From positions 8,612,942 to 8,676,941 of the forward strand of contig NZ_CP107796.1 in assembly GCF_036345995.1 (NCBI RefSeq): a stretch of 64,000 nt of DNA, read 5' to 3'. This DNA is from Streptomyces sp. NBC_00557. GTDB lineage: Bacteria; Actinomycetota; Actinomycetes; Streptomycetales; Streptomycetaceae. Shown one piece after another: positions 1 through 64,000 of the stretch (positions within the stretch are counted from its first letter, which is position 1; each line of letters opens with the position of its first letter). Below the pieces are notes generated by a model. That model worked only from the letters and a program-made list of their open reading frames with translations, did no database searches and was not told where the DNA came from. The position numbers and the translations under genes were made by a program.

Positions 1-1
1 C

Positions 2-325
2 TTCATCGGTGAGACCAACGCCCCGTACTACCTGGAACCCCCGCTACACCCGCTCTGCGCCGCCTACGCTCTGCAGGTCTGCCCGGTGCTGCACGCGGGA
101 GGCCAGCGCATCGAAGTCGCACTGACGCACTCGTACACACTGGCCGAAGACCGGATCACCGGAATTTCGGCCGATGGCACACTGCGACGCTCAGTGTTTG
201 CCCTCGGCGACCCCGTGGCCCGTCACCTGGCGGTCCTGCAGTTCTACCTCGCCTTCCCCGACACCCCCGAGCGGCTCACCGCGCCGAACTGGCTGGCCCA
301 GCGCGCGCCAAAGCTGCTCCCATGA
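2..325 (+). CDS. hypothetical protein, 5' end cut by window edge
   Basis: The reading frame is open from base 2 and ends at TGA 323-325, giving the last 107 residues of a longer protein. A GTG at 86 is the first possible start inside the window, but the frame upstream of it (FIGETNAPYYLEPPLHPLC) has the same coding character, so the real start probably lies left of the window. No domain was recognised. The visible part is a mixed alpha/beta sequence without membrane segments or signal peptide. Confidence 0.6.
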   Translation, partial: FIGETNAPYYLEPPLHPLCAAYALQVCPVLHAGGQRIEVALTHSYTLAEDRITGISADGTLRRSVFALGDPVARHLAVLQFYLAFPDTPERLTAPNWLAQRAPKLLP

Positions 326-563
326 CCATCCCCTGACCACCAGCAACGGACCTCAGCCCCGCGCCGCTGGCACTGCAGACCAGCAGCGCGGGGCCCGCGC
401 CTTCAAGCCCGGCCTCCATCCCGCCCGCCGGCACGCGCCCGGGGGGGCGACCCTCCGCCCGCACGGCCCGCCCCGCCACCCGGCCCAGCGGTCCTCTCAT
501 TCCCCAACGCCCGCCTGCGCGGCACGCCAGGCGCTGCCTGCCCGAAGAGCCGGGGGAGCGGGG

Positions 564-578
564 GTTGTGTCGCTTGCC
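564..578 (+). promoter_or_regulatory. copy 1 of the GTTGYGTGNCTTGCC motif
   Basis: Reads GTTGTGTCGCTTGCC. It lies in the 326-793 intergenic stretch, about 215 bases before the next gene start; nothing else gene-like is seen in that stretch. The motif recurs about ten times in the first 13.5 kb, always between genes. Its role is unknown. It contains two TTGC steps nine bases apart, which would suit a dimeric or tandem DNA-binding protein. Confidence 0.45.
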
Positions 579-793
579 CTGCCGTCCGCGACAGTCAGAC
601 CCAGCCGGATAGACCCCACAGGAACCCCTTCCCATGCGCTGGTGGGCGACCGGCGCCAAGCCGGGCCCGGGCCCTGTGCGGGCCGCCCTCGCCACACGAC
701 GCGGCCCCACATCACTTGCCCCAGGGGCAGCCCCCCGAAGACGCGCTGTGCCCGGCCACCAGCCGAGCAGCCCCCCAGAAAGGACCGACCGTC

Positions 794-1360
794 ATGGTCT
801 CCACACTCGTCCAGCTCCGTCAGGCCCAGGAAGCAATCGAGCGTCTGACCGACCACCTTGCCGACCTCGGCATCCCAGCAGCAGCGATCCGCGCGCTGGT
901 CGACAACACCGACCCCGGCCCCTGCCACAACCGCCGAAGCGGCGCCCTCTGCCAACTCGACCTCGGACACCCGCAAAAGTTCCATCTGGCCGTACACGCC
1001 CCCCGCCCCGGCGAGAAGACCCAGAGCGAACGGGCCGAAGTCTGGTCCGACCACGACCTCAAGAAAAACTACGCCCACGACACCGGCTTCACCCTGCCCG
1101 ACCCCGCCACGCCCGCCATGCGCGCGCACACCGAACTCGTCGACGAACCCCAAGTGTTCATCTGCCAACCGGTCACCGACACCCTTCTGTACGTACACAT
1201 CCGGCTCGGCAGGAACGACACCGGCCTGACCTCGTGGCTGCGCCGCATCGGCCTGAAGCGCCAGCAGGCCACCCGCACCGAACACGGCGACTACCTCGCC
1301 CGCGGCCACCTGAACGGGGCCCGCGTCGCACTGATCGCGCACGCCCACTCCTACCGCTGA
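794..1360 (+). CDS. hypothetical protein (188 aa)
   Basis: Start ATG 794 was chosen because AAAGGA lies just upstream; the frame extends further left to 716 but without a ribosome binding site and with poor amino-acid quality. The N-terminal 40 residues look helical (VSTLVQLRQAQEAIERLTDHL). A CHNRRSGALCQLDLGH segment could bind a metal. The rest is mixed alpha/beta. I recognise no family. It stands alone, with about 300 non-coding bases after it, as do most of its neighbours. Confidence 0.7.
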   Translation: MVSTLVQLRQAQEAIERLTDHLADLGIPAAAIRALVDNTDPGPCHNRRSGALCQLDLGHPQKFHLAVHAPRPGEKTQSERAEVWSDHDLKKNYAHDTGFTLPDPATPAMRAHTELVDEPQVFICQPVTDTLLYVHIRLGRNDTGLTSWLRRIGLKRQQATRTEHGDYLARGHLNGARVALIAHAHSYR

Positions 1361-1489
1361 CACCCCGTAGCACTCCGGGCCCGCCCCGCCGTACTCCGGC
1401 CGGACGGGCCCGCAGTGTCGACGCCTCGGCCCTGACCGGCCTGATTCCCGGGAGCGGCGACCACGCCGCTCCCGGTCCGGACCGCCAAT

Positions 1490-1504
1490 GTTGCGTGGCT
1501 TGCA
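1490..1504 (+). promoter_or_regulatory. copy 2 of the GTTGYGTGNCTTGCC motif
   Basis: Reads GTTGCGTGGCTTGCA, 153 bases before the start at 1658. Its right half also forms a small dyad, GGCTTG-CA-CAAGCC, which most other copies lack. Confidence 0.5.
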
Positions 1505-1657
1505 CAAGCCCCTGCCACCGTCGGCGGCACGGCCCCGTCCCGCCGCCGCCGGGACGGCCCAGCGGCGTTCACGCTCCCGGACACCGCTGACCCGCCCGCC
1601 GGCCGGGCCACCCCCATCCCATCCCATTCCTGACTCAAGTCCGGGAGGACTCCCGTC

Positions 1658-2509
1658 ATGACCACGGCCATCCGGTCCGAACTGCGCACCCTCATCACCG
1701 CCGCCCAGCAGGCCATCCGGGACTGCGAGGAACACCCCGCCGCGGGAACCCTGGGAGAGCTGAAGGAGCGCCTGGAGAACTTCCCCGGAGACGACCTTGA
1801 CCAGGACGCCTTCGATGCGCTCGACAAGGCCTGCCGACTGCTGTCCGAGGCGATCACCTGCCCGGAGATGTCGAGCACCCTGGACGTGATCTACGCCATG
1901 AACGTGATGCTGCGGGATGGCGCGGAGGCGAAGCCGGAGGAAGAGCCGACGGTCGCGGCCGTCGTCGTCCTCACCAGCCAGTGCCTCACCCACTTCCAGG
2001 AGACGGCCCGCACGGACATCGCGAAGACGGCATGGGAACGGGCGTACTGCAACGGCGTCGCGGCCATCGCGGTCCTGACGAAGGAGCTGCCCGGATACCC
2101 CGACGACTGGGACCAGGGCGTCACACACCGGGTGAACCACGCGGTGGAGGCATTCCTTGCCGCCGTACGCCGCGCCGTCGCCTACCGCGCGCTGTACGTC
2201 GCCCGTGACGCGCTGGTGGACGTGGCTGAGTCGGCGCTGCTGTTCCCGATCGGCGGCCGTCAACCGGTCCGGGGAATGGAGGGCCTCGGCTGGTCACGGC
2301 GCATCGGCGGCGCGCTCTACGTGTTCGAGGTAACCGGGCGCCGACCGCTGGAGAAGGCGCCCGCCGGGATGATCGTCGCCACCCGCGTGGACCTGGAGAC
2401 CGGTCAGCGGGAGGAGCGCCACGCCCTGCCGCGCACCTTCGGCGGCGGCGTCAACGGCGGCTACGGCAAGCACCGCGCCGCGGAGGACAAGGAGCTGGAA
2501 CGGATCTGA
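1658..2509 (+). CDS. hypothetical helical protein (283 aa)
   Basis: ATG 1658 follows GGGAGGA at a normal distance. The first 200 residues are predicted by eye to be nearly all helical with acidic, alanine-rich stretches. The last 80 contain a beta-rich, glycine-containing segment (GGALYVFEVTGRRPLEK). The two halves suggest a helical bundle plus a small C-terminal domain. No known motif, signal peptide or membrane segment was recognised. It is preceded by motif copy 2 and followed by 330 bases without a gene. Confidence 0.75.
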   Translation: MTTAIRSELRTLITAAQQAIRDCEEHPAAGTLGELKERLENFPGDDLDQDAFDALDKACRLLSEAITCPEMSSTLDVIYAMNVMLRDGAEAKPEEEPTVAAVVVLTSQCLTHFQETARTDIAKTAWERAYCNGVAAIAVLTKELPGYPDDWDQGVTHRVNHAVEAFLAAVRRAVAYRALYVARDALVDVAESALLFPIGGRQPVRGMEGLGWSRRIGGALYVFEVTGRRPLEKAPAGMIVATRVDLETGQREERHALPRTFGGGVNGGYGKHRAAEDKELERI

Positions 2510-2841
2510 CCGCGCTCCGGCCGAGGCGCACCCTCCGCCCCGGCCCAGCCGGGGGCCGCATGGTCGCGCGGATACCCGACGGGGACGAACTCCCTGCGGG
2601 CGAGGCCGCGGACTGCCGCAGCATCCCCGTCATCCGTTCCGCCGTGCAAGACCACGCCATCCGGCCCCCGGCGCGGACGTGTCCCCGCCCGGGCCCGCAC
2701 CCCTCCCGCTCCTGGCTGCCCGACGTGAAGGCCCGTCCCCTTGCCGGTGTAACCCCCAGCCTCCCGACTATGCCGCCCGCCCACCCGAGGGATCACCCCC
2801 GGCGGTGAGCATCGTTTCGAGATCCGGAGAGGCCGACACAT
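2510..2841 (+). other. intergenic, no gene seen
   Basis: This is 332 bases of pyrimidine-rich sequence between two plus-strand genes. The open frames across it have poor composition. A weak resemblance to the recurrent motif (CTTGCCGGTGTAACC near 2740) is too degenerate to call. Confidence 0.4.
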
Positions 2842-3417
2842 ATGCGCACGTTTTCCCTGACCAAGACCGCACCAGCCAACCAGGCGCGTACTGGCGCCGT
2901 GCTGCGCGCCGCGCTCGACCGCCACGGCATCACACACCGCGTGTGCGGGGACGGTGTCGAACGCGGCTGCCTCGCCACCACCATGGAAGGCGCACCCCGC
3001 GTCTACATCACCGCCCACAACTCCAGCCGACACATCGTCCGCAACGGCTACGACCTGCCCGAGGCAGGTCACATCGGCTTCACCGCCGTCGTCACCACCG
3101 AGACGGGAACATCGCTGGTGTGGAACGGCCCGGACGCTGAACTCCCGCCCGCACAGGACGCGGAGAGCTGCGCCCGCTCAGTCGCCGCATACCTGGGCCT
3201 ATCACCGTTCTTCTGCCCCTCCTGCCACGACTACGGCCAGGTGGAGATCTTCCACCCGTCCACGGACGCCCTGACCGGCCACAGGCCATGCGAGGACGTC
3301 CTCTGCGCCAGGCGCGGCGAACGCCGAGCCGCACACGCCGCCACAGCACGGGCACGCCATGACGCCGAACAGGCAGCGCACGAGTGCACCGGCCACTCGT
3401 GCTGTCCCCCGTTCTGA
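2842..3417 (+). CDS. hypothetical protein with cysteine clusters (191 aa)
   Basis: ATG 2842 is used; GGAGAGG lies about ten bases upstream. After a mixed alpha/beta N-terminal half there is FFCPSCHDYGQVEIF around residue 129, then CEDVLCARRGERR and a final HECTGHSCCPP. CPSC and CEDVLC are spaced like a zinc ribbon, so a structural zinc site is likely, but that is inference. No catalytic motif was recognised. The gene ends 14 bases before a strong GC inverted repeat. Confidence 0.72.
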   Translation: MRTFSLTKTAPANQARTGAVLRAALDRHGITHRVCGDGVERGCLATTMEGAPRVYITAHNSSRHIVRNGYDLPEAGHIGFTAVVTTETGTSLVWNGPDAELPPAQDAESCARSVAAYLGLSPFFCPSCHDYGQVEIFHPSTDALTGHRPCEDVLCARRGERRAAHAATARARHDAEQAAHECTGHSCCPPF

Positions 3418-3430
3418 CCGCCGCTACGGG

Positions 3431-3458
3431 CCCCCGCCCTCGCCCCTTGGGGCGGGGG
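3431..3458 (+). terminator. GC-rich inverted repeat
   Basis: CCCCCGCCC at 3431-3439 pairs with GGGCGGGGG at 3450-3458; an alternative inner hairpin is CGCCCC-TT-GGGGCG. It lies just after the stop at 3417, and there is no T tract, as is usual in Streptomyces. Confidence 0.55.
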
Positions 3459-3561
3459 CGTTCGCGTACCCGCGCCTGCCCCCCTCCGCCCCCCCCGGCC
3501 GGCCCGGCCACCGGCCACCCGGGGGCGGACGGTCAAGGCGCCGGCACCGTCCACCCAACGG

Positions 3562-3577
3562 TCTTGCGGTGCTTGCC
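3562..3577 (+). promoter_or_regulatory. degenerate copy of the recurrent motif
   Basis: Reads TCTTGCGGTGCTTGCC, which matches GTTGCGTGGCTTGCC with one shifted base. It lies 104 bases before the acetyltransferase start at 3682. Confidence 0.35.
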
Positions 3578-3681
3578 ACGCAGGCGGCCACGGTCACCTC
3601 ACCCGCCGCGCTCTGGTTCGAACAAGGGCGCCCGCGGCGGCTCATTCCGCCCTTGTTCCTCCCTGGGAAGGACGCCAGCCT

Positions 3682-4377
3682 GTGACCCGCACTGCCGCAT
3701 TGCCCCAGCGCCGAACCGCCCGGATAGACGTGGCGCCGCTGAAGAAGACGGACCACGCCGCATACCTCGACCTGCTCGACCTCACCACCTCAGGTGAGGG
3801 CCTGCCCGCCGAGGCCGCGCAGATCCTCACCCTCCCGCCAGCCCGGCCCCCGTTCACCCACGGACCTGCCCTGTGCCTGACCGCCCACGCCCGCCGCACC
3901 CCTCACCCCGTCGGAGCCGTGTTCGCCTCCCTTCCCGACTGGACCCTCCAGCACCCCCTGTGCCAGGCCGACCCCGACCTCTCCGACCTCCTCGGCGACA
4001 TCGCCCTGTGCGTCCACGGCCTGGCCGTCGCACCCAGCCACCGCCGACACGGCATCGCCCGCGCCCTGATCACCGAGGCCGAGACCCGCGCCCGCAGCAC
4101 CAAATACCGGCTGGCCACCCTCCTGCACAAACCCGAACTCGCCGGCTTCTACCAGCGCCTGGGCTACACCACCGCACACCACGTCACGATCCACCTGCCT
4201 GACGCCGCCATGGGACTGACCCAGCCACACTCGTTCATGACAGCGGTCAAACCCCTGCACCCCGGCGTGCGGGTGCGCACCGTCCCCGGAGCCCCCGGCC
4301 CCGTCGTGACCGGCCTCCTGCCCGGCTGCGACCTGCCGCCGACCGCCCGCTTCCACGGCGGACGCCTCCTGCCATGA
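3682..4377 (+). CDS. GNAT-family N-acetyltransferase
   Basis: Probably transfers an acetyl group from acetyl-CoA to an unknown small molecule or protein. The acetyl-CoA loop is clear: LAVAPSHRRHGIARAL at residues 114-130 fits motif A (Q/R-x-x-G-x-G/A), with HRRHGIA as the pyrophosphate-binding turn. The motif B region is ELAGFYQRLGYT. The protein has 231 residues, including about 50 beyond the fold at the C-terminus. GTG 3682 is the first start in frame; the upstream GGGAAGGA is well placed. A hairpin follows the stop directly. The substrate is unknown. Confidence 0.82.
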   Translation: MTRTAALPQRRTARIDVAPLKKTDHAAYLDLLDLTTSGEGLPAEAAQILTLPPARPPFTHGPALCLTAHARRTPHPVGAVFASLPDWTLQHPLCQADPDLSDLLGDIALCVHGLAVAPSHRRHGIARALITEAETRARSTKYRLATLLHKPELAGFYQRLGYTTAHHVTIHLPDAAMGLTQPHSFMTAVKPLHPGVRVRTVPGAPGPVVTGLLPGCDLPPTARFHGGRLLP

Positions 4378-4384
4378 ACCATGC

Positions 4385-4409
4385 CGGGCCCGGCACCCTG
4401 CCGGGCCCG
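4385..4409 (+). terminator. perfect 11-bp hairpin
   Basis: CGGGCCCGGCA at 4385-4395 pairs perfectly with TGCCGGGCCCG at 4399-4409 across a three-base loop, eight bases after the acetyltransferase stop. Confidence 0.7.
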
Positions 4410-4782
4410 CCCCCGCCCCGCATCGTGCGCCCAGCCGCCGGGCGAACGCTGCCTGCTCCGGCTCGCCTTGATGGCTCGGAGGCCGATGATGCGGCCTGCG
4501 GACACCGTCCCGACCGAAGCCGCCCCAGCACCGCGCTCCAGCCCCGGAGTCTCACGCCCCGCGGCCCATCGCGTCGCGAAACGCCTGCGGGACTGCCCAG
4601 CAGGTTGCTCATCCGCTCGTTGCCTGTTGCCGGTGACACGCGACCAGCACACCCAACTCCCGTCGCAGCCACCCTAGTTGGCGGATTGCGGCACTTGTCC
4701 CTGTTCATGCACTCCTGGCCCGGCCAACTCACCAGGAGGTTCCGCTCCCGGTGACAGAAAACCAGGATGCGAGGAACCGGCC
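4410..4782 (+). other. intergenic before the methyltransferase
   Basis: This is 373 bases without a convincing gene. The methyltransferase frame stays open leftward to 4678, but that extension is cysteine- and proline-rich and lacks a ribosome binding site. GTTGCCTGTTGCC at 4619-4631 resembles a shortened version of the recurrent motif. Confidence 0.4.
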
Positions 4783-5853
4783 ATGACCGACGACTCCGTG
4801 GTCGACATCGTCGACCTGTTCGCAGGCCCAGGAGGCTGGGATGTGGCCGCGCAGCATCTCGGCCTCGCCGTGACGGGCATCGAGAACGACCACTGCGCAT
4901 GCGAGACCCGCAGAGCCGCCGGACTGGGCACCGTGGAGGGCGACGTGCGCGACTACTCTCCCGCCGATTTCCCCACCGCCACGGACCTGATCGGCTCGCC
5001 GCCCTGCCAGCCGTACTCCATCGGCGGCAAAGGCGCCGGGCGCCGGGCCCTTGACACGGTGCTGCACTTCGCGTCCCTGCTAGCCGCGAGAAAAGACATC
5101 CGCTCTGGCCTCGCCACCCTGGACGACGAACGTACTGGCCTGGTGCTGGAGCCCCTGCGCTGGGTCCTTGCGGCCCTGGACGCCGGACATCCATACCGAA
5201 CCGTGATGCTGGAGCAGGTCCCCACCGTGCTGCCCGTCTGGGACGCAATGGCGCAGATCCTGCGCACCGAGGGCTACACGGTGGTGACAGGCCGTCTGCG
5301 CGCAGAGGAGTACGGCGTCCCCCAGACCCGTGTGCGCGCCATCTTGGTGGCCCGCCGAGGAGACGGGGCGGCACTGCCCGCCCCCACCCACCGCCGCTAC
5401 AGCCGCAACACCGCGCAAGACGCCGGAGACCCCGAGCTGCAGCCCTGGGTGTCCATGGCACAGGCACTCGGCTGGGGCATGACGCACCGCCCCGCGCTCA
5501 CCGTTGCGGTCGGCACGGCGGCCGGCGGCCCCGACCCCTCCTGCGTCGGCGGCTCCGGGAGCAGGGCCACCCTGTACGGGGAACGCGACGCAGGCCGCTG
5601 GATCGCGGACACCCGACTGGTCCCCGCCGATTCACTGCCCGCCTACCGCGGTGGCCGCAAAGACATGATCCGGGTGTCCGTCAGCGACGCAGCCGCGCTC
5701 CAGACCTTCCCACCAGACCACCCCTTCCAGGGCCCCCGCACCAAACAGTACGAGCAGGTCGGCAACGCGATGCCGCGAAAACTGGCGGAGGCGGTCATCC
5801 GGCGGGCGATGGCCCCCGAACTGGCCACGCGCACCGGGGCACAGGCCGCCTGA
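4783..5853 (+). CDS. DNA (cytosine-5) methyltransferase
   Basis: Methylates cytosine at C5 in a specific DNA sequence using S-adenosylmethionine. The conserved blocks are in family order: motif I DLFAGPGGW (residues 11-19), motif IV PPCQPYS with catalytic Cys75, motif VI as LEQVP (residues 143-147, where most family members have ENV), motif VIII YGVPQTRVRAILVAR, motif IX SVSDAAALQTFP, and motif X QVGNAMP near the end. At 356 residues it is of usual size with a short target-recognition region. ATG 4783 follows GAGGAA. No restriction endonuclease is adjacent, so it looks like an orphan methylase, as is common on plasmids and phages. Confidence 0.92.
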   Translation: MTDDSVVDIVDLFAGPGGWDVAAQHLGLAVTGIENDHCACETRRAAGLGTVEGDVRDYSPADFPTATDLIGSPPCQPYSIGGKGAGRRALDTVLHFASLLAARKDIRSGLATLDDERTGLVLEPLRWVLAALDAGHPYRTVMLEQVPTVLPVWDAMAQILRTEGYTVVTGRLRAEEYGVPQTRVRAILVARRGDGAALPAPTHRRYSRNTAQDAGDPELQPWVSMAQALGWGMTHRPALTVAVGTAAGGPDPSCVGGSGSRATLYGERDAGRWIADTRLVPADSLPAYRGGRKDMIRVSVSDAAALQTFPPDHPFQGPRTKQYEQVGNAMPRKLAEAVIRRAMAPELATRTGAQAA

Positions 5854-5895
5854 CCCCGCGGAGTTCCCCGGGACGCGCCCCGGGCGCACCAGCCC

Positions 5896-5927
5896 GGCCC
5901 CGGCCCCGCACTCGCGGGGCCGGGGCC
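5896..5927 (+). terminator. perfect 14-bp hairpin
   Basis: GGCCCCGGCCCCGC at 5896-5909 pairs perfectly with GCGGGGCCGGGGCC at 5914-5927 across an ACTC loop. It lies 42 bases after the methyltransferase stop. The remaining bases to 6452 hold no gene that I can support apart from motif copy 3. Confidence 0.8.
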
Positions 5928-6331
5928 GCACCATGCCCGCACCCGCCGCCCCGGCCCGCGAACCGGGTCCACTCATCACGGCTGTTGCCCACCAGCGCGG
6001 CCACACGAGCCCGGCAGGACGCCGCACCACCGAGCCCGACCACCGGGCCAAGACCCGTCACAAAGGCTCGCATTGGCGGGTGTGCCGACCGCGGGGCAAG
6101 AGGTCAGGATTCCGGGCCGCGGGGGAGTGGTGGTTGCCGCCCCGCCTCGACCTCTCGGCGATGACCTTGGTAGACCTTGGTCCCTCCGCGCGGGTGCGGG
6201 GCGGCTCTGGGGTGTTGGGTCAGCGCCGGGCCAGGGGGGATGGGCAGGCCCTCCGGGCGCGCCTGACGGTTGCCTGCCCCTGGCCCGGCCGCCGTTTGCT
6301 CGGCATGCGTCGCCGCCCCGCTCCACCTGGG

Positions 6332-6346
6332 GTTGCGGGTGTTGCC
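6332..6346 (+). promoter_or_regulatory. copy 3 of the recurrent motif
   Basis: Reads GTTGCGGGTGTTGCC, 106 bases before the start at 6453, in a 600-base non-coding interval. Confidence 0.42.
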
Positions 6347-6452
6347 CTCGCCGGGGCCACGGTTCGCGGTACCGGCCCAGGACGTGGTGCCCCGCACCCC
6401 GCCCCCTTTCAGGCCGGGCCCATCACCGATCTTCCCACCGGAGGCCACCGCC

Positions 6453-7148
6453 GTGAACACGCCCATCACCACCCTCACCGACCACGCCCGATACACCGCA
6501 CGCCGTGCGCAGATCACCGCGGGCGCCCGCCCCACCGCGGTCTGCGCCGCCCGCCGCATCCACGCGTGGGTGGACGCCATGGACGGCCGTATCGCTTACA
6601 CCCTCGGCGTCCACCAGGGCAGGCCCGTCTGCGTCGCGGTCGCCGACGCCCGCGCCCTGGCCGACCACACCGCCACCGCAGCCCAGCGTGACGAACTGCG
6701 CGCCGCCGTCACCGCGTACCTGACCCACGCCGACGGCGAACCCCGCACCCTCGCGCCCAGCCGCGGCACCCGCCCGCCGCTGTTCACCTACGACGTGCTG
6801 GTCCTCCTGGACCAGCAGGACGGCGTGACGTGCCCGAACGGCAACCGCCCGCCGGAGTGCACCGAGATCGACCCGTGCGAGGCCTGCGCCCAGGACGCCG
6901 ACGCGGAGGGCGAGATGATCGAAGCCTCCATGGGCCTGCGGGACCGGCCCGCCGACGCCGACGGCCGAGGCTCGACGGACGTCTACGAGGTGACCGTGGT
7001 CCGCACCCAGAGGATCACCTTCCGCCTGCCTGCCGCCTCCGTTCAGGATGCCGAGGAGCGCTACCTCACCGACGGCGAGCAGGGCAGCAGCAACACCGTC
7101 CAGCAGCGCGTCGAGTCCACCCGGCGCGTGGACCCGGACGCGGGCTGA
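6453..7148 (+). CDS. hypothetical protein, possible DpnD/PcfM-like C-terminus
   Basis: GTG 6453 is chosen because CCGGAGG sits eleven bases upstream; the frame is open to 6270 but that extension is poor. The protein has 231 residues. A central CPNGNRPPECTEIDPCEAC segment (around residues 128-146) carries four cysteines. The last 60 residues read VYEVTVVRTQRITFRLPAASVQDAEERY, a strand-helix pattern like the small C-terminal domain shared by DpnD and PcfM; that is a resemblance by eye only. No enzymatic motif was recognised. Confidence 0.7.
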   Translation: MNTPITTLTDHARYTARRAQITAGARPTAVCAARRIHAWVDAMDGRIAYTLGVHQGRPVCVAVADARALADHTATAAQRDELRAAVTAYLTHADGEPRTLAPSRGTRPPLFTYDVLVLLDQQDGVTCPNGNRPPECTEIDPCEACAQDADAEGEMIEASMGLRDRPADADGRGSTDVYEVTVVRTQRITFRLPAASVQDAEERYLTDGEQGSSNTVQQRVESTRRVDPDAG

Positions 7149-7390
7149 TCCCGCCTGCGCGCTGCACGATGGCCCGACCCCGTGGGGCGGGTCATCGTGC
7201 ACCGCCCGCCTCCCGCCGCCCCGGCCCCCGACCATCCGGACCCTCCCGTCATTCGGTGAATCGGTCCTGCGTCTGGTTTTTCCCGTCCAAGGCGCGGCCC
7301 CCCACGCTTCGCGCCCCGCCCCGTGTGCCCGCCGCTCCCGCGCCGCGCGGCCCGTGCCGCCGCCGCGGACCTGCCCTGTCTGGCCCGCAT

Positions 7391-7405
7391 GTTGCGTGGC
7401 TTGGG
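7391..7405 (+). promoter_or_regulatory. copy 4 of the recurrent motif
   Basis: Reads GTTGCGTGGCTTGGG. It is 66 bases before the likely start at 7472, one of the closest spacings, in the 7149-7471 intergenic stretch, which holds nothing else recognisable. Confidence 0.5.
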
Positions 7406-7471
7406 CCTGCTTCCCGCAGGGTGTGCGCCGTCCACCCATCCAGCCAGCCCCCTGGGAAGCCTGTGTCTCAG

Positions 7472-7993
7472 ATGCCTCACATTCCGCCGCAGCACGCCGC
7501 CGCCATCGAGCGGGCCGAAGCCGCCCTCACAGCCCGGTTCCCCCGGCACGTCCCCGGGCGGCAGGACGGATGGCTCGTCCTGACCCACTCCGACCGGCCG
7601 ATCGTGGTGTGGGACCTGAAGGAGAAGATCGCCGCCGATACCCCCGAACAGGCCGCCAAGCGCCTCGAACTCGCGCAGGCACTGGCCGCCGCCGGCCTGG
7701 CCGTCACCCTCCCCTCCGACGCCTACATGGTGTTCTTCGCCGAGATCCCCGCCGACCGCACCAGCCCCCGCTACACCGTCGCCCACGGCGACAGCGTCCT
7801 CGGCGGCCTGTTCGGCGGCCCGCACCTGGTGATGGACACCTGGACCAAGGTCCACGTCGCGACCGCCCACACCCCCGAGGAAGCCGCCGAACGCTGCGCC
7901 GCCTTCACCCGCACACAGGACGCGCGCGACGCTCACGTAGCCTCCGGCCGCCTCCCCGCAGGAAGCCACGCCACCCCCAACATCACCGCGTAG
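7472..7993 (+). CDS. hypothetical protein (173 aa)
   Basis: ATG 7472 or GTG 7463 three codons earlier could start it; GGGAAG at 7454-7459 is close for the GTG and far for the ATG. The protein has an N-terminal helix (HAAAIERAEAALTARF), a strand-rich middle (GWLVLTHSDRPIVVWDLKEKI), an alanine-rich helix and a hydrophobic strand (AYMVFFAEIP). No family was recognised. It lies in the same orientation as its neighbours, alone between two motif copies. Confidence 0.7.
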   Translation: MPHIPPQHAAAIERAEAALTARFPRHVPGRQDGWLVLTHSDRPIVVWDLKEKIAADTPEQAAKRLELAQALAAAGLAVTLPSDAYMVFFAEIPADRTSPRYTVAHGDSVLGGLFGGPHLVMDTWTKVHVATAHTPEEAAERCAAFTRTQDARDAHVASGRLPAGSHATPNITA

Positions 7994-8091
7994 ACCGCGC
8001 CGCCTCAGCCCTCCCGGGCGACCGCGCCCGTGCACGCGGCACCGGGACGGCAGGCCTGTGTCCGGCCCTCGATCCCGAGGCCAGTCGTGGG

Positions 8092-8106
8092 GTTGTGCTG
8101 CTTGCG
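8092..8106 (+). promoter_or_regulatory. copy 5 of the recurrent motif
   Basis: Reads GTTGTGCTGCTTGCG in the 7994-8330 interval, directly before a transposition-helper fragment and 224 bases before the oxidoreductase start. Confidence 0.4.
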
Positions 8107-8144
8107 TGTCCGCCGGTGAGGGTTGCCGGGCCGGTTGACACTCC

Positions 8145-8228
8145 CGCAACGCAATCATCCAGACCGGCACCGAGTCCTACCGCCTCGCACACACCAAGGC
8201 ACAGGCCGAGCAAGCCGCCGCCGGCTGA
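8145..8228 (+). pseudogene. C-terminal fragment resembling IstB (IS21 family)
   Basis: These 28 codons before TGA at 8226 include NAIIQTGTESYRLAHT. IstB-type ATPases end in a similar N-A-x-x-I-x-x-G-x-S-Y-R pattern, so this looks like the tail of an IS21-family helper gene whose remainder is gone. It lies 102 bases before the oxidoreductase gene, suggesting that gene arrived next to an insertion sequence. The fragment is short and the call tentative. Confidence 0.35.
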
Positions 8229-8330
8229 ACCGGCACCGAAATTCCGTTGCGGGATCTCTGCAGCAACCCGACTGTGTTTTCACCTTGCAGACCCAGCCTG
8301 AGTGGTCACCCGCCTGTCGAAGAGGAACTC

Positions 8331-9383
8331 ATGTCAGCCGTTGTTGTCGTCGGTGCGGGAATCGTTGGCTCCTCGGTGACCTACCACCTGGCACGCCAGG
8401 GCATCCCTGTGACCCTGCTCGACCAGGGACCGTCACCGGCTACGGGTGCGACGGGCGACTCTTTCGCCTGGATCGGTGCCTATGGAGGGCACTGGCCCTG
8501 CGGAGCGCAAGACCTGCGTGGATCCGTACTTGCGGACTACCGGCGATTGGAGACCGAGCTGCCTGACGTCGCCGTCCGCTGGACAGGCTCGCTGGCCTGG
8601 ACCGACACCCAGGCCAAGCACGACCATCGGTTGGGACCCGGCCGGTTCCGGGTCGGAGGAAGTGACATCGCGTCGCTGGAGCCCAACCTGCGAAACCCTC
8701 CCGAGCAGGCCATCCATACCCCAAGCGACGGCGGCGTCGATCCGACAGCAATGACCAGCGCCCTCGTGGATGCTGCTCGCGCCCACGGCGCAATGGTGAT
8801 CCACAACTCGGTCGTCACTTCCCTGCAGATGGCGGGCGAACGCGTCGAGGGGGTGCTCTCCTCCACCGGATTCCACGCCGCCGCAACAGTCGTGCTCGCC
8901 GCCGGAACCGGCATCCCCAAGCTGGGCGAGCCATTGCCGGCTGGTCTGCCCGTCGCCGCATCCCCTGCCTGCCTGGTGCGGCTCTCAGCACCTCCCGGCC
9001 TGGTCAAGACCATCGTGGCCAGCCCGGATTTCGAAGTCCGAGAGGTACGTGACGGCGACCTCTTCCTGACACTCCCGCACGTTGAAGACAAGTCAACGAC
9101 ATCGTTTGAGCAGGCCACGCAAGACGCGCTCCGCCGCTTGCAGTCCCTCTTCCGCGGAAGCGACAGCTGCCGCTTGCTGGGCTACCGCATCGGCAGACGA
9201 CCGATGCCCGCTCAAGGACCGATCATTGGATACGCGACACAAGATCGATCCGTCTACGTCACCGTCACGCACTCGGCCATCACTCTGGCACCCACCGTCG
9301 GACGGCTCGTCGCAGACGAACTCGTGACCGGCAGACCAGCCCCCGAGCTGCGACGTTGCCGCCCGCACGGTGTTGCCCAGTAG
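8331..9383 (+). CDS. FAD-dependent oxidoreductase, DAO family
   Basis: Likely oxidises an amino acid or similar amine. The N-terminus has the dinucleotide-binding fold: VVVVGAGIVGSSVTYHLARQG (GxGxxG, residues 4-24) ending in an acidic residue region at LLDQG. The C-terminal VTVTHSAITLAPTVGRLVADELVTG is the second FAD-contact segment of the glycine oxidase/D-amino-acid dehydrogenase group. The length, 350 residues, is normal. ATG 8331 follows GAGGAA. Its codon use is less extreme in GC than its neighbours, and an IstB-like fragment precedes it, so recent acquisition is likely. The substrate is unknown. Confidence 0.82.
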   Translation: MSAVVVVGAGIVGSSVTYHLARQGIPVTLLDQGPSPATGATGDSFAWIGAYGGHWPCGAQDLRGSVLADYRRLETELPDVAVRWTGSLAWTDTQAKHDHRLGPGRFRVGGSDIASLEPNLRNPPEQAIHTPSDGGVDPTAMTSALVDAARAHGAMVIHNSVVTSLQMAGERVEGVLSSTGFHAAATVVLAAGTGIPKLGEPLPAGLPVAASPACLVRLSAPPGLVKTIVASPDFEVREVRDGDLFLTLPHVEDKSTTSFEQATQDALRRLQSLFRGSDSCRLLGYRIGRRPMPAQGPIIGYATQDRSVYVTVTHSAITLAPTVGRLVADELVTGRPAPELRRCRPHGVAQ

Positions 9384-9463
9384 CAATGCCTCACGAGCCG
9401 GGCGGACACGATCACACGCCCAGTGACGTTTTCTCAACGAAAGGTCGTCCGCTGAGCCCGCGG

Positions 9464-9928
9464 TCAGGTCAGCGTGGTGAGGACCCACTGGTCGGCAGCT
9501 GCTGCGGTCTCGTAGAACCGTTGGAGATCGGCGTAGTGACTACGCAGCTCTTCGGCCCGTTGCCTGTCGTAGCCGGACGGGTAGACGTCGTCTGCGTCCA
9601 TCGCTGCCTCGTCGGCGAAGTCCGCCAAGGCATCGAAGTCCAGCCCTGCGAGGAAGTCCGCGGCTCGGACGACCTCTTCGGCGGTCAGTAGCCCCGGCGG
9701 GGCGTAGTCGAATGGCTGCTCTTCCAGGAACGGAGTGCCCATCACCGGGTCGACCGGGCAGCCCGAGGCGGTGAGCAGCCATTGGAGGGCGTTCCATGCC
9801 TTGCCCAGCGACAAGACGGCCCGGAACTTCTCGCCTTCGCGCATCTCCGGGCGTGGCCAGGCCTGACCGGCGACGGCTGCCCGTGCGGTCTCGGGTTCGA
9901 CGCGCATCAATTCCATGTAGATCCCCAT
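9464..9928 (-). CDS. DUF1877-family protein
   Basis: This 154-residue protein starts MGIYMELMRV and contains LGKAWNALQWLLTASG and VVRAADFLAGLDFDALA, the layout of the DUF1877 (YfbM-like) family, whose function is unknown. It is one of few minus-strand genes in this part of the window and stands convergent to the oxidoreductase, 80 bases away. The start ATG at 9928 has no strong ribosome binding site. Confidence 0.75.
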   Translation of the reverse strand: MGIYMELMRVEPETARAAVAGQAWPRPEMREGEKFRAVLSLGKAWNALQWLLTASGCPVDPVMGTPFLEEQPFDYAPPGLLTAEEVVRAADFLAGLDFDALADFADEAAMDADDVYPSGYDRQRAEELRSHYADLQRFYETAAAADQWVLTTLT

Positions 9929-10095
9929 GGGCGCAGAGCATGCCGGAAGAGCGGGCGGACGAAGACCGGGAGCCGTCGCCCTGCCGCGCGTTGCCCGGCT
10001 GCGTCCCGCCGCCCCGGCCGCGCGTTGCCATCGGCCCCGCGGCCGTCGCCCGGCTGCTTCGGCTGTGCGCCTGCCTGTTGGTGTGTGGTCCGCAG

Positions 10096-10110
10096 GTTGC
10101 GTGGCTAGCG
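10096..10110 (+). promoter_or_regulatory. copy 6 of the recurrent motif
   Basis: Reads GTTGCGTGGCTAGCG, 58 bases before the GTG at 10169, the closest of all copies to a start codon. Confidence 0.5.
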
Positions 10111-10168
10111 TTTCACCGGCGCATGGTCCTCCCCGTCAACCAGCCCCGCTCTGTTGGGAGTTCCTGCC

Positions 10169-10885
10169 GTGTCGACCGCTGTCCACCGCCCTCGTACCGT
10201 CACCGCCCGCATCACCACCACCGACCACATCCCCTCCCCGTCCTCCCCGCCCTGTCCGCTCTCCCCGTCCTGCCCACCTTCTGCGGCCACTGCGCCCAGC
10301 ACTCCCGCTTCCGCTTCCGTTTCCGCTCCGGCCGTGTACACCGCCACCGTCTACGTGAACACCGCCCCGCACAGCTTCGACGGCTACCAGCACCACCACA
10401 CGCTCGCCGAGGTCACCCGCTGCGACGGCAGCCCGTTGCGGCTGGTCTTCCACGCCGGCGAGCGCATCCGCAGCCACGAGGACGCCGCCGACGCCGCGTT
10501 CATCGTCGGCAACCGTCAGGGCAGCGACGACCACGGCCAGGAGTGGCCCAGCACTGTCCGCTCCGTCTCCGTCGGCGACGTCATCAAGGTCACCGGCCCC
10601 GACCACTGGATCATCCACCTCAGCGTCGACCCCGCCGGTTTCTCCGCCGTCCCCGAGCCCACCCGCCTCGAGGATGAGATGGCTAACCGGCCGGACGCAT
10701 TCACCGACGAGGACGAGGCCGCCGTGGAGTCATTGAAGCGGCTCGCACAAGACCTTCCGTGCGCCGAGTGCTCGCACCCCGGGCACGCCCACCGCGACGG
10801 CGAGGACCCGGTGACACCCGGCGTCTGCCTCCAGTGCGAGGCGGACGATCCGGATAACGCGTATCACGACTACTCGCGCTCCTGA
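10169..10885 (+). CDS. hypothetical protein with C-terminal zinc-like cysteines
   Basis: GTG 10169 follows TTGGGAG at eight bases. The first 50 residues are Pro/Ser/Thr-rich and probably disordered. A folded domain follows (YTATVYVNTAPHSFDGY to VGDVIKVTGPDHW). A C-terminal CAECSHPGHAHRDG...CLQC segment near residues 193-226 has two CxxC pairs and could hold zinc. The function is unknown. At 238 residues it stands alone, with motif copy 6 just upstream. Confidence 0.72.
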   Translation: MSTAVHRPRTVTARITTTDHIPSPSSPPCPLSPSCPPSAATAPSTPASASVSAPAVYTATVYVNTAPHSFDGYQHHHTLAEVTRCDGSPLRLVFHAGERIRSHEDAADAAFIVGNRQGSDDHGQEWPSTVRSVSVGDVIKVTGPDHWIIHLSVDPAGFSAVPEPTRLEDEMANRPDAFTDEDEAAVESLKRLAQDLPCAECSHPGHAHRDGEDPVTPGVCLQCEADDPDNAYHDYSRS

Positions 10886-10948
10886 CCCCGTCCAACCGCA
10901 AGCCCCGCAAGCCCCGGAACCCTCGAGGCCCGGGGCTTCGCTGTGCCG

Positions 10949-11370
10949 TCATTCGGCGAGCCGACTGATCTCCCCGGCGATATGCGCGATCCCGCTGACC
11001 AGCTCACTGCCGTGCTCGTGGTCGGCGGCCACGGCGTCCCGGGAAGACCCGCCCGCGCAGCGCCCGGTGCGCCACCCGCAGCGCGGCCCATCCCTGCTTG
11101 AGCCGCACCAGGGCGCGGGCCTGGACGGCGGTGTGCTCGGTCGGCAGCGGCTCCCGCTCCTGCGCCGTCGGCTGCACGGGCACCCGGGCGTAGCCGAGCC
11201 GGTCGGCCGCCTCCCGGATGGCAGCCGCCGTGATCTTCTCGCCCGTGGTCCGCACCGCCGCGACGACCTCGCGCACGGCTCGCCGTGCCCCTCGTACACC
11301 GGGGCCAGGTGTCGTAGTCGCGCTGCGACGCGTACGGCGCAGACGTCAACGCCACCGCGCCCCACCGCAC
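10949..11370 (-). pseudogene. hypothetical gene broken by two or three frameshifts
   Basis: Coding-quality peptide runs through all three minus-strand frames in order: GTG 11370 gives MRWGAVALTSAPYASQRDYDTW; then a short APVYEGHGE piece; then VREVVAAVRTTGEKITAAAI down to ALRVAHRALRG near 11060; then RDAVAADHEHGSELVSGIAH to the stop at 10949. Joined, these give a protein of about 140 residues. Either the gene is dead or the sequence has small indels; the second is possible because the contig end carries a nanopore-adapter match. Confidence 0.55.
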
Positions 11371-11459
11371 GTTCCGGCTGACGGATCCCCGCCCCGCCGG
11401 GCCGGACCCATTCCCCTTTTTCGCCCTCCAGGTACCGAAGACGTACAGGCTCCAGTGCG

Positions 11460-11474
11460 CTTGCCGGGCTAGCC
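11460..11474 (+). promoter_or_regulatory. degenerate copy of the recurrent motif
   Basis: Reads CTTGCCGGGCTAGCC, 11 of 15 bases as in copy 6. It lies about 215 bases before the small gene at 11690; nothing else is seen between them. Confidence 0.3.
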
Positions 11475-11689
11475 GCCGCTCACCGCACAGTCACCTCAGC
11501 CGAAAGACGCCCCGCACAAAAGCCCGCGGCTCGTGTGCTGTGAGCGGCCGGCCCCGGCCGCGCGGCGCGCCTGCCGCACTATCCCCGGCGCGCGGCCCGC
11601 CCCCCGGCAGCCGACGGGCGAGCCCTCGAGCCCGCCCCTTGCCCGGCCACGCCCGTACCCCCGCCTCCGCCCGAAGGGAGCCCCCCGCC

Positions 11690-11872
11690 ATGCCGTCCGT
11701 CCCCTGCACCGCCTCCTGCCGCAACCCCCACTGCGCTGACCGACTCGCCCCGAGCCCCCAGGACACCGCCAGCACCTATTGCGTCGCCTGCGCCGACCTC
11801 GCCGATGAACACGATCAAGGCGAGCACGACCACGACAGCCACGAGCACTGTCCCGCCTGCCAGCCCCGATAA
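11690..11872 (+). CDS. small Cys/His-rich protein (60 aa)
   Basis: ATG 11690 follows AAGGGAG at a good distance. The 60-residue product has seven cysteines (PCTASCRNPHC, YCVACADL, HCPACQ) and a His/Asp/Glu-rich run EHDQGEHDHDSHEH near the end. It almost certainly binds one or more metal ions, probably zinc in the CxxxC/CxxC sites; the His-Asp run may bind a second metal. Its function is unknown. Confidence 0.65.
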   Translation: MPSVPCTASCRNPHCADRLAPSPQDTASTYCVACADLADEHDQGEHDHDSHEHCPACQPR

Positions 11873-12133
11873 CCCCCGGGAACGTCAGGCTCCCGCCACA
11901 CCACGCCACACCCCTTGGGCGGCGGCCCCCGGGGGACCGATGCACCCCCGGCGCGCAGCCCGCCCCCCGCACCCCGCCCTGCCCTGGCCCAGCCCTGGAC
12001 ACCGTGGCCGCTGCCGTGCCCGCAGCCCGGGCAGGCCCCCGGGCCGAGGCCCACCGTTGCCAGGACCTCACCCCCGGCACCAGCCCGTCCCGTCCGCACC
12101 CCGCATGCCGCCCCCGCCCCGCCCCGGGCAGCG

Positions 12134-12148
12134 GTTGCGTGCCTAGCG
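12134..12148 (+). promoter_or_regulatory. copy 7 of the recurrent motif
   Basis: Reads GTTGCGTGCCTAGCG in the long 11873-12817 interval. The only downstream reading frame close by is a 19-codon one at 12268. Confidence 0.45.
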
Positions 12149-12267
12149 GCCGGCCGGGCCACCGTCCCTCACACCACGCCGGGACACCGCTGCAGCGCCT
12201 CGAGATCCCATCCGGCGGCTGCTTCGTCCCCGGCACCAACCCCCGCCCCGCCCGAAACGGAGTTGTC

Positions 12268-12327
12268 GTGCCCCACACCGAGCCCGCCGCCCCGCACCCA
12301 CGGCCTCGCACGCCTCGCACCCTTTGA
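12268..12327 (+). other. possible 19-codon leader or relic ORF
   Basis: GTG 12268 with CGGAG upstream opens 19 codons (VPHTEPAAPHPRPRTPRTL) ending just where a terminator-like repeat forms. It sits where a gene would be expected in the motif-gene-hairpin pattern of this region. It may be a relic or chance. Confidence 0.2.
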
Positions 12328-12352
12328 CGACGCGTCGTCCTCGGTGCGGGGC
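12289..12352 (+). terminator. hairpin family A, copy 1
   Basis: GCCCCGCACC at 12289-12298 pairs with GGTGCGGGGC at 12343-12352. Between them is a perfect 14-base dyad GACGACGCGTCGTC (12326-12339). The sequence after it, GCCGTACGTGTCC, is shared with copy 3. Confidence 0.5.
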
Positions 12353-12402
12353 CGCCGTACGTGTCCGACCCGCACCCCTGCGGGGGCAGGCCAGCACACG
12401 CA

Positions 12403-12450
12403 AGGGGTTGCGTGTCTTGCCCCGCAACCGGTCAGAGTCAGGTCAGCCGG
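12403..12450 (+). repeat. 48-bp direct repeat, copy 1 (contains motif copy 8)
   Basis: Identical over 48 bases to 13396-13443. It contains GTTGCGTGTCTTGCC at 12407-12421 and a dyad GGTTGCG...CGCAACC around it. The next gene start is 12818, about 400 bases downstream. Confidence 0.8.
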
Positions 12451-12560
12451 AACACCCCCGCACGGGAACCCCCTCCTCGACCCGTGCGCCGTGGGGGTGA
12501 CCGGCCCGGCCGGGCCGCGCCAACGCGGATCCCGCCGCAAGGCACGGCCCGGCCACCCCA

Positions 12561-12692
12561 GTCAGCCGGTGCACCCCCCGGCACGGGATCCCCCTCCCAC
12601 GCCCCCCCGTGCGTGGTGGGGTGTCCGGCTGGGCCGGGCCGCGCCGACCGCGTTTCCCCCTCCCGCGGCGCGCGGTCCGGCCACCCACCCCC
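12561..12692 (+). repeat. about 130-bp direct repeat, copy 1
   Basis: Nearly the same as 13435-13568, differing by a few substitutions and short indels. Non-coding and C-rich. With the 48-bp repeat it makes the whole leader before the gene at 12818 a near-duplicate of the leader before the gene at 13927. Confidence 0.7.
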
Positions 12693-12817
12693 GGCCCGCC
12701 CCGCCTCGCCTGGCCGCGCCCCTGGCCGTCTGGCCTCGCCGCGCCTCGCCTGGCCGCCTCTGGCCGTCCGGGCGTCTGATCACCTGCCCGACACGAGAAG
12801 AAGACGAGACCCCCGTC

Positions 12818-13222
12818 ATGCCGAACGCCGAGCTTGCCGCGCGCATCCTGCACCAGATCACCGAATACCCCGAGCACTACAACCAGACCTACTGGCTCAA
12901 CGGCACCGACATCCTCTTCCCCCACACCGACCTGAACCACAGCGAACACCACTGCGGCACCACCCTGTGCATCGCCGGACACGCCGCCCACCTCACCGGC
13001 TACACCCTCACCTCAGACCACGCCACCAAACCCCGCCACCCCACCGTCTCCATCTACGCCGCCGCCCGCGCCGAACTCGAACTCACCGAGGAAGACGCCA
13101 CCTGGCTCTTCTGGGGCGGCCGCACCCCCGCCCAAACCCGCGCCGCCCTCGCCCAACTCGCCGCCGGCGCCCCCTCCATCGACCAAGCCACCATCCACGC
13201 CACCTGGCCCACCACCCCCTGA
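12818..13222 (+). CDS. hypothetical protein (134 aa)
   Basis: ATG 12818 with a weak GAAGACGAG upstream. It contains HHCGTTLCIAGHAAHLTGYTL near residue 48, a Cys-x-x-x-x-Cys/small-residue signature I associate with actinobacterial phage and plasmid proteins of unknown function, and an acidic helical C-terminal half (ELTEEDATWLFWGGRTPAQTRAALAQL). The coding sequence is strongly C-biased, like the following genes. It ends 28 bases before a hairpin of family A. Confidence 0.72.
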   Translation: MPNAELAARILHQITEYPEHYNQTYWLNGTDILFPHTDLNHSEHHCGTTLCIAGHAAHLTGYTLTSDHATKPRHPTVSIYAAARAELELTEEDATWLFWGGRTPAQTRAALAQLAAGAPSIDQATIHATWPTTP

Positions 13223-13250
13223 CCGCCCCGGCGAGCACCACCCCTGCCAC

Positions 13251-13297
13251 GGCCCCGCACCCCCCAGAGACGACACGTCGTCCCCGGGTGCGGGGCC
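13251..13297 (+). terminator. hairpin family A, copy 2
   Basis: GGCCCCGCACCC at 13251-13262 pairs with GGGTGCGGGGCC at 13286-13297; the interior holds the dyad GACGACACGTCGTC at 13269-13282. It lies right after the stop at 13222. Confidence 0.7.
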
Positions 13298-13395
13298 GCC
13301 GTGCGTGTTCTGTTCCTCGAAACCAGGCACCACGGCCGCACCCCCCGACCCCCCGCCTGCCGCCTCCAGGACGTCAACCCGGCCAAGACCACACG

Positions 13396-13443
13396 AGGGG
13401 TTGCGTGTCTTGCCCCGCAACCGGTCAGAGTCAGGTCAGCCGG
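13396..13443 (+). repeat. 48-bp direct repeat, copy 2 (contains motif copy 9)
   Basis: Exact copy of 12403-12450, with GTTGCGTGTCTTGCC at 13400-13414. Confidence 0.8.
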
Positions 13444-13568
13444 TGCACCCCCCCTGCACGGGAACCCCCTCCCACGCCCCCCGTGCGTGCTGGTGGGTGT
13501 CCGGCTGGGCCGGGCCGCGCCGACCGTGTTTCCCCCTCCCGCGGCGCGCGGTCCGGCCACCCACCCCC
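13435..13568 (+). repeat. about 130-bp direct repeat, copy 2
   Basis: Second copy of 12561-12692, here fused directly to the 48-bp repeat. In copy 1 the two are separated by about 110 bases. Confidence 0.7.
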
Positions 13569-13742
13569 ACCCCCGCCCCGCCCCGGCCGTCTGTCCGCCC
13601 CGGACCGCGCCCCGGCCGCCCGCCTGGCCGCGGCCCGGCCGTCTGTCCGCCCCAACCCCCGCCCCGGCCGCCTGGCTGCCCGGCTGCCGGGTCGTCTGGC
13701 CGCACCCCTGGCCGCACCCCGCCCGACCGCCCCGCAACCCCC

Positions 13743-13791
13743 GGCCCCGCACCCCCCTTTGGACGACCCATGCGTCCCCGGGTGCGGGGCC
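13743..13791 (+). terminator. hairpin family A, copy 3
   Basis: GGCCCCGCACCC at 13743-13754 pairs with GGGTGCGGGGCC at 13780-13791. No gene lies directly before it: the preceding gene already has copy 2, so this copy marks a missing gene or a duplication of the spacer. Confidence 0.6.
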
Positions 13792-13926
13792 GCCGTACGT
13801 GTCCAACCCCGCGCCCCGGCCCCGGCCTTGCGCCGCTAACCCCCCACCACCACACGATCACCCCGCACCCGGGCCCAGCCTCCCAGCCCCGGCCCACCCC
13901 TCACTCAACCGGAAGGAAAAACAACC

Positions 13927-14337
13927 GTGTCCGACACCACCACCCCGACCCCGACGACCCCGGCCGCCGACACCATCACCGCCCTCACCGACCCCGCCGA
14001 ACTACGCACCCTGCGCACCCTGGTCACCGACCGCCTCGCCACCGTCCTCACCCACACCCACGGCGACGAGATCACCCCCGGCCGCCGCGTCCGGCTGATC
14101 CGCATCAGCCCGGTCTGCATGGCCAACCTCACCGGCACCGTCCAGCCCCACGCGACCGGCAAGAAGACAACCGGACGCGCCGACGTCCTCCTCGACGAAA
14201 GCTCCACCGAGGCACTGCGCCGGGACCACCGCGTGGAGAACACCCGCCGCGCCACCCGCCCCGCCGACGACGTCAAGCGCCACCTGCTGCCCTCCATCCC
14301 CCTCGACTGCATGATCCTCGCCGACCACGACAGCTAA
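13927..14337 (+). CDS. hypothetical protein (136 aa)
   Basis: GTG 13927 follows GGAAGGA. After a Thr/Pro-rich start (about 15 residues) comes a compact alpha/beta sequence with LRTLRTLVTDRLATVL and GRRVRLIRISPVCMANLTGTV, the latter resembling one strand pair of a small beta-barrel. No known family. The gene is followed 12 bases later by the best copy of hairpin family A. Confidence 0.7.
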   Translation: MSDTTTPTPTTPAADTITALTDPAELRTLRTLVTDRLATVLTHTHGDEITPGRRVRLIRISPVCMANLTGTVQPHATGKKTTGRADVLLDESSTEALRRDHRVENTRRATRPADDVKRHLLPSIPLDCMILADHDS

Positions 14338-14348
14338 CCCACCCCACA

Positions 14349-14392
14349 CGGCCCCGCACCCCTGGACGACCCGTCCACGGGGTGCGGGGCCG
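14349..14392 (+). terminator. hairpin family A, copy 4
   Basis: A 19-base left arm at 14349-14367 pairs with 14373-14392 with a single bulged base. It includes the GGCCCCGCACCCC/GGGGTGCGGGGCC core shared with copies 1-3. Confidence 0.8.
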
Positions 14393-14550
14393 CCGCACGC
14401 CATCCCGCCCCAGGGCACCCCCACACCAGCCCGCATCCCACCCCACGGCACCCCCACCCGACCACCCCACGCACACACCCCCCACCCGCCCTACCGTCCC
14501 CTCAGCCGAACCACCGCCAGGCCACCACCACAAGGGAGCGGGGCAGCCCA

Positions 14551-15009
14551 GTGCAGCACGAGACCACCATCAACGAACTCGCCCGCGTCCAAGGACTCTT
14601 CAGCACCGTCGACCACATCACGGTCCCCGAGACCGACCCCAACACCGGCATCACCGAGGAAGTCACCCTCCCCCCACCCCTCATCCGCCGCACCCGACGC
14701 CGCGACGGCTCCACCTGGTGGATCCTCACACCCCCCGGCATCCACGAACGCATCATCGTCGCCGACCAGGCCCCCGTCACCGTCTACCTCAAGGACGTCG
14801 ACCCCGGCCGCTTCACCGGCCACCTCCCACCCCAGCAGCCCGCACCCCACCCCACCCAGCAGCAGCCGCAGGCACCCACCACCTGGCAGCCACAGCCCGC
14901 CACCTACCCCGCCCAGCAGCAGCCCCCCGCCACCCAACCCCCCACCGCCCAAGCCCCGGCCGCGCCCCAGCGGCCCGCCGCCCCCTGGGCGCAACGCCCC
15001 CACGGCTGA
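14551..15009 (+). CDS. hypothetical protein with Pro/Gln-rich tail (152 aa)
   Basis: GTG 14551 follows GGGAGCGGGGC. Residues 1-95 look folded (INELARVQGLFSTVDHITVPE, RDGSTWWILTPPGIHERIIVA). Residues 95-152 are low complexity, rich in Pro, Gln and Ala, and probably disordered. It is the last plus-strand gene before the coiled-coil gene on the other strand. No function is assigned; a role in the conjugation region is only positional inference. Confidence 0.68.
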   Translation: MQHETTINELARVQGLFSTVDHITVPETDPNTGITEEVTLPPPLIRRTRRRDGSTWWILTPPGIHERIIVADQAPVTVYLKDVDPGRFTGHLPPQQPAPHPTQQQPQAPTTWQPQPATYPAQQQPPATQPPTAQAPAAPQRPAAPWAQRPHG

Positions 15010-15205
15010 ACACCCCCCACCCCGGCCCCGGCCACCACCCCCCGGCAGCCGGGGCCGACACACACCCAGCCGCGCGCACACCCAGCCGCGCGCACGCCCG
15101 GACGACTCCGGCCACCCGAGCCGCACTCCGCCCGGCCCGACCGCGCGCACGCCCAGCCGCGCTCAGAGCCGACCGCGCGCACGCCCGGCCCCCGCAGCCC
15201 GCCCG

Positions 15206-15376
15206 GACGACTCCGGCCGCACCTCGCCCGTCCCGCCCACGAAAGCGGACCCCACCGACGCACCGGCCCAAGACCCGCCGCAGGACCCACCGAGGCAGGA
15301 CCCCCCGGCCGGACCCGCACCGCCCGGCACCCCACCCCGCCGCTCCCGGCCCGCCCCCGCCACCGCCCCGACGGCC
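15206..15376 (+). repeat. 171-bp direct repeat, copy 1
   Basis: Closely matches 15490-15660, same length, differing at scattered positions. This copy lies outside the coding region, beyond the stop of the minus-strand gene at 15483. The flanks (ACACACCCAGCCGCGC and variants at 15060-15190 and 15420-15480) are also related, so the period is 284 bases. Bases 15010-15482 hold no gene that I can support. Confidence 0.7.
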
Positions 15377-15482
15377 GGCCAACGCACGGCCCCGGCCGCC
15401 ACCCCCGGCAGCCGGGGCCGACACACACCCAGCCGCGCTCAGGTCCGACGGTCCGACCGCCCGCACACCCAGCCGGCGCGGC

Positions 15483-16217
15483 TCACCCAGACGACTCCGG
15501 CCGCACCCCGCCCGTCCCGCCCCCGGAAGCGGACCCCACCGACGATCCGGCCGCAGAACCCGCCGCAGGACCCGCCGAGGCTGTACCCCCGGCCGGACCC
15601 GCACCGCCCGGCACCCCACCCCGCCGCTCCCGGCCCGCCCCGACCACCGCCCCGACGGCCGCCGCCCCGCCCCGCCCCGGCCCCTCCACTCCGGCCGCAC
15701 GCTCCCCAGCGTCGCGCTCCCCGACCGGACCGCCCTCGGCCACACGCTCCCCAGCGGCACCCTCCCCACCGGCCGCCTCCCCGGCCGCCCGCTCCCCGGC
15801 CGCCCGCTCCCTGGCCAACGCCTCACGCCCCAACCGCCGCAACTCCTTCACCCGCTCCACCCCCACCCCCAACCGCCGCCCACACCCCGCCACCGTCTCC
15901 CCAGCCTCACCCATCGCCACCACCACCCGCGCCGCCGCCACCCGCGCCGCATCAATCCTCAACCGCCCCCGCTCACGCACCCGACGAACCTCCGCCTCCA
16001 CCTCAGCCACCACCACCTCCTCGTCCTCCCGCGCCAACTCAAAATCCGCCACCAACTCATCCAACTCCGCCTCCCGACGCCGCCGCGCCGCCTCCGCCTC
16101 CTCCGCAACCCGCCGCTCCTCCGCCATCCGCGCCGCCGCCCGCTCCAACGCCGCCCGCCGCCGCGCCAGAACCCCACCCCGGCCCCTGCCCTTACCCGCG
16201 CTCCGGTCTGCCGCCAT
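15483..16217 (-). CDS. coiled-coil protein with helix-turn-helix-like segment
   Basis: ATG 16217 has a perfect GGGAGGTGG upstream, which decides the start although the frame is open to 16811. Residues 15-105 are a highly charged Ala/Glu/Arg coiled coil (LERAAARMAEERRVAEEAEA). Residues 105-145 (VVVAMGEAGETVAGCGRRLG...VKELRRLGREAL) look like a helix-turn-helix of the kind that reads a response element. The C-terminal 100 residues are Gly/Ala-rich repeats that lie in a DNA direct repeat. It is divergent from the relaxase gene, so a relaxosome accessory or transfer regulator is plausible. No close family was recognised. Confidence 0.7.
   Translation of the reverse strand: MAADRSAGKGRGRGGVLARRRAALERAAARMAEERRVAEEAEAARRRREAELDELVADFELAREDEEVVVAEVEAEVRRVRERGRLRIDAARVAAARVVVAMGEAGETVAGCGRRLGVGVERVKELRRLGREALARERAAGERAAGEAAGGEGAAGERVAEGGPVGERDAGERAAGVEGPGRGGAAAVGAVVGAGRERRGGVPGGAGPAGGTASAGPAAGSAAGSSVGSASGGGTGGVRPESSG
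15490..15660 (+). repeat. 171-bp direct repeat, copy 2
   Basis: Second copy of 15206-15376. It lies inside the 3' end of the minus-strand coiled-coil gene and encodes part of its Gly/Ala-rich tail, so the tail has probably been changed by unequal exchange between the copies. Confidence 0.7.
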
Positions 16218-16459
16218 CACAGCCACCTCCCAGCCATACGGCCCGCCCAACGCAGGCCACCACCCGCCAGGATCACCCCGCCCCCGCAGCCCGCAGACCC
16301 GCCCGGCCGCCGACGTCCCAGGCCATAGGACACCCGCCGCCGCGCCCGGTCCCGCCCACGGGACGACACGCAACACCACGCCCGCGCCCGGTCCGCTCAG
16401 CAGACGACGCGGAACACGCCCGCCGCCGCGCCCGGTCCCGCTTATGGGACCGCCCGGAG

Positions 16460-16632
16460 GGGCGAGGGATGGGCGGGGGAGGGGAGCGGGTGTGGAGAGG
16501 GGAGCGGGTCTGGGTGTCGGGGGTGTCGGGGGTGTGGCTGGGGGGTGGGTGTCGGTGGTGTGGGTGGTGGTGTGGCGTGGTTGTTGGTGGGTGTGGGTGG
16601 TGGCCGGTGGCTGTGTGGTGGGTTGCCGCGCA
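16460..16632 (+). other. G/T-rich, A-poor non-coding stretch
   Basis: On the plus strand this stretch is almost free of A and very rich in runs of GGG separated by T or C, for example GGGTGTCGGGGGTGTGGC. It divides the C-rich left part of the window from the relaxase gene. It can form G-quadruplexes on the plus strand. It is non-coding on both strands as far as I can judge and is part of the 16218-16791 interval between the divergent transfer genes. Confidence 0.6.
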
Positions 16633-16649
16633 CCTCTGGCACTTTTGAC

Positions 16650-16669
16650 GCGCCTGCCGTCGCAGGCGC
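16650..16669 (+). promoter_or_regulatory. hairpin before relaxase gene; oriT candidate
   Basis: GCGCCTGC at 16650-16657 pairs perfectly with GCAGGCGC at 16662-16669 across CGTC, followed by CGGTTTTCCC. It lies 122 bases before the relaxase start. MobF systems usually carry oriT as an inverted repeat beside the nick site close to the relaxase gene, so this is the best candidate in the window. It could equally be a terminator for leftward or rightward transcripts. Confidence 0.35.
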
Positions 16670-16791
16670 CGGTTTTCCCTTGGGGCGGGACGAGTTGGAA
16701 GGTCGTGTCCGAGGCCCTGGGAGGATCACAGGCCGGGCCGGGCGTGGCCCGCCGGGGGTGGTGCGGGCGGTGATCTCCTGGCGTGGTGGGG

Positions 16792-19700
16792 ATGACGGTG
16801 AAGGGGATCACGGCGGGGCGTGAGCGCTATTACCGGCGTGACATCGCTGTGGGGGACGGGGCGCAGGGCGGTGAGCCGGCGGTGTCGTCGAGCGTGCCGG
16901 GGGTGCCGCCCGGGGTGTGGCACGGGCAGGCCGCCAAGGAGCTGGGGCTGTCCGGCATCGTCAGTGATACGCAGATGCGGGCCCTGTTCGGGCTCGGCAT
17001 GCACCCGAACGCGGAAGCGATCGCGGCCCGGGCCCTGGCCCGGGGTGCTTCCCTGAAGCAGGCCATGCGGGAGGCCAAGCTCGGCCCGGCCGTGCCGCAG
17101 CTCGCCCCGTCCTCCCCGCTGGACGAGGCGATCGAGCGGGTCCTGGAGCACGCCGACGAGCAGCTGTGCCGACCGCTGACGAAGGCGGAAAAACGGGAGG
17201 TGCGGATGCGCGTTGCGGCGCACGCCTTCGAGGCCGAGTACCACCGCGCTCCCGCGGACGGCGCGGAACTGGGCCGCTATCTGGCCGCCCGCACCGGCCC
17301 GCAGCGCAAGGCCGTCACCGGCTACGACCTCACCTTCTCCTCACAGGAGCTGACCTTGCTGTTCGCGCTGGGCGGCCCCGAGGTACGGCGCATCGCCCTC
17401 GAGGTCCAGGCGCAGGCCCGCTCCGAGACGCTGGCGTGGCTGGAGCAGAACTCGCTCGCGGTGCGTACCGGCCCGGGCGGTGTGGCCCAGCAGCGTGCCG
17501 AACCCGGGCTGCTGGCCACGGTCTATCTGCACTACGAATCCCGCGCGGGTGATCCGATGCTGCACGAGCACGCGGTGATCTCCCCGCGCGTGCGGGGGCC
17601 GGACGGGCGGTGGCGGAACCTGGACTCGCGGCTGCTGCTGCGGGATGTGGTCGTGGCCAGCGAGCTGTTCAACCAGCGCTCCCTGGAGCTGGTCTGTGCC
17701 CGGCTCGGGCTGGTGACGGAGGAGGTGGAGGTCACCCCGGGGCAGCGGCCGGTGATGCGGATCGCCGGGATCGACCCGCGCCTGCGCGCAGTGTTCTCCC
17801 AACGCGGCAGCGCGGTGCGCACCATGGCGCAGGCCTTGTTCGACGACTACCGGCGCCGTCACGGCCGCCAGCCGCACGGCCGTTCCCGCTACACCCTGCT
17901 CGAGCAGGCCCGCGCCCGCACCCGCCCGTCCAAGCGCAAGGCCCGCTCGCTGGATGAGCTGCTGGCCGCTTGGCGGCGCCGCGCGATCGCTGCCACCGAC
18001 CCCGAGACGGTTAACGGCCTGCTCGCCACCGCGCAGGCCGCCGCCCGCCATCGGGCCGTCCCGGTGGCCGTCGACGTCGGCGCGGCGGCCGAGCAGGTCC
18101 TGGCCGCGGTCGCCGAACGCCGTACCACCTTCCGCCGCCGGCATGTGCTGGCCGAAGCCCGCCGCTACCTGATGCGCACCCTGACCGGCGCCACCGCCCC
18201 GCCCGGCGCGGCCGAGGAGATCACCGACCGTGTCCTCGCGCACCATGACTGCCTGGACATCACCCCGCCCGAGATCAACCCCGCCCACCCGGACCTGCAG
18301 CGCGCGGACGGCACCAGCATCTACCGGCCCATCGGCTCGGCGACCTACACCACCCACACCCTTTTGGCGGCCGAGGACCGGCTCCTGGCAGCCGCCCGCA
18401 CCCACGTGATCCCGCCGGTGGGAAGGGGCACGTTCGCCCGTGTCGCCGCCCTGCACCGCCGCCCGATGGACGCCGGACAGCGCGCCCTGGCCTCCTCCTT
18501 CGCGCTGTCGGAGAAGCTGCTGCTGGCCGGCCTGGGACCGGCGGGCGCGGGAAAGACGACGGCGATGCGGCTGGTGGCCCGCGCCGTGGACGCCGCCGGC
18601 GGCCGGCTCATCCCGCTCGCACCGTCCTCCCGGGCGGCGCAGGTCCTCGGCGACGACCTGAACCTGCGCGCCCACACCCTGCACTCCTGGCTCCACCAGC
18701 GCGCCCGGGCCGCCGAAGGAAAACAGGTCGAGGGCACCTTCCAGCTGCGCCCCGGCGACATCGTCCTGGTCGACGAGGCGGGCATGGCCGGCACCCTCCT
18801 GCTCGACAAGATCCTCGCTGATGCGGCCGCCGCGGGTGCGGTGGTGCGGCTGCTGGGCGACCCGCACCAGCTCGCCGCCGTCGAAGCCGGAGGAGCGTTG
18901 AGGCTGATCGCCCGGGCGGGCGGCGCCGTCGAACTCGACCAGCTGCACCGCTTCCGCACCCCCGGCGAGGCGGAGGCCTCCCTCATCCTGCGCGACGGCG
19001 ACGACAACGCAGGCGCCTTCGACTGGTACCGGACCAAGGGCCGGATCGTCGCCGGCACCTACGAGGCGATGTGCGACGCGGTGTTCACCGCCTGGGCCAA
19101 CGACCTCGCCCGAGGCCGCACGTCGCTGATGACGGCCGCCGACACCGAGACGGTCACCGCGCTCAACGAGCGGGCCCAGGCCTGGCACATCGCCGCGGGC
19201 ACCATCGACACCCGCCGCAGCACCGCGCTGCGCGGCGGGCAGCAAGCGCACGTCGGCGACACCATCGTCACCCGCCTCAACCGGCGCCGCATGCTGGTGC
19301 GCGGCGGCCGCGACTTCGTCAAGAACGGCGACACCTGGACCATCACCAAACTCCTGCCCGGCGGCGACGCGGTGGCCCGCCACACCCAGCACCGCGGCCG
19401 CATCCGCCTGCCCGCCGCCTACCTCGCCACCCACTGCGAACTCGGCTACGCCTCCACCATCCACCGCGCCCAGGGCATGACCGTCGACACCTCCCACGCC
19501 CTCGCCTCCCCCCGCTCCACGAGGGAAGGCGTCTACGTGCAGCTCACCCGGGGAGCACGCACCAACCGCCTCTACGTCGCCCTCGAAGACGGCGACCACC
19601 TGAACGACGTCCTGCGCTCCATCGCCGCCCGCCGCCGCGCCGAGTTGTCGGCCACCGAATCCATCACCGCCCTGCAACGCGAGATCAGCGCCCCCGGCCA

Positions 19701-21483
19701 GCTGTCCGCCGAGTTCGCCGACGCCAGCGAACGCGCCACCCGCGCCCGGCTGACCGGCCTGCTCCAGCACACTCTCGGCGCCGACCGTGCTGCCTGGTTC
19801 ATGGCCGCAGACGCCTACCCCGCCCTCATCCGCGCCCTGAACGACGCCGAACGCGCCGGATACGACCTGCCCCGCCTGCTCGCCCACACCGTGCCCCGGC
19901 GCGGCTTCGCCGACGCCCACGACCCCGCCGCCGTCCTCACCTGGCGCCTGCGCCAGCACCTGGACGACGCATCCGCAGCCCAGGCCGAAGCCGGTCACCG
20001 TCCCCTGGCCGAGCTGTCCCTGGCCCAACTGCACACCCTGAAACGGCTGGCCGCCGCCCACCGCGCCGCCGCCCGCGAGGCACTCAAGGCCGCCGACGCA
20101 GCCTTCACCCACCTGCCCGCGCCCATCACCACCCGCACCGGCGACACCCACCCCGCCTGGGAAAACCGCCCCTTCGGCGACCTGACCCGCACCCAACTGG
20201 CCGCCCAACTCGCCCACGCCCGCGCCCAGATCCGCCACTCCCAGAGCACTGGAGCACCGCTGTCGGACACCGCCCGGCACGTCATCACCGCCCTCATGGC
20301 CGAGTCCCAGCTGCGCCGCGCCATCAGCTGGCGGGACGCCGCCCGCGAGGACTACCAGCGCGACCGCGCCACCCACCACGCCGCCACCGGCGGCTCCACC
20401 TCACTGGCCGCCATCCGCCGCACCCTGCAGCAGCGCCGCACAGCGACCCTCCAGCGCCAGCAGTGGGCGCGCACCCACCTGGCCCGCGCCGACGCCGTCA
20501 CGAACAAGATCGACGCCGAACTGCGCCTACGCGACCGCCTCCCCGACCAGCCGCCGTACCGCCCCAATCACCGCGCCGAGATACCCGACTGGGTCGCCGA
20601 CCGGCACGCCCTGACCCACCCCGACACCCCCGAGCACTGGCGCACCCACCTGGCCGAACGCCACCGCATCCTGGCCCGCTCACTCACCGACCGCGGCCAC
20701 ACCCTCGCCACGAAGCCGCCCGCCTGGGCCCGCCCCCTCGGCCCGCCGCCACCCACCAGCTCCCCCCGCAGACGTGCCGCCTGGGCCACCACCTGCGCCC
20801 TGGTCGAACTGTGGCGCACCCGCCACGCCATCACCGCCACCGGAATCGGCCCACGCCCCGAGGACCCCGACGACGCGGCGGCCTGGGACGACCTCAACGC
20901 CCGCGTCCGCGCCCTGACCGCACGACGCCGCCCGATCCACCAGCCGCTGCCGCCCGACGCCCCCGCATCCGCCGTCATCGCCCACGCTCTCGCCCACCTC
21001 GACACACCCCCGCCCGCCGGGGCGCTGCACGACCACCCGGCCCTGCGCGACCCCCACGGCATCGCCCCGCTCTCCCACGCCGCCCTGCACGCCCGCACCG
21101 CCCGGCGCGCCCTGGCCGCCGTCCTCGCCGGCGAGCCGCTGCCCGAGGACTGGATGGACCAGATCACCGCCCCCGGAGAAGACGACGAAGACGAACAACG
21201 CATCTACACCAGACTGCTGACCGCGATCGGCGACTACCGCCGACGCCACCACCGCGCCGGCCCCGACCTCCTCGGGCCACGCCCCCACGGCGTCGACGGC
21301 CAGGAGTGGGACCACCTCACCGACGCCCTCGACCTCTACACCCACGCCCGCGTCCAACACCGCCTGGAACAACTCCGCAACCGCACCCAGGCCGAACGCG
21401 CAGTCCTGCTGCCGACCACCTCACCACTTCGACAGCCGCCGCCGGACACCGACGGCCCCGGCCGGCGCACCCCAGCCCGCTGA
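16792..21483 (+). CDS. traA: MobF-type conjugative relaxase-helicase (TraA/TrwC-like)
   Basis: Nicks oriT, stays bound to the DNA 5' end and unwinds the transferred strand. Near the N-terminus the tyrosine pair in GRERYYRRD (about residues 13-14) matches the catalytic YY of actinobacterial TraA. VTGYDLTFS leads the TrwC relaxase domain, and the metal-binding histidines are in HYESRAGDPMLHEHAV (about residues 246-259). The RecD-like helicase has Walker A GPAGAGKT (about 582-589), Walker B VLVDEAGM (about 660), LLGDPHQLAAV, and the C-terminal motifs GYASTIHRAQGMTVD and VQLTRGARTNRLYVAL. About 550 C-terminal residues are helical and unassigned. GTG 16783, three codons earlier, is an alternative start. 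Confidence 0.93.
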   Translation: MTVKGITAGRERYYRRDIAVGDGAQGGEPAVSSSVPGVPPGVWHGQAAKELGLSGIVSDTQMRALFGLGMHPNAEAIAARALARGASLKQAMREAKLGPAVPQLAPSSPLDEAIERVLEHADEQLCRPLTKAEKREVRMRVAAHAFEAEYHRAPADGAELGRYLAARTGPQRKAVTGYDLTFSSQELTLLFALGGPEVRRIALEVQAQARSETLAWLEQNSLAVRTGPGGVAQQRAEPGLLATVYLHYESRAGDPMLHEHAVISPRVRGPDGRWRNLDSRLLLRDVVVASELFNQRSLELVCARLGLVTEEVEVTPGQRPVMRIAGIDPRLRAVFSQRGSAVRTMAQALFDDYRRRHGRQPHGRSRYTLLEQARARTRPSKRKARSLDELLAAWRRRAIAATDPETVNGLLATAQAAARHRAVPVAVDVGAAAEQVLAAVAERRTTFRRRHVLAEARRYLMRTLTGATAPPGAAEEITDRVLAHHDCLDITPPEINPAHPDLQRADGTSIYRPIGSATYTTHTLLAAEDRLLAAARTHVIPPVGRGTFARVAALHRRPMDAGQRALASSFALSEKLLLAGLGPAGAGKTTAMRLVARAVDAAGGRLIPLAPSSRAAQVLGDDLNLRAHTLHSWLHQRARAAEGKQVEGTFQLRPGDIVLVDEAGMAGTLLLDKILADAAAAGAVVRLLGDPHQLAAVEAGGALRLIARAGGAVELDQLHRFRTPGEAEASLILRDGDDNAGAFDWYRTKGRIVAGTYEAMCDAVFTAWANDLARGRTSLMTAADTETVTALNERAQAWHIAAGTIDTRRSTALRGGQQAHVGDTIVTRLNRRRMLVRGGRDFVKNGDTWTITKLLPGGDAVARHTQHRGRIRLPAAYLATHCELGYASTIHRAQGMTVDTSHALASPRSTREGVYVQLTRGARTNRLYVALEDGDHLNDVLRSIAARRRAELSATESITALQREISAPGQLSAEFADASERATRARLTGLLQHTLGADRAAWFMAADAYPALIRALNDAERAGYDLPRLLAHTVPRRGFADAHDPAAVLTWRLRQHLDDASAAQAEAGHRPLAELSLAQLHTLKRLAAAHRAAAREALKAADAAFTHLPAPITTRTGDTHPAWENRPFGDLTRTQLAAQLAHARAQIRHSQSTGAPLSDTARHVITALMAESQLRRAISWRDAAREDYQRDRATHHAATGGSTSLAAIRRTLQQRRTATLQRQQWARTHLARADAVTNKIDAELRLRDRLPDQPPYRPNHRAEIPDWVADRHALTHPDTPEHWRTHLAERHRILARSLTDRGHTLATKPPAWARPLGPPPPTSSPRRRAAWATTCALVELWRTRHAITATGIGPRPEDPDDAAAWDDLNARVRALTARRRPIHQPLPPDAPASAVIAHALAHLDTPPPAGALHDHPALRDPHGIAPLSHAALHARTARRALAAVLAGEPLPEDWMDQITAPGEDDEDEQRIYTRLLTAIGDYRRRHHRAGPDLLGPRPHGVDGQEWDHLTDALDLYTHARVQHRLEQLRNRTQAERAVLLPTTSPLRQPPPDTDGPGRRTPAR

Positions 21484-21625
21484 GAGACCGAGCGGCCGAG
21501 GCGGTGCCGCGGCCCGCTGCGGCCTCAAAGGCCACCGACGATCAACGAACCAGGCGAGAAGGCTCCCTCGCCTCAGGGCGATGCCGATCGAGTTCCGCCA
21601 GCACACGGCTGCGCAGGAGTTCGCT

Positions 21626-21787
21626 TCAGCGCGGCAGCCGCAGGGCGCGGGCGGCGCAGTACCGGCCGAGCAGGATGCCGAGCACGCCGAAGACGGCCAG
21701 CGGCACGGCCAGCAGGAGCAGGAGATGTGTGGGTGTCCCCGAGGCGTCATCGGCGAGGGCGACGGCGAGCAGGGCGAACACCACCAC
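21626..21787 (-). CDS. possible small two-helix membrane protein
   Basis: On the minus strand a GTG run at 21787-21779 opens 53 codons: VVVFALLAVALADDASGTPT, a second hydrophobic stretch LLLLLAVPLAVFGVLGILLG, then a basic end. The frame is also continuous, after one stop codon, with the gene just upstream (21830-22003), and it reads through a hydrophobic start, so the true N-terminus is uncertain. It could be a small coupled membrane protein or the rear half of a gene split by a stop. Confidence 0.4.
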   Translation of the reverse strand: MVVFALLAVALADDASGTPTHLLLLLAVPLAVFGVLGILLGRYCAARALRLPR

Positions 21788-21829
21788 CGCCGTGGCGCTC
21801 GCCCACTGCCATCCCTTGCGGGAAGGCGT

Positions 21830-22003
21830 TCAGCCTCTCAAGAGCGGCAGCTGCGCCTTGAAGTGGCTGGTGCGCTCCGCCTCCGCGAGGATCCGGGCGG
21901 CGTCGGCGTTGACCTGAGAGGGTATGTCACCGCGTTCCGTGACGAGCTTGTCGTAGATGGGCGCGTCGCCCCAGGCATGCCGGACGCCGTCCTGCTGACT
22001 CAC
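21830..22003 (-). CDS. small hypothetical protein (57 aa)
   Basis: GTG 22003 has AAGGA seven bases upstream. The product reads VSQQDGVRHAWGDAPIYDKL, then VTERGDIPSQVNADAARILAEAERTSHFKAQLPLLRG: soluble, helical, charged. It is convergent to the relaxase gene and probably co-transcribed with the small membrane ORF that begins after its stop in the same frame. No family was recognised. Confidence 0.5.
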   Translation of the reverse strand: MSQQDGVRHAWGDAPIYDKLVTERGDIPSQVNADAARILAEAERTSHFKAQLPLLRG

Positions 22004-22540
22004 TGCGTGTCCTTCCCCACGGGTGTACAAACGGCTAGCGAGTGTACGGGTGTTGGACGGGCTCACAGCTTCAAGCAGTGGCATCCGGCCGCCTGATCGG
22101 CGCTCCCGCGGTGGCCTGTGACGCGCCGCCTGGATCTCGCGCGGCCGCCACAACAACCGGGCTCCCGCGGTCTGCAGGGAGCACATAGAGGAGTGGACAA
22201 CCTGCTTCCTGCCTCAACGACCGCGCACCCTGCAGCTCCCACCGAGCGCGTGCCCGCAAGGGTCTGGACGATCCGGCTCACCGGACGCAGCGACCGTTGC
22301 GCCACGGTCTTGTGCAGCAACCCCAGCTGCCAGATGCCGCCTCTATCAGAGAGTTGTTCAGGCCTGTGCGGGACGTCCATGAAGCCGTCGGCCGCTCCAT
22401 CCTTGTGCCAAGCCGTCGACTAGGACTGCCCGGACTGCGGTCCGGGAAGCAGTAGGCCACCACCCCGCCAAGGGCCGCGAAAAGTCCTTCCCGCGCCTGG
22501 AGGGCAGTGTCACAGTGGGGCCGCAGACGGGGAGGCATGG
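22004..22540 (+). other. intergenic, no supported gene
   Basis: This is 537 bases of lower GC than the surroundings. Several overlapping frames of about 100 codons exist on both strands but none has convincing composition. It may contain decayed sequence; I could not identify a source. Confidence 0.4.
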
Positions 22541-22903
22541 ATGAACGCAGGGGGCCACGGAGGCGGGGGTCACGGAGGCGGGCCCGTTGGGCACCACGGT
22601 GGGCATCACGGTGGGCATCACGGTGGGCATCACGGTGGGCATCACGCGCACGAGGACGGGGGCGAGCGGCCCGATGCCTCTCTCCCGCCTGAGACTGGCC
22701 ACAGCAGCCCGCCCACAGAGTCAGGCGGTTGCCTTTCCCTTGTCTTTGTCCTGCTTTGGATGACTGGAGTCCTGGTCGGGTGCATCGGCTCCCTCTATAT
22801 CTTCGGCAACAACATGTGGCTGGCAGTCCCCGCCGCATTCTTGTGGTGGGTCTTGATGATCGTCCTGCTCGGAGGCGCGCTGAACCTCAAGGACCGTCGC
22901 TAG
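22541..22903 (+). CDS. Gly-His-repeat membrane protein (120 aa)
   Basis: ATG 22541 lies seven bases after GGGGAGG. Residues 5-37 are almost only glycine and histidine (GHHGGHHGGHHGGHH), encoded by a 12-base tandem repeat. A short polar linker follows. Residues 64-90 (LSLVFVLLWMTGVLVGCIGSLYIF) and 94-114 (WLAVPAAFLWWVLMIVLLGGA) are two membrane helices, ending with NLKDRR. The His-rich tail should bind nickel, copper or zinc at the membrane surface. Whether it senses, stores or only tolerates metal cannot be told. It has no partner gene next to it. Confidence 0.7.
   Translation: MNAGGHGGGGHGGGPVGHHGGHHGGHHGGHHGGHHAHEDGGERPDASLPPETGHSSPPTESGGCLSLVFVLLWMTGVLVGCIGSLYIFGNNMWLAVPAAFLWWVLMIVLLGGALNLKDRR
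22590..22645 (+). repeat. 12-bp tandem repeat coding for GHHG
   Basis: About four and a half units of GGGCATCACGGT in frame within the gene at 22541; the first unit has C for T at one position. Such arrays change length by slippage, so the His tail length should vary between strains. Confidence 0.8.
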
Positions 22904-23110
22904 GGCCGCTCCCGCCCCGGCCCGCGGGCGCAGCCCCCCGCGTCCCGCCGGGCGGGACGCCCCGGGTGAGGGCCGCTTGCCTCCTCCCGCACGAGGGACC
23001 AGCCCAGGCCGGCCGGCCACCATCACTGCCTCGTACAGGCAAGCTGCGGCCAGCCGCCGCCCTGAAGGGGCCGCGCGGTACCCCTACTGCCGAGCAGAAG
23101 GTCTCTTGCC

Positions 23111-24691
23111 GTGAGTGAACAGCTGGCCGCCCCCGACGACTTCGGCACCTGGCTGACCGAGCGGGGACCCGACGCCTACGCCCTGGCCTGGGTGGCCGAC
23201 CAGGACACTCCCACCGGCGAGTTGGGCGCCGACAAGCCGGTGGCGGGCAGGTCCGGGATCGACCGGCCCGGTGCTGATCTCACCCGGATCACCGTGCACG
23301 AGGTCACTCACGGTCGGCAGGAGACGCTGCGCCGCTGGCTTCAACTGGACGACGGCCGACGGCAGCTGGCGATCGTCTCCGCCGATGCCGAGGGCTTGCG
23401 CGAGCACACGCCGGGGGAACTGGCCGTCCAGCTCATGCACGATCCGGACACCGACGACGCTCAGCTCACGCAGCAACTGGCCGACTGGCTGTATCGCCGC
23501 AACATCGACGCGGACCAGGCACTGGAACTGGGGTGGATCGCCGCGGCCGCCGCCTGGACCTGCCACATGCGCGATCTGTCGGGGTTCCCGCCTGCTTCCG
23601 TCCGTGCCCGCAGCCTTGCCATGGCAGGCGATCTGGACGAGGACACCGAGGCACTGCTCGTCAGCGCCGGGCAGCGCACCAGCGAACTCCTCGACCGGAT
23701 GGATGGCCCCTTTCGGCCCCGCGCCGAGCTCGTCGACGACTGGCACACGGCCGAGAACCTGGCCGCCGACATCCCCGCCCTGCGCGAGACAGCCGACTGG
23801 CTGCTCGACCAGATCGCCCTGCGCGACGCCGGCGCACAGCAACTACGGGCCGTCCTCGAGCCGGACATCACCGACTACCAGCGCGCCGCCGCCGACGGGG
23901 CTGCCCCGCGGCTGGACGAGGCCCGCGCCGCGCACCTGGCGCAGGCCCGCGCCACGGTGCGCGCCTACACCGCCGCCGTCCACTCCGGCCGCGAGCAGCA
24001 GGCGCAGCAGATCCTCGACGCCTTCCCCGTCCCGGCCCGCTCGCTCGAATGCAGCGGCCCGGCCACCGCCTGGCGGCGGGAGTCGGCCACCGCCCAGGAG
24101 GCGATCGATGCCCTGGCGGCGCAGCGCGCGGCGACCACCGCCGAGGAGGGGGGCGACTACGTTGCCGACCCCGAGCTCCTGCACGCCCGCACCGCCTATC
24201 TGGCCGCGCGTGAAGCCCAGCTGCACTGCATGCACGACGCACTCGGGCGCCTCGCCCACCCCCTCGAGCCCCCTCACGGCCTGCCCGACGAACTCGCCCC
24301 GGTCGCAGCCGCCCAGATCCAGCGCCGCCTCATCGAGGCCTTCGGCACCACCGACCGCGCCCGCCAGGTCTTGGACGGACAGATCAGCTACCGGCTCCAG
24401 CAACCGCCCGGCGCCCACCAGCGAACCACCACCCAGGCCGAAACCGACCTGCTGATACGGGTGCGCGATGCGCTCGAGGAAGTCCCCGGCGCCGGCACCC
24501 CCCTGGACGCCGAAGACATCCGAACGCGCGCGGAGCACTTCCGAGCCCGCCTGGAGTACGCGATGGCCCAGCAGCCCACGGCACGCCCTGGCGCCCCGGC
24601 CGGTCCCGAGCGTGCGGCATCCACCGCACACGCCCAGGCCCACGCCCAAGCGCTGGCGGCAGACGTCACCACGCCTGGAGTGCAGCGGTGA
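23111..24691 (+). CDS. large hypothetical helical protein (526 aa)
   Basis: GTG 23111 follows AGAAGG. The N-terminal 100 residues are mixed (FGTWLTERGPDAYALAWVAD, LRRWLQLDDGRRQLAIVSAD). The rest is helical, with Ala/Arg/Glu-rich amphipathic stretches and an Ala/Gln/His-rich end. It is soluble, without signal peptide. Its size and composition recall the two paralogues at 32.2 and 34.9 kb but I see no aligned sequence blocks. The stop overlaps the GTG of the next short ORF (GTGA), suggesting coupling. Confidence 0.72.
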   Translation: MSEQLAAPDDFGTWLTERGPDAYALAWVADQDTPTGELGADKPVAGRSGIDRPGADLTRITVHEVTHGRQETLRRWLQLDDGRRQLAIVSADAEGLREHTPGELAVQLMHDPDTDDAQLTQQLADWLYRRNIDADQALELGWIAAAAAWTCHMRDLSGFPPASVRARSLAMAGDLDEDTEALLVSAGQRTSELLDRMDGPFRPRAELVDDWHTAENLAADIPALRETADWLLDQIALRDAGAQQLRAVLEPDITDYQRAAADGAAPRLDEARAAHLAQARATVRAYTAAVHSGREQQAQQILDAFPVPARSLECSGPATAWRRESATAQEAIDALAAQRAATTAEEGGDYVADPELLHARTAYLAAREAQLHCMHDALGRLAHPLEPPHGLPDELAPVAAAQIQRRLIEAFGTTDRARQVLDGQISYRLQQPPGAHQRTTTQAETDLLIRVRDALEEVPGAGTPLDAEDIRTRAEHFRARLEYAMAQQPTARPGAPAGPERAASTAHAQAHAQALAADVTTPGVQR

Positions 24692-24921
24692 CCTGGATGC
24701 TGAGCACGACCTTCGGCATGCTGCTGCGGCTGACCGCCGCTCATCCGGAGGAGGCGGCACCGGCCGTGACGAGGCTCCTGGATCTGGCGACGCTGCCGTC
24801 ATCCGCCGACTACGTCGGGCAGGGCAAGCAGCAGAACCGGGCAGGGGAAGGCGGGGATCACGCGACGTTCGTGCAGCCGGCGACGGTCAGATCGTCGGCG
24901 AGCTCGTTGACCGCCGTATAG
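24688..24921 (+). CDS. possible small coupled protein (77 aa)
   Basis: GTG 24688 overlaps the TGA of the preceding gene by four bases, a normal coupled arrangement. The first 45 residues (TWMLSTTFGMLLRLTAAHPEEAAPAVTRLLDLATLP) have good coding character; the rest is poor and overlaps the end of the opposite-strand gene at 24858-24921. The true gene may have been truncated by the rearrangement that placed the minus-strand gene here. Confidence 0.38.
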   Translation: MTWMLSTTFGMLLRLTAAHPEEAAPAVTRLLDLATLPSSADYVGQGKQQNRAGEGGDHATFVQPATVRSSASSLTAV

Positions 24922-26078
24922 GTCACCGGGCCCATGGCGACGATCCGTGCCCGGTCCCCGGCGTGCGCCAGCTGCCACTTGTCGACGACCCAGGCGGGCG
25001 GCCGGTCGAAGGTGACGGTCAGGGAGCCGGGAACACGCTCGGGGCGGGCCCCGGCGTGCTCGAGCCGGTGGACGGCATGAACGGCGAGGTCCTGGCAGCG
25101 GCCGATCATCGCGGCCACCCCGGCCCGCCCCAGCGACCGCAGCCGCGTCCACAGCAGCAGCGCCGCCAGCCCACCGCCGCCCACACCCGCCACCGGCGGA
25201 TCGCACACCGCGATCCGGGCACCGGCAGCAGATGCGTGCGCACGGCGCACCAGCGAGATCCCCGCGGGCACCGGCAGCCCCAGCAGGCCGTGACCGGAGA
25301 GCGTGATGGAGTGCGCGCCGTGCGCGAGCGACCACGGCGGCACCTCATCGCTGTGCGCGGCCACCAGCCCGCCCTCGGCGGCGTCGACATGGACGTGCAC
25401 CCGGCCGGACTCCGCTGCCGCGGTGCGCAGCTCGGCCACGTCGTCGACCGCGCCGTGCAGGCGAGTACCGCAGGTCGCTATCACCACCGCGCCCACGCCA
25501 CGCCGCAGCCTCGTCTGCAGCCGCAAGTCCCCAGGATCCATCGTTCCGTCGGACCGCGAACGTACGCTCACCCGGTTCAGGCCCAGCAGCTCGCATGCCC
25601 GCCGCACGCCGGCATGGGCCTGCTCCCCGACATAGACGGGCGCGGCGGGCAGCCGGCGGCGGGCGGTGGCCAGCCCGTGCACGAGCGCCTCGTACGGCGA
25701 GGACGTCACATGGCCCTGGACGTCGGCGGCCGAGACACCGGCCACGGCAGCGAAGTACTCCACGACCGCCTCCTCATACGCCCGGGTGGCGACGCCGACC
25801 GGGGTGGGGGAGTAGGGGTCCGTGCGGTGGTGGGTGAACGCCGCGAGCAGCGGGGCGAGTTCGCCCGTCACGAGACGCAGATGGTCGGGGAAGCCCAGGA
25901 ACCGCCGCTCGTCCTGGCACACGGAGCCGATCAGCTCCTGCAGACAAGCGGTGTCAGCCGCCGGCTGCGAAGGCTGGTCCCCGATGGCCAGGCTCCCACC
26001 GGCAGGGGCAGGGGCGGAAAGCGGGCTCACGTCGTCGGCTCCATCCCCGATCGCATCGGCCAGCGGGTGCCATCCCAT
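24858..26078 (-). CDS. histidine-decarboxylase-like PLP-fold protein lacking the PLP lysine
   Basis: The sequence follows group II decarboxylases of the histidine/serine decarboxylase type: YVGEQAHAGVRRACELLGL (His155 would stack on PLP), CGTRLHGAVDDV, and VHVHVDAAEGG with Asp232 for the pyridine nitrogen. The next block should be S-x-S-G-H-K-x-x-G, but it reads ITLSGHGLLGLPVPAG, with Gly264 where the Schiff-base lysine belongs. A standard decarboxylase reaction is therefore unlikely; it may be a non-catalytic binding protein or use PLP differently. Length is 406 residues. The start at 26078 has no clear ribosome binding site; a later GTG is possible. Confidence 0.75.
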   Translation of the reverse strand: MGWHPLADAIGDGADDVSPLSAPAPAGGSLAIGDQPSQPAADTACLQELIGSVCQDERRFLGFPDHLRLVTGELAPLLAAFTHHRTDPYSPTPVGVATRAYEEAVVEYFAAVAGVSAADVQGHVTSSPYEALVHGLATARRRLPAAPVYVGEQAHAGVRRACELLGLNRVSVRSRSDGTMDPGDLRLQTRLRRGVGAVVIATCGTRLHGAVDDVAELRTAAAESGRVHVHVDAAEGGLVAAHSDEVPPWSLAHGAHSITLSGHGLLGLPVPAGISLVRRAHASAAGARIAVCDPPVAGVGGGGLAALLLWTRLRSLGRAGVAAMIGRCQDLAVHAVHRLEHAGARPERVPGSLTVTFDRPPAWVVDKWQLAHAGDRARIVAMGPVTYTAVNELADDLTVAGCTNVA

Positions 26079-26321
26079 CTACGCCCGCGGCCGGTCCTCG
26101 TGGGCCGTCAGGGCGTGAAGAGGGCCACCGGGCGGGAGGAAGCAGTGCACGAGTGCGCCACGCCTCCCACCGGACGGGAGCAGAAGCGCACGCGCCGCTG
26201 TTCTCACCACCTGCCGGACCCCTGGGCGTGCCCGGCCTGGCTTTGTCCACGAGATTGCCGGAAGTCGTAGCGGGGGTGCCGGAGACGGCTTCAGAGGACG
26301 ACTCCCATCCCAGGCACAGGC

Positions 26322-27200
26322 TCAGTCCGGGACCGCCGGAGAGGGACCGAGCCTTTCGATGACGTCGCGCATCTCCTCCTCGTCGGCCTCGTAGACCGTC
26401 TCGCCCATGCGAGGGTCTCGTGCGTGCAGAGTATGGATGAGCGGTCCGTGGGGCGCTCCAAGGTGGACAAGGGAGGCCGATGGGCCGTGGACGGCACGCT
26501 CGGTGCCGGGGCGGGCGGTCAAGTCGATACGGCTGACGACGCCGGGCGTGACCCAGACGGTCGCTTGTTCCAGGCGGGCCAGTATCTGCAGGTGGAAGTG
26601 CCCGCACAGGATGAGCTGGACATCGGTCCCACGGATCGCTTCGGCTAGCTCTGCGCTGTTGTGCAGGCCGAGCGCCCGCTGGACGTCGACGTCCAGGGCA
26701 ACCGGCGGGTGATGGAAGGCCAGGACAGTGCCCAGGGGCGCCGGGCTGGCAAGTAGTTCGCGGAGCCAGTTGAGTTGGCCGGCGTCGAGTCGACCGTAAC
26801 CCTTGCCCGGAACGAGCGTGTCCAGCGTGATCAGTCGCCATCCGTGGACGGTGGTTGCCGCCGCGCGCTCCCCGGCAGCGCCCTCGTACACCACCTCGGG
26901 CTGAACGTGGCCGCTGCCGAGCACGTCGGCAAATGCGGTGCGCTCGTCGTGGTTACCGGTCGTGTAGAAGACGTTCGCCCCTCGCCGGCTCGCGTAGCCG
27001 GACAGGAGGTCATGTGCCCGCGTGTACGCCTCGTGAGAGCCGTCGTCCGCGACGTCGCCGGTGACCACCACTGCGTCGAGGTCGTCCAATTGACCTAGTT
27101 CGCCCAGCAGACGGACGAGTGCCGCAGTGCCATCGGCCCCGTCCTCGTCGGGGCCGCCGGACCGGTCCAGGTGGGTGTCCGAGAGATGCAAGATCCGCAT
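26322..27200 (-). CDS. calcineurin-like metallophosphoesterase (CpdA-like)
   Basis: This is a binuclear-metal phosphodiesterase. All family motifs are present: LSDTHLD at residues 6-12 (Asp and His ligands), VVVTGDVADDG near 44-54, TTGNHDER near 81-88, VLAFHHPPV near 160, and LCGHFHLQI near 199 (final His ligands). The order and the 292-residue length fit the CpdA/Icc group, which includes cyclic-nucleotide phosphodiesterases, but the real substrate cannot be told. The gene is in the same orientation as the decarboxylase-like gene, 243 bases upstream of it. Confidence 0.9.
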   Translation of the reverse strand: MRILHLSDTHLDRSGGPDEDGADGTAALVRLLGELGQLDDLDAVVVTGDVADDGSHEAYTRAHDLLSGYASRRGANVFYTTGNHDERTAFADVLGSGHVQPEVVYEGAAGERAAATTVHGWRLITLDTLVPGKGYGRLDAGQLNWLRELLASPAPLGTVLAFHHPPVALDVDVQRALGLHNSAELAEAIRGTDVQLILCGHFHLQILARLEQATVWVTPGVVSRIDLTARPGTERAVHGPSASLVHLGAPHGPLIHTLHARDPRMGETVYEADEEEMRDVIERLGPSPAVPD

Positions 27201-27510
27201 CGTCCGACGTTAACCTCCGGCACCGGCGCCGACCATGGCCTTTCTCGCCACGCGACCCCCTTCACGGGCTCCTGGCTGCCCCGGCGCATCGAATCGAATG
27301 GCGGCAGGGCTGGGTGCTGCCGGAAACGCTGAACAACTGCTGCCCATTTCCCGCCCGGCGGGACAGGACCCCAGGTCGCTGGTCCCAGGCGTGGGAAGCG
27401 ACCGCACACGGCGCCCCGCGGCGGCGGCCCGGAACGCAGCATCAGCTGTCCTCGAACCACGGGGGGCCGGGCCTCGCCCCGGCCCCGCCACCCCGTCGAA
27501 AGGCTCCGTG

Positions 27511-27867
27511 ATGAACCGCCGACTCACTCTGCGCTCCATCGGCCCCGCCGCACTGGCGATGGCAGCCGCAGCCGCCCTGACCGTGACCACCGCGCCGGCC
27601 GCGCATGCCGTCGGTGAAAACCCCAAATGCACCGTGAACTGGGCCAACTTCCAGGCCACGGTGAGCCGGAACGGATGGAACCTGCGCACCGGCCCGTCCA
27701 CCGCCTACGCCAGCCGCGGCTACCTGTTCCGGGGCGACAAGCTCACCGTGCTGTGCAGCCGCGGCAGCTGGGACTACAGCCAGCTCTCCCAGCGCTCCAA
27801 GTCCGGCATCCCCAAGGGCACCCGGGGCTGGGTACGCGAAGACGGCCTGGCCCATCTGGGCGGCTGA
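27511..27867 (+). CDS. secreted SH3-domain protein A
   Basis: ATG 27511 (or the GTG one codon before) after GAAAGG. A Sec signal peptide is clear: basic MNRRLTLR, hydrophobic ALAMAAAAALTVTTA, cleavage after AAHA at about residue 33. The mature part has one bacterial SH3-like domain: WNLRTGPSTAYASRGYLFRGDKLTVLCSRGSW...GTRGWVREDGLA, with the typical N-x-R-x-G-P-(S/G)-T core. Such proteins are exported and often bind cell wall. A second protein of the same design is encoded at 30289. Confidence 0.85.
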   Translation: MNRRLTLRSIGPAALAMAAAAALTVTTAPAAHAVGENPKCTVNWANFQATVSRNGWNLRTGPSTAYASRGYLFRGDKLTVLCSRGSWDYSQLSQRSKSGIPKGTRGWVREDGLAHLGG

Positions 27868-27905
27868 AAACGCCGCAGGGCCAGGACCCCCGGGTGCACA
27901 CCACG

Positions 27906-28481
27906 TCAGGTGGCAGACGATTGGTTGAGGCGCTGCTCCTGGGATGGCATCGAGTCCCACTCGGTGTACGCGCCGTCGCGCGTCACCATGAACAACGGGC
28001 GTGATCGCAGGACCTGCCCGACTCGCTGCCCGCGCACGATGACCCCGGGATCATCCGGCCCTGCATAGCCCTCGGGCGTGTAGCGACAGAGCACGTCCTT
28101 TGCCTCGGCGTAGGCGATGGCGTCGCGCTCCAGCTCCGGCAGGTCTCTTCCGACCAGCGGGATCCCGTCGTAGGCGACCTGGGGACCGTGCGCGGCGTCG
28201 ACAGCGATGCAGAACAGCCCCACAGCTTGGCTCACGTAGGCCACGACGGCAGGCGGTGAAGCAGCCGCCCCGCGGCGACGGACCTCGACCTTCCACGTCG
28301 GCGAGAAGACCGCGTGGTGTCGCGGACAGTCGCTGACCGCCGTCCGGCCGAGTATCTCGGCTGCCTCGACCACGTCGTCGACGGCCATGCCGAACCGGAG
28401 CGGTCCGACGCCGACAGCCGACGTATAGGACCACTCGCCCCGTTCGGCGGCTTCGAAATCCGCTCCGCTCGCGAACGCCAT
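27906..28481 (-). CDS. hypothetical protein (191 aa)
   Basis: ATG 28481 was chosen because GGGGGGA lies directly upstream; the open frame continues to 28730 but that part is basic, proline-rich and unlike protein. The protein has VGPLRFGMAVDDVVEAAEILG near the N-terminus, a strand-rich middle and PEGYAGPDDPGVIVRGQRVGQVL near the end. No membrane segment. No family was recognised. It is convergent with the SH3 protein gene, 38 bases away. Confidence 0.7.
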   Translation of the reverse strand: MAFASGADFEAAERGEWSYTSAVGVGPLRFGMAVDDVVEAAEILGRTAVSDCPRHHAVFSPTWKVEVRRRGAAASPPAVVAYVSQAVGLFCIAVDAAHGPQVAYDGIPLVGRDLPELERDAIAYAEAKDVLCRYTPEGYAGPDDPGVIVRGQRVGQVLRSRPLFMVTRDGAYTEWDSMPSQEQRLNQSSAT

Positions 28482-28855
28482 GGTCCCCCCTGAAGACGCC
28501 TGAGACGTGTTGCCGCCCATCATGTCAACCGTCGACCGGCATACCGCCGGGCGCGAGCACGCCGGTGGACTCAGCGATCGCCCACGGCGACGGCTGGAGG
28601 CCGGCGGGGCCGTGGGGCGGACCGGCGAGGGGGAACACCGCGCCAGAGGCTGCATCCGGGCGTGCGGTGCCGACCGCTGCCGGGGACACGGTGTTGAGGG
28701 CTGCCCGGGCGGCCTGTTGGGGTGTGCCACCAGCGGCCCTACCCCCTAGTGCCGCTGCCACCACCGCCCGCACGGCGTGCATCCCTGACGAGACCGTCGT
28801 GCGGGCGGCCCACTCGCGAACCCCCGACTTCCCCCCTTGCAGAGGCAGGCTGGCG

Positions 28856-30133
28856 ATGGCCCACGCGCAGGTTGGCGACGCTCCCCGCACCACCACGGCT
28901 TTCGACCTCGCGTCCCAGCCGCCCCCACCCCGCATCCAGGCCGGCACCGCGAAGCCGCCGCGCACTGCGCCGACGTTCCGCGCGGTGCTGCGCCACCGCT
29001 CGTGCGGCCGCCTGCTGATCGCCTCGGTGGCCGGGCGGATGGCCCTGGGCATGGTGCCGGTCGCGCTGATCCTCACCGCGCAAAGGGATGGCCACAGCCT
29101 GGCCACCGCAGGCCTGCTGGCCGCGCTCTACGGCCTGTGCCCGGCCCTCGGCCTGCCCCTGCTCGGAAGACTGGCCGACCAGCGCGGCCTGCCCCTGCCC
29201 TGCCACCTGGGCGCCGCCCTGGTCACCACCGCCCTGGGCTGCCTGGCGCTCGCGGGCACCTCACACCTGCCCCTGGCCGCCGTGTGTGTCGTGCTGGCCG
29301 GAGCCGGATGCCCGCCGCTGGAAGGGGCTTTGAGATCGCTGTGGCCCACCGTGCTGCCCGACGCCGCGCACGTGCGCACCGCCTACACCCTGGACTCCTC
29401 CACCCAGGAGATCGTCTACGTCGCCGGGCCCGCCCTCGCCGTCGCCACCGCCACCTGCCTGTCTCCGGCGGCGGCCCTCGCCCTCGCCGCCGCCCTCACC
29501 CTGGCCGGCTCCCTGACGTTCGCCACCGCCCGCCCCGCCCGCACCTGGCGCGCCGTGCCCCGCCCCCGGGACCCGCTGAGCGTGCTGCGCCCGGCGGCGA
29601 TGCGCCCGCTGCTGATCGCGCTGGTCTTCCTCGGCTCCACCGTCGGCGCCCTCGACGTCGCCGCGATCGCCGTGGCCGGGCGACAAGGCGCCTCCTGGCT
29701 GGCGGGCGCGCTGCCGGCGGCGTTCTCCGCGGCCGGGCTGCTCGGCGGCGTGCTCTTCGCCCGCTTCCAGCCCGCCACCGCACCCAGGCCGCGGCACCTG
29801 CTGTGGCTGGCAGCGGTGTTCGCGGCCGGATGGCTTCCCCTGCTCGCCCCGCTCCCGGCCCCGGCCGTCCTCACCCTGACCCTGCTGCCCGGCGCGATGT
29901 TCGTCCCCCTGCTGACCGTGGCCAGCCTGACCGTGACCGCGCTCGCCCCGCCGGGCACCTCCACCGAAGCGGTCGGCTGGATGTCCAGCGCGATCCGCCT
30001 GGGCGTGGCCGGCGGCACCGCCCTGGCCGGACCCCTGGGCGGCCACTTCACCCTCCCCCTGACGGCCGCCGCCGTGTGCACCCTCCTCCTGACGCCCCGC
30101 CCCGCGCCCGCAGCCGCCTCCGCCGCCGCGTGA
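28856..30133 (+). CDS. MFS transporter
   Basis: This is a 425-residue membrane protein with ten to twelve hydrophobic helices. GLPLLGRLADQRG near residue 100 is the loop 2-3 signature of the major facilitator superfamily (G-x-L-a-D-r-x-G). Two halves are separated by a charged loop (RTWRAVPRPRDPLSVLRPA). ATG 28856 is selected because the upstream extension is poor and lacks hydrophobic segments. It is most likely a drug or metabolite exporter; the substrate is unknown. It lies between the two secreted SH3 protein genes. Confidence 0.85.
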   Translation: MAHAQVGDAPRTTTAFDLASQPPPPRIQAGTAKPPRTAPTFRAVLRHRSCGRLLIASVAGRMALGMVPVALILTAQRDGHSLATAGLLAALYGLCPALGLPLLGRLADQRGLPLPCHLGAALVTTALGCLALAGTSHLPLAAVCVVLAGAGCPPLEGALRSLWPTVLPDAAHVRTAYTLDSSTQEIVYVAGPALAVATATCLSPAAALALAAALTLAGSLTFATARPARTWRAVPRPRDPLSVLRPAAMRPLLIALVFLGSTVGALDVAAIAVAGRQGASWLAGALPAAFSAAGLLGGVLFARFQPATAPRPRHLLWLAAVFAAGWLPLLAPLPAPAVLTLTLLPGAMFVPLLTVASLTVTALAPPGTSTEAVGWMSSAIRLGVAGGTALAGPLGGHFTLPLTAAAVCTLLLTPRPAPAAASAAA

Positions 30134-30288
30134 GCGGCAGCGGACCACAAGCTGCTGCTCCCGCCCCCCGGGACGGCACCGGCGATCGCCGTGCCGGGCG
30201 CTGGTACACATCGGCTCCACCACGCCCACCGGACCCCTCCGGCTTCCAGGCTCCCTGCCGGCATCACCACCGAAGCAGGGAGACTGCA

Positions 30289-30657
30289 GTGACACTCGCA
30301 TCCGGACTCAGCCGACCCTTCGCCGGGCGTCGCCTGCGCGGCGCCGCCGTCGCCACCGCGGTCGTCGCATCGTCCGTCCTCGGACTCACGGCCGTGGGCG
30401 CCGCGCCCGCGTCGGCGGTCACCTCCAGCGCGTGCACCCACCAGGTCCGGCTCGACACCCGGGTCACCGCCACCGTCAACTTCCGCACCGGGCCCGGCAC
30501 CGGCTACACCAGCAAGGGACTGCTCATGAAGGGCCAGGGCATCTACTGGGCCTGCTACAAGGGCAACTGGGGGTACGTCAAGCCGTACTACGGCGCGCAC
30601 AAGGGCCAGTACGGCTGGGTCAGCCGCACCTACATCGCCGTACCGATGAACTACTGA
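30289..30657 (+). CDS. secreted SH3-domain protein B
   Basis: GTG 30289 follows GCAGGGAG. The signal peptide has a basic start (RPFAGRRLRG), hydrophobic VATAVVASSVLGLTAVGA and cleavage near PASA at about residue 42. The mature domain reads VNFRTGPGTGYTSKGLLMKGQGIYWACYKGNWGYVKPYYGAHKGQYGWVSRTYI, an SH3-like fold with two cysteines that could form a disulfide. It matches the protein at 27511 in layout but not closely in sequence. It lies 155 bases after the transporter gene. Confidence 0.85.
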   Translation: MTLASGLSRPFAGRRLRGAAVATAVVASSVLGLTAVGAAPASAVTSSACTHQVRLDTRVTATVNFRTGPGTGYTSKGLLMKGQGIYWACYKGNWGYVKPYYGAHKGQYGWVSRTYIAVPMNY

Positions 30658-30847
30658 CACCGCCCGCCCCGCAAGGGCCCGCCCCTCGGCACGCACCCCC
30701 TGGATGCCGAAGGGCGGCCCCTTGTGCTACCGACCGCGGGCGCCCTCTCGGCAGCGTCACATCCGCAGCCCGCCAGTTGCCGTCGCATCAGTCAACGGCG
30801 CACCTGGACCAACGACCGAAGGGCACAGTCCGGATCGGTGCCGTTCG

Positions 30848-31042
30848 TCAGCCCGCCTGCCCTGTACGCAGTCGTCGCACGTCCCGCACGAGCGCGTACA
30901 AGGCGCTGAGGAAGATCACAGCTCCAGCGGCGATCCAGAGAGCCGATGCCCCGGAGCGGTACGCGCGAACGGCGCCGGCGAGCAACACCGTGCTGGCAAG
31001 AACGCCGAAGGCCGAGAGCAGAGCGCTGACGCGGTGAGTCAC
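30848..31042 (-). CDS. small membrane protein (64 aa)
   Basis: GTG 31042 opens 64 codons with two hydrophobic helices, ALLSAFGVLASTVLLAGAV and ALWIAAGAVIFLSALYALV, separated by a short basic loop and ending with RDVRRLRTGQAG. The positively charged ends suggest both termini face the cytoplasm. Function unknown. It lies convergent to the SH3 gene and 54 bases beyond the end of the next minus-strand gene, probably in the same transcript. Confidence 0.65.
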   Translation of the reverse strand: MTHRVSALLSAFGVLASTVLLAGAVRAYRSGASALWIAAGAVIFLSALYALVRDVRRLRTGQAG

Positions 31043-31096
31043 ACGGACATCAAAACCGGCAACCTCACTGAGCGGGAGTGATCCAAAGGAATCGGC

Positions 31097-31525
31097 CTAG
31101 TCTCGACGGCCATCGTACGGGAGCGCCGGTCGGCGCACGTCGCCGATCCACTCAGCGGTAAAGGAGGCCAGTTCGTCGGCGGAGCCCTGCGCCTCCCGGG
31201 CGACGATGTCGTCGCGTTCTTCGGACGGCACCAGGCTGCACACATGCAGTTGGCTGCACAGCACGGTGTCCCCCTCCAGGGACGCGCCGATGGCGAGATG
31301 ATGCGACCCCTGGTGCGTCAGGTCCACGACGAGACGCATCTCGTCCTGCTGCGAGGCCTCATCGTCGGCCTCGCCTGCGGGGAAGAAGAGGACGTACGTC
31401 GATTCGGGCGGACATGGCCATCCTTTCGCGCGTTCCCGGACCAGGTGCAGGAATCTGCGATGGAATGCATCGCACTCCTCCTGCCCGTCGTCGAACTCGA
31501 ACCACACCGGCTCCACGCGCGCCAC
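31097..31525 (-). CDS. hypothetical protein (142 aa)
   Basis: GTG 31525 start. The protein begins VEPVWFEFDDGQEECDAFHRRFLHLVRE and ends EWIGDVRRPALPYDGRRD, mixed alpha/beta, acidic and soluble. The amino-acid quality is good throughout. No family recognised. It is probably transcribed with the small membrane protein downstream. Confidence 0.7.
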   Translation of the reverse strand: MARVEPVWFEFDDGQEECDAFHRRFLHLVRERAKGWPCPPESTYVLFFPAGEADDEASQQDEMRLVVDLTHQGSHHLAIGASLEGDTVLCSQLHVCSLVPSEERDDIVAREAQGSADELASFTAEWIGDVRRPALPYDGRRD

Positions 31526-31835
31526 CCTACTGCCGCAGGCTGCTTGGAACGCCGCGTGCCGGCCGTGTGCGCCGACACCCTTCGAAGACGCCCTCGAGTA
31601 CGCCCGGCAACTCCACCTCGCCGCGGCCGGCCTGGCGGCGGGCGGTTCGCTCGGCGGACCGGGCCGACGGCGCGGGTGCGGGTTTGTCCCGCCTCCCAGA
31701 CCGCTCGACCAACTCCTCTCCCATCCCCAGGGATACGCGGATTTCGACCACCTTTGTCCCTGGCCATGCTGGGTCGCCGCCTGCTGAGATCGCCCTTGCC
31801 CGACCGATGCCTCACCCTTCTTCGAGGAGCCTTCG

Positions 31836-31949
31836 ATGAACCAGCGCCCGTCCGCCTCCCGCCCGGTCTGCGCCCTCCGCCCGTTCGCCGCCCGGCCGTG
31901 CGCCCGCCCCGCCGAGGACCTCGCCGCCCGGCCGTTCGCGCGCCCGTAA
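31836..31949 (+). CDS. possible 37-residue Arg/Pro repeat peptide
   Basis: ATG 31836 has GAGGAG at a perfect distance and opens 37 codons ending at TAA, a rare stop in this sequence. The peptide repeats R-P-(F/V/C)-A-A-R-P. It is the only reading frame with a good ribosome binding site in the 31526-32218 interval, which is otherwise pyrimidine-rich and empty. It could be a leader peptide or chance. Confidence 0.3.
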   Translation: MNQRPSASRPVCALRPFAARPCARPAEDLAARPFARP

Positions 31950-32218
31950 CGGCCGCCGGCTTCCGTTCAAGCGCCCGCCCGGGCCCCTCTACTCGTCCCG
32001 CCCGGGCGGGCGCTGCCGTATCCGCCCGCCCCGAGCCCCGGCCCGGCCCCGGCTCTCACGCAGACCGCCCGGCGGACCGCCAGGGGCGGCCGCGCGCCGC
32101 GCACTCCCGCCCCGTGGGAACCGCCGCAGGCCACCACCCCGCGCGGGGGCTGCGCCCGCCAGCCTGAACCCACAGCCACGTCCGACAGCGCCACTGCCGG
32201 GGATCAGGGAGATGCCGC

Positions 32219-34138
32219 GTGCCCGACACCGACCGCCTCTACGCCCTGTCCAGCACCTACAACCACCCCTGGCTGTCCGACGTCGACGGACCCGGCCTGC
32301 TGATCCACGACGCGATAGTGGCCATGCGCTGGTACCTGACCCACGAGCGGGAAGAGAACCTCGCCGTAACCGCGCAGGTCAGCGACGACGGCGGCGCCAC
32401 CTGGCAGGCCCTCACCCCCGGCGCGCTGTACGCGGAGGCCGAACACGCCCTCATCCAGCGGGCGCAGGGACCGGACCAGGACGGTCAGCGGGCTGCCGTG
32501 CTGCTGCGTGAGGCGCTGGCGGCGGAGGCAGCCGACTGGCTGGATCACCGCATCCGCTACGTGCAGCCCGACGACCCCGTCCAGCACCGGCCGCCCACGC
32601 CCGCGCTGGCCTCGTGGCGGCGCGGCGGGCAGATCTGGGCGCTCGCCCTGGACACCGTCCCCGACGAGCAGGTCCTCACCCACCTCGCCGGCCTGTACGC
32701 CGACCCGCAGCCCGAAGGGCCCGAACGGCTGCGCACCGGCGCCCTGGACACCCTGGACGCGCTCGCCCTCGCCGACGACCCGGCCGACGCCGAGATCACG
32801 GAACTTCTTGGCGCCCTGCGCCACCTGAACCGGCTCACCTTCGGTTTCGAGATCGGCCAGCTCAAGGCCCGGGCCGAGCAGGCCCAGGACAAGCTCCTCG
32901 ACCAGCTGGTCACCCGCCACCCGGAGACCGCCGCGGTGGCCCGGGCCCATCCCGACCCCCACCACCCCGCGCAGCGGGCGGCCCGCGCCTACCTGAACCG
33001 ACTGTCCCTTCTCGGCCCGGACGCAGAGCAGGGCCTGCTGGCGGACGCGGCCCGCGACTTCACCGAAGCGCTCGAGGCCGCCGAAACCGCCCAGCAACCG
33101 CAAACCCCAACCCCGGAAGCCGCAGTCCCGGAAGCTGCAGTCCCGGATCCGGGCAGCGCCGAACCGGCGCAGGCGGCGATTCCCGGCTATCCCCGGCAGC
33201 TGGAAGGGGATCTGCAGGCCGCCGCCCAGTGGCGTGTCATCTCACCCGCGGCCCGGCGCGCCGCCGACCGCGCGATGGCCCACGTGGTCGACGCCGCGAC
33301 CGCGCTGACCAAGGCTCGTGCCGCAGCCGACCTGGAGCGGCCCGCCGGGGTGGAGGAGAGCCGGGCCATGCGTGCGCACACCGACCGGCACCGGGAGCTG
33401 GAGGAACTGACCGCCGAGCACGCGCTGCTGATGCACGCGCACGTCATGGCCGACGCCGAGGCCGCCGCGGTGGCGGCCCGCCACGACGCCATCGTCGCCG
33501 CCGCGCAGGCCAGCGAACAGATGCCGGCCCCGCGCACCAGTGCCGAGATCCTGGCCGGCCACGAGGCGTTCATGGCCCGCGTCAACGCCGCCGAGGACCG
33601 CATCGCCCACACCCTCGGCGCCCAGCGGCAGATCACCCGCGACGCGATGCACCGGCTCTTCCCCCAGCACACCGGCCACAGCGGCGTGCACCACCTGCGC
33701 ACCCAGCTGATCGACCGGGCCGGACTCGGCTTCGCCGCCTACAACGCCGCCTGGAACGCGATCGGCGACACCGCACGCACCCTGGAAAGCCTCCAGGCCG
33801 CCTACCGCAGCAACACCGTCGAATTCGGCCGCCCGCCCGTGACCGCTCAGCAGGTCGAACAGGCCCGCACCGCCGCCGAAGACGCCCGCCCCTACTTCGA
33901 CGACCTCAAGCGCAGCCGCTCACTGACGCTGCGCGCCCTCAAGGCCCTGGACGGTGCGGCCGGGCTGGAGCCCTCCTCATCCGATTCGATCGCCCAGCGC
34001 GCCGCCCGCATCACGAGGCAGTCCCTTAAGCGCGCCCAGCAGCCCGAGGCGGCGGCACGCGGCATACCGTCCGCCGACCGGCACCCACAGGCCCACAGCC
34101 CCCAGACCCCGCCCACGCCCGGCCTCCGCCTGCCCTGA
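32219..34138 (+). CDS. paralogue family X, member 1 (639 aa)
   Basis: GTG 32219 follows AGGGAG. The N-terminal domain has PGLLIHDAIVAMRWYLTHE (about residues 25-43) and DTVPDEQVLTHLAGLYAD (about 149). A Pro/Ala linker near residues 290-320 joins it to a long helical C-terminal half with QRQITRDAMHRLFPQHTG and FGRPPVTAQQVEQARTAAED. All these blocks are matched in the same order in the protein at 34921. Soluble, no signal peptide, no catalytic motif recognised. The Ala/Glu/Arg composition suggests extended helices or a coiled coil. Confidence 0.78.
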   Translation: MPDTDRLYALSSTYNHPWLSDVDGPGLLIHDAIVAMRWYLTHEREENLAVTAQVSDDGGATWQALTPGALYAEAEHALIQRAQGPDQDGQRAAVLLREALAAEAADWLDHRIRYVQPDDPVQHRPPTPALASWRRGGQIWALALDTVPDEQVLTHLAGLYADPQPEGPERLRTGALDTLDALALADDPADAEITELLGALRHLNRLTFGFEIGQLKARAEQAQDKLLDQLVTRHPETAAVARAHPDPHHPAQRAARAYLNRLSLLGPDAEQGLLADAARDFTEALEAAETAQQPQTPTPEAAVPEAAVPDPGSAEPAQAAIPGYPRQLEGDLQAAAQWRVISPAARRAADRAMAHVVDAATALTKARAAADLERPAGVEESRAMRAHTDRHRELEELTAEHALLMHAHVMADAEAAAVAARHDAIVAAAQASEQMPAPRTSAEILAGHEAFMARVNAAEDRIAHTLGAQRQITRDAMHRLFPQHTGHSGVHHLRTQLIDRAGLGFAAYNAAWNAIGDTARTLESLQAAYRSNTVEFGRPPVTAQQVEQARTAAEDARPYFDDLKRSRSLTLRALKALDGAAGLEPSSSDSIAQRAARITRQSLKRAQQPEAAARGIPSADRHPQAHSPQTPPTPGLRLP

Positions 34139-34234
34139 GCGCGGGCGGGCAGGCGCCGCCGGTCTAGGGGACACCTGCGCCTCGTCCCCCGAGAAGCCGC
34201 TTGTGCCGTGCGGCAGTGTCTGTGGCTCTGTGCG

Positions 34235-34858
34235 TCAGCGGGAGGGCGGAACGACAGGCCAGGGCAGCCCGTCAGGTGAGCTGTCGGCGGGGCGTCCCGC
34301 CTTGACCCAGTCGAGGTACTCATCCTGAACCACACCGGCGTTGACCCACCTTCCGCGGAGGGCTCCAGTGGCCTGTTCGGCGGCTGTGAGGGCACCGAGC
34401 GGGTCGGCGCACGTCGCGAGGAGGCGGCCGAAGTCCTCTTCGTCCTCGTCGGGGTCAAGGGGAGGGAACTCGACCAGGTCGACGAAGGTCTCGTGACCGA
34501 TGTCTTGAAGGGCGTGCAGGAAGATGTCGTAGCGGGTCCTGACCGGTCGGACCTCGACGTAGCGGATCCCCGCAAGCTCAGGTGAACCGGCAGGACCGAG
34601 GAACTGCTCGACTGGCCGGCCCCGCCTCAGAGCCGTAAGGGCGAAAGACTCTGCCAGATAGCGCACGCATGAAGCGTAGAGGGACAGCGGGACCGTCGCC
34701 GATGGCAGGAGAAGGCTCCGGCTCCGGCGGGACTCGAAGGAGGCCCGGCCATACACGGCTCGCTTGAGCGTGTGGCCCGCTGGACGGAGCGGCCGGCACG
34801 GTTTCCTCCCGTCGTGGGGGAACTTCCGCGCTGCTCCGGTCGCCGTACGCCGAACCAT
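34235..34858 (-). CDS. hypothetical protein between the paralogues
   Basis: The stop is firm; the start is not. The coding character is good from about residue 60 (LYASCVRYLAESFALTALRRG) through IRYVEVRPVRTRYDIFLHALQD and an acidic EFPPLDPDEDEEDFGRLL to the end; a GTG at 34756 is an equally likely start to the ATG at 34858, and neither has a clear ribosome binding site. The protein is soluble and mixed alpha/beta. It lies on the opposite strand between the two paralogue genes. No family was recognised. Confidence 0.6.
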   Translation of the reverse strand: MVRRTATGAARKFPHDGRKPCRPLRPAGHTLKRAVYGRASFESRRSRSLLLPSATVPLSLYASCVRYLAESFALTALRRGRPVEQFLGPAGSPELAGIRYVEVRPVRTRYDIFLHALQDIGHETFVDLVEFPPLDPDEDEEDFGRLLATCADPLGALTAAEQATGALRGRWVNAGVVQDEYLDWVKAGRPADSSPDGLPWPVVPPSR

Positions 34859-34920
34859 CGGCAGGGTGAACTGCCGTCCTTGTTCAGGCCGTGGGATCCG
34901 GGGGAGGGAGGGGGGTGCTC

Positions 34921-36759
34921 GTGTCCGGCAGCGACCGCCTGTTCATCCTGTCCACCGCCTCCGCCTCTTCGGCGAGTGGCGAGCCGGGTCCTTGCCTGCT
35001 GATCAACGATCCGGTCGTGGCGATGCGCTGGTACCTGGCCCATGAGCAGGACGACGTCGCGGTATCCGTGCGCCGCAGCCGGGACGGCGGCAGGACGTGG
35101 CAGCCCCTACAGGTGCCGGAACTCCTCGCCGAAGCCAAAGCCCATCAGGCCGTCTCCGGCAGGACCGGCGACACGGCATTGCTGTGGGACGCGCTAGCTG
35201 CCGAGGCGGCCGCCTGGCTCCACCAGCACCTCAGCCACGTCGCGGGCGAGGAGGCGACCTGGCAGCTCGGCGGACAGATCTGGGCCTTGGCCATGGGCAC
35301 CGTGCCGCACGACGACGTCCTGACCCACCTCGCGACCCGCTCCCTCACCGCCCGGGTGGGCGAGGAGGAGTTCCATGCGGCGCGGGCAGGTGCCGCCCAG
35401 ATCGTCAACGCCCTCGCCGTCGCCGCAGCGCCCGGCAGCGCCGAGATGCCCGACCTGCTCAAGGCCTCGGCCCTGCTGTACGGGCTGGCATCCCGTGTGC
35501 CCACCGGCCCGCTCCGGGACCGGCTCCACCAGGCCCAGGAGCGGCTGCTGAACCATCTCGACCAGCGCGTGCGGTTCATACCGGGCGATGACACCACGCA
35601 GCAGCTGGAACAGACCGGCCCCACCACCCGGCAGCCCGGCGGCCCCGGCCATCCTCAGGTGCACCGGGCGGCAGAGCCAGAGCCCGCGGTCGGCGTCTCC
35701 CTTCCGGGCGTCGTGATGGCAGGCTTCCCGCTGCGCTTCGGCGACAAGGAAGCCGCCGCCGCGTGGCGGGTGCTCTGCCCTCCCGCCCGCCGGGAAGCCG
35801 AACATGCCATGGACGAGCTGATGCGCGCGGAAGCCCGTCTGCTGCAAGCCAAGGCCACGGCCCAGGCCGGCGGCCCGGAACCAGCCCAGACGCACACCGG
35901 CGACGCTCTCAGCCGCCTGAGGCAGATACGCGAACGCAGGCGCACCCAAGGCCTCGAGGCCGACGCCAGAGGCGGCCGTGCATACGCCCGCCACCGGCTG
36001 GAAGACCTCGATGCCCGGCACGCGGTGCTCTGGCACGGGCTTGCCCTGGTCGACGCCCAGCACGCCGCCCAACGCGCCCGCCATGTCGGCGCGGTGGCCG
36101 CCGCACAGGCCACCCTTTCACCCGCCGACCAGCCGCCCCCGACCATGCAGCAGGTACTGGCCGAACACGACGCGTTCAACGCCTACGACACACAGCTTCA
36201 GACCGTAAGGGAGCACATCGACCACATCCTGGCCGAGCAACGCCAGGCAACCCGTGACGCCCTGCACCGGCTTCTGCCCCGCACCGTGGGACGCCGGGCC
36301 ATGGCCCGACTGCGCACCCAGCTCGTCGACAACTCCCCCCTCGGCCGCAACGCCGAGCTGAAAGCCATCCGGGCCCTGTTCGCCGCCAACGCCGAGTTCG
36401 AGACCCTTCAGGCCCGGTTCACCAACGGCACACCGCAACCCGGCCGTCCGCCCGTGACCGAGAACGAGGTCCACGAAGCACAGGGACGGCTCAGGCAGGC
36501 CGAGCGGGAACTCGCAGAGCTGCGCTCCGCCCGCCTGGACACCCTGCGCGCCCTCGATGCCCTGGACAGCGTGGCCGACCTGACCCCGACCCCGGCCACC
36601 GGGAGTGCGGCACGCGCCACCCAGATCACCGCCGAATCCCGCGCACGGACCCACTCGCGCACCCACGCGGCCGGCCGCCCACGCCACGACGACCGCACCG
36701 CCGAACAGCACCCCCTCCCGCACGGACAGGCACCACCGCGCGGCACCGGACTGGCCTGA
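34921..36759 (+). CDS. paralogue family X, member 2 (612 aa)
   Basis: GTG 34921 follows GGGGGAGGGAGG; an earlier GTG at 34891 has no such site. It matches member 1 block by block: PCLLINDPVVAMRWYLAHE, GTVPHDDVLTHLATRSL, an interrupted Pro/Gly linker, then AAAAWRVLCPPARREAEHAM, QRQATRDALHRLLPRT, MARLRTQLVDNSPLG and GRPPVTENEVHEAQGRL. By eye identity is moderate, so the duplication is old or came by separate transfer. A 79-base piece of this gene type recurs at 60970. Function unknown. Confidence 0.78.
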   Translation: MSGSDRLFILSTASASSASGEPGPCLLINDPVVAMRWYLAHEQDDVAVSVRRSRDGGRTWQPLQVPELLAEAKAHQAVSGRTGDTALLWDALAAEAAAWLHQHLSHVAGEEATWQLGGQIWALAMGTVPHDDVLTHLATRSLTARVGEEEFHAARAGAAQIVNALAVAAAPGSAEMPDLLKASALLYGLASRVPTGPLRDRLHQAQERLLNHLDQRVRFIPGDDTTQQLEQTGPTTRQPGGPGHPQVHRAAEPEPAVGVSLPGVVMAGFPLRFGDKEAAAAWRVLCPPARREAEHAMDELMRAEARLLQAKATAQAGGPEPAQTHTGDALSRLRQIRERRRTQGLEADARGGRAYARHRLEDLDARHAVLWHGLALVDAQHAAQRARHVGAVAAAQATLSPADQPPPTMQQVLAEHDAFNAYDTQLQTVREHIDHILAEQRQATRDALHRLLPRTVGRRAMARLRTQLVDNSPLGRNAELKAIRALFAANAEFETLQARFTNGTPQPGRPPVTENEVHEAQGRLRQAERELAELRSARLDTLRALDALDSVADLTPTPATGSAARATQITAESRARTHSRTHAAGRPRHDDRTAEQHPLPHGQAPPRGTGLA

Positions 36760-36811
36760 GCAGCGCCACCGGGAACCAGCGCCCCCACGCGCGCACGGAC
36801 GGGGCCGCAGC

Positions 36812-36834
36812 CCGGCACCGTGGCACCGTGCCGG
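36812..36834 (+). terminator. inverted repeat between convergent genes
   Basis: CCGGCAC at 36812-36818 pairs with GTGCCGG at 36828-36834. It lies between the ends of two convergent genes and could serve both. Confidence 0.45.
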
Positions 36835-36902
36835 ATCGGTACGGCTCTCGGCGCCCGCGGCGCTCGGCGACCGCAGGCGCCCGGGGCATGCCGCGCCGGA
36901 CC

Positions 36903-37784
36903 CTAGACCTGCGCCGCAACCTTCTCGGCCTGCGCCGACGCCGGAGCCTGTTCGGCCTCGACACCCGCCCCCGCCGCGGCGCCGGCCTCGGTGAGCGCGG
37001 TGTACATCACCGAGCCCTGCTGCTGCGACTTCTCGGCGCGGTCGTTCTTGACGAGGAGCTCCAGGTTGTTGCGCACCACCTGCACGGACGTCGCCCGCTC
37101 GGGGTGCTCGGCCTTGAACGCGTCGAACACCTCGCGCGCCGTCTGCGGGTGGCCCTGCGACCTGGCCAGAAGGGGCAGGATGAGCTCCTGCAGCGTCGGT
37201 GCGTCCCCCTTCCTGCCCGCGGTCTTCTTCGCCGGAACATCCTTGCCCGCGGCGGTCTCCTTGGCCGGAGACTCCTCGGCCGTGGCCGCCTGCGCCGGCA
37301 CCCGCTTCGCGCTCTTCCCGCCGGTCTTCGTCGCCACCGCCTTCTTCGCGGTGGCCGTCTTCGCCGCCGCCTTCTTCGCCGGGGCATTGGCCGCAGCCTT
37401 CTTCGCGGACGTCTTGCCCTTGGCGGCCGACTTCTTGGCGGCCGTCTTGGCCCGGCTGTCCTGCCGCGGCTGAGGAACGGTCCCCGGCGCAGCCGTGACC
37501 GACCCGGCCGGTGCCGGTGCCGGGTCCGTGGCTGGCACCTCACGCTGCTCCTGCGCCGCCGCCTCGTCGGCCACGGCACGAGCCTCGGCGCCGTTCGACC
37601 CGGTCAGCGTGCCCTGCAGCTTCAGCAACAGGCCTTCCTCCACCTTGAGTTGCTCAAGGCGCTCCTGGAGTCCGGTGATCTGCGTGGCGATGTCGCTCTG
37701 CTCTTTGCGGTTGGCCGCGAGGTCGCTGGCGAACTGCTGGGCGTACACGTTGTGGATGGTGGTCTTCTCGGGCTCGTCGGCCAC
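36903..37784 (-). CDS. histone H1-like DNA-binding protein (293 aa)
   Basis: Three parts are visible. Residues 1-60 are a coiled coil (ANRKEQSDIATQITGLQERLEQLKVEE). Residues about 105-190 are a Lys/Ala repeat tract (SRAKTAAKKSAAKGKTSAKK, KKAAAKTATAKKAVATKTGG) as in histone H1 tails. Residues about 195-265 look like a winged helix (LQELILPLLARSQGHPQTAREVFDAFKAEHP...VQVVRNNLELLVKN). It should bind DNA as a dimer with little sequence preference, as a nucleoid-associated or silencing protein. Similar proteins are common in Streptomyces. GTG 37784 start. Confidence 0.8.
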   Translation of the reverse strand: MADEPEKTTIHNVYAQQFASDLAANRKEQSDIATQITGLQERLEQLKVEEGLLLKLQGTLTGSNGAEARAVADEAAAQEQREVPATDPAPAPAGSVTAAPGTVPQPRQDSRAKTAAKKSAAKGKTSAKKAAANAPAKKAAAKTATAKKAVATKTGGKSAKRVPAQAATAEESPAKETAAGKDVPAKKTAGRKGDAPTLQELILPLLARSQGHPQTAREVFDAFKAEHPERATSVQVVRNNLELLVKNDRAEKSQQQGSVMYTALTEAGAAAGAGVEAEQAPASAQAEKVAAQV

Positions 37785-38190
37785 GGCAGCACGCTCCTTG
37801 TACCTGGATGTGTCTGCCGGATGCTACTCACACGAACGGGGCGAAAGTCACGGTCCTGCACGATCGCCACTCTCCCGGGCCCCCTGGCCGCGCACACACC
37901 GGCGGATATCAGCAGTAGGCCGGCTCAGTACAGGGGCCATCCCGCCCGCCCGGCCGCCACGTGCCGCGCTCCCCATCCCGCACCGTGCGCCGGGCAAGGA
38001 GTTGAAGGCTGCCATGAGCCCCACCAGGCGGAACGACCACATCGGAGAGTGTGATGCGCCTGCACGCATGAAGCACCGTGGGTGGGTACTGGCGGTGCAG
38101 GAGCACCACCCGCTGCCGACCTGCACCGCAGCAGTTCATGACCTGGCAATAGGCTCAGTGGTGTGGCCGAGCCACGACGGGGAGGGAGAC
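37785..38190 (+). other. intergenic between divergent genes
   Basis: These 406 bases separate the divergent H1-like and WhiB-like genes and must hold both promoters. The WhiB frame is open upstream to 37495, but the extension has no ribosome binding site. No operator was recognised. Confidence 0.45.
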
Positions 38191-38478
38191 ATGACCAGTA
38201 CGCAGGCTCACTGGAGTGAGCAAGCGGCCTGCCGGACGGCCGACCCTGAGGAGATGTTCGCCGACACCGCCCGGCAGAAACGGGCCAAGGCGGTCTGCTC
38301 GGGATGCCGGGTGCGCACGGAGTGCCTGGTGGACGCCCTCGACAACCGGGAGGAATTTGGCGTGTGGGGAGGCATGACCGAGCGCGAGCGCAGAGCCTTG
38401 CTGCGCCGCAGACCTCATGTCACTTCCTGGCGGAAGGTACTCCAAGCGGCAGGCGGGGAAGTGTCCCGTGCCGGCTGA
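38191..38478 (+). CDS. WhiB-like iron-sulfur regulator
   Basis: This is a small actinobacterial transcription regulator that holds a [4Fe-4S] cluster and works with the principal sigma factor. The four ligands are Cys14 (AACRTADPEEMF), Cys36 and Cys39 (VCSGC) and Cys45 (TECL), followed by the turn FGVWGGMTERERR and a basic tail (RRRPHVTSWRK). ATG 38191 has GGGAGGGAG at the right distance. At 95 residues it is of normal size. Plasmid-borne copies are well known; which Wbl subclass it belongs to cannot be decided by eye. Confidence 0.93.
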   Translation: MTSTQAHWSEQAACRTADPEEMFADTARQKRAKAVCSGCRVRTECLVDALDNREEFGVWGGMTERERRALLRRRPHVTSWRKVLQAAGGEVSRAG

Positions 38479-38637
38479 GGGCGGCGGGGTGGGCATCTCG
38501 CCAGGGGCTCTGCCGCGGGAATTCGGCTTCGAGCGGGTGGTCCGCTGGTCCGGGTCGGGGTGTGGAGGGAGTGCGGTGGACCTGCGCCAGCGCACCCCCG
38601 ACAGGTGGGTGGAGAGTTGTGCCGACTCGGTCAGCAT

Positions 38638-39198
38638 TCACTCGAGTTCGCTCTTCGCGTGCAGCGTTGCGAACTCCTCAGCGAGTATGCCCATCACGAC
38701 GAGATCCTGGTATCGGCCGGCGAAGAACAAGTGATCTCGCAGGCGGCCCTCCTCGGCGAAGCCGAGACGGCGATGCAGAGCCAGTGATGCCTCGTTGTGC
38801 CCGAAGATCCGCGCCTCGCACTTGTGGTACCGCCGCTCGGCGAACATGAATCGCAGCAGCATCACCACGGCTTCTGCCGCGTAGCCCTTGCGACGGTGCC
38901 GAGCACCCATGGTGATGCCGTATTCGAACCGCCCTGCACGCGGATCTGCGTGGTGCGAGCCGACCGCCCCGACGATCTGCCCCGTGTCCAAGGCTTCGAC
39001 GGCCAAGCTGAAGCAGTCGCCGTCGGACTTGGGGACGGCCTGTTCCTTCGCCCAGGCGCGAAACTGCTCGGCGGACCGAGGCGTCCGCAGCAGGTCTCCC
39101 AACCGCTCCTCATCGGCGGCGAAGCCCATGAACGCCGTCCAGTCACCGGGCTCGACACCGCGCAGACGCACCCGCCTGCCCGTCCAGAACGAAGTCAT
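38638..39198 (-). CDS. GNAT acetyltransferase, RimJ/RimL type
   Basis: The RimJ/RimL-type layout is seen: VRLRGVEPGDWTAFMGFAADEE, then FEYGITMGARHRRKGYAAEAVVMLLRFMF (acetyl-CoA loop R-x-x-G-x-A at about residues 101-106), then CEARIFGHNEASLALHRRLGFAEEGRLRDHLF. The 186-residue length is typical. It would acetylate an amino group, either a protein N-terminus or a small toxic molecule. It is convergent to the WhiB-like gene. ATG 39198 start; the ribosome binding site is weak. Confidence 0.87.
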   Translation of the reverse strand: MTSFWTGRRVRLRGVEPGDWTAFMGFAADEERLGDLLRTPRSAEQFRAWAKEQAVPKSDGDCFSLAVEALDTGQIVGAVGSHHADPRAGRFEYGITMGARHRRKGYAAEAVVMLLRFMFAERRYHKCEARIFGHNEASLALHRRLGFAEEGRLRDHLFFAGRYQDLVVMGILAEEFATLHAKSELE

Positions 39199-39487
39199 CC
39201 CCTATTCGATCACGAGCAGGACGGGATGCACAGGCCAGACGGATCCCCGCCTGAACTGCTGCCAGCCTGCCCCCGCCCCAGCATGGCGGAGGGCCGCTCA
39301 CCAGCTCTCCGCCGCCGCCCGAGGACGGCACCAGCGCCCTTCGACATCCGCCGTCAGACCGCGGGTGCGGCGGTCGTGTCCGCGGTGCGGAACACCACGG
39401 ACACTGGTGCGCCCCCGGCTCCCGCCGCGAGGGACAGCCGGGCCCACCGCCGCCCAACTGCTGCGCGCGCAGGCTGTCCTTGCGTGC

Positions 39488-40558
39488 ATGAGGCCACAGG
39501 ACTTCGGCAGCCGGACGCTGCCCAGGCGCCTGCACGCGCGTGAGTACAGCGGGCAGCACGCGATGGACTTCCTTGCCCGGATGTGGCCTGCCCTGGCCGA
39601 GGCGGACCCTGCCGCCACCGCCTACCAGGATGCGGCCTGGCTGCTGGCGTGGGCCCGGCACCTGCCTGCCCGCTGCGAGCCGTTGGTCCTCGCGGCCGTC
39701 GACGACGGCGACCGGCCCCTCGCCGCCCTGGCCCTGGCCCGTGAACTCACTCCAGACGGCCGCACCTGCATCACCGCGCTGTCCAGCCCCGCATCCGAAC
39801 AGATCCGGCCCGTGGGCGAGAACACCGACGCGGTGAGCGTGCTCCTTGATCACCTGCCCGCCCTCGGGGACGAGGTGCTCCTCACCGACCTGCCCGACAG
39901 CTGTCTCCTGGCCCGGCAGGCACACAGCCGGTGGGGCGTGCCCGACGCCCAGACCCTGTACGCCACCGTCTGCCTGCCCGTGGACCTGACGGCCCTGTCC
40001 CGCTCGACACGACGGGAGCACACCCGCCGCCGCCGCGCCGTGCAGGCCCTGGGCGAGCGGGTGGGATACCACCGCACCCGCACCGGCACACAACTCCTCG
40101 CCGCCTTCGACACCCTCGAGGACCTGCACCACCGGCGCAACGCCCTGCGGCCCCCCGACGCCCACGCACCGGACCTCACCCTGCCCTGGCGGCAGGTGCT
40201 CAACGACTGCGCGGGCCTGGCGTTCATCGCCACACTGACCCTGGACGGCCAGGCGGTGGCCGCCCAGCTGTGCCTGCACCACCGCGACCGCGCCTACTCC
40301 CTGATCACCGCGATGGACCCCGCCCACCGCGAACTGTCCCCAGGGCACGCCCTGCTGCAGATGCTGTGCGAGGACCTCACCAGCGAGGGATACACCGCGC
40401 TGGACCTGGGCCGCACGACCGCGCACGACGGCCAGCGCAACTACAAGGCCGCCCACGGCGCCACCTGGACGACCACCCGCACCTACACCGCCCCGGCCGC
40501 ACTCCGCCCGCCCGTCAGGCAACCCGCCGGTCTGGCGGACGCGGGGAGCAGGCGGTGA
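39488..40558 (+). CDS. CelD/BcsL-type (GNAT-fold) acetyltransferase
   Basis: The C-terminal half has the pattern of CelD/FemAB-like acyltransferases: LEDLHHRRNALRPP, AGLAFIATLTLDGQAVAAQLCL, GHALLQMLCEDLTSEGYTALDLGRTTAHDGQRNYK, with the final K-x-x-x-G ending typical of the group. The N-terminal half is less conserved (DAAWLLAWARHLPARCEPLVL). ATG 39488 is the best start, though without a strong ribosome binding site; the frame is open much further left. The substrate is unknown, perhaps cell-wall or polysaccharide-related. A long antisense ORF over this gene is a shadow. Confidence 0.75.
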   Translation: MRPQDFGSRTLPRRLHAREYSGQHAMDFLARMWPALAEADPAATAYQDAAWLLAWARHLPARCEPLVLAAVDDGDRPLAALALARELTPDGRTCITALSSPASEQIRPVGENTDAVSVLLDHLPALGDEVLLTDLPDSCLLARQAHSRWGVPDAQTLYATVCLPVDLTALSRSTRREHTRRRRAVQALGERVGYHRTRTGTQLLAAFDTLEDLHHRRNALRPPDAHAPDLTLPWRQVLNDCAGLAFIATLTLDGQAVAAQLCLHHRDRAYSLITAMDPAHRELSPGHALLQMLCEDLTSEGYTALDLGRTTAHDGQRNYKAAHGATWTTTRTYTAPAALRPPVRQPAGLADAGSRR

Positions 40559-40620
40559 TTGACAGCGCGCACCGCTGCCGGCGGCGGCCTCCTCGCCCGC
40601 CCGGCCTTGGCCCATCTGTC

Positions 40621-40944
40621 GTGTCCGTGACGGCAGACAACGCGGCGGATGACGTGGAGGAAGCCGATATCGCGGCCATGCGGCGCGCAGGAGTCCTGTC
40701 CGCGTTCCTGCGCTCGCGGATCGCCCGCCCCCGCCCGTGCCCCGCCGCCCGGCCGTGGGACCGGTGCCGCGCACTAGGACACCGTCCCGGCGCCTGGCCC
40801 GCCCCCGCCACGCCGCACCATGCCCCGCCGGCCGTCTGCGCCTGCGCTCTGTGCCAGGCGCTGGCCGAGCACACGGAGACCGGCAGATGCCGGTGTGCGC
40901 TCTGTCGCCCCGACGACACCGCGGTGGTCCTGCCCGCGGGCTGA
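40621..40944 (+). CDS. small cysteine-rich protein (107 aa)
   Basis: GTG 40621 or 40627 starts an acidic helix (DNAADDVEEADIAAMRRAGVLSAF), then an Arg/Pro/Ala-rich middle, then a C-terminal CACALCQALAEHTETGRCRCALC with six cysteines in two CxC-xx-C groups. That end should bind zinc. No ribosome binding site is evident, so the start is weakly supported; it may be coupled to the acetyltransferase gene 62 bases upstream. Confidence 0.5.
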   Translation: MSVTADNAADDVEEADIAAMRRAGVLSAFLRSRIARPRPCPAARPWDRCRALGHRPGAWPAPATPHHAPPAVCACALCQALAEHTETGRCRCALCRPDDTAVVLPAG

Positions 40945-41273
40945 GGCACTTCCCGGAGTGGGTGCGTGCGAATGATGATCCGATTTCGTACGGTTTTGAG
41001 TGCCCGGGTCTGACAGGACGTCCGGGGCTCGGCGGTCCCGTGCTCCGATCGCACGCCGCGCGGGACCGCCCTCAACGCCACAGCCAGGGGCCGTAGGCTG
41101 AACACGCCGATGCGCCGGGCGTCACGCCTGGCCCTGTGGGGCCCGGCCAAGCCCGGGCCCCACACCACTTCTGCGCCTGCTGCATGCCGGAGCGTCCGCG
41201 GCGCGGCGGTTGATGCCGCGTTCGGCCCCGCCCCGGCCGCCGTGCCGGGCGGGGGAGCCCGTGCGCGCCCGTG
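40945..41273 (+). other. intergenic between convergent genes
   Basis: This is 329 bases with no convincing gene. It includes a lower-GC patch (AATGATGATCCGATTTCG near 40971) unlike the surroundings. No clear terminator was found. Confidence 0.4.
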
Positions 41274-42509
41274 TTACCGGCCGGGTTGCTGCGTCGGCCG
41301 GGGTGCCGGGGGAGGCGTCTGCTGCTGCGCGCCGTCCGGCTTGGGTGCCGGTTTCGGTCCGGGCTTGGACGCGCGGGAGGCCAGTTGCTGCATCAGCCGG
41401 TCGGCCATGGCGCTGATCTCCGCGGCCCGCTCCGCGTAGGGCTGCGGGCTGGTGGCGGGTGTGGGGTCGGGTGTGCGCAGGAAGCCCGCCTCGTCGTAGC
41501 GGGCGCGGTAGGCGGTGCTGGCGTGCCGCCAGGAGTAGGGGGCGATGGCGGCCTGGACCGCGGGTGAGAGCGCGGCGGTGTGGGTCAGGTGCGGGTGGTG
41601 GGCCTGGCGCCAGGACAGCCCGTCGATCTCGACCGCGAGGTCGCCGGTGCCGGTGAAGTCCACGCTGGTGGCGAGCGCGGTGTAGGCGGGCAGCGCCCTG
41701 CCGGCGAGCGGGCGCAGGGTGAACACGACGTGGGTGGCGGGCCGGGCGGGCGGTGTGTCCTGGAAGAGCTCTTCGTGGTGGGCGTCCTCGAACGCGGCCC
41801 GGGCGGTGGTGTTCCAGTAGGTGGCGCGGGGCAGGTTGCCGTGTCCGAGGTGCTCCAGCAGCGTGGCGGCCCTACCGGCCGGGTCCTGGGAGGCGTCGTG
41901 GACGTAGGCGTGCACCGAGGGCGGCAGGAACAGCCGCGTGGCACCGTGCAGGGGCTGCGCCGCCGGGTCCAGACGCACAGCGGGGGCTTCCTGGTAGAGC
42001 GCGGTGTAGTGGTCCGCCTCCTGATCGACGCGCTCGCCGTAGCGGTAGACGGCGTCCCGGTGGCCGTTAAGGCCGTAGTACTGGTTCAGGTGGGCGATCT
42101 GCGCTTTCTCCGAGGCGACTTCGACGGCGTCGAAGTAGGCGGCCCACTCGGCCGGCGGCCTGTTGTGGACGTTGCGGTGCGGGGCCGGGTCGCGGTAGCT
42201 GTTCCACCACCGGGCCCCGTCAGGGCTGCGGGCACCGTGGTTGATCCACGCTGTCGGGTACGCCGCGTAGAGAGCGTCCATGAGCACTCCGGCCAGGCCG
42301 CGCCGCTGGAATCCGGGGTGGACGTTGAGCATCCACACCTTCACCGCCTGCCCGTCGGGGTGGACGTGGAAGTCGAGGTGCCCGGCGGCCGACCGTCCGA
42401 TGCAGGCGATCAGCCTGCGCCCCGTCCAGGACATGCCGACGGGGACCTTCCAGTCGGTCAGCCACAGCGACAGTCCTTCCTCGGGAAGGCTGTCCTCGCT
42501 CGGGGCCAC
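41274..42509 (-). CDS. GNAT-domain protein with disordered C-terminus (411 aa)
   Basis: The N-terminal 110 residues contain VWMLNVHPGFQRRGLAGVLMDALYAAYPTAWINHG (about residues 58-92), an acetyl-CoA loop with R-R-G-L-A, then ARWWNSYRD as in acetyltransferase-like proteins. The middle 250 residues are unassigned (SVHAYVHDASQDPAGRAATLLEHLGHGNLP; DGLSWRQAHHPHLTHTAALSP). The last 40 are Pro/Lys/Gln-rich. GTG 42509 lies two bases after the stop of the upstream gene, so they form an operon. Substrate unknown. Confidence 0.75.
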   Translation of the reverse strand: MAPSEDSLPEEGLSLWLTDWKVPVGMSWTGRRLIACIGRSAAGHLDFHVHPDGQAVKVWMLNVHPGFQRRGLAGVLMDALYAAYPTAWINHGARSPDGARWWNSYRDPAPHRNVHNRPPAEWAAYFDAVEVASEKAQIAHLNQYYGLNGHRDAVYRYGERVDQEADHYTALYQEAPAVRLDPAAQPLHGATRLFLPPSVHAYVHDASQDPAGRAATLLEHLGHGNLPRATYWNTTARAAFEDAHHEELFQDTPPARPATHVVFTLRPLAGRALPAYTALATSVDFTGTGDLAVEIDGLSWRQAHHPHLTHTAALSPAVQAAIAPYSWRHASTAYRARYDEAGFLRTPDPTPATSPQPYAERAAEISAMADRLMQQLASRASKPGPKPAPKPDGAQQQTPPPAPRPTQQPGR

Positions 42510-42511
42510 GG

Positions 42512-42895
42512 CTAGCGGGCGGCGGAAGGCCAGGTGACGGCGACGAGGCGGCCCTCGGCGGCGTCGACGCCGTCCAGCGCCGCCAGAGCCGCGGCGGTGG
42601 AGGCTTCCAGACGCCTTGCACCCTCCGGCTCACCCAGGCCGGGCCAGCGGGCGGCATCGACGCTCAGCCTGCTCTGCACCACGACCTCCGCCGTTCCGGA
42701 CGCCTGCACCGGCTGCTGTGGCGCGCTCAGGGTGGCCACCCGGGCCGTGCACGCGACGTCGCCCCGGGTATCGGGCGCGGAGCGGTGGTCGAAGATGATC
42801 TCGCCCGCCTCGCCGAGCGCAGCCATCAGACGTGCGATCGCCTCGGGCGGGCCGCTCAACTCGACCTTGGTGTACTGCGGTGCCTTCTTGCTCAT
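42512..42895 (-). CDS. hypothetical protein (127 aa), operon with GNAT-domain protein
   Basis: ATG 42895 follows GGAGCAG. The protein starts MSKKAPQYTKVELSGPPEAIARLMAALGEAGEIIFDH, which looks like one alpha/beta half of an ACT- or ferredoxin-like fold, followed by TARVATLSAPQQPVQASGTAEVVVQSRL and an Ala-rich helix. Its TAG stop is two bases before the GTG of the GNAT-domain gene, so the two are almost surely translated together. No function is assigned. Confidence 0.68.
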   Translation of the reverse strand: MSKKAPQYTKVELSGPPEAIARLMAALGEAGEIIFDHRSAPDTRGDVACTARVATLSAPQQPVQASGTAEVVVQSRLSVDAARWPGLGEPEGARRLEASTAAALAALDGVDAAEGRLVAVTWPSAAR

Positions 42896-43237
42896 GCTCA
42901 ACGACTGCTCCCTACCCGCGTGCGGACGGTCTTGACAGCGCAACTCCCGGCGGCACCGGTCAAGTTCCCGGGCCTGATCGGGGCATGAAGCAGACGTCCA
43001 GGTGTGGCGGCAGCGGTCAACGACGCCCAACACCTGCCGTGCGACACGGCTGACCGCCCCGGCCGGCCGATAACGGCATGGCGTCCCGCGACGCGGGACG
43101 CCGGGGAAGGCCGCACCCCCCAGGCGGGAAACAGCTCCTCACGCCGGGGCGAGCGGCATTCCGGCACGCCAGGCTGACCGGTACAGCGGCCTTCGCCGCC
43201 TCAACGCGCCGTTCCCGCCCCACGGAAGAGCCGTCAT

Positions 43238-43396
43238 ATGTCGCGCCTGTTCGACCGGCAGCTGCTCCGCTTCTCCCGCTTCCGTCTCACCATGGAGCCA
43301 TCCAACCTCGTCGGGTTCCTGACGGTTCAGGCGGGCGGAGCTTCAGGTGCCGCGGCGGGGCTTGGTGCCGACTTTGTGGTGGACGAAGGCGGCTGA
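43238..43396 (+). CDS. possible small protein (52 aa)
   Basis: ATG 43238 follows GGAAGAG and opens 52 codons: MSRLFDRQLLRFSRFRLTME, then PSNLVGFLTVQAGGASGAAAGLGADFVVDEGG. The first half is a basic amphipathic helix and the second is Gly/Ala-rich. It is the only frame with a good ribosome binding site in the 42896-43548 interval, which is otherwise empty. The codon use is not strongly biased, so the call is tentative. Confidence 0.4.
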   Translation: MSRLFDRQLLRFSRFRLTMEPSNLVGFLTVQAGGASGAAAGLGADFVVDEGG

Positions 43397-43548
43397 ACGC
43401 CTCGCCGGTGGCGAGAACCCGCCCGACGACGTGACGGGTGGCCGGTAGCTGGTTCTTCGAGCCTGACGGCCTGCCGGGTGCGCGGAGCTGTCCGCGCAGA
43501 AGGCCGCCGGATTCTGTGGGCGGCGCCTCGATCAGCTCGCTGCCGCTT

Positions 43549-44022
43549 TCATCGGCTGGCGCCTTCGGGCCACAGCACCCGCACCAGAACGCCGGTGCGT
43601 TCGGCGTAGGCCACGACGTCCGCGGTGCCTCCGTAGCCCCGTGCGGGTTTGCCGTCCCATACGGCGATCAGCTCGTCCACGAGGCCGACGAGGATTTCGG
43701 ATCCGGCCTGATGGGCCTTCGAGGTCGATTCGGTGAGGCCGGTGTGGTGGACGTCGGCGGCGCGGGAGATGAGCCGGTCGTAGACGGGGTGGTGCCAGTC
43801 GGGCAGGCCCTGGCGGTACTCGGTGGCCGGGACGACGACCTCGAGGCGGCCGCCGTGCGTGAGGACGGTTTCGGCGAACCAGGAGTCGGGGCCGTCGGCG
43901 ATGCAGGAGACGCCGACGAGTTCGGCCGGGTCGTAGGCCTTGACCTGGTCGGCCAGGAGAGCCCGCACCTGCTGCTCGACCTGGCTGCTCAGTCCGCGGT
44001 GCCCGGTGATCCCCACCCGCAT
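43549..44022 (-). CDS. SLOG/LOG-like Rossmann protein (157 aa)
   Basis: Starts MRVGITGHRGLSSQVEQQVRALLADQV, a strand-loop-helix of the Rossmann type, followed by VSCIADGPDSWFAETVLTHGGRLEVVVPA and VDELIAVWDGKPARGYGGTADVVAYAERTGVLVRVLWPEG. The G-I-T-G-H-R start and the D-G-K-P...G-G-T-A-D motif match SLOG-superfamily nucleotide-binding proteins such as DprA/LOG relatives. In that superfamily some members sense nucleotide signals in defence systems. ATG 44022 lies 17 bases after the stop of the XRE regulator gene, so they form an operon. Confidence 0.72.
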   Translation of the reverse strand: MRVGITGHRGLSSQVEQQVRALLADQVKAYDPAELVGVSCIADGPDSWFAETVLTHGGRLEVVVPATEYRQGLPDWHHPVYDRLISRAADVHHTGLTESTSKAHQAGSEILVGLVDELIAVWDGKPARGYGGTADVVAYAERTGVLVRVLWPEGASR

Positions 44023-44039
44023 GCCGTGGTCATCCCTTC

Positions 44040-45296
44040 CTACAGGTAGACGCCGTGCAGGCGCTCGTCGAAGTCCCGCACCACCTTGGGCGGTGAGCTG
44101 GTGGTGAGGCTGCGGCGCACAGCCCGGGCGCGTTCCACGATCCGCCCGGACCGGTACTGCAGCGCGACCTCGAGCGCGCGGGAGGCGAGGGCGAACGCCG
44201 CCTCCACCCGCCCGCCGGCCAAGTGCCCGGCGGCGATGTCGAGCACCAGCAGGGCACGCTGTTTCGCGTGGCCGGTGGCGGCCAGGGCCTCCACGTCCTC
44301 ATCCAGCACCCACTTGGGCAGCCCGAGACGTGCGCCGCAGGCCACGCGGCAGGCGGCCACCTTGTCCGGGGTGAAGGAGAACACCCACGGCCACGGCGGC
44401 GGGTCCTGCCCGGCAGCGAGAGCCTGTGCTGCTGCGCGGGATGCGGTCAGCGCCTGGTCGGCGCCGCGCCGGTTCCCGGCTGCCGCGTGCCCGAGGGCTT
44501 CGACGCTCAGCAGCCATGCATCGGCAACGGCCGGGCGTTGGTCACCGAGCACCCGCCGGGCGCGGCGGGCGAGGTTCAGCGCCTCCACGCCGTTGCCGGC
44601 GTGCGCCTCGAACTGGGCGAGCGTGCCTGTCTGGTAAGCGGTCAGCAGCGCATCGCCGGAGGTACGTGCGGCTTTGACGGCCCCGCCGTACCAGGAACGG
44701 GCCGACCCGTGATCACCCTTGTCCCACGCCAGCCAGCCCGCGAAGGAAGCGGCCTCGCTGCCCACGGCAGCCAGCCGCGCCCGGTCCGCGTCGCCGGTGG
44801 CGGTGCGGGTGATGGCCTGGATGAGCCGGATGTGGCCGTCGACGGCGCCGGCGAGGTCCCGGGAGGGGGTGGTGCCGTCGAGTCTGCGATAGGCGCTCGT
44901 GGTCAGCCGCAGGGCGGCGGCCTGGCCACCGGGCGCATCGTGCGCATCCGGCACGGCGGCCAGCATGGGGGCCGCCATCGCGGCGAGGGCGCCGCCAAGG
45001 ACGGTGCGTCGGTGCATGGGATCGTCGTCTCTCACCTGAACCTGCGCCGTGCGCCCGTCTGCCAGACCCACCAGCGCCGGCGGAATCTGAAGATGCGCAG
45101 CCGCCGCGGTCAGGATGTTGGTGCTGTAGGAGGCTGGGCCGCGTTTCTCCAGACGACTGATCGCGGACTGGGATATGCCCAGGGCCTGCCCCAGCGCCGC
45201 CTGCGTCATCCGCCGTCCCTTGCGGACCAGCTCGATGACGCGTCCATAGTCCCCCAACCGGGAGGCGTCCCGGATCGGGCCTGTCTGGAAGTCCAC
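44040..45296 (-). CDS. XRE-family regulator with TPR-like sensor part
   Basis: GTG 45296 has GGGGGC upstream; the frame is open to 45401. The helix-turn-helix is VIELVRKGRRMTQAALGQALGISQSAISRLEKRG (about residues 18-52). After about residue 90 comes a helical repeat region (GDHGSARSWYGGAVKAARTSGDALLTAYQTGTLAQFEAHAGNGVEAL) of the TPR kind found in Streptomyces regulators like NsdA. It should bind an operator and respond to a peptide or protein partner. It is transcribed ahead of the SLOG-like gene and divergent from two small coupled genes, which are its likely targets. Confidence 0.85.
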   Translation of the reverse strand: MDFQTGPIRDASRLGDYGRVIELVRKGRRMTQAALGQALGISQSAISRLEKRGPASYSTNILTAAAAHLQIPPALVGLADGRTAQVQVRDDDPMHRRTVLGGALAAMAAPMLAAVPDAHDAPGGQAAALRLTTSAYRRLDGTTPSRDLAGAVDGHIRLIQAITRTATGDADRARLAAVGSEAASFAGWLAWDKGDHGSARSWYGGAVKAARTSGDALLTAYQTGTLAQFEAHAGNGVEALNLARRARRVLGDQRPAVADAWLLSVEALGHAAAGNRRGADQALTASRAAAQALAAGQDPPPWPWVFSFTPDKVAACRVACGARLGLPKWVLDEDVEALAATGHAKQRALLVLDIAAGHLAGGRVEAAFALASRALEVALQYRSGRIVERARAVRRSLTTSSPPKVVRDFDERLHGVYL

Positions 45297-45533
45297 GACT
45301 GCCCCCACGCTACGAGTCCACACGGCCTGCGGTGTCTGCCGGTACCCGCTGGGTGCATATCCGTATGCGCATGCCGCATCACCGATGGTCCCATAACCCA
45401 CCTTGATCTTGACTGGGTGTCAGCCCAACCACGCCCGCATCAGGGGGTGTTCGGGCCCGTGGTCGTCCCCGCCCCCCGTCGGGGACGGCCACCCCCCCCA
45501 TCGACCGCGACTGCGAGCGCGAGGCGACCGATC

Positions 45534-45737
45534 ATGACGACGCCCAGCACACCGCCTCCCATGCCCGGACTGGTCGACGCCCCGGTGATCGACCGCGACC
45601 GGCTCACCAGCCGGCAGAGGGCCGGTGAGTCGTGCGCCTGGTGCGCAGGCACGGCATCCCCCCGCTTCCCGGTCGGCGACCTTAAGGCTTGCGAGTGCTG
45701 CGCGGGCCTGTACGGCGTTCCGCAGGCACCGGCGTGA
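45534..45737 (+). CDS. small zinc-type protein (67 aa), divergent from XRE regulator
   Basis: ATG 45534 with GAGGCG upstream. The C-terminal half has CAWCAGTASPRFPVGDLKACECCAGLYG: two cysteine pairs (CxxC and CECC), a likely zinc site. The N-terminal half is PVIDRDRLTSRQRAGES. Its stop TGA overlaps the GTG of the next gene. With the XRE regulator on the other strand 237 bases away, it is probably under that regulator's control. Similar small genes beside XRE regulators are common in Streptomyces. Confidence 0.7.
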   Translation: MTTPSTPPPMPGLVDAPVIDRDRLTSRQRAGESCAWCAGTASPRFPVGDLKACECCAGLYGVPQAPA

Positions 45738-45919
45738 AGGCGGACGAGCCGTCGTTCCCCGGCGCACTCGAGGCCTGGACGGATGCCGACTGGGCCGAGT
45801 ACCGGGCCCGTATCGAGGACGGTGAGGGGAGCGCTGCGGCGATCGACGCGGTCAACCGGCGCCGCAGGAAACCGCAGACACGCCAGGCGGTTGGCCCGTC
45901 CGCCGAGATGCCCGAGTGA
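45734..45919 (+). CDS. small hypothetical protein (61 aa), coupled
   Basis: GTG 45734 overlaps the preceding stop (GTGA), the typical coupled start. The product reads VKADEPSFPGALEAWTDADWAEYRARIEDGEGSAAAIDAVNRRRRKPQ: acidic and helical with a basic end. Function unknown; presumably works with the preceding zinc-type protein. The next 248 bases to 46167 have no gene that I can support. Confidence 0.65.
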   Translation: MKADEPSFPGALEAWTDADWAEYRARIEDGEGSAAAIDAVNRRRRKPQTRQAVGPSAEMPE

Positions 45920-46167
45920 CACTCACGTCTTGGCACGAATCCCCTCAGCCGCCTCGCCTGACTGCCCGCACGCTCTGCGTCATTGCCCAGCTTCGGGAGA
46001 TCGTTGCTTGCACCACTGCGGTGGCCGCACCGCCGGATTCTTCGTGACTCCGACGGTTGTCACCTCGGGCGATGTTCAGTGGACTCCGGCACGGAACGCG
46101 GCGCTTGGAACCAGCTCCATCCAGGCGGATGATCTCCACCACCGCGACCCAGGCCTCGGGCCGTGCT

Positions 46168-46797
46168 CTACGGGCGGCGGGCCAGCAAGTGGGTGTCGAG
46201 GAAGCCGCGGTCGGTCGCTGGGTCGTGGAGCAGCCGAGCCACCGTGACAAGACCGGCCCCGGCCAGCAACTCGGCGAACTGCTCCGCCGGCCAGCTGTAG
46301 GCGGGCGCCACCTTGTGGTCGAAGCGGACCGGCTCCGGCCCCTCGGTCCCGTAGAAGGACACCAGGAGCAGGCCCCCTGATGCCAGGACACGCACCTGTT
46401 CGGCGAGCAGCGCGGGCAATTCTCCGGGTGGGGTGTGGATCATCGAGTAGTGGGCCAGCACTCCGCCCAGCGCGCCGTCCTCGACCGGCAGGGCCTCCAT
46501 GGGCGCTTCATCGAACCGCAGCGCCGGATGGGCCCGCCGGGCGTGGGCGACCATAGCCGGGGAGATGTCGAGCCCGAAGGCATCCAACCCCAGGTCGTGC
46601 AGCATGGCCGTCAGATGACCTGGTCCGCACCCGACGTCGGCTGCCCGCCGGTTCCCCGTGCCACGCACGAGCTCGGCGAAGGTGCTGATCATGTTCCGCG
46701 CGAACGGCCGCGTCTCCAACTGACTACTGAACATCGAGGCATACACCTCGACGACCCTGTCGTAGGCCGCTCTGGTCTCGTCCTGGTGTTGTAACAC
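46168..46797 (-). CDS. class I SAM-dependent methyltransferase
   Basis: Motif I is ADVGCGPGHLTAMLHDLG (E/D-x-G-x-G-x-G); motif II has FGLDISPAMVAHARR with the acidic residue that binds the ribose; PMEALPVEDGALGGVLAHYSMIH follows and SGGLLLVSFYG is motif III. The 209-residue size fits small-molecule methyltransferases of the Methyltransf_25 type. GTG 46797 (VLQHQDETRAAYDRV) is chosen because family members start near this point; the frame is open to 46896 and no ribosome binding site decides it. The substrate is unknown. Confidence 0.85.
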   Translation of the reverse strand: MLQHQDETRAAYDRVVEVYASMFSSQLETRPFARNMISTFAELVRGTGNRRAADVGCGPGHLTAMLHDLGLDAFGLDISPAMVAHARRAHPALRFDEAPMEALPVEDGALGGVLAHYSMIHTPPGELPALLAEQVRVLASGGLLLVSFYGTEGPEPVRFDHKVAPAYSWPAEQFAELLAGAGLVTVARLLHDPATDRGFLDTHLLARRP

Positions 46798-47249
46798 GGG
46801 AAGGAAGCTAACACCCGCGCCGTTCGCAGCGGTTCTGCGGAGGCCGGAGCAGCTCCGCGCGCAGACACGTACCGGCCTTGCCCCTGTCGCAGGCACCCGT
46901 GAGTCCTGCGACTGCCGGCAAGGGAACGTCCCGGTGGTACGGGGGAGCCCACCGGGACGACACCGTGCAGCCTACGCAGCACCGTCCGCCCGCGTGCGCA
47001 GATCGCGGGAAGTGTCCGGATGCGGCGGCCCGCGCCGCGCCCGTCCGACGCCGCCCGAACGCCCTAGCCGGCCCTCCCACGGCTCGGCCGCATGTTGGCG
47101 GCTGCTTTGCTCCCCGCGGCACATCTCGACACGGGGGGTATGGCGCAGAGGCTGCTGGCGAGGTGCCGGCTTGGCGCGGCTGCCGTCCCCATCCGCTGCT
47201 GTCAACCTTGTCTCGAAATCGCTGTACCGATCCGTTTCTCAGTCGTGTA

Positions 47250-47266
47250 CTACTGGGCATCAGTAG
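47250..47266 (+). promoter_or_regulatory. small inverted repeat before the TTG-start gene
   Basis: CTACT at 47250-47254 mirrors AGTAG at 47262-47266, 44 bases before the TTG start. It is the only dyad in the less GC-rich final part of the 46798-47309 interval and could be an autoregulatory operator of the HTH protein. The rest of the interval holds nothing I recognise. Confidence 0.3.
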
Positions 47267-47309
47267 CGTTGTAGCCAAGTACAGCACTGAAGTTGAGAAG
47301 GAGGACACG

Positions 47310-48686
47310 TTGGTCTACGACATTCGTCCGCTCGCCAACGGCCTGGGGACGGATCACCCGGTTCCCGGTCTGCCGTTCGTCGATGATTCCCACCTGCCGC
47401 TCGACGACGGTCCCGACGCCATCGAAGCAGTAGGACGCAACAAGGGCGAGGGCATGTGGGGCCGTTGCGACACCTCCCGTAAGGGGGGTTGGCTGGCCTT
47501 CACCACCGACCCGATCGCCCCTCACCTGGGCTGGGCCGTCCGCTACCACCCCGAGCACGGGCGCACCGTGCTCCTGCTACGCAATGAGGACACCGCCAGC
47601 CTGCACACCTACTGGTCCGGCGCGCCGCTGCTGTTCAGGGCCGGCGGCTACTGGTGGGACGGTGAGAGCTGGTACCGGCCCGGGCAGATCTGGGACCCGG
47701 TCACCGAGGACTACGCCCGCCACAAGGCACGCGCCACAACCACCGTCCACGCCGCCGACATGCTGGACGGGCGCGCCCACCCCGAGCGCGCGCACGTGCA
47801 CAAGGTGGCCACCTTCGACTCCTCCGCCGCGGCGCCGCAGAACTGGCTCGATGACCTGACCCGGTGGGCGCAGCACCACCAGAAGCAGGACGATCCCCTG
47901 CCGCTGGACAGGTGCGTCGTGGACCTGGCCAGCCCCGAACTCGCCGGAGACCGGCTGCTCGGCGTTCCGGAGATGGCCGCGCTGGGCGGCATCACCGCCT
48001 CCACCCTGCGGGGCTACATCTCCCGGGGAGAGAACGACGTGCCGTTGCCCCAGGCGACCGTCGGCGGGCGGGCCCAGTGGTCCCGCCCGGTCGCCGAGGA
48101 CTGGGCGGAAGCCCGGCGCCGCTCCTCCGAGGGACTGCGGGAGGCCATGTCGGCCGGCGACCGGCACCGTCTGGCCCCCGGGGCGGCCCAGATCCGCGAC
48201 CGGTTCAGCGAGAGCTTCTTCCGCTTCCTGTGGAAGCGCCCCGACATCCGCAAGCGCTGGGTCCTGCGCCAGCGCAACGAGCCGAGCGTGCGGGAAGTGG
48301 CCGACCAACTGGCCTTCGAGGTCGCCGACAGCCTTCGCCAGATCATCCCGACCGACGCCCTGGGACCGACCATCCGTCATGCCGTCCTTGAGGACTTCGC
48401 GCACTCGCTGCGCATCCGCGAACGCCGGGGCGGTGAACTCAAAGCCCTCGACCTCATGCTGTCGGTGCCCCTGGCGAAGATGCTCAGCTGGTTCATCCAG
48501 CACTTCCCGACCTCCGCCCAGTGGTACATCGGCGAGATCATGAGCGAGGCACACAATCAGCTCGACATCCCCGCCCAGGTGACGGGCGAAGCACTGCAGC
48601 GCTCCGCGACCACGAACGGGGAACTCGGCCGACAGGCCGCGAAGGAGTTCTTCTCCCGCGTCGTGCCGCGCGAACCGGAGAGCTGA
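47310..48686 (+). CDS. large HTH-containing protein (458 aa), TTG start
   Basis: A very strong AAGGAGG eight bases upstream makes TTG 47310 the start; the frame is open further left without any such site. The first 200 residues are unassigned (GKGGWLAFTTDPIAPHLGWAVRYHPEHG...WWDGESWYRPGQIWD). Around residues 215-275, LLGVPEMAALGGITASTLRGYISRGENDVPLPQATVGGRAQWS is a MerR/excisionase-type winged helix-turn-helix. The C-terminal 180 residues are helical (PSVREVADQLAFEVADSLRQI). It is probably a plasmid regulator; strong translation from a rare start codon suggests tight control. Confidence 0.78.
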   Translation: MVYDIRPLANGLGTDHPVPGLPFVDDSHLPLDDGPDAIEAVGRNKGEGMWGRCDTSRKGGWLAFTTDPIAPHLGWAVRYHPEHGRTVLLLRNEDTASLHTYWSGAPLLFRAGGYWWDGESWYRPGQIWDPVTEDYARHKARATTTVHAADMLDGRAHPERAHVHKVATFDSSAAAPQNWLDDLTRWAQHHQKQDDPLPLDRCVVDLASPELAGDRLLGVPEMAALGGITASTLRGYISRGENDVPLPQATVGGRAQWSRPVAEDWAEARRRSSEGLREAMSAGDRHRLAPGAAQIRDRFSESFFRFLWKRPDIRKRWVLRQRNEPSVREVADQLAFEVADSLRQIIPTDALGPTIRHAVLEDFAHSLRIRERRGGELKALDLMLSVPLAKMLSWFIQHFPTSAQWYIGEIMSEAHNQLDIPAQVTGEALQRSATTNGELGRQAAKEFFSRVVPREPES

Positions 48687-48925
48687 GACCACCGAACACG
48701 AAGAAGGGCGGAAACCATCGCAACTGGCTTGCGCCCCAGCGCTCCGGCGCCCGCCACCCCGCTAGCCGGGCCGAAGCCCGGCCCTGACCGGAAGGCCGGC
48801 GTGGACAGCCGGCCCCGAGTCCGGCGCGACGTACTAACGGCCCAGCCCGCCGCACCGAGTGCAGCGCCGCCGACGAGGAGCCCGGCACCGGGTGCGCGGT
48901 GTGGGTCTGCTGGCTCAGGGTGGGT

Positions 48926-49669
48926 TCAGGCTGCTGCGCGGGTGCACAGGTGCCCGGTGGGGCAGGCCTCGCAGCCTTTCTCGTCGACGTACCCGGACGC
49001 CAGCGCCGCGGCGAACAGCTCCTTGGCATGCTCGGTGTCCCGCACGCCTTCGCGCCGGCCGTAGGCCTCGGGATCGGGCTCCTCCAGACGGGACCGGCAG
49101 GTCCGCAGGTAGGCGACCGTCGCGGCGACGTCGAGGGGCAGCTCTTCCCAGATGTCGGTGGGGATGCAGGTCGTGGCGGCAACGGTGTCGGGGTCGCCGA
49201 CGAACTGCCAGGGCAGGCCGGGGGAGCTGGGGCGCTTGGCGACGATGCGGACGCCGAGGAGGTCCTCGTCGGGCCCGGTGATGACCAGGAGCGCGCCCGC
49301 GGCGTGCAGTTCGTGGAGGGATTCGCGGACGCTGCCGTCGTCCATGGCGCCCATGAGTTCGGCCATCTCTTCGACCGGGACCAAAGAGGCCGTCTCGCCC
49401 TGGACCACCGGCAGGCTGCCGCGCTCGATCAGCTCGTCCAGGTAGAGGGCGGCCTTGGGCACGCGGCCGCCGTACAGCGCGCCGAGACCGGCAAGTCGCT
49501 GCATGAGGTCGGCGGCGTCCTGGCTCAGGCCGCTGTCGGCGGGCGGCTGCATGCCGGGCTGGACGCGGAACCACTCGTCGTAGCCCTCACCGGGCGGCTG
49601 AAGCTCCTGCAGCGTGTACTGGCGCGGGCCCCGGGGCCGACGCGGCTTGCCGGGCTTCTTCCTACCCAT
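48926..49669 (-). CDS. hypothetical protein (247 aa)
   Basis: ATG 49669 follows GGAAGAAG; the frame is open to 49846 but that extension is poor. It starts with a very basic MGRKKPGKPRRPRGPRQ, then a helical middle (LSQDAADLMQRLAGLGALYGG, VEEMAELMGAMDDGSVRESLHELHAAGALLVITG), where the second block looks like a helix-turn-helix/winged segment, and ends GCEACPTGHLCTRAAA with three cysteines. The basic start and winged segment suggest DNA binding; this is inference. Confidence 0.7.
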   Translation of the reverse strand: MGRKKPGKPRRPRGPRQYTLQELQPPGEGYDEWFRVQPGMQPPADSGLSQDAADLMQRLAGLGALYGGRVPKAALYLDELIERGSLPVVQGETASLVPVEEMAELMGAMDDGSVRESLHELHAAGALLVITGPDEDLLGVRIVAKRPSSPGLPWQFVGDPDTVAATTCIPTDIWEELPLDVAATVAYLRTCRSRLEEPDPEAYGRREGVRDTEHAKELFAAALASGYVDEKGCEACPTGHLCTRAAA

Positions 49670-49901
49670 CAGGCTCGCTTCTTCCTGGGCTGCGCGCCCA
49701 TTACTTGGTACATACAGGACCGGTTCGCACCCGGCACCGCGGGGCGAACATCTGCCGCGGGTGTGTGCCGGTGCCGCCGTACGCCGGCATGCGCGGCGAA
49801 CCAGTCGCCAGGGTAGACGAGATCCATCCGGCAGTATGTGCACCAAAAGAGCAGTGTCGCTGACACCGGGGCGGTGTATGCCGATGGGTTCCGCCGTACG
49901 C

Positions 49902-51170
49902 TCACCCGCTGCGCAAGGACCCTGGCGGTGCTGGGGGATCCGGGGGCTGGGGGCGGATGCGCAGGAAGGCGCAGCGCTTGGTGGTCGGGTTGAGGACGGC
50001 GACTTTCAGCGGAGTGCGGGCGGCGGCCTGGATGCGGGCGAGCCAGGTCTGGCTGGGCACGAGGATCGTCAGCTCTGCTGGCCACTGGGCCAGTGCTCGA
50101 GGATCGGGGCACACCACACCGGCGAGGGTGAACGCACGGCCCGGGCGCGGCCTGCTGTAGACGAGCAGTCCGTTGCCGTGGGAGGGGCTCTGGACGCCGT
50201 ACTCGACCGGTTTGCCGGAGGCGGTGCGGACCAGTTGCGTGAAGGCGGGCCACACCTGGGCGTCTATGCCTGCGTGTTCGAGGAAGGCGGCCAGACGTTC
50301 CTGCTCGGCCTGCCGCTCCTGTGCTTGCTGCAGGGCGTCGTGGAGGCGCTGTTCGGCGGCAGCTGCCCGCGCCGCGGCAGCCCGGCGGGCCTGTTCGGCA
50401 GCCCGGGCACGTGCGGCGGCCTCGTCATCCGCCTCCAGCTTCGCCCGGGCGGCCGCGAGTTGCCGGTAGGCGTCGGCCGTCCACCACACCGTGCCGCCCG
50501 GGCCGGTATGGGGATGCACGCGCCCCTGGAGGATCCACCGGATGGCATCGCCGAGCGGGCAGGTGATGTGGGTCCATCCCGCCTTCCCGGCCAGCGTGCG
50601 CGGGTCCCAGGTGTAGCGAGCGATGCCGTGCCGCACCGTCCAGCCGGCCCCGCGTTCCTCGGGGTACTCCACCCGCAGCGAGGGCACGGCACGCTGCCAC
50701 GGCCGCCCCTGCAGCCCGACCCAGCACACCCCCACACCATCGCGCGCATAGCGGTCGGTGCGCATCCGCGCATCCTCCGGCGTCATCGGCGACAGCTGCG
50801 CTTCCAGGGCCATGAACGCACGGCCCTGCTCATCGAAGACCAGCACGTCGGCACGCCAGTCCGCCCGTGGACTGCTCACCTCCAGCTCTGCTGTGAACCC
50901 CGCTGCCCGGGCTGCCGTAGCCAGCTCCAGCTTCAGCAGGTGGTGTTCGTACGACTCGTTCGCCAGCTCGCAGTCACGGGGCCGCTGCTGGTGGTAGAAG
51001 TGCCGGGCACGGCGTGAGGAGACCCGCGCGCACACCCGGCCCCCACACTCCGGGCACGCCAGCCGCAGCCCCGTGACCCGGTGGACGTCGGCCCAGGCAC
51101 GGCCACACCCGAGATCGTCCAGCGACGCATCCAGCCGCCCCCAGTCGGCGTGGACCGCGGTGAATCCCAT
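49902..51170 (-). CDS. CoiA-like competence/nuclease family protein
   Basis: ATG 51170 is decided by GGGGAGGGCGG. The N-terminal half has LACPECGGRVCARVSSRRARHFYHQ, the metal-ribbon start of CoiA-like proteins, then ESYEHHLLKLELATAARAAGFTAELEVSSPRADWRADVLVFD...FMALEAQLSPMTPEDARMRTDRYARDGVGVCWVG. The A-D-V-L and E-x-Q pair form the PD-(D/E)xK-type nuclease core of this family. A coiled coil of Ala/Glu/Arg follows at about residues 240-300, then a C-terminal domain. It probably acts on incoming or damaged DNA. Confidence 0.82.
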   Translation of the reverse strand: MGFTAVHADWGRLDASLDDLGCGRAWADVHRVTGLRLACPECGGRVCARVSSRRARHFYHQQRPRDCELANESYEHHLLKLELATAARAAGFTAELEVSSPRADWRADVLVFDEQGRAFMALEAQLSPMTPEDARMRTDRYARDGVGVCWVGLQGRPWQRAVPSLRVEYPEERGAGWTVRHGIARYTWDPRTLAGKAGWTHITCPLGDAIRWILQGRVHPHTGPGGTVWWTADAYRQLAAARAKLEADDEAAARARAAEQARRAAAARAAAAEQRLHDALQQAQERQAEQERLAAFLEHAGIDAQVWPAFTQLVRTASGKPVEYGVQSPSHGNGLLVYSRPRPGRAFTLAGVVCPDPRALAQWPAELTILVPSQTWLARIQAAARTPLKVAVLNPTTKRCAFLRIRPQPPDPPAPPGSLRSG

Positions 51171-51410
51171 CCGCCCTCCCCAGGCGACGATGCCGACCCA
51201 GCCCCTCGGCGCGCAATACGCACACCGCTGCCTGAGCAGTGCCCCGGCGATGCCGTACGGCTTCTGCAGCGCTGTCGTTCCTCGGCCGGCGGCACCCTGG
51301 ATGCGCGCGGGGTGCTCACCCCGCCGAAAACCGCCCACGCAGCTCTCCCCGGGTCGGCCGGCGGACCCGAGCGAGGACGCTTGCGTCCTCGCGGCTTAGG
51401 ATCCGTTGCT

Positions 51411-51650
51411 GTGGCAGAGGTCCCCGATGAACTGATCGTGCTGGAACGATCCGCCGAGCAGGAACGTGCGAAGCTCGCGGGCCTCGCCGGTGAGGAGTAC
51501 GACGCCCAGTGGCGCCGCTGGCGTGAGGCGGCCGAGGCCGCGCAGGCGGCCATCACCACGCAGGCCGAGGCGGCGGGGGACAACCGCTATGAGCTGGAGC
51601 AGGCGGTGAAGAAGCAGGTCCGGCACACCGGCGAGGACCCGGCCGAGTAG
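51411..51650 (+). CDS. small helical protein (79 aa), divergent from CoiA-like gene
   Basis: GTG 51411 follows TTAGGATCC. The product is one long charged helix: ELIVLERSAEQERAKLAGLAGEEYDAQWRRWREAAEAAQAAITTQAEAAGDNRYELEQAVKKQVRH. It is divergent from the CoiA-like gene, 240 bases apart. No family known to me; a coiled-coil partner protein is plausible. Confidence 0.65.
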   Translation: MAEVPDELIVLERSAEQERAKLAGLAGEEYDAQWRRWREAAEAAQAAITTQAEAAGDNRYELEQAVKKQVRHTGEDPAE

Positions 51651-51727
51651 GCCCCAGCGCGTTCGGGCCACCGCCGGCGAAGGCAGGCCAGGTGCTGCCC
51701 GATACCCGGCGCGCCGGTGCCGCCCCG

Positions 51728-51973
51728 TCAGAGCGGGCGAGGGCGGCTGCTGGGTCGGCGCGTGCTCAGGCGGTACTCGCCGACGGGCGGGGCCTCCTGG
51801 TACAGGGCGGTTGCCATGGGTTCGATGTCCGTGACCACGGTCGCCGTTCCGTCGAGCAGCTGCTGCTCGAAGCGGGTCAGCGGGCGGGCCGGCTGGGCCG
51901 GGCCGGTCTCGTCGGCGTGCCGCTCGATCTGCCTGCGGGCGCGCTCCCGGCTCGGGCGCGGACGGTGGGCCAT
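51728..51973 (-). CDS. small basic hypothetical protein (81 aa)
   Basis: ATG 51973 follows GGGAGGGGAA, a strong site. The product begins MAHRPRPSRERARRQIERHAD and continues LTRFEQQLLDGTATVVTDIEPMATALYQEAPPVGEYRLSTRRP. The start is very basic and the middle helical. Convergent with the small helical gene and divergent from the SOS-type polymerase gene. Function unknown. Confidence 0.65.
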   Translation of the reverse strand: MAHRPRPSRERARRQIERHADETGPAQPARPLTRFEQQLLDGTATVVTDIEPMATALYQEAPPVGEYRLSTRRPSSRPRPL

Positions 51974-52272
51974 GCGGTTCCCCTCCCTGTGTCCGCGCCA
52001 GCATGGCAGAGGGCTACGGCACCTCGGGCCGGGTCGTCAGCACGGTGCCTGCGACCTCGCCAGCCAGGGGGACGCGGGGCTTCACCGTGTTGCCGACGGA
52101 GCCGGTCCGGCGGCGTCGGGCATGCCCGGTTCCGCGTCCCGGGCGGGCCACGGATGCGCGACAACGGCCGATCCTGCCGGGCGTTCCTCCTCGGCCGCCC
52201 ACCGCTGAAGTCCCCTCAACCGCGGACGTCGCCTGGCGGCGGGCCGGGCTGAAAGTTCCCCGATCCGGGTAT

Positions 52273-52288
52273 TCGATCCTATGTTCGA
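52273..52288 (+). promoter_or_regulatory. LexA (SOS) box before the polymerase-like gene
   Basis: TCGATCCTATGTTCGA matches the actinobacterial LexA operator TCGAAC-N4-GTTCGA at 11 of 12 half-site positions. It lies 32 bases before the ribosome binding site region of the gene at 52321, in the right place to block its promoter. Confidence 0.75.
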
Positions 52289-52320
52289 TAATCTGGAGAG
52301 GGAGACAGGAGGTGAACGGC

Positions 52321-53328
52321 GTGAGCGGCAAGACATCCCCGGTGTCGACCGTGATGCACGTGCGCTGTCCGGACCGGCTGCCGGAGCAGGTGTATCGCCT
52401 CATCCTGGAGCGGATGGCTGAGCTGTCCCCCCTCGTACAGGCTTTGCCGCCCGGTGCTGCTCTCGTGGAGCTGAAGGGGGCCTTGCGCTGCCATGGTGTG
52501 GGTGCGGACGTGCGCCGTCTGGGCGAGATGCTGCGGGTGCGGACCCTGACCCGTCACGGTGTCGACCTGCGGATCGGGATCGGCCCGACCGTCAGCGTGG
52601 CTGCGACCGCCTCCGCCCAGGTCCCCGGGCCCGGGGGAGTGCTGGTGGTGGCCCCCGACCGGGCCGCCGAATGGCTCGCCGACCTGCCTGTGGAGGCCCT
52701 GCACGGCATCGGACCTAAGCAGGCGGACGTGCTCCACGACTACGGGATCCACACCGTGGGCCTGCTCGCTGCCGTCCCGGCGCAGACCGTGCAGCGGCTG
52801 CTGGGCGGACGGGCCGGACGCCTGGCCCGCGACCGCGCCCGCGGTATCGACCCCCGCCCCGTCGTCCCGCGTTCCCTGCCCGCTTCCGCTACCGTGCACT
52901 GCTCCTTCGCCCGGCACACCCTGGACGGGGCCGACGTGCGGGCCGCCCTGCTCGCTCTGGTCGTCCGGCTCGGGCGGACGCTGCGCCGCCGCGGGCAGGT
53001 TCCCCAGGCCCTGACGCTGACGCTGACCTTCGCCGGGACGGGCCGCTGGAGCAGGACCCACCGGCTGCCCGAGCCCTCCGCGCACGACGACGACCTGCGA
53101 ATGGCCGCCTACCGGCTCATGGACGCCGCAGGCCTGCAGCGGGGCCGCCTGACCGGGCTGTCCCTGCGGGGCGAGGACCTCCGTGCCGCCGACACCGTCG
53201 CCCAGCAGATCACCCTGGACGACGCCCGTGAGGCGCGTCTGGTGGCCGAGGCCGCCGTCGACCGGGTCCGTGACAAGTTCGGCGCCGGTGTCATCGGTCC
53301 GGCCGCCATCTACCGGGCCGCCTCCTGA
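52321..53328 (+). CDS. Y-family polymerase-like protein without catalytic acids (ImuB-like)
   Basis: GTG 52321 follows ACAGGAGGT at six bases. The palm end, thumb and little-finger parts of the Y family are clear: VDLRIGIGPTVSVAATASAQVPGPGGVLVV, LPVEALHGIGPKQADVLHDYGIHTVGLLAAVPAQTVQRLLGG (HhH), ARGIDPRPVVPRSLPAS. The N-terminus with the first catalytic Asp is missing (the protein begins MHVRCPDRLPEQVYRLILERM), and where active enzymes have S-x-D-E-A-F-L-D this reads PPGAALVELKGALR. It is thus probably non-catalytic, like the ImuB adaptor of the mutasome. A LexA box precedes it. Confidence 0.82.
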   Translation: MSGKTSPVSTVMHVRCPDRLPEQVYRLILERMAELSPLVQALPPGAALVELKGALRCHGVGADVRRLGEMLRVRTLTRHGVDLRIGIGPTVSVAATASAQVPGPGGVLVVAPDRAAEWLADLPVEALHGIGPKQADVLHDYGIHTVGLLAAVPAQTVQRLLGGRAGRLARDRARGIDPRPVVPRSLPASATVHCSFARHTLDGADVRAALLALVVRLGRTLRRRGQVPQALTLTLTFAGTGRWSRTHRLPEPSAHDDDLRMAAYRLMDAAGLQRGRLTGLSLRGEDLRAADTVAQQITLDDAREARLVAEAAVDRVRDKFGAGVIGPAAIYRAAS

Positions 53329-53395
53329 CCCGCCTGGCCTCCGCGGCTGCCGGCAGCGTCCCCCCGGCCGCCTGCTGTCTTCGGGCGGCCGGTTA

Positions 53396-53411
53396 TCGAA
53401 TCAGTGTTCCC
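53396..53411 (+). promoter_or_regulatory. probable LexA box before lexA paralogue
   Basis: TCGAATCAGTGTTCCC matches TCGAAC-N4-GTTCGA at 9 of 12 half-site positions. It lies 62 bases before the ATG at 53473, so the gene is probably autoregulated. Confidence 0.55.
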
Positions 53412-53472
53412 TTTGGTGTGGTTCGCGGGTTACGGTCCACCTCAAGCAAGATCCCGCCACGGGGGAGCCTTC

Positions 53473-54159
53473 ATGCACCTCACTGAAACGACTGGTCGGG
53501 CCGGGCGCCCGCGGGGAGTCGTCACCGGCCCCGACGGTCTCACCGCTCGGCAGATGGCCATCGTGCGTTTTATCGAGAGCACCGTCGCCCGTCAGGGATA
53601 CCCGCCCTCGATGCGCGAGATCGGCGAGGCGGTCCGGCTCAAGAGCACCTCCTCCGTCGCGCACCAGCTCCTCGCCCTGGAGCGCAAGGGCGTCCTCTAC
53701 CGCGATCCCCATCGCCCCCGCGCCTATCGCGTCAGGCCGCACCGGGACACCGGCTTCGGTGAAAGCCCGGCCGATGCCTTCCCTCAGGCGGCCGACGTGC
53801 CCCTCGTCGGCCGGATCGCCGCAGGCGCACCGCTCCTGGCCGAGGAATCGGTGGAGGACGTACTGCTGCTGCCCCGGCGTCTCGTCGGGGAGGGCCGTCT
53901 GTTCGCGTTGCGAGTCGTGGGGGACAGCATGGTCGAGGCGGCGATCTGCGACGGTGACATCGTCACCGTCCGCCGTCAGGACTCCGCCGACCACGGCGAC
54001 GTCGTGGCCGCCCTCATCGACGGCGAGGCGACAGTCAAACGGCTGCGCCGTGAGGACGGCCATGTCTGGCTGATGCCGCACAACCCGGCCTACGCACCGA
54101 TCCTGGCTGACGAGGCAGCCATTCTCGGCAAAGTCGTCGCCGTGCTGCGCAGCCTGTGA
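53473..54159 (+). CDS. lexA: LexA repressor paralogue
   Basis: SOS repressor that cleaves itself when RecA filaments form. Residues 22-75 ([51 protein letters not shown]) are the winged helix-turn-helix, almost as in chromosomal Streptomyces LexA. The cleavage site is A117-G118 in VGRIAAGAP; the catalytic pair is Ser152 (GDSMVEA) and Lys189 (ATVKRL). All parts needed for cleavage are present. ATG 53473 follows GGGGGAG. Since Streptomyces chromosomes carry their own lexA, this is presumably a plasmid-borne second copy controlling the neighbouring polymerase-like gene. Confidence 0.93.
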
Positions 54160-54247
54160 CCCGGACCGCCCGGCCGCAGCTCGGGGAGGTCGGCCTGTCA
54201 CGGACCTTGCGCCGGGCGTTGTCAGTGCCGGCGGCGATGATGAGCGC

Positions 54248-54430
54248 ATGACGACGATGCAGAACTTTGGGCTGACCTGGACAGACAGCGACGGAAAGGC
54301 GCAGGCTTCCGCGGTTGCCTACGACAAGGTCAGCGGCGAGCGGCGCAAGGCGGCCCTCGAGGCCGACGGCAACACCAACGTCCGGCTCGTCCCGGTCGAA
54401 CCCGGCGTGCTTCCCCAGCCACAGGGCTGA
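54248..54430 (+). CDS. small conserved protein (60 aa)
   Basis: ATG 54248 opens 60 codons: [53 protein letters not shown]. Sequences of this type are widespread in Streptomyces, without known function to my knowledge. It lies 88 bases after lexA in the same direction. No signal peptide or membrane part. Confidence 0.65.
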
Positions 54431-54549
54431 ACCGGTCGTATGGCGCGGCCCTGGCCGGGGTACATGGACGCCGGGTGCCATCCCCCGCGGGGAAGACACC
54501 CACTCGTCACCCCGGCCGGGCACGCCCGGCGAGATCAGAAGGACGCAGT

Positions 54550-54753
54550 ATGGCCAGCGGTACCGTGAAGTGGTTCAACCCCGAGAAGGGCTTCGGTTTC
54601 ATCGCCCAGGACGACGGCGGACCGGACGTCTTCGCCCACTACTCCAACATCACCGGCAGCGGCTATCGCGAGCTGGTCGAGGGCGAGAAGGTCACGTTCG
54701 ACATCACCCAGGGCCAGAAGGGCCCCCAGGCCGAGAACATCGTCCGCGGCTGA
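54550..54753 (+). CDS. cold-shock protein (CspA family)
   Basis: This is a single-stranded nucleic-acid-binding beta barrel that melts RNA structure. The full 67-residue fold is present: [18 protein letters not shown] with RNP1 (KGFGFI), VFAHYSNI as RNP2, then [23 protein letters not shown] 54550 follows AAGGA. Small Csp genes are common on Streptomyces plasmids as well as chromosomes. It lies 49 bases before the tRNA gene on the same strand. Confidence 0.95.
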
Positions 54754-54801
54754 CGGCCCTACCGCCGGCCTGCAGAGCCCTGTGTAGAGTGGCACCACCG
54801 A

Positions 54802-54875
54802 CGCGGGGTGGAGCAGCTCGGTAGCTCGCTGGGCTCATAACCCAGAGGTCGCAGGTTCAAATCCTGTCCCCGCTA
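54802..54875 (+). tRNA. initiator tRNA-fMet (CAT)
   Basis: The cloverleaf is complete: acceptor CGCGGGG/CCCCGCT, D stem GAGC/GCTC, anticodon arm CTGGG-CTCATAA-CCCAG, T arm GCAGG-TTCAAAT-CCTGT, discriminator A at 54875. Two initiator marks are present: an unpaired 1-72 position (C and T) and three consecutive G-C pairs at the base of the anticodon stem. CCA is not encoded. An initiator tRNA on an accessory replicon is unusual. A perfect 18-base terminator follows eight bases later. Confidence 0.95.
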
Positions 54876-54882
54876 CGAACAC

Positions 54883-54919
54883 AGAAGGGGTCCGGCATCA
54901 CTGATGCCGGACCCCTTCT
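54883..54919 (+). terminator. 18-bp perfect bidirectional terminator
   Basis: An 18-base arm at 54883-54900 (AGAAGGGGTCCGGCATCA) is perfectly repeated inverted at 54902-54919. Runs of C/T on both sides make it suitable for both the tRNA transcript and the convergent toxin-antitoxin transcript. Confidence 0.85.
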
Positions 54920-54977
54920 CCCATTCCTGCGCTGCCAGAGCTGCCTGCCCGCTGTGATGGTGGCCGCGCGAGGCCGG

Positions 54978-55376
54978 TTACTGGTCGGGGTGGACGGCTT
55001 GGACGCCGGTGCCCGCATACGCCTTCGGCGTCAGGGTGAGCAGGTAGCGGCCGGTGGGATGGGCGGGAGACGGGCGGGCGGCGTGGATGGCGTGGACGGC
55101 GGCCCAGGAGTGCCCGAAGCGCAGCAGTTCGGTGGCGGTGACGGCGGCGTCGGTGTCGAACGCCTCGATCCGGATGAACCGCAGTCCCTTGATGTAGCCG
55201 AGCAGGCCCGGCCGTTCGGCGTCGCCGGCCGTCAGGGACAGCACCGGCGCATACAGCTCCCCGAGTCCGCCGGAGGCCTGGACGTAGAACGCGGCGACGG
55301 CCTCGTTGAACGGGTCTTTCGGGTCGTACAGCGCACCGGCGGTGGTGTGGTCCAGGACGACCGCGATCGCCGCCAC
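54978..55376 (-). CDS. PIN-like toxin of a toxin-antitoxin pair
   Basis: GTG 55376 shares one base with the TAG stop of the antitoxin gene. The start AIAVVLDHTTAGALYDPKDPFNEAVAAFYVQ resembles the first strand and Asp of a PIN domain; VSLTAGDAERPGLLGYIKGLRFIRIEAFDTDAAVTATELLRFGHSWAAVHAIHAAR has the expected helices; TLTPKAYAGTGVQAVHP resembles the last strand. Some expected acidic residues are not obvious, so a divergent PIN domain is inferred from pattern and context. PIN toxins are RNases, several of which cut initiator tRNA. Confidence 0.65.
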   Translation of the reverse strand: MAAIAVVLDHTTAGALYDPKDPFNEAVAAFYVQASGGLGELYAPVLSLTAGDAERPGLLGYIKGLRFIRIEAFDTDAAVTATELLRFGHSWAAVHAIHAARPSPAHPTGRYLLTLTPKAYAGTGVQAVHPDQ

Positions 55377-55651
55377 TACGCGGCCGCCCGCGGCCCCTGC
55401 GAGGCGGCGCCCAGACGCTGCAGCAGCGCCCGGGCCTTCGCCTCGGCCTCCTCGCTCGGCGCGGTGCCGAGGGCGGCGGCGAGCTCGGCGCGGGCCAGCT
55501 CGGCCCGCTCGGCATACTCGGCCTGGGTCGGCGTGCTGTGCGCGAGGTCCTCCACCAGGTGGCGGATGGTGGTGCCGTGCTCGGCGGCCAGCTGGGCGAG
55601 CCGGTCCCGCGCGGCCGTGCTCACCTTGATGCTCGTCTCGTCTGCTGCCAT
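55376..55651 (-). CDS. ribbon-helix-helix antitoxin
   Basis: SIKVSTAARDRLAQLAAEHGTTIRHLVEDLAHST (residues 6-40) is a CopG/Arc-type ribbon-helix-helix: one strand followed by two helices. The C-terminal half is an Ala/Glu/Arg helix that would wrap the toxin. The gene comes first and overlaps the toxin gene by one base, the normal order. ATG 55651 start. Autoregulation by the RHH protein is expected for the family; the upstream sequence contains CTCTACCGTCCTCCTCTACTG-like short repeats that may be the operator. Confidence 0.78.
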   Translation of the reverse strand: MAADETSIKVSTAARDRLAQLAAEHGTTIRHLVEDLAHSTPTQAEYAERAELARAELAAALGTAPSEEAEAKARALLQRLGAASQGPRAAA

Positions 55652-55799
55652 ATCCTCACTCTACCGTCCTCCTCTACTGCGGGTAGAGGAAATCGTCTAC
55701 GGCGGCATGATCGCCGACTTTCGGACGTCACGCTGATACGTGCCGCTCCTCAACTGCGATCACAGGCAGCAGGCCGCGCCGAGGGGACGGTCCCGCCCG

Positions 55800-57602
55800 C
55801 TACAACAGCCCCACCTCGGCCTGGGTGTGACCGAAGGCCTGCGCCATGTGGGCCAGGGCCCGGCGCAGCAGGTCTTGGCGCTCGGTGTGCCGCATGGTGG
55901 GCTCGGCGGTGATCGTGACGGCCATCTCCGGTCTGGGGCCTCGCCCGGTAGGGCCGAGCGGGCTGAGGTCGATGAGGGAGCCCAGGCCGGGCGTCACACC
56001 GGTGTCGTCGCTGCGCTCGGCGCTCAGGCGCAACTCGGTGGTGGGCGGTGCGGCCCAGCGCCGACCGGCCGGATCACCGAGCACTTCGGGCAGGAGTTCG
56101 GCGGCCGTCTGCCAGGCATGCAGCAGAACATCCTGGACCTCATCGAAGCCCAGCGGTGCGCTCTGGTGACCGCCCAGCGCTTCCGCCCAGGCGGCACTGT
56201 CTTCGATCAGGACGTCCGCGCACGAGACGACGGCGGAGTCCATCGTGCCGGGACACGCGATCATGCAGGCGGCGGAGAGGGCCGACCGCCCGTCAGGTGC
56301 CCGGAAAATGGTCGTGTAGCTCGCGGCGTGCAGCGAGTTGTCGTGCGGGCCCGGCTCCCACCGTCCCGCCGGGAGGTTGCCGCCCCGGCGCTGGGACAGC
56401 ATCGTCACGGCACCGGCCAGCGGACTGAAGGCAAGCTGCTGCTCAAGCTGCTGGCGCCGGGCCTTCGTGATCTGAAGGGTGGAAGCCTCCGCCCAGGGGA
56501 GGGTCACCAGGGCGCGCAGCCGCAGCTGCGGTTTCGGTATCTGGCTCGTCCACCTGAGCGCGGACCGGGTCATGTCCAGACCGAGGTGCACCGCAGGCTG
56601 CCACCGCCAGACACCGTTCTGGGAGCGCACGAGATGGCCGGGACCCCACCTGCCACCATCCAGCTTCACGAGGCTGCCGTCGCCCGTCACCGCTCCGGAA
56701 GCGCTGATGGGGTATCCGATCGCCGCGAGCGGATCCCCGCTGGCGTCAGCCCGGCCCGCGTCGACGATCGCCTGCCACACGGGCGTGCGCACCACGACGG
56801 GCGGGCGCGGGGGAGCCACGCACAGCACCCACCCCGGCTCTCCGTCCAGGAAGTGGTGCAGATCCTGCAGCGCCGCTGTTCCGTGGCGATACGCCTCACC
56901 GGCCGGCTGCCCCAGGCCCACATCGGCCAGCTTTTCGTACGCTTCGAGCATCTCGCGTTCCCACTCGGGCAGGCCCTGACCGATCCGCGGCGCGCCCGTC
57001 CACTGCGAGCCTGCGACGGCGTCATGCAGGAGCTGGGACAGCGTCTCGGTCGTGGGCATGCCGGAGGCGGCGATGCCGGCGGAGAGCAGGCGCTGGATCT
57101 CGGTGCGCGGCAGCCAGTGCGTCCCGTCCGCCTCGCGTACGGGCACCGCGACCGTGTCCGTACGGGGCGTGCCCGGCTTGCCGACCGGCGCGGCCACGAC
57201 GAACAGACAGTTCTCGTCCTGAGCGGGGACATCGATGTAGAGCACGCACGATCCCTGCTGGTCGTCGGACCAGTCCACCCTCACCCCGCGCGGGGCAGGA
57301 GTGATGTGCGCGCGGATCAGCTTGCGGATCCGATCGCGGTCGACCGAGGCGCGGTCGACCGGAACGATCTGGTCGAGAATCTCCACATCGTCCACCAGCC
57401 GCGTAGCGATCCCCAGGACGAGGACACCACCGCCACCGTTGGCAAACCCGCAGACGTCCTTGGCGAGTTCCTCAACTGCGCGCGGCTCACGCAGCGCATA
57501 CGGCACGGCCTTGGCGTCCAGCCACTGACCCTCCGGCTGCTCCAGCAGCAGGGCCGGGTTGTGTGCACGCAGCGCAGCCCGGACGGCCTCGAGATCCATC
57601 AT
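55800..57602 (-). CDS. Schlafen AlbA_2-domain protein (600 aa)
   Basis: Starts at ATG 57602 (ATG ATG pair); the leftward extension is poor. Residues 10-60 read NPALLLEQPEGQWLDAKAVPY...AVEELAKDVCGFANGGGGVLVLGIATR, the AlbA_2/Schlafen signature (E-x-x-x-x-x-D/E-x-K ... F-A-N-x-x-G-G), associated with nucleic-acid binding and, in some proteins, RNase activity. The next part, up to about residue 180, continues the domain. The remaining 400 residues are unassigned. Many bacterial proteins of this type sit in defence islands. It is encoded 148 bases upstream of the antitoxin gene on the same strand. Confidence 0.8.
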   Translation of the reverse strand: MMDLEAVRAALRAHNPALLLEQPEGQWLDAKAVPYALREPRAVEELAKDVCGFANGGGGVLVLGIATRLVDDVEILDQIVPVDRASVDRDRIRKLIRAHITPAPRGVRVDWSDDQQGSCVLYIDVPAQDENCLFVVAAPVGKPGTPRTDTVAVPVREADGTHWLPRTEIQRLLSAGIAASGMPTTETLSQLLHDAVAGSQWTGAPRIGQGLPEWEREMLEAYEKLADVGLGQPAGEAYRHGTAALQDLHHFLDGEPGWVLCVAPPRPPVVVRTPVWQAIVDAGRADASGDPLAAIGYPISASGAVTGDGSLVKLDGGRWGPGHLVRSQNGVWRWQPAVHLGLDMTRSALRWTSQIPKPQLRLRALVTLPWAEASTLQITKARRQQLEQQLAFSPLAGAVTMLSQRRGGNLPAGRWEPGPHDNSLHAASYTTIFRAPDGRSALSAACMIACPGTMDSAVVSCADVLIEDSAAWAEALGGHQSAPLGFDEVQDVLLHAWQTAAELLPEVLGDPAGRRWAAPPTTELRLSAERSDDTGVTPGLGSLIDLSPLGPTGRGPRPEMAVTITAEPTMRHTERQDLLRRALAHMAQAFGHTQAEVGLL

Positions 57603-58060
57603 CGACACCCCGGAAGTATCCCGGCCCCACCCGCTCGAAGGACAGGAATTTAGCGCCATCAGCTCAGGCAGCACCTGCTTCGCTGCGCCGACGGCGGCAT
57701 GTGAATGCGGCGGCGGCAATGGTCGCAGGTTAGGGGCCTCGACTGGATGTCGACGGCTTTCGACCATCACGAGGCTGATCGCGACAGAGCATGACGAAAC
57801 CGGTCACGCTTCGGTCGTGATCGGTCATATGTGGCGGAGTCCTTGCGCAGCTCATCCGCCACCCGGATCATGGTGCACATCTCGCGCACGGTGCGCGCTC
57901 TTGGCAGTCATCCCCACCGTTGACTGGCAGGTGAACTGAGCGCACGCTCGAGCCGGCAGAACCAGCGTATCTGAGACACAAAAGGCGTCCTGACCTGAGG
58001 GCTTGGCGTCGCACCGAGGTGGGGTGGTGCGGTACGCGCAGCCCGGGTTCAAGGATCCTT
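57603..58060 (+). other. intergenic between divergent genes, with imperfect dyad
   Basis: This is 458 bases between the divergent AlbA_2 and TPR protein genes. It is less GC-rich than average. ACCGGTCACG at 57799-57808 mirrors CGTGATCGGT at 57816-57825 with one mismatch and may be an operator. No gene seen. Confidence 0.4.
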
Positions 58061-59929
58061 ATGCACACCGACGGGCCAGCCAACGGCACCCACCGGCGCG
58101 CGCAGCGCACCCAGACCAACCGTCTCGCCCGCTTGCTGGATGCCGAGACGCATGTCGGCTACCAGAAGGCGCTAGACCAAGTCACCACGGCCAGCGCGAC
58201 CGGCCAACTACCTGAGCGGCTCGACCGCCACGGACTTGACCTGGCCCTGCGCATCCTGCTGCGCCAGGACTACACCATGTGGGGTCCCCTGACCGCCGGG
58301 CACCCCTGGCCGGACCCCTACCAGTCGCTGACGCCGAGCCTTCCGGGCAGCCCGACCGAGAAGGCCCGCGAAGCCCTGGAGCGGGCCCATGAAGCCGGGC
58401 CCCGAGCAGTCACCCAGGAAGGCGCGTTTGCCTTCGATGACGACCCCTACGCATACGACGACGAGGACGAGCCGACACCAGCGTCCGGCCTGGATCCGGG
58501 CGAGGTTCCGCCCCTGCAGGCGGAAGTGACCGAGACATTCACGCGCTGGTGGACGCGGAAACTGGCCGAGGACGGAACGACACCGCGCTTCCGCATGCCC
58601 TACGCCTTCTCCACCCATCCTCGCTCCCCAAGCGCAGACGCTGTCCTTGAGACCTGCCGCGGCGCCCTGGGCGACGACGCCTATGAAGCACAATTGCAGC
58701 GCCTGATCGACCACAACCCCCTCGACGTCGGCCTCTACGCCCGACTCGGTGACCTCGCCCTGCAGCGCCACGACGGTGAAACCGAGGATCTCCTCTACAC
58801 CGCTCCTACTGCCGGCGAGCGCCGCCACTACCTGGAGCAGGCCCTCAGCTGGTACCAGGCGGCCGTGGCTGTCGGCGAATCCTCGCTCCCCATGGGCTTT
58901 CATGGCAGGCTGCCCTGGTCAGCGGACAGCAACCGCCCCTTCCTGGAGGCCTTGTACGACCTGGCTCAGACGTACTGGCGCATGGGGCGGTACAACTCCG
59001 CCGAACGCGTGCTCGTGACCGTGCTGTACCTCGACCCGGCCGACGCCCTGGGCGCCTTGGAGCTCCTTGCGACCGTCCGCACGCACCGCCGCTGGCACCC
59101 GGGGATCTGCAGCTACAGCGAACCCCGCGACAGGGTTCCGCCCAGGCGGCGCATCGTCTCTCCTCGCGGTGTGCCCACCCTGCGCTATCTCCTCATGCGC
59201 GACGACGAACCCACCGACGCCACCGTCGATGCGGTCGTCCGCAGCGCGGCTGCCGAGGCATTGAACGCCACGTGGGACGGGCGTTCGGACCACGTCGTCG
59301 TCAGTACCCCCGCCGGAAAGGTCAAGGTGACCGTCGTAGCCCGCCACCAGGGCGATCACAGCCTGGTCCCGGACGCCCACTGGTGGGACGCCCACCGCCT
59401 CGGCCAGAAGATGGAGGGCCCAGTGTTGTTGGTGCTCGTCGCCGACGCCGGATACATCGCCGTCGCCCAGCTGCTGCACGCCGAACAGCTCGCCGCATAC
59501 CGTGCCGCCGACCTGCCAGGCCGGGACTGCACGGCCTTTACCACCACCTTCGTCCACAACGGCACCCACTACGGCTGGGACCTGTCGCCGAGCCTCGACC
59601 AGGCTCTCGACGCGATCCTGATCGACCACGGGTCAGGGAGCATGGAAGTTGAGGCCGGCACGGGCTCTCCCAGGGGATTCTGGGTCGAAGTATCCGGAGT
59701 GAGCGGAGAGCCGTGGTTCTCGGCCGCAGTTGAAGGACTCGATGCGCGCGCAGCCGGCCTCCATGTCGCGACGATGGCAAGGATGCTGTCACCCGAGAAG
59801 GGAATCGCGGTCAAGACGATCGATTCGACCAGGGTCTGGGCTGCGTTCGCGGGAACGACCAAACGGCCATCAGGAGAGCCCGTATTCGTGGCGAAGCGCG
59901 GCGAGAGGGAACGTCAGCCCGTCCAATAG
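58061..59929 (+). CDS. TPR-containing protein (622 aa)
   Basis: ATG 58061 follows AAGGATCCTT. Residues 225-345 contain TPR-like repeats: NPLDVGLYARLGDLALQRHDG, RRHYLEQALSWYQAAVAVGES, LEALYDLAQTYWRMGRYNSAERVLVTVLYLDPADALGALELL. An acidic stretch (DDDPYAYDDEDEP) lies near residue 130. The C-terminal 230 residues form a separate domain of unknown type (VDAVVRSAAAEALNATWDGRSDHVVVSTPAGKVKVTVVARH). Soluble. Divergent from the AlbA_2 gene, so the two may be one functional unit, but that is positional inference. Confidence 0.77.
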   Translation: MHTDGPANGTHRRAQRTQTNRLARLLDAETHVGYQKALDQVTTASATGQLPERLDRHGLDLALRILLRQDYTMWGPLTAGHPWPDPYQSLTPSLPGSPTEKAREALERAHEAGPRAVTQEGAFAFDDDPYAYDDEDEPTPASGLDPGEVPPLQAEVTETFTRWWTRKLAEDGTTPRFRMPYAFSTHPRSPSADAVLETCRGALGDDAYEAQLQRLIDHNPLDVGLYARLGDLALQRHDGETEDLLYTAPTAGERRHYLEQALSWYQAAVAVGESSLPMGFHGRLPWSADSNRPFLEALYDLAQTYWRMGRYNSAERVLVTVLYLDPADALGALELLATVRTHRRWHPGICSYSEPRDRVPPRRRIVSPRGVPTLRYLLMRDDEPTDATVDAVVRSAAAEALNATWDGRSDHVVVSTPAGKVKVTVVARHQGDHSLVPDAHWWDAHRLGQKMEGPVLLVLVADAGYIAVAQLLHAEQLAAYRAADLPGRDCTAFTTTFVHNGTHYGWDLSPSLDQALDAILIDHGSGSMEVEAGTGSPRGFWVEVSGVSGEPWFSAAVEGLDARAAGLHVATMARMLSPEKGIAVKTIDSTRVWAAFAGTTKRPSGEPVFVAKRGERERQPVQ

Positions 59930-59949
59930 CTGCTGAACGGCCAAGCGCA

Positions 59950-59984
59950 AGGGCCGGTTTCTCCAGGATGGGGGAACCGGCCCT
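59950..59984 (+). terminator. 10-bp hairpin after the TPR gene
   Basis: AGGGCCGGTT at 59950-59959 pairs with AACCGGCCCT at 59975-59984, 21 bases after the stop. The stretch from here to 60310 holds no gene that I can support. Confidence 0.7.
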
Positions 59985-60310
59985 CGTGCGCTCCCCGCAA
60001 AGCCGACCGGAGCGGTGAGCACGCGGTTTCCGCTCCCCGGAAAGAGGCGCGGCCTTGCGGAGGTGTGTGCGGGGAAGTACTGCCGCAACACCTGCCCCGC
60101 AAGGCCTTCGGTGTGCACCGGATCGGGCGCGTTGTTACGAGGTCTTCACAGCGGGGCGGGGGCCTGGGTCCGGGCGGTTCCGGGCCCCCACGAGGTCGCG
60201 CATCCGCGGGGGGTCGGATGTTCATGGCGCGATGCCGTACTCAACGACGAACGGCCGTGCAGGTCACGCGTCGTGCTACAGCCCTTAGCGTGCTGGTATG
60301 CGGGCCCTGC

Positions 60311-60772
60311 TCACTCCTCATCGCCTGCCTGCGGAGCGAGGTTCAAGGTGAGTTCTGCGCTGGCCAGCATCCGGACGATTTCGATGGGATGGTTAGCGAA
60401 TTCTTTGTTTGCCACGTTGACGGGGTCGACCCGACGGGTCTGTCTATCGAGCCCGGTTGCCTCGATGACGTAGCGGAATCCAACCGGCCCAGTGGGATCG
60501 TCCATGACGATCCAGCGTGCTCCGTACTTATGGATGAGGAAGTCGGCGACGTAGGATGCCAAGTCCAAGTGCAGTGTGATCCAGTCGGGCTCTTCGAACT
60601 CACTCAGGGGAGCGCGGGACACGTAGTCATCCAAGGCCGGAATGAGGCTCGTTGGGTCGCTCTCGTAGATTTCGGGAGAAACTCCGAGCATATCCGCAAT
60701 GTCGATGGCATTGCGATGCCTTTCCTCGCTCCAACGCTGAAGGTCGGGCTCAACAATATTTGCCACGCCCAT
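60311..60772 (-). CDS. hypothetical acidic protein (153 aa)
   Basis: ATG 60772 follows AAAGGAAC. The protein is acidic and mixed alpha/beta: MGVANIVEPDLQRWSEERHRN, LIPALDDYVSRAPLSEFEEPDWITLHLDLASYVADFLIHKYGARWIVMDDP, HPIEIVRMLASAELTL. The GC content and codon use are clearly lower than in its neighbours, a sign of recent arrival. Size, acidity and a conserved Trp-rich core resemble immunity proteins of contact-dependent toxins, but no toxin gene is near; this is speculation. Confidence 0.72.
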   Translation of the reverse strand: MGVANIVEPDLQRWSEERHRNAIDIADMLGVSPEIYESDPTSLIPALDDYVSRAPLSEFEEPDWITLHLDLASYVADFLIHKYGARWIVMDDPTGPVGFRYVIEATGLDRQTRRVDPVNVANKEFANHPIEIVRMLASAELTLNLAPQAGDEE

Positions 60773-60969
60773 GTTCCTTTCGCGGCTTTCACGGTTACTT
60801 AGACGGTGTCCTATGTATGCGTAACGCGGGCGGCACCGTGCTTGGCCCCAACTCCCCGTTCCGTCTCCAGTATCTGGAGCGCTACGCCGGGGCGGCCCGC
60901 CCGTGGCTGCACGCCGAGGCCGAGGTCGTCGACACCACGCACCTCACACCCGCCCAGGCCGCTCTGCGG

Positions 60970-61048
60970 ACCGTGCCGCACGACGACGTACTGACCCACC
61001 TCGCGGGCGGCTCGCCGACCGCCCGCGCCGGCCAGGAGGAATTCCATA
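60970..61048 (+). pseudogene. fragment of paralogue family X
   Basis: This 79-base piece aligns without gaps to 35299-35377 in the gene at 34921, about five of six bases the same by hand count. It codes for TVPHDDVLTHLAGGSPTARAGQEEFHS. The sequence before it (YLERYAGAARPWLHAEAEVVD, from about 60860) is protein-like in the same frame but has no counterpart in the paralogues, so two gene scraps were joined here. No start or ribosome binding site is present. Confidence 0.75.
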
Positions 61049-61180
61049 GCCTAGAGTTCGCCACCAGCTGTCGCATGGTCGGGCCGCCGTGGTGCACCGG
61101 TGCGTGCCCGGGGCGCGGCCGGCTGAGGGTCGCCCGGTTGCGCCGACCGGGGAAGTACGGTGCGGCCTTGCTGGGACGTC

Positions 61181-61390
61181 ATGGCCCTTCCCCGGTCGGC
61201 TTCGGACGGCTACCCCTCTATCGCGCTCTACCGGCCCACCCCGCTGCCGTACCTCGGTGACGTCGTGCTCACCGGCACCCCCGACGCCGGCGACAATGTC
61301 GCCGAACTCAGCCACCCCCAGGCCTTCGCACTGATCGACCTCTACCTGGACATGGTCACGGTCGGCCTCATGCCCCGACACCGCTCCTAA
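61181..61390 (+). CDS. small hypothetical protein (69 aa)
   Basis: ATG 61181 opens 69 codons: MALPRSASDGYPSIALYRPT, then PLPYLGDVVLTGTPDAGDNVAELSHPQAFALIDLYLDMVTVGLMPRHRS. The composition is protein-like but the ribosome binding site is weak and the gene lies right after a region of gene scraps, so it may be another remnant. Confidence 0.45.
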   Translation: MALPRSASDGYPSIALYRPTPLPYLGDVVLTGTPDAGDNVAELSHPQAFALIDLYLDMVTVGLMPRHRS

Positions 61391-61452
61391 CGCAGGCCAT
61401 GTGCTGGTCCCGGCGTCTCCGTGGGCCAGCATGGACGAGGGGTCACTGGTGA

Positions 61453-62067
61453 TCAGGACTGGAACCCGATCACGCCATACCCGGGACGTTGAGCCGCCGC
61501 CACGATCCAGTCCACACAGTCGGACAGTGCGTTTTCCACCTCGGGTTCCAGCGATGGTTCAAGGCCGGCGCGGTTGGCCGTCTCGAACTGCTCCAGTGCC
61601 GTAACGCACTGCCCGTGCGTCCATTGCCCGCAGCCTGGAAAGTCCGACCACGGCAGCCCATCAGGCATCCCCTCCCACATGCCGAATTCCGCGATCGACA
61701 CAGCCGTGACCTTCAGCGCTTTCAGGCCTTCATCCACCGCCTCCAGCCACCCCGCGCGATACGGACTGAACGAGCTGTTGTCCAAGTGCGACCCAGTCAA
61801 CGAACACAGCCGCTTATACGCATAGCCGTACTGGAACGCTCCCGGGGAACCACCCTGAGGGAACGGGCCTCCGTGTACCACGGTCTGCAGTGCCTCGAAC
61901 GAGGTCGGCGCACCCTGCGCGATCGCCTGGTCGAACCACTGGTCAGCCCTTGTCAGTTCGTCCCCGAACTGGTCACTGATCACCTGCAGCAGCTGATCAT
62001 CACGAGAGCCCACCAGCGCCCGAGTGGCCGCCACATCCAGCAAGTACACGCTCAACGACATGCTCAT
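61453..62067 (-). CDS. DUF7691-like protein (204 aa)
   Basis: The sequence MSMSLSVYLLDVAATRALVGSRDDQLLQVISDQFGDEL...FEALQTVVHGGPFPQGGSPGAFQYGYAYKRLCSLTG matches by memory a family of Streptomyces proteins annotated DUF7691, whose function is unknown. LPWSDFPGCGQWTHGQCVTALEQFETANRAG near residue 150 is also typical. ATG 62067. Soluble, length usual. No partner gene recognised next to it. Confidence 0.68.
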   Translation of the reverse strand: MSMSLSVYLLDVAATRALVGSRDDQLLQVISDQFGDELTRADQWFDQAIAQGAPTSFEALQTVVHGGPFPQGGSPGAFQYGYAYKRLCSLTGSHLDNSSFSPYRAGWLEAVDEGLKALKVTAVSIAEFGMWEGMPDGLPWSDFPGCGQWTHGQCVTALEQFETANRAGLEPSLEPEVENALSDCVDWIVAAAQRPGYGVIGFQS

Positions 62068-62559
62068 TCACACGACCGTATCGGTCAGCACTGACATTGC
62101 CCTACGGGCGCGGCGGCGGGCGAGGGTGGCGAGGTGTGCGGCCGCGGCGGGGTGCCGTGCACATCGGGTGGTCCGTCGGGCGGCTCACGGTGGAGCAGCT
62201 CGCCGATCACATCACGCAGCCCCGCCCCGCTGCACCGTGGTGGCGACGGTGACAGTCGGGCGAGGGTGATCACGCGTTCGCACTGAGGGCCTCTGACCGG
62301 CGCGAGGAACTTAGGGCAGTCAGGTCGGTTGCAGGCTGCCTGTCGACCGGTTGGGGCGGAAGGTGGCACCGTACTGGCGGGCGAAGTGGTTGGCGTCCGC
62401 GACCGGTCCTACGTATCAGCGGGGCGGGCGGGTGGCGCGGGATCGCCCCGGCGGTCGCGGGCGGCGTCCCGACACTGTCAGTCCCGCCGCAGCCCGTACT
62501 GCCGTCCCCGTTGCCGGGACGGCCTGCGCGGGGCCGGCGGCAGCCGCTACGTTGGGCCG
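62068..62559 (+). other. intergenic between divergent genes
   Basis: This is 492 bases with no convincing gene on either strand. It consists of mixed short direct repeats of GCGGCGG type. It should hold promoters for the genes on both sides, but none was recognised. Confidence 0.4.
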
Positions 62560-63285
62560 GTGACGACTGCCATGCCCGTTCTGTCCCGGCTGCCTGCCGA
62601 TCCCTCGCTGATCAGCCTGGCCTACCACCACGAACACCACGTCCAGGCGTTCGAGTTCGATGACACGCTGGAGGTCTGGACGGTGACCGCGCGGATCGAC
62701 GCGGTCACCCTGGCCGAGGACATGGCCGCCCGCAGTGACGTCGACCAGGACACCCTGGACGCCGTGCAGGACGTGACGGTCGGCCGTATGTCCTTCGTCC
62801 GCGTGCGCATGTTCGGGCCCGACGACCCCTTTCAAGCGATGGACGCCTACACCGGGGACGTCTCCCGCATCGGTGAGAGGCTGCTGGACGTCGCCTGCGG
62901 CGAGTACGCCCCCGCCTTCGAGGAGGCGCTCGCACACCCGGTCGGTGACCTGCTGGTCATGGACCGGGTCATCCTCGAGCCGGAATGGCGCGGAGCAGGC
63001 CTGGGCCCGGTGCTGGCAGGCGCGGCCATCCGCCGCCTCTCGCAGGACTGCGCCGCAGTGGCGTGCGAGCCGGGCTCGGCCGACGACCGCGAGATGACCG
63101 AGGAACAGCACCGCCAAGCGGCCGTGAAACTCGGCCAGTTGTGGTCCACCATCGGCTTCCAGCCCTTCCAGGACGGTGTCCACTTCCTCGACTGCCACCT
63201 GCAGCACCCCCACGACCTCCTGGCCGCGCGCCAGCAGGAGTTCACCGAGCTGTGCCGCTCCTGGCACGAGCAGCACCCCTGCTGA
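62560..63285 (+). CDS. GNAT-fold protein near the telomere (241 aa)
   Basis: GTG 62560 (or ATG 62572) starts the last gene before the telomere. [28 protein letters not shown] at about residues 130-157 carries the acetyl-CoA loop R-G-A-G-L-G of GNAT enzymes. The C-terminal [22 protein letters not shown] is in line with the final strands. The N-terminal half ([26 protein letters not shown]) is not family-typical. Function unknown. The ribosome binding site is not evident. Confidence 0.72.
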
Positions 63286-63696
63286 CGGCGCGTTGACGGC
63301 CCGCCGTGCCCCGTACGCCTGTTCTGCGGTTCCCGGTCCGGCCGCTGGGGTAGTCTGGCGACAGTATTCGTGGCGTTCCCTCCGCGCCGCCTGCGGCGGG
63401 GCGCCACGCATACGGCCGGCCACACCGAGCCGATCTGTCGTAGGTGACGATTGTGCTGACGTTCCGGTGACCGCGGCGCGGATGTCATCGGTGGCGGCGG
63501 GACGCGCTTGATCCATTTTCGATCCACAAATCATTTTGAAGCAGGGTGAGGTTGCCTGCTCGCGTCCACCCCCCGCCTTCGCCTGACGGCCTGTCACTCC
63601 CCGTCTCCAATTCAGAGATCGTGATCCCGTGGGCGAGCCCCTCCCGCTCCCGCCACCCGCCTGACGGACCAGCACCCGGCCCCAGTCGCTGCCGCT
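63286..63696 (+). other. non-coding stretch before the telomere
   Basis: No gene supported. It includes the most A/T-rich patch of the window (ATTTTCGATCCACAAATCAT near 63516). The short minus-strand frames here have poor composition. Confidence 0.4.
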
Positions 63697-63986
63697 CGGG
63701 CCGCAGGCCCGTTGGGTGGGCCGCGCGGAGCGTGGCACACCTTGTGACGCGGAGCGTCACCGTGGCTGGAGCGAAGCGGAGGCCTCCAGGACGGCCGAAG
63801 GCCGGCCGTGGCCCGCAGCGCGGGCTACGCTCCTGGAGCGCAGCGGAAGGAGCGTCAACGAGACTGCGAAGCAGGCTCGTTGGGCGGGGAGCGGAGCGAG
63901 CCGCTCGCGCTCACGCGGAGCGGGGCGCAACCCCCGCGCGCAGCGCGGGGGTTCGCTGGCTCCGGGCGCAGCCCGGGGACCCGTCC
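63697..63986 (+). repeat. telomere-like cluster of hairpins
   Basis: At least eight perfect hairpins follow one another, each with a three-base loop: CGGGCC-GCA-GGCCCG (63697-63711), GTGACGC-GGA-GCGTCAC (63744-63760), CGGCC-GAA-GGCCG (63792-63804), GCCCGC-AGC-GCGGGC (63811-63825), an AACGAG/CTCGTT arm enclosing CTGC-GAA-GCAG (63857-63881), GAGCG-AGC-CGCTC (63894-63906), an 11-bp arm with GCA loop (63929-63953), CCGGGC-GCA-GCCCGG (63962-63976). Dense GNA-loop hairpins at a replicon end are the hallmark of Streptomyces telomeres. The extreme terminal palindrome (CCCGC-type) is not seen at the very end. Confidence 0.8.
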
Positions 63987-63999
63987 ATGTACTTCGTTC
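63987..63999 (+). other. probable leftover nanopore adapter
   Basis: ATGTACTTCGTTC is identical to 13 bases of the Oxford Nanopore Y-adapter top strand as I remember it. It is the last sequence in the window, directly after the telomere hairpins. It is unlike its surroundings (low GC, no dyad). It probably does not belong to the organism. Confidence 0.6.
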
Positions 64000-64000
64000 C

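What the first reader, a model, noticed from the sequence alone, without database searches (positions are those of the whole stretch)
52273..54159. Plasmid SOS unit: dead Y-family polymerase and LexA paralogue, both with LexA-type boxes
The polymerase-like gene has a near-perfect LexA box (TCGATCCTATGTTCGA) and lacks both parts of the catalytic site, as in ImuB. The next gene is an intact, cleavable LexA with its own weaker box. ImuB usually acts with ImuA and DnaE2, which are absent here, so the plasmid protein may recruit the host DnaE2, or act as a competitor. A self-contained damage-response switch on a conjugative linear replicon would let it change mutation rate or transfer timing after DNA damage.
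Basis: partly seen in the sequence, partly recalled or inferred. Interest (0 to 1): 0.7.

Follow-up and report, generated by a model that had tools for sequence, protein, structure and literature searches.

The report
SOS-controlled dead polymerase beside second LexA
Near the tip of a Streptomyces linear chromosome, a catalytically dead, shortened relative of a DNA-repair polymerase sits under a DNA-damage switch beside a spare copy of the switch protein LexA; its kin are common on linear plasmids and some sit next to the error-prone polymerase DnaE2, which suggests a helper that brings another polymerase to damaged DNA.

Summary
Window 52321-53328 encodes a 335-aa Y-family protein without any of the three catalytic acids and without the fingers segment. 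A strong LexA box (52273-52288) abuts a -10-like hexamer. Gene 53473-54159 is a complete, apparently cleavable LexA with a weak box. The location was misread: the window is the telomeric right end of an 8.68-Mb chromosome, not a plasmid, though the arm is plasmid-like. The protein is not ImuB. It belongs with Streptomyces DinB2, the inactive Y-family protein translated with dnaE2; in six of 295 genomes a window-type relative is the gene directly after dnaE2. The same kind of box lies before 59 of 67 mobile relatives, 56 of them with no lexA seen nearby, and the pSVJI1 relative is published as a LexA target induced by mitomycin C. So host LexA probably runs the family; the second LexA, with the same recognition helix, is an addition rather than a private switch. 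Best reading: a mobile, SOS-induced, non-catalytic subunit that couples clamp and RecA to a host polymerase, most likely DnaE2 (inferred). New variant of a known kind; a link with linear replicon ends stays open.

The parts
52273..52288 (.). LexA (SOS) box TCGATCCTATGTTCGA of the Y-family gene
   Evidence: 1 mismatch to TCGAAC-N4-GTTCGA, only site with <=2 in the window; top 14-mer by matrix from 13 published boxes; box at the same place in 59 of 67 mobile relatives
52289..52294 (+). -10-like hexamer TAATCT directly after the box
   Evidence: TANNNT directly after the near box in 58 of 59 relatives that have it, one base later in the other; promoter itself inferred
52321..53328 (+). Inactive, fingerless Y-family protein (iPolY, Streptomyces DinB2 type), 335 aa
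53206..53220 (+). Codons of QITLD (residues 296-300), clamp-motif-like, Q and D invariant in the alignments
   Evidence: invariant columns Q296 and D300 in 62 and 56 rows; clamp binding inferred
53221..53325 (+). C-terminal tail with RecA-N-terminus-like helix (model residues 301-320)
   Evidence: model helix 301-320; weak match to own RecA N-terminus, 25 of 1000 shuffles as good
53396..53411 (.). Weak LexA-like box TCGAATCAGTGTTCCC before lexA
   Evidence: rank 109 in window; core GAAT-N4-GTTC kept in the four lexA-paired loci compared
53473..54159 (+). LexA paralogue, 228 aa, cleavage site and catalytic dyad intact
   Evidence: 68% identical to the chromosomal LexA

Best explanation
This is an SOS-controlled accessory gene pair in a plasmid-like chromosome end. 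LexA (host copy, and probably the second copy too) sits on the box that abuts the -10 element and keeps the first gene off (operator shown by sequence and by published data on a relative; binding here inferred). After DNA damage RecA filaments make LexA cleave itself and the gene is switched on (inferred from the pSVJI1 relative). The product is a Y-family protein that cannot polymerise: the catalytic acids are gone and the fingers are deleted, while palm core, thumb, little finger, a clamp-motif-like QxxLD and a RecA-like tail remain (shown by alignment and model). It most likely works as a non-catalytic subunit that holds clamp and RecA and brings in a host polymerase, most likely DnaE2, as an alternative to the host DinB2 (inferred from relatives that occupy the place after dnaE2). 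The second LexA, itself with a weak box and the same recognition helix, would top up repressor after damage and damp or shorten the response (inferred).
Against: No dnaE2 lies near the window gene; among the mobile loci searched only L031 has one nearby, as a 434-aa open remnant. According to the review PMC3901139 (section 7.4 read), deleting dnaE2 (imuC) in S. coelicolor changed neither UV survival nor UV mutagenesis nor end patching nor transfer. L135 has dnaE2 79.6% but a DinB2 only 47.5% identical to the own one and 39% to the window protein, so DinB2 can diverge fast beside dnaE2 without an exchange. dN/dS is 0.55 between window and L098 and 0.47 between the near-identical L012 and L074. 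The clamp motif ends in D instead of F. The RecA-like tail is weak for the window protein (25 of 1000) and not significant for L002 (156), L068 (101) and L008 (798 of 1000). The tree is a quick one with likelihood-test supports only and warns of long branches. Nothing was measured in this organism; the second LexA's role rests on sequence only.
Confidence: 0.5

Rival explanations
1. Linear-replicon end factor: the protein helps fill or protect telomere gaps of linear chromosomes and plasmids under damage, as an extra DinB2, by recruiting a polymerase other than DnaE2 or by shielding the ends.
For: PMC4513846 (passages) cites that DinB1 or DinB2 is needed for end patching of linear replicons, yet own DinB2 and its kin are fingerless and lack acids, so DinB2 would have to act without catalysis. 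Gene is 10.7 kb from the telomere. 16 of 16 iPolY plasmid records opened (of 133 with a match) are linear, against 5 of 7 opened for a LexA homologue, or 3 of 5 without the two that also carry iPolY. Of 12 listed mobile copies on contigs of 6.9 Mb or more, fragments and broken ones included, 10 lie within 0.55 Mb of an end.
Against: Accessory genes of Streptomyces lie in the arms and on linear plasmids anyway, the samples are small, and the match list is capped. Damage control does not fit a need at every replication. The Tsai 2012 paper itself was not held.
Confidence: 0.17
2. Competitor: the dead protein occupies clamp, RecA or DnaE2 and so lowers host error-prone synthesis, protecting the element from mutation.
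For: Possible interaction parts kept without catalysis; coexists with a host DinB2 in the same genome.
Against: In L097-L101 a window-type protein is the one translated with dnaE2, and four of these five genomes have no other family match at E <= 1e-30, which fits a working subunit better than an inhibitor.
Confidence: 0.13
3. Private switch: the second LexA recognises its own operators and the pair forms a self-contained damage-response circuit separate from the host.
For: The boxes of the lexA-paired loci have a TCGATC, TCGGTC or TCGGCC half where most other relatives have TCGAAT or TCGATT; box, iPolY and lexA are kept together in the window and in a second context, with DNA similarity limited to 52271-54176.
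Against: Recognition-helix stretch STSSVAHQL is identical in host and second LexA; the other half-site GTTCGA is canonical in window, L012 and L013; 56 of 59 relatives with the box have no lexA in the held stretch.
Confidence: 0.06
4. Decaying polymerase gene without function, kept by hitch-hiking.
For: Broken or partial copies exist: L063, the relic at C1:8118.7 kb, G091, G192; dN/dS 0.47 and 0.55 in two of seven gene pairs.
Against: dN/dS 0.20-0.32 in the other five pairs (four iPolY, one lexA), invariant residues, conserved box and length.
Confidence: 0.04

Closest known systems
Streptomyces coelicolor DinB2 / scDinB2-like iPolY (SCO1738, listed as dinP) with DnaE2
   Same: Inactive, fingerless Y-family protein of the same length; own chromosomal copy 41% identical; relatives at 57-61% sit after dnaE2, five with the same 4-bp overlap
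   Different: Window gene stands alone in a chromosome tip, has its own SOS box and a LexA neighbour instead of dnaE2. That the own DinB2 is the counterpart of SCO1738 is inferred from the dnaE2 overlap
pSVJI1 operon pvnz_37140-37135 of S. venezuelae (PMC9380542)
   Same: Linear-plasmid homologue (46.5%) behind a published LexA box, mitomycin-induced
   Different: Second gene of an operon after an 83-aa protein; no lexA annotated in the 13-kb stretch; called an error-prone DNA polymerase there, although it too lacks the acids in the alignment
[quoted passage not shown]
   Same: Catalytically dead Y-family protein under LexA control
   Different: No room for ImuB-C (about 50 residues remain after the last little-finger strand), DinB-like profile matches, fingers deleted
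Operons of inactive or active Y-family proteins with imuB-C and/or dnaE2 and often lexA (PMC6511836, passages)
   Same: lexA beside a non-ImuB Y-family gene is a published pattern
   Different: Here neither imuB-C nor dnaE2 is in the unit
Streptomyces LexA
   Same: 68% identical to the own chromosomal LexA, same recognition helix, cleavage site and dyad
   Different: Falls outside the chromosomal LexA group in a 26-row quick tree; own weak box

Membership tests
scDinB2-like inactive Y-family proteins (iPolY) | Y-family fold with catalytic acids lost | tested here: met
scDinB2-like inactive Y-family proteins (iPolY) | Groups with Streptomyces DinB2 | tested here: met
   41% to own DinB2 and 57-61% to relatives after dnaE2; shared deletion of about 64 residues. 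The published CLANS group itself was not rerun
scDinB2-like inactive Y-family proteins (iPolY) | Next to dnaE2 (often, per PMC12926913) | tested here: not met
   dnaE2 is at C1:6.56 Mb, window gene at 8.67 Mb; met in relatives L097-L101 and G038
scDinB2-like inactive Y-family proteins (iPolY) | RecA-N-terminus-like motif in the tail | tested here: inconclusive
   25 of 1000 shuffles as good for the window; best RecA match lies in the tail in 62 of 91 rows; not significant in 3 of 5 tails tested
scDinB2-like inactive Y-family proteins (iPolY) | Clamp-binding motif like QxxLF | tested here: inconclusive
   QITLD, Q and D invariant, F absent
ImuB | ImuB-C region after the little finger | tested here: not met
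   protein ends about 50 residues after the last little-finger strand (277-285); tail is one long helix plus a short end. No ImuB-C profile was run
ImuB | ImuA in the genome | not tested
   own genome was searched for RecA (one match) but not for ImuA
Active DinB / Pol IV | Intact catalytic acids and fingers | tested here: not met
   NCBIfam Pol IV models score 135.6 bits or less against cut-offs of 256-399
LexA repressor | DNA-binding plus S24 domain over curated cut-offs | tested here: met
   TIGR00498 228.6 bits, cut-off 110.95; PF01726 and PF00717
LexA repressor | Ala-Gly cleavage site, Ser and Lys of the dyad | tested here: met
   IAAGAP, GDSM, ATVK present
LexA repressor | RecA-stimulated self-cleavage and operator binding | not testable with these tools
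   needs purified protein

The most novel reading that the evidence does not exclude
Linear replicons of Streptomyces carry and trade a damage-inducible, non-catalytic Y-family factor that can take over the DinB2 role at telomeres and at dnaE2, i.e. an exchangeable polymerase adaptor for linear DNA ends, and in one lineage have coupled it to a second LexA that retunes the host SOS response.
Probability: 0.13. Interest if true: 0.78.

Novelty: new variant of a known kind. Interest (0 to 1): 0.5.

Why it matters
It indicates that a protein class often annotated as a DNA polymerase in Streptomyces cannot be one, that accessory replicons spread it under SOS control, and that it is exchanged with the partner of DnaE2. 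This makes an open question testable: how DinB2, which is reported to support telomere filling, can do so without an active site, and whether linear replicons bring their own polymerase adaptors.

Tried and rejected
ImuB as the family: rejected (no room for ImuB-C, DinB-like profiles). Plasmid location: rejected; window ends at C1:8,676,941 and bases 63828-63976 resemble, inverted, the left end of C1 and both ends of C2 at 86-87%. Phage origin: no tblastn match in 50,697 phage records. Ku or ligase partnership: HMMs built from opened plasmids matched Ku in 13 and ligase in 10 of 65 held stretches (some of which had seeded the HMMs), neither in the last 21 kb of the window; no background was computed, so no claim. 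DUF6233 (divergent, upstream) and DUF6292 (downstream) recur as neighbours but were not found at the window. RecA tail: kept as inconclusive. Independent occurrences of the iPolY-lexA pair: L012, L013 and L063 are one 20-kb context and L074 is identical to L013, so besides the window I count one context; a third is suggested only by equal contig length (20,260) of P0005 and P0127 of S. filipinensis. The group statistic for 'dnaE2' printed leaves out ungrouped rows and was not used. Eight of 67 mobile loci have no near box by my rule (L142, L095, L125, L123, L128, L068, L122, L124): L068 has its box before the preceding gene, and the start that my script took for L142 differs from the annotated one. 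Print status: searches (Streptomyces, linear plasmid(s), Y-family) found 0 papers, 92 (Streptomyces, linear plasmid, LexA) 7, 93 (ImuB, plasmid-encoded, DnaE2, inactive) 3, 98 (SCO1738) 2, 100 (fingers domain, Y-family, lacks, pseudopolymerase; three of four) 22 with 10 listed; of these I saw listings, plus passages of one; none of the titles or abstract starts shown names this pair. Papers: PMC9380542, PMC6511836, PMC12926913, PMC4513846 and PMC6637917 by passages, PMC3901139 by passages and section 7.4; Tsai 2012 not held, its content recalled or taken from PMC4513846 and PMC3901139.

Full report
What is there. The stretch 52273-54159 holds, in order, a LexA box, a -10-like hexamer, a GTG-started gene of 335 codons (52321-53328), a weak second box and an ATG-started lexA gene (53473-54159). 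The strong box is the only one in the window with two or fewer mismatches to TCGAAC-N4-GTTCGA and ranks first of 127,974 14-mers with a matrix from 13 published S. venezuelae boxes. The weak box ranks 109th and would not stand alone; its core is the same in the four lexA-paired loci compared, whose DNA is about 80% alike in this stretch anyway.

Where it is. The genome search places the window at C1:8612942-8676941 of a two-contig genome of 9,019,680 bases, and the contig length listed for this protein is 8,676,941. The window is therefore the end of C1. Its bases 63828-63976 match, inverted, C1:3-152 and both ends of C2 at 86-87%: four telomere-like ends, so I take C1 as a linear chromosome and C2 (342,739 bases by difference) as a linear plasmid. 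The iPolY gene is 10.7 kb from the tip. The arm looks plasmid-derived: a TrwC-type relaxase with helicase domain lies at 16783-21483.

Its family. 701 proteins at E <= 0.001 were found among 7,994 scored candidates, 133 plasmid records, 129 of them Streptomyces, and 56 loci in the one-genome-per-species contigs. On contigs of 6.9 Mb or more I could place 12 listed mobile copies: own, G067, G127, G139, G207, G091, G107, G140, G192 and G269 within 0.55 Mb of an end, G206 and G027 not; G091 and G192 hold stops, G140 and G027 are partial. All 16 iPolY plasmid records opened are linear; of 7 opened for their LexA 5 are, two of which carry iPolY as well. This is suggestive and confounded by the habits of Streptomyces plasmids.

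The place after dnaE2. In L097-L101 the gene that overlaps dnaE2 by ATGA is 57-61% identical to the window protein and 43-45% to the own DinB2, while dnaE2 itself is 78-79% identical to the own one. L134 and L131, with dnaE2 at 76.6 and 79.5%, have a DinB2 at 67%; L135 (79.6%) is an outlier with 47.5% to own DinB2 and 39% to the window protein. G038 is a sixth case, 57% and adjacent. L102 (55%) has dnaE2 about 1 kb upstream. In a quick tree of 91 rows L097-L102 form a group (98) inside the mobile side (98 for the 69-row group), with likelihood-test supports only and a long-branch warning that names L102 and L096 among the long rows (G038 was not in it). So the partner gene at dnaE2 has been exchanged, or the mobile family came from such a locus; either way window-type proteins are found translated with DnaE2. 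One mobile locus, L031 (S. curacoi), has a 434-aa dnaE2 remnant 1.4 kb upstream.

Regulation. Of 67 mobile loci with enough upstream DNA, 59 have a box with two or fewer mismatches at -15 to -75, 29 of these a second one further up; TANNNT follows directly in 58 of 59 and one base later in the other; 3 of the 59 have a lexA in the held stretch, which spans from 1.5 to 10 kb of flank. Shuffles predict 0.64 of 68 loci for a box of that quality in 130 bp. The rows are related, so these are not 59 independent events. The dnaE2-linked rows have such a box in 1 of 18, as expected if control lies before dnaE2. For the S. venezuelae plasmid homologue, the box TCGAACACGTGCTC named in PMC9380542 lies at L068:5711, 24 bases before an 83-aa gene that overlaps the homologue (the paper gives position -14), and the paper lists pvnz_37140 and 37135 with a ChIP-seq value of 1.22 and mitomycin induction of 15.35- and 7.52-fold (passages). 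I equate pvnz_37135 with vnz_RS37555 from the box, the gene order and its being the only match in that record.

The second LexA. It is 68% identical to the host LexA, with the same recognition helix and intact cleavage parts. LexA proteins 71% or more identical occur in ten of the other genomes of the 295 (my count of listed rows), and 34 plasmid records have one at 60-80% (a capped search). The pair iPolY-lexA is rare: own and G255 among 295, and three of 56 contig loci that prove to be one 20-kb context. Between window and that context DNA similarity in the held stretches stops at 52271 and 54176, i.e. at box and lexA end, so the cassette, with its operator, seems to have moved as a unit. 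PMC6511836 (passage) notes that operons of other Y-family genes with imuB-C or dnaE2 often include lexA, so a lexA neighbour as such is not new.

Mechanism. Shown: loss of catalytic parts by sequence, conserved operator and promoter geometry, exchange with the DnaE2 partner by sequence; selection is supported by dN/dS of 0.20-0.32 in four iPolY pairs and 0.22 for lexA, against 0.55 (window-L098) and 0.47 (L012-L074). Published for a relative: LexA target and induction. Inferred: recruitment of clamp, RecA and DnaE2, and damping by the second LexA. Against it stands the report, via PMC3901139, that dnaE2 deletion in S. coelicolor has no UV or end-patching phenotype; that, with the cited need for DinB1 or DinB2 at telomeres (PMC4513846), keeps the end-factor rival alive.

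Novelty. The inactive nature of S. coelicolor DinB2 and a DnaE2-iPolY-RecA complex are published predictions (PMC6511836, PMC12926913; passages), and SOS control of the pSVJI1 gene is published. In the main text of PMC12926913 the words plasmid, LexA and linear have no occurrence. The mobile family as such, the fingers deletion, the exchange at dnaE2 and the LexA-coupled form were not seen in what I read. On checking, interest was lowered from 0.52 to 0.50 because a lexA neighbour is a published pattern.

Noticed in passing
window 63828-63976: Telomere-like end shared, inverted, with the left end of C1 and both ends of C2 at 86-87%; in the last 3 kb searched only about 150 bases are shared with the other chromosome tip
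   Followed up: partly
window 54802-54876: tRNA-Met (CAT) about 9 kb from the chromosome tip, identical to three internal chromosomal copies
   Followed up: partly
window 16783-21483: TrwC-type (MOBF) relaxase-helicase of 1566 aa in the chromosome arm
   Followed up: no
window 61453-62102: A 650-base stretch with a DUF7691 gene is 84% identical to C1:53170-53819 in the other arm
   Followed up: no
window 49902-51338 and 55800-57770: Neighbours: a CoiA-like nuclease protein and a Schlafen AlbA_2 protein
   Followed up: no
L004/L005 (C1:8118673-8119108): Degenerate remnant of a second window-type iPolY gene in the same chromosome arm
   Followed up: no
L063:9974-11841: In S. filamentosus the iPolY gene is broken while the lexA next to it is intact
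   Followed up: partly
L031:7285-8589: dnaE2-like remnant 1.4 kb before a mobile iPolY gene in S. curacoi
   Followed up: partly
L007, L018, L142-L144 and others: DUF6233 gene divergent before and DUF6292 gene directly after many mobile iPolY genes; functions unknown
   Followed up: partly
G161: One Streptomyces genome with five matches to the family at E <= 1e-30
   Followed up: no
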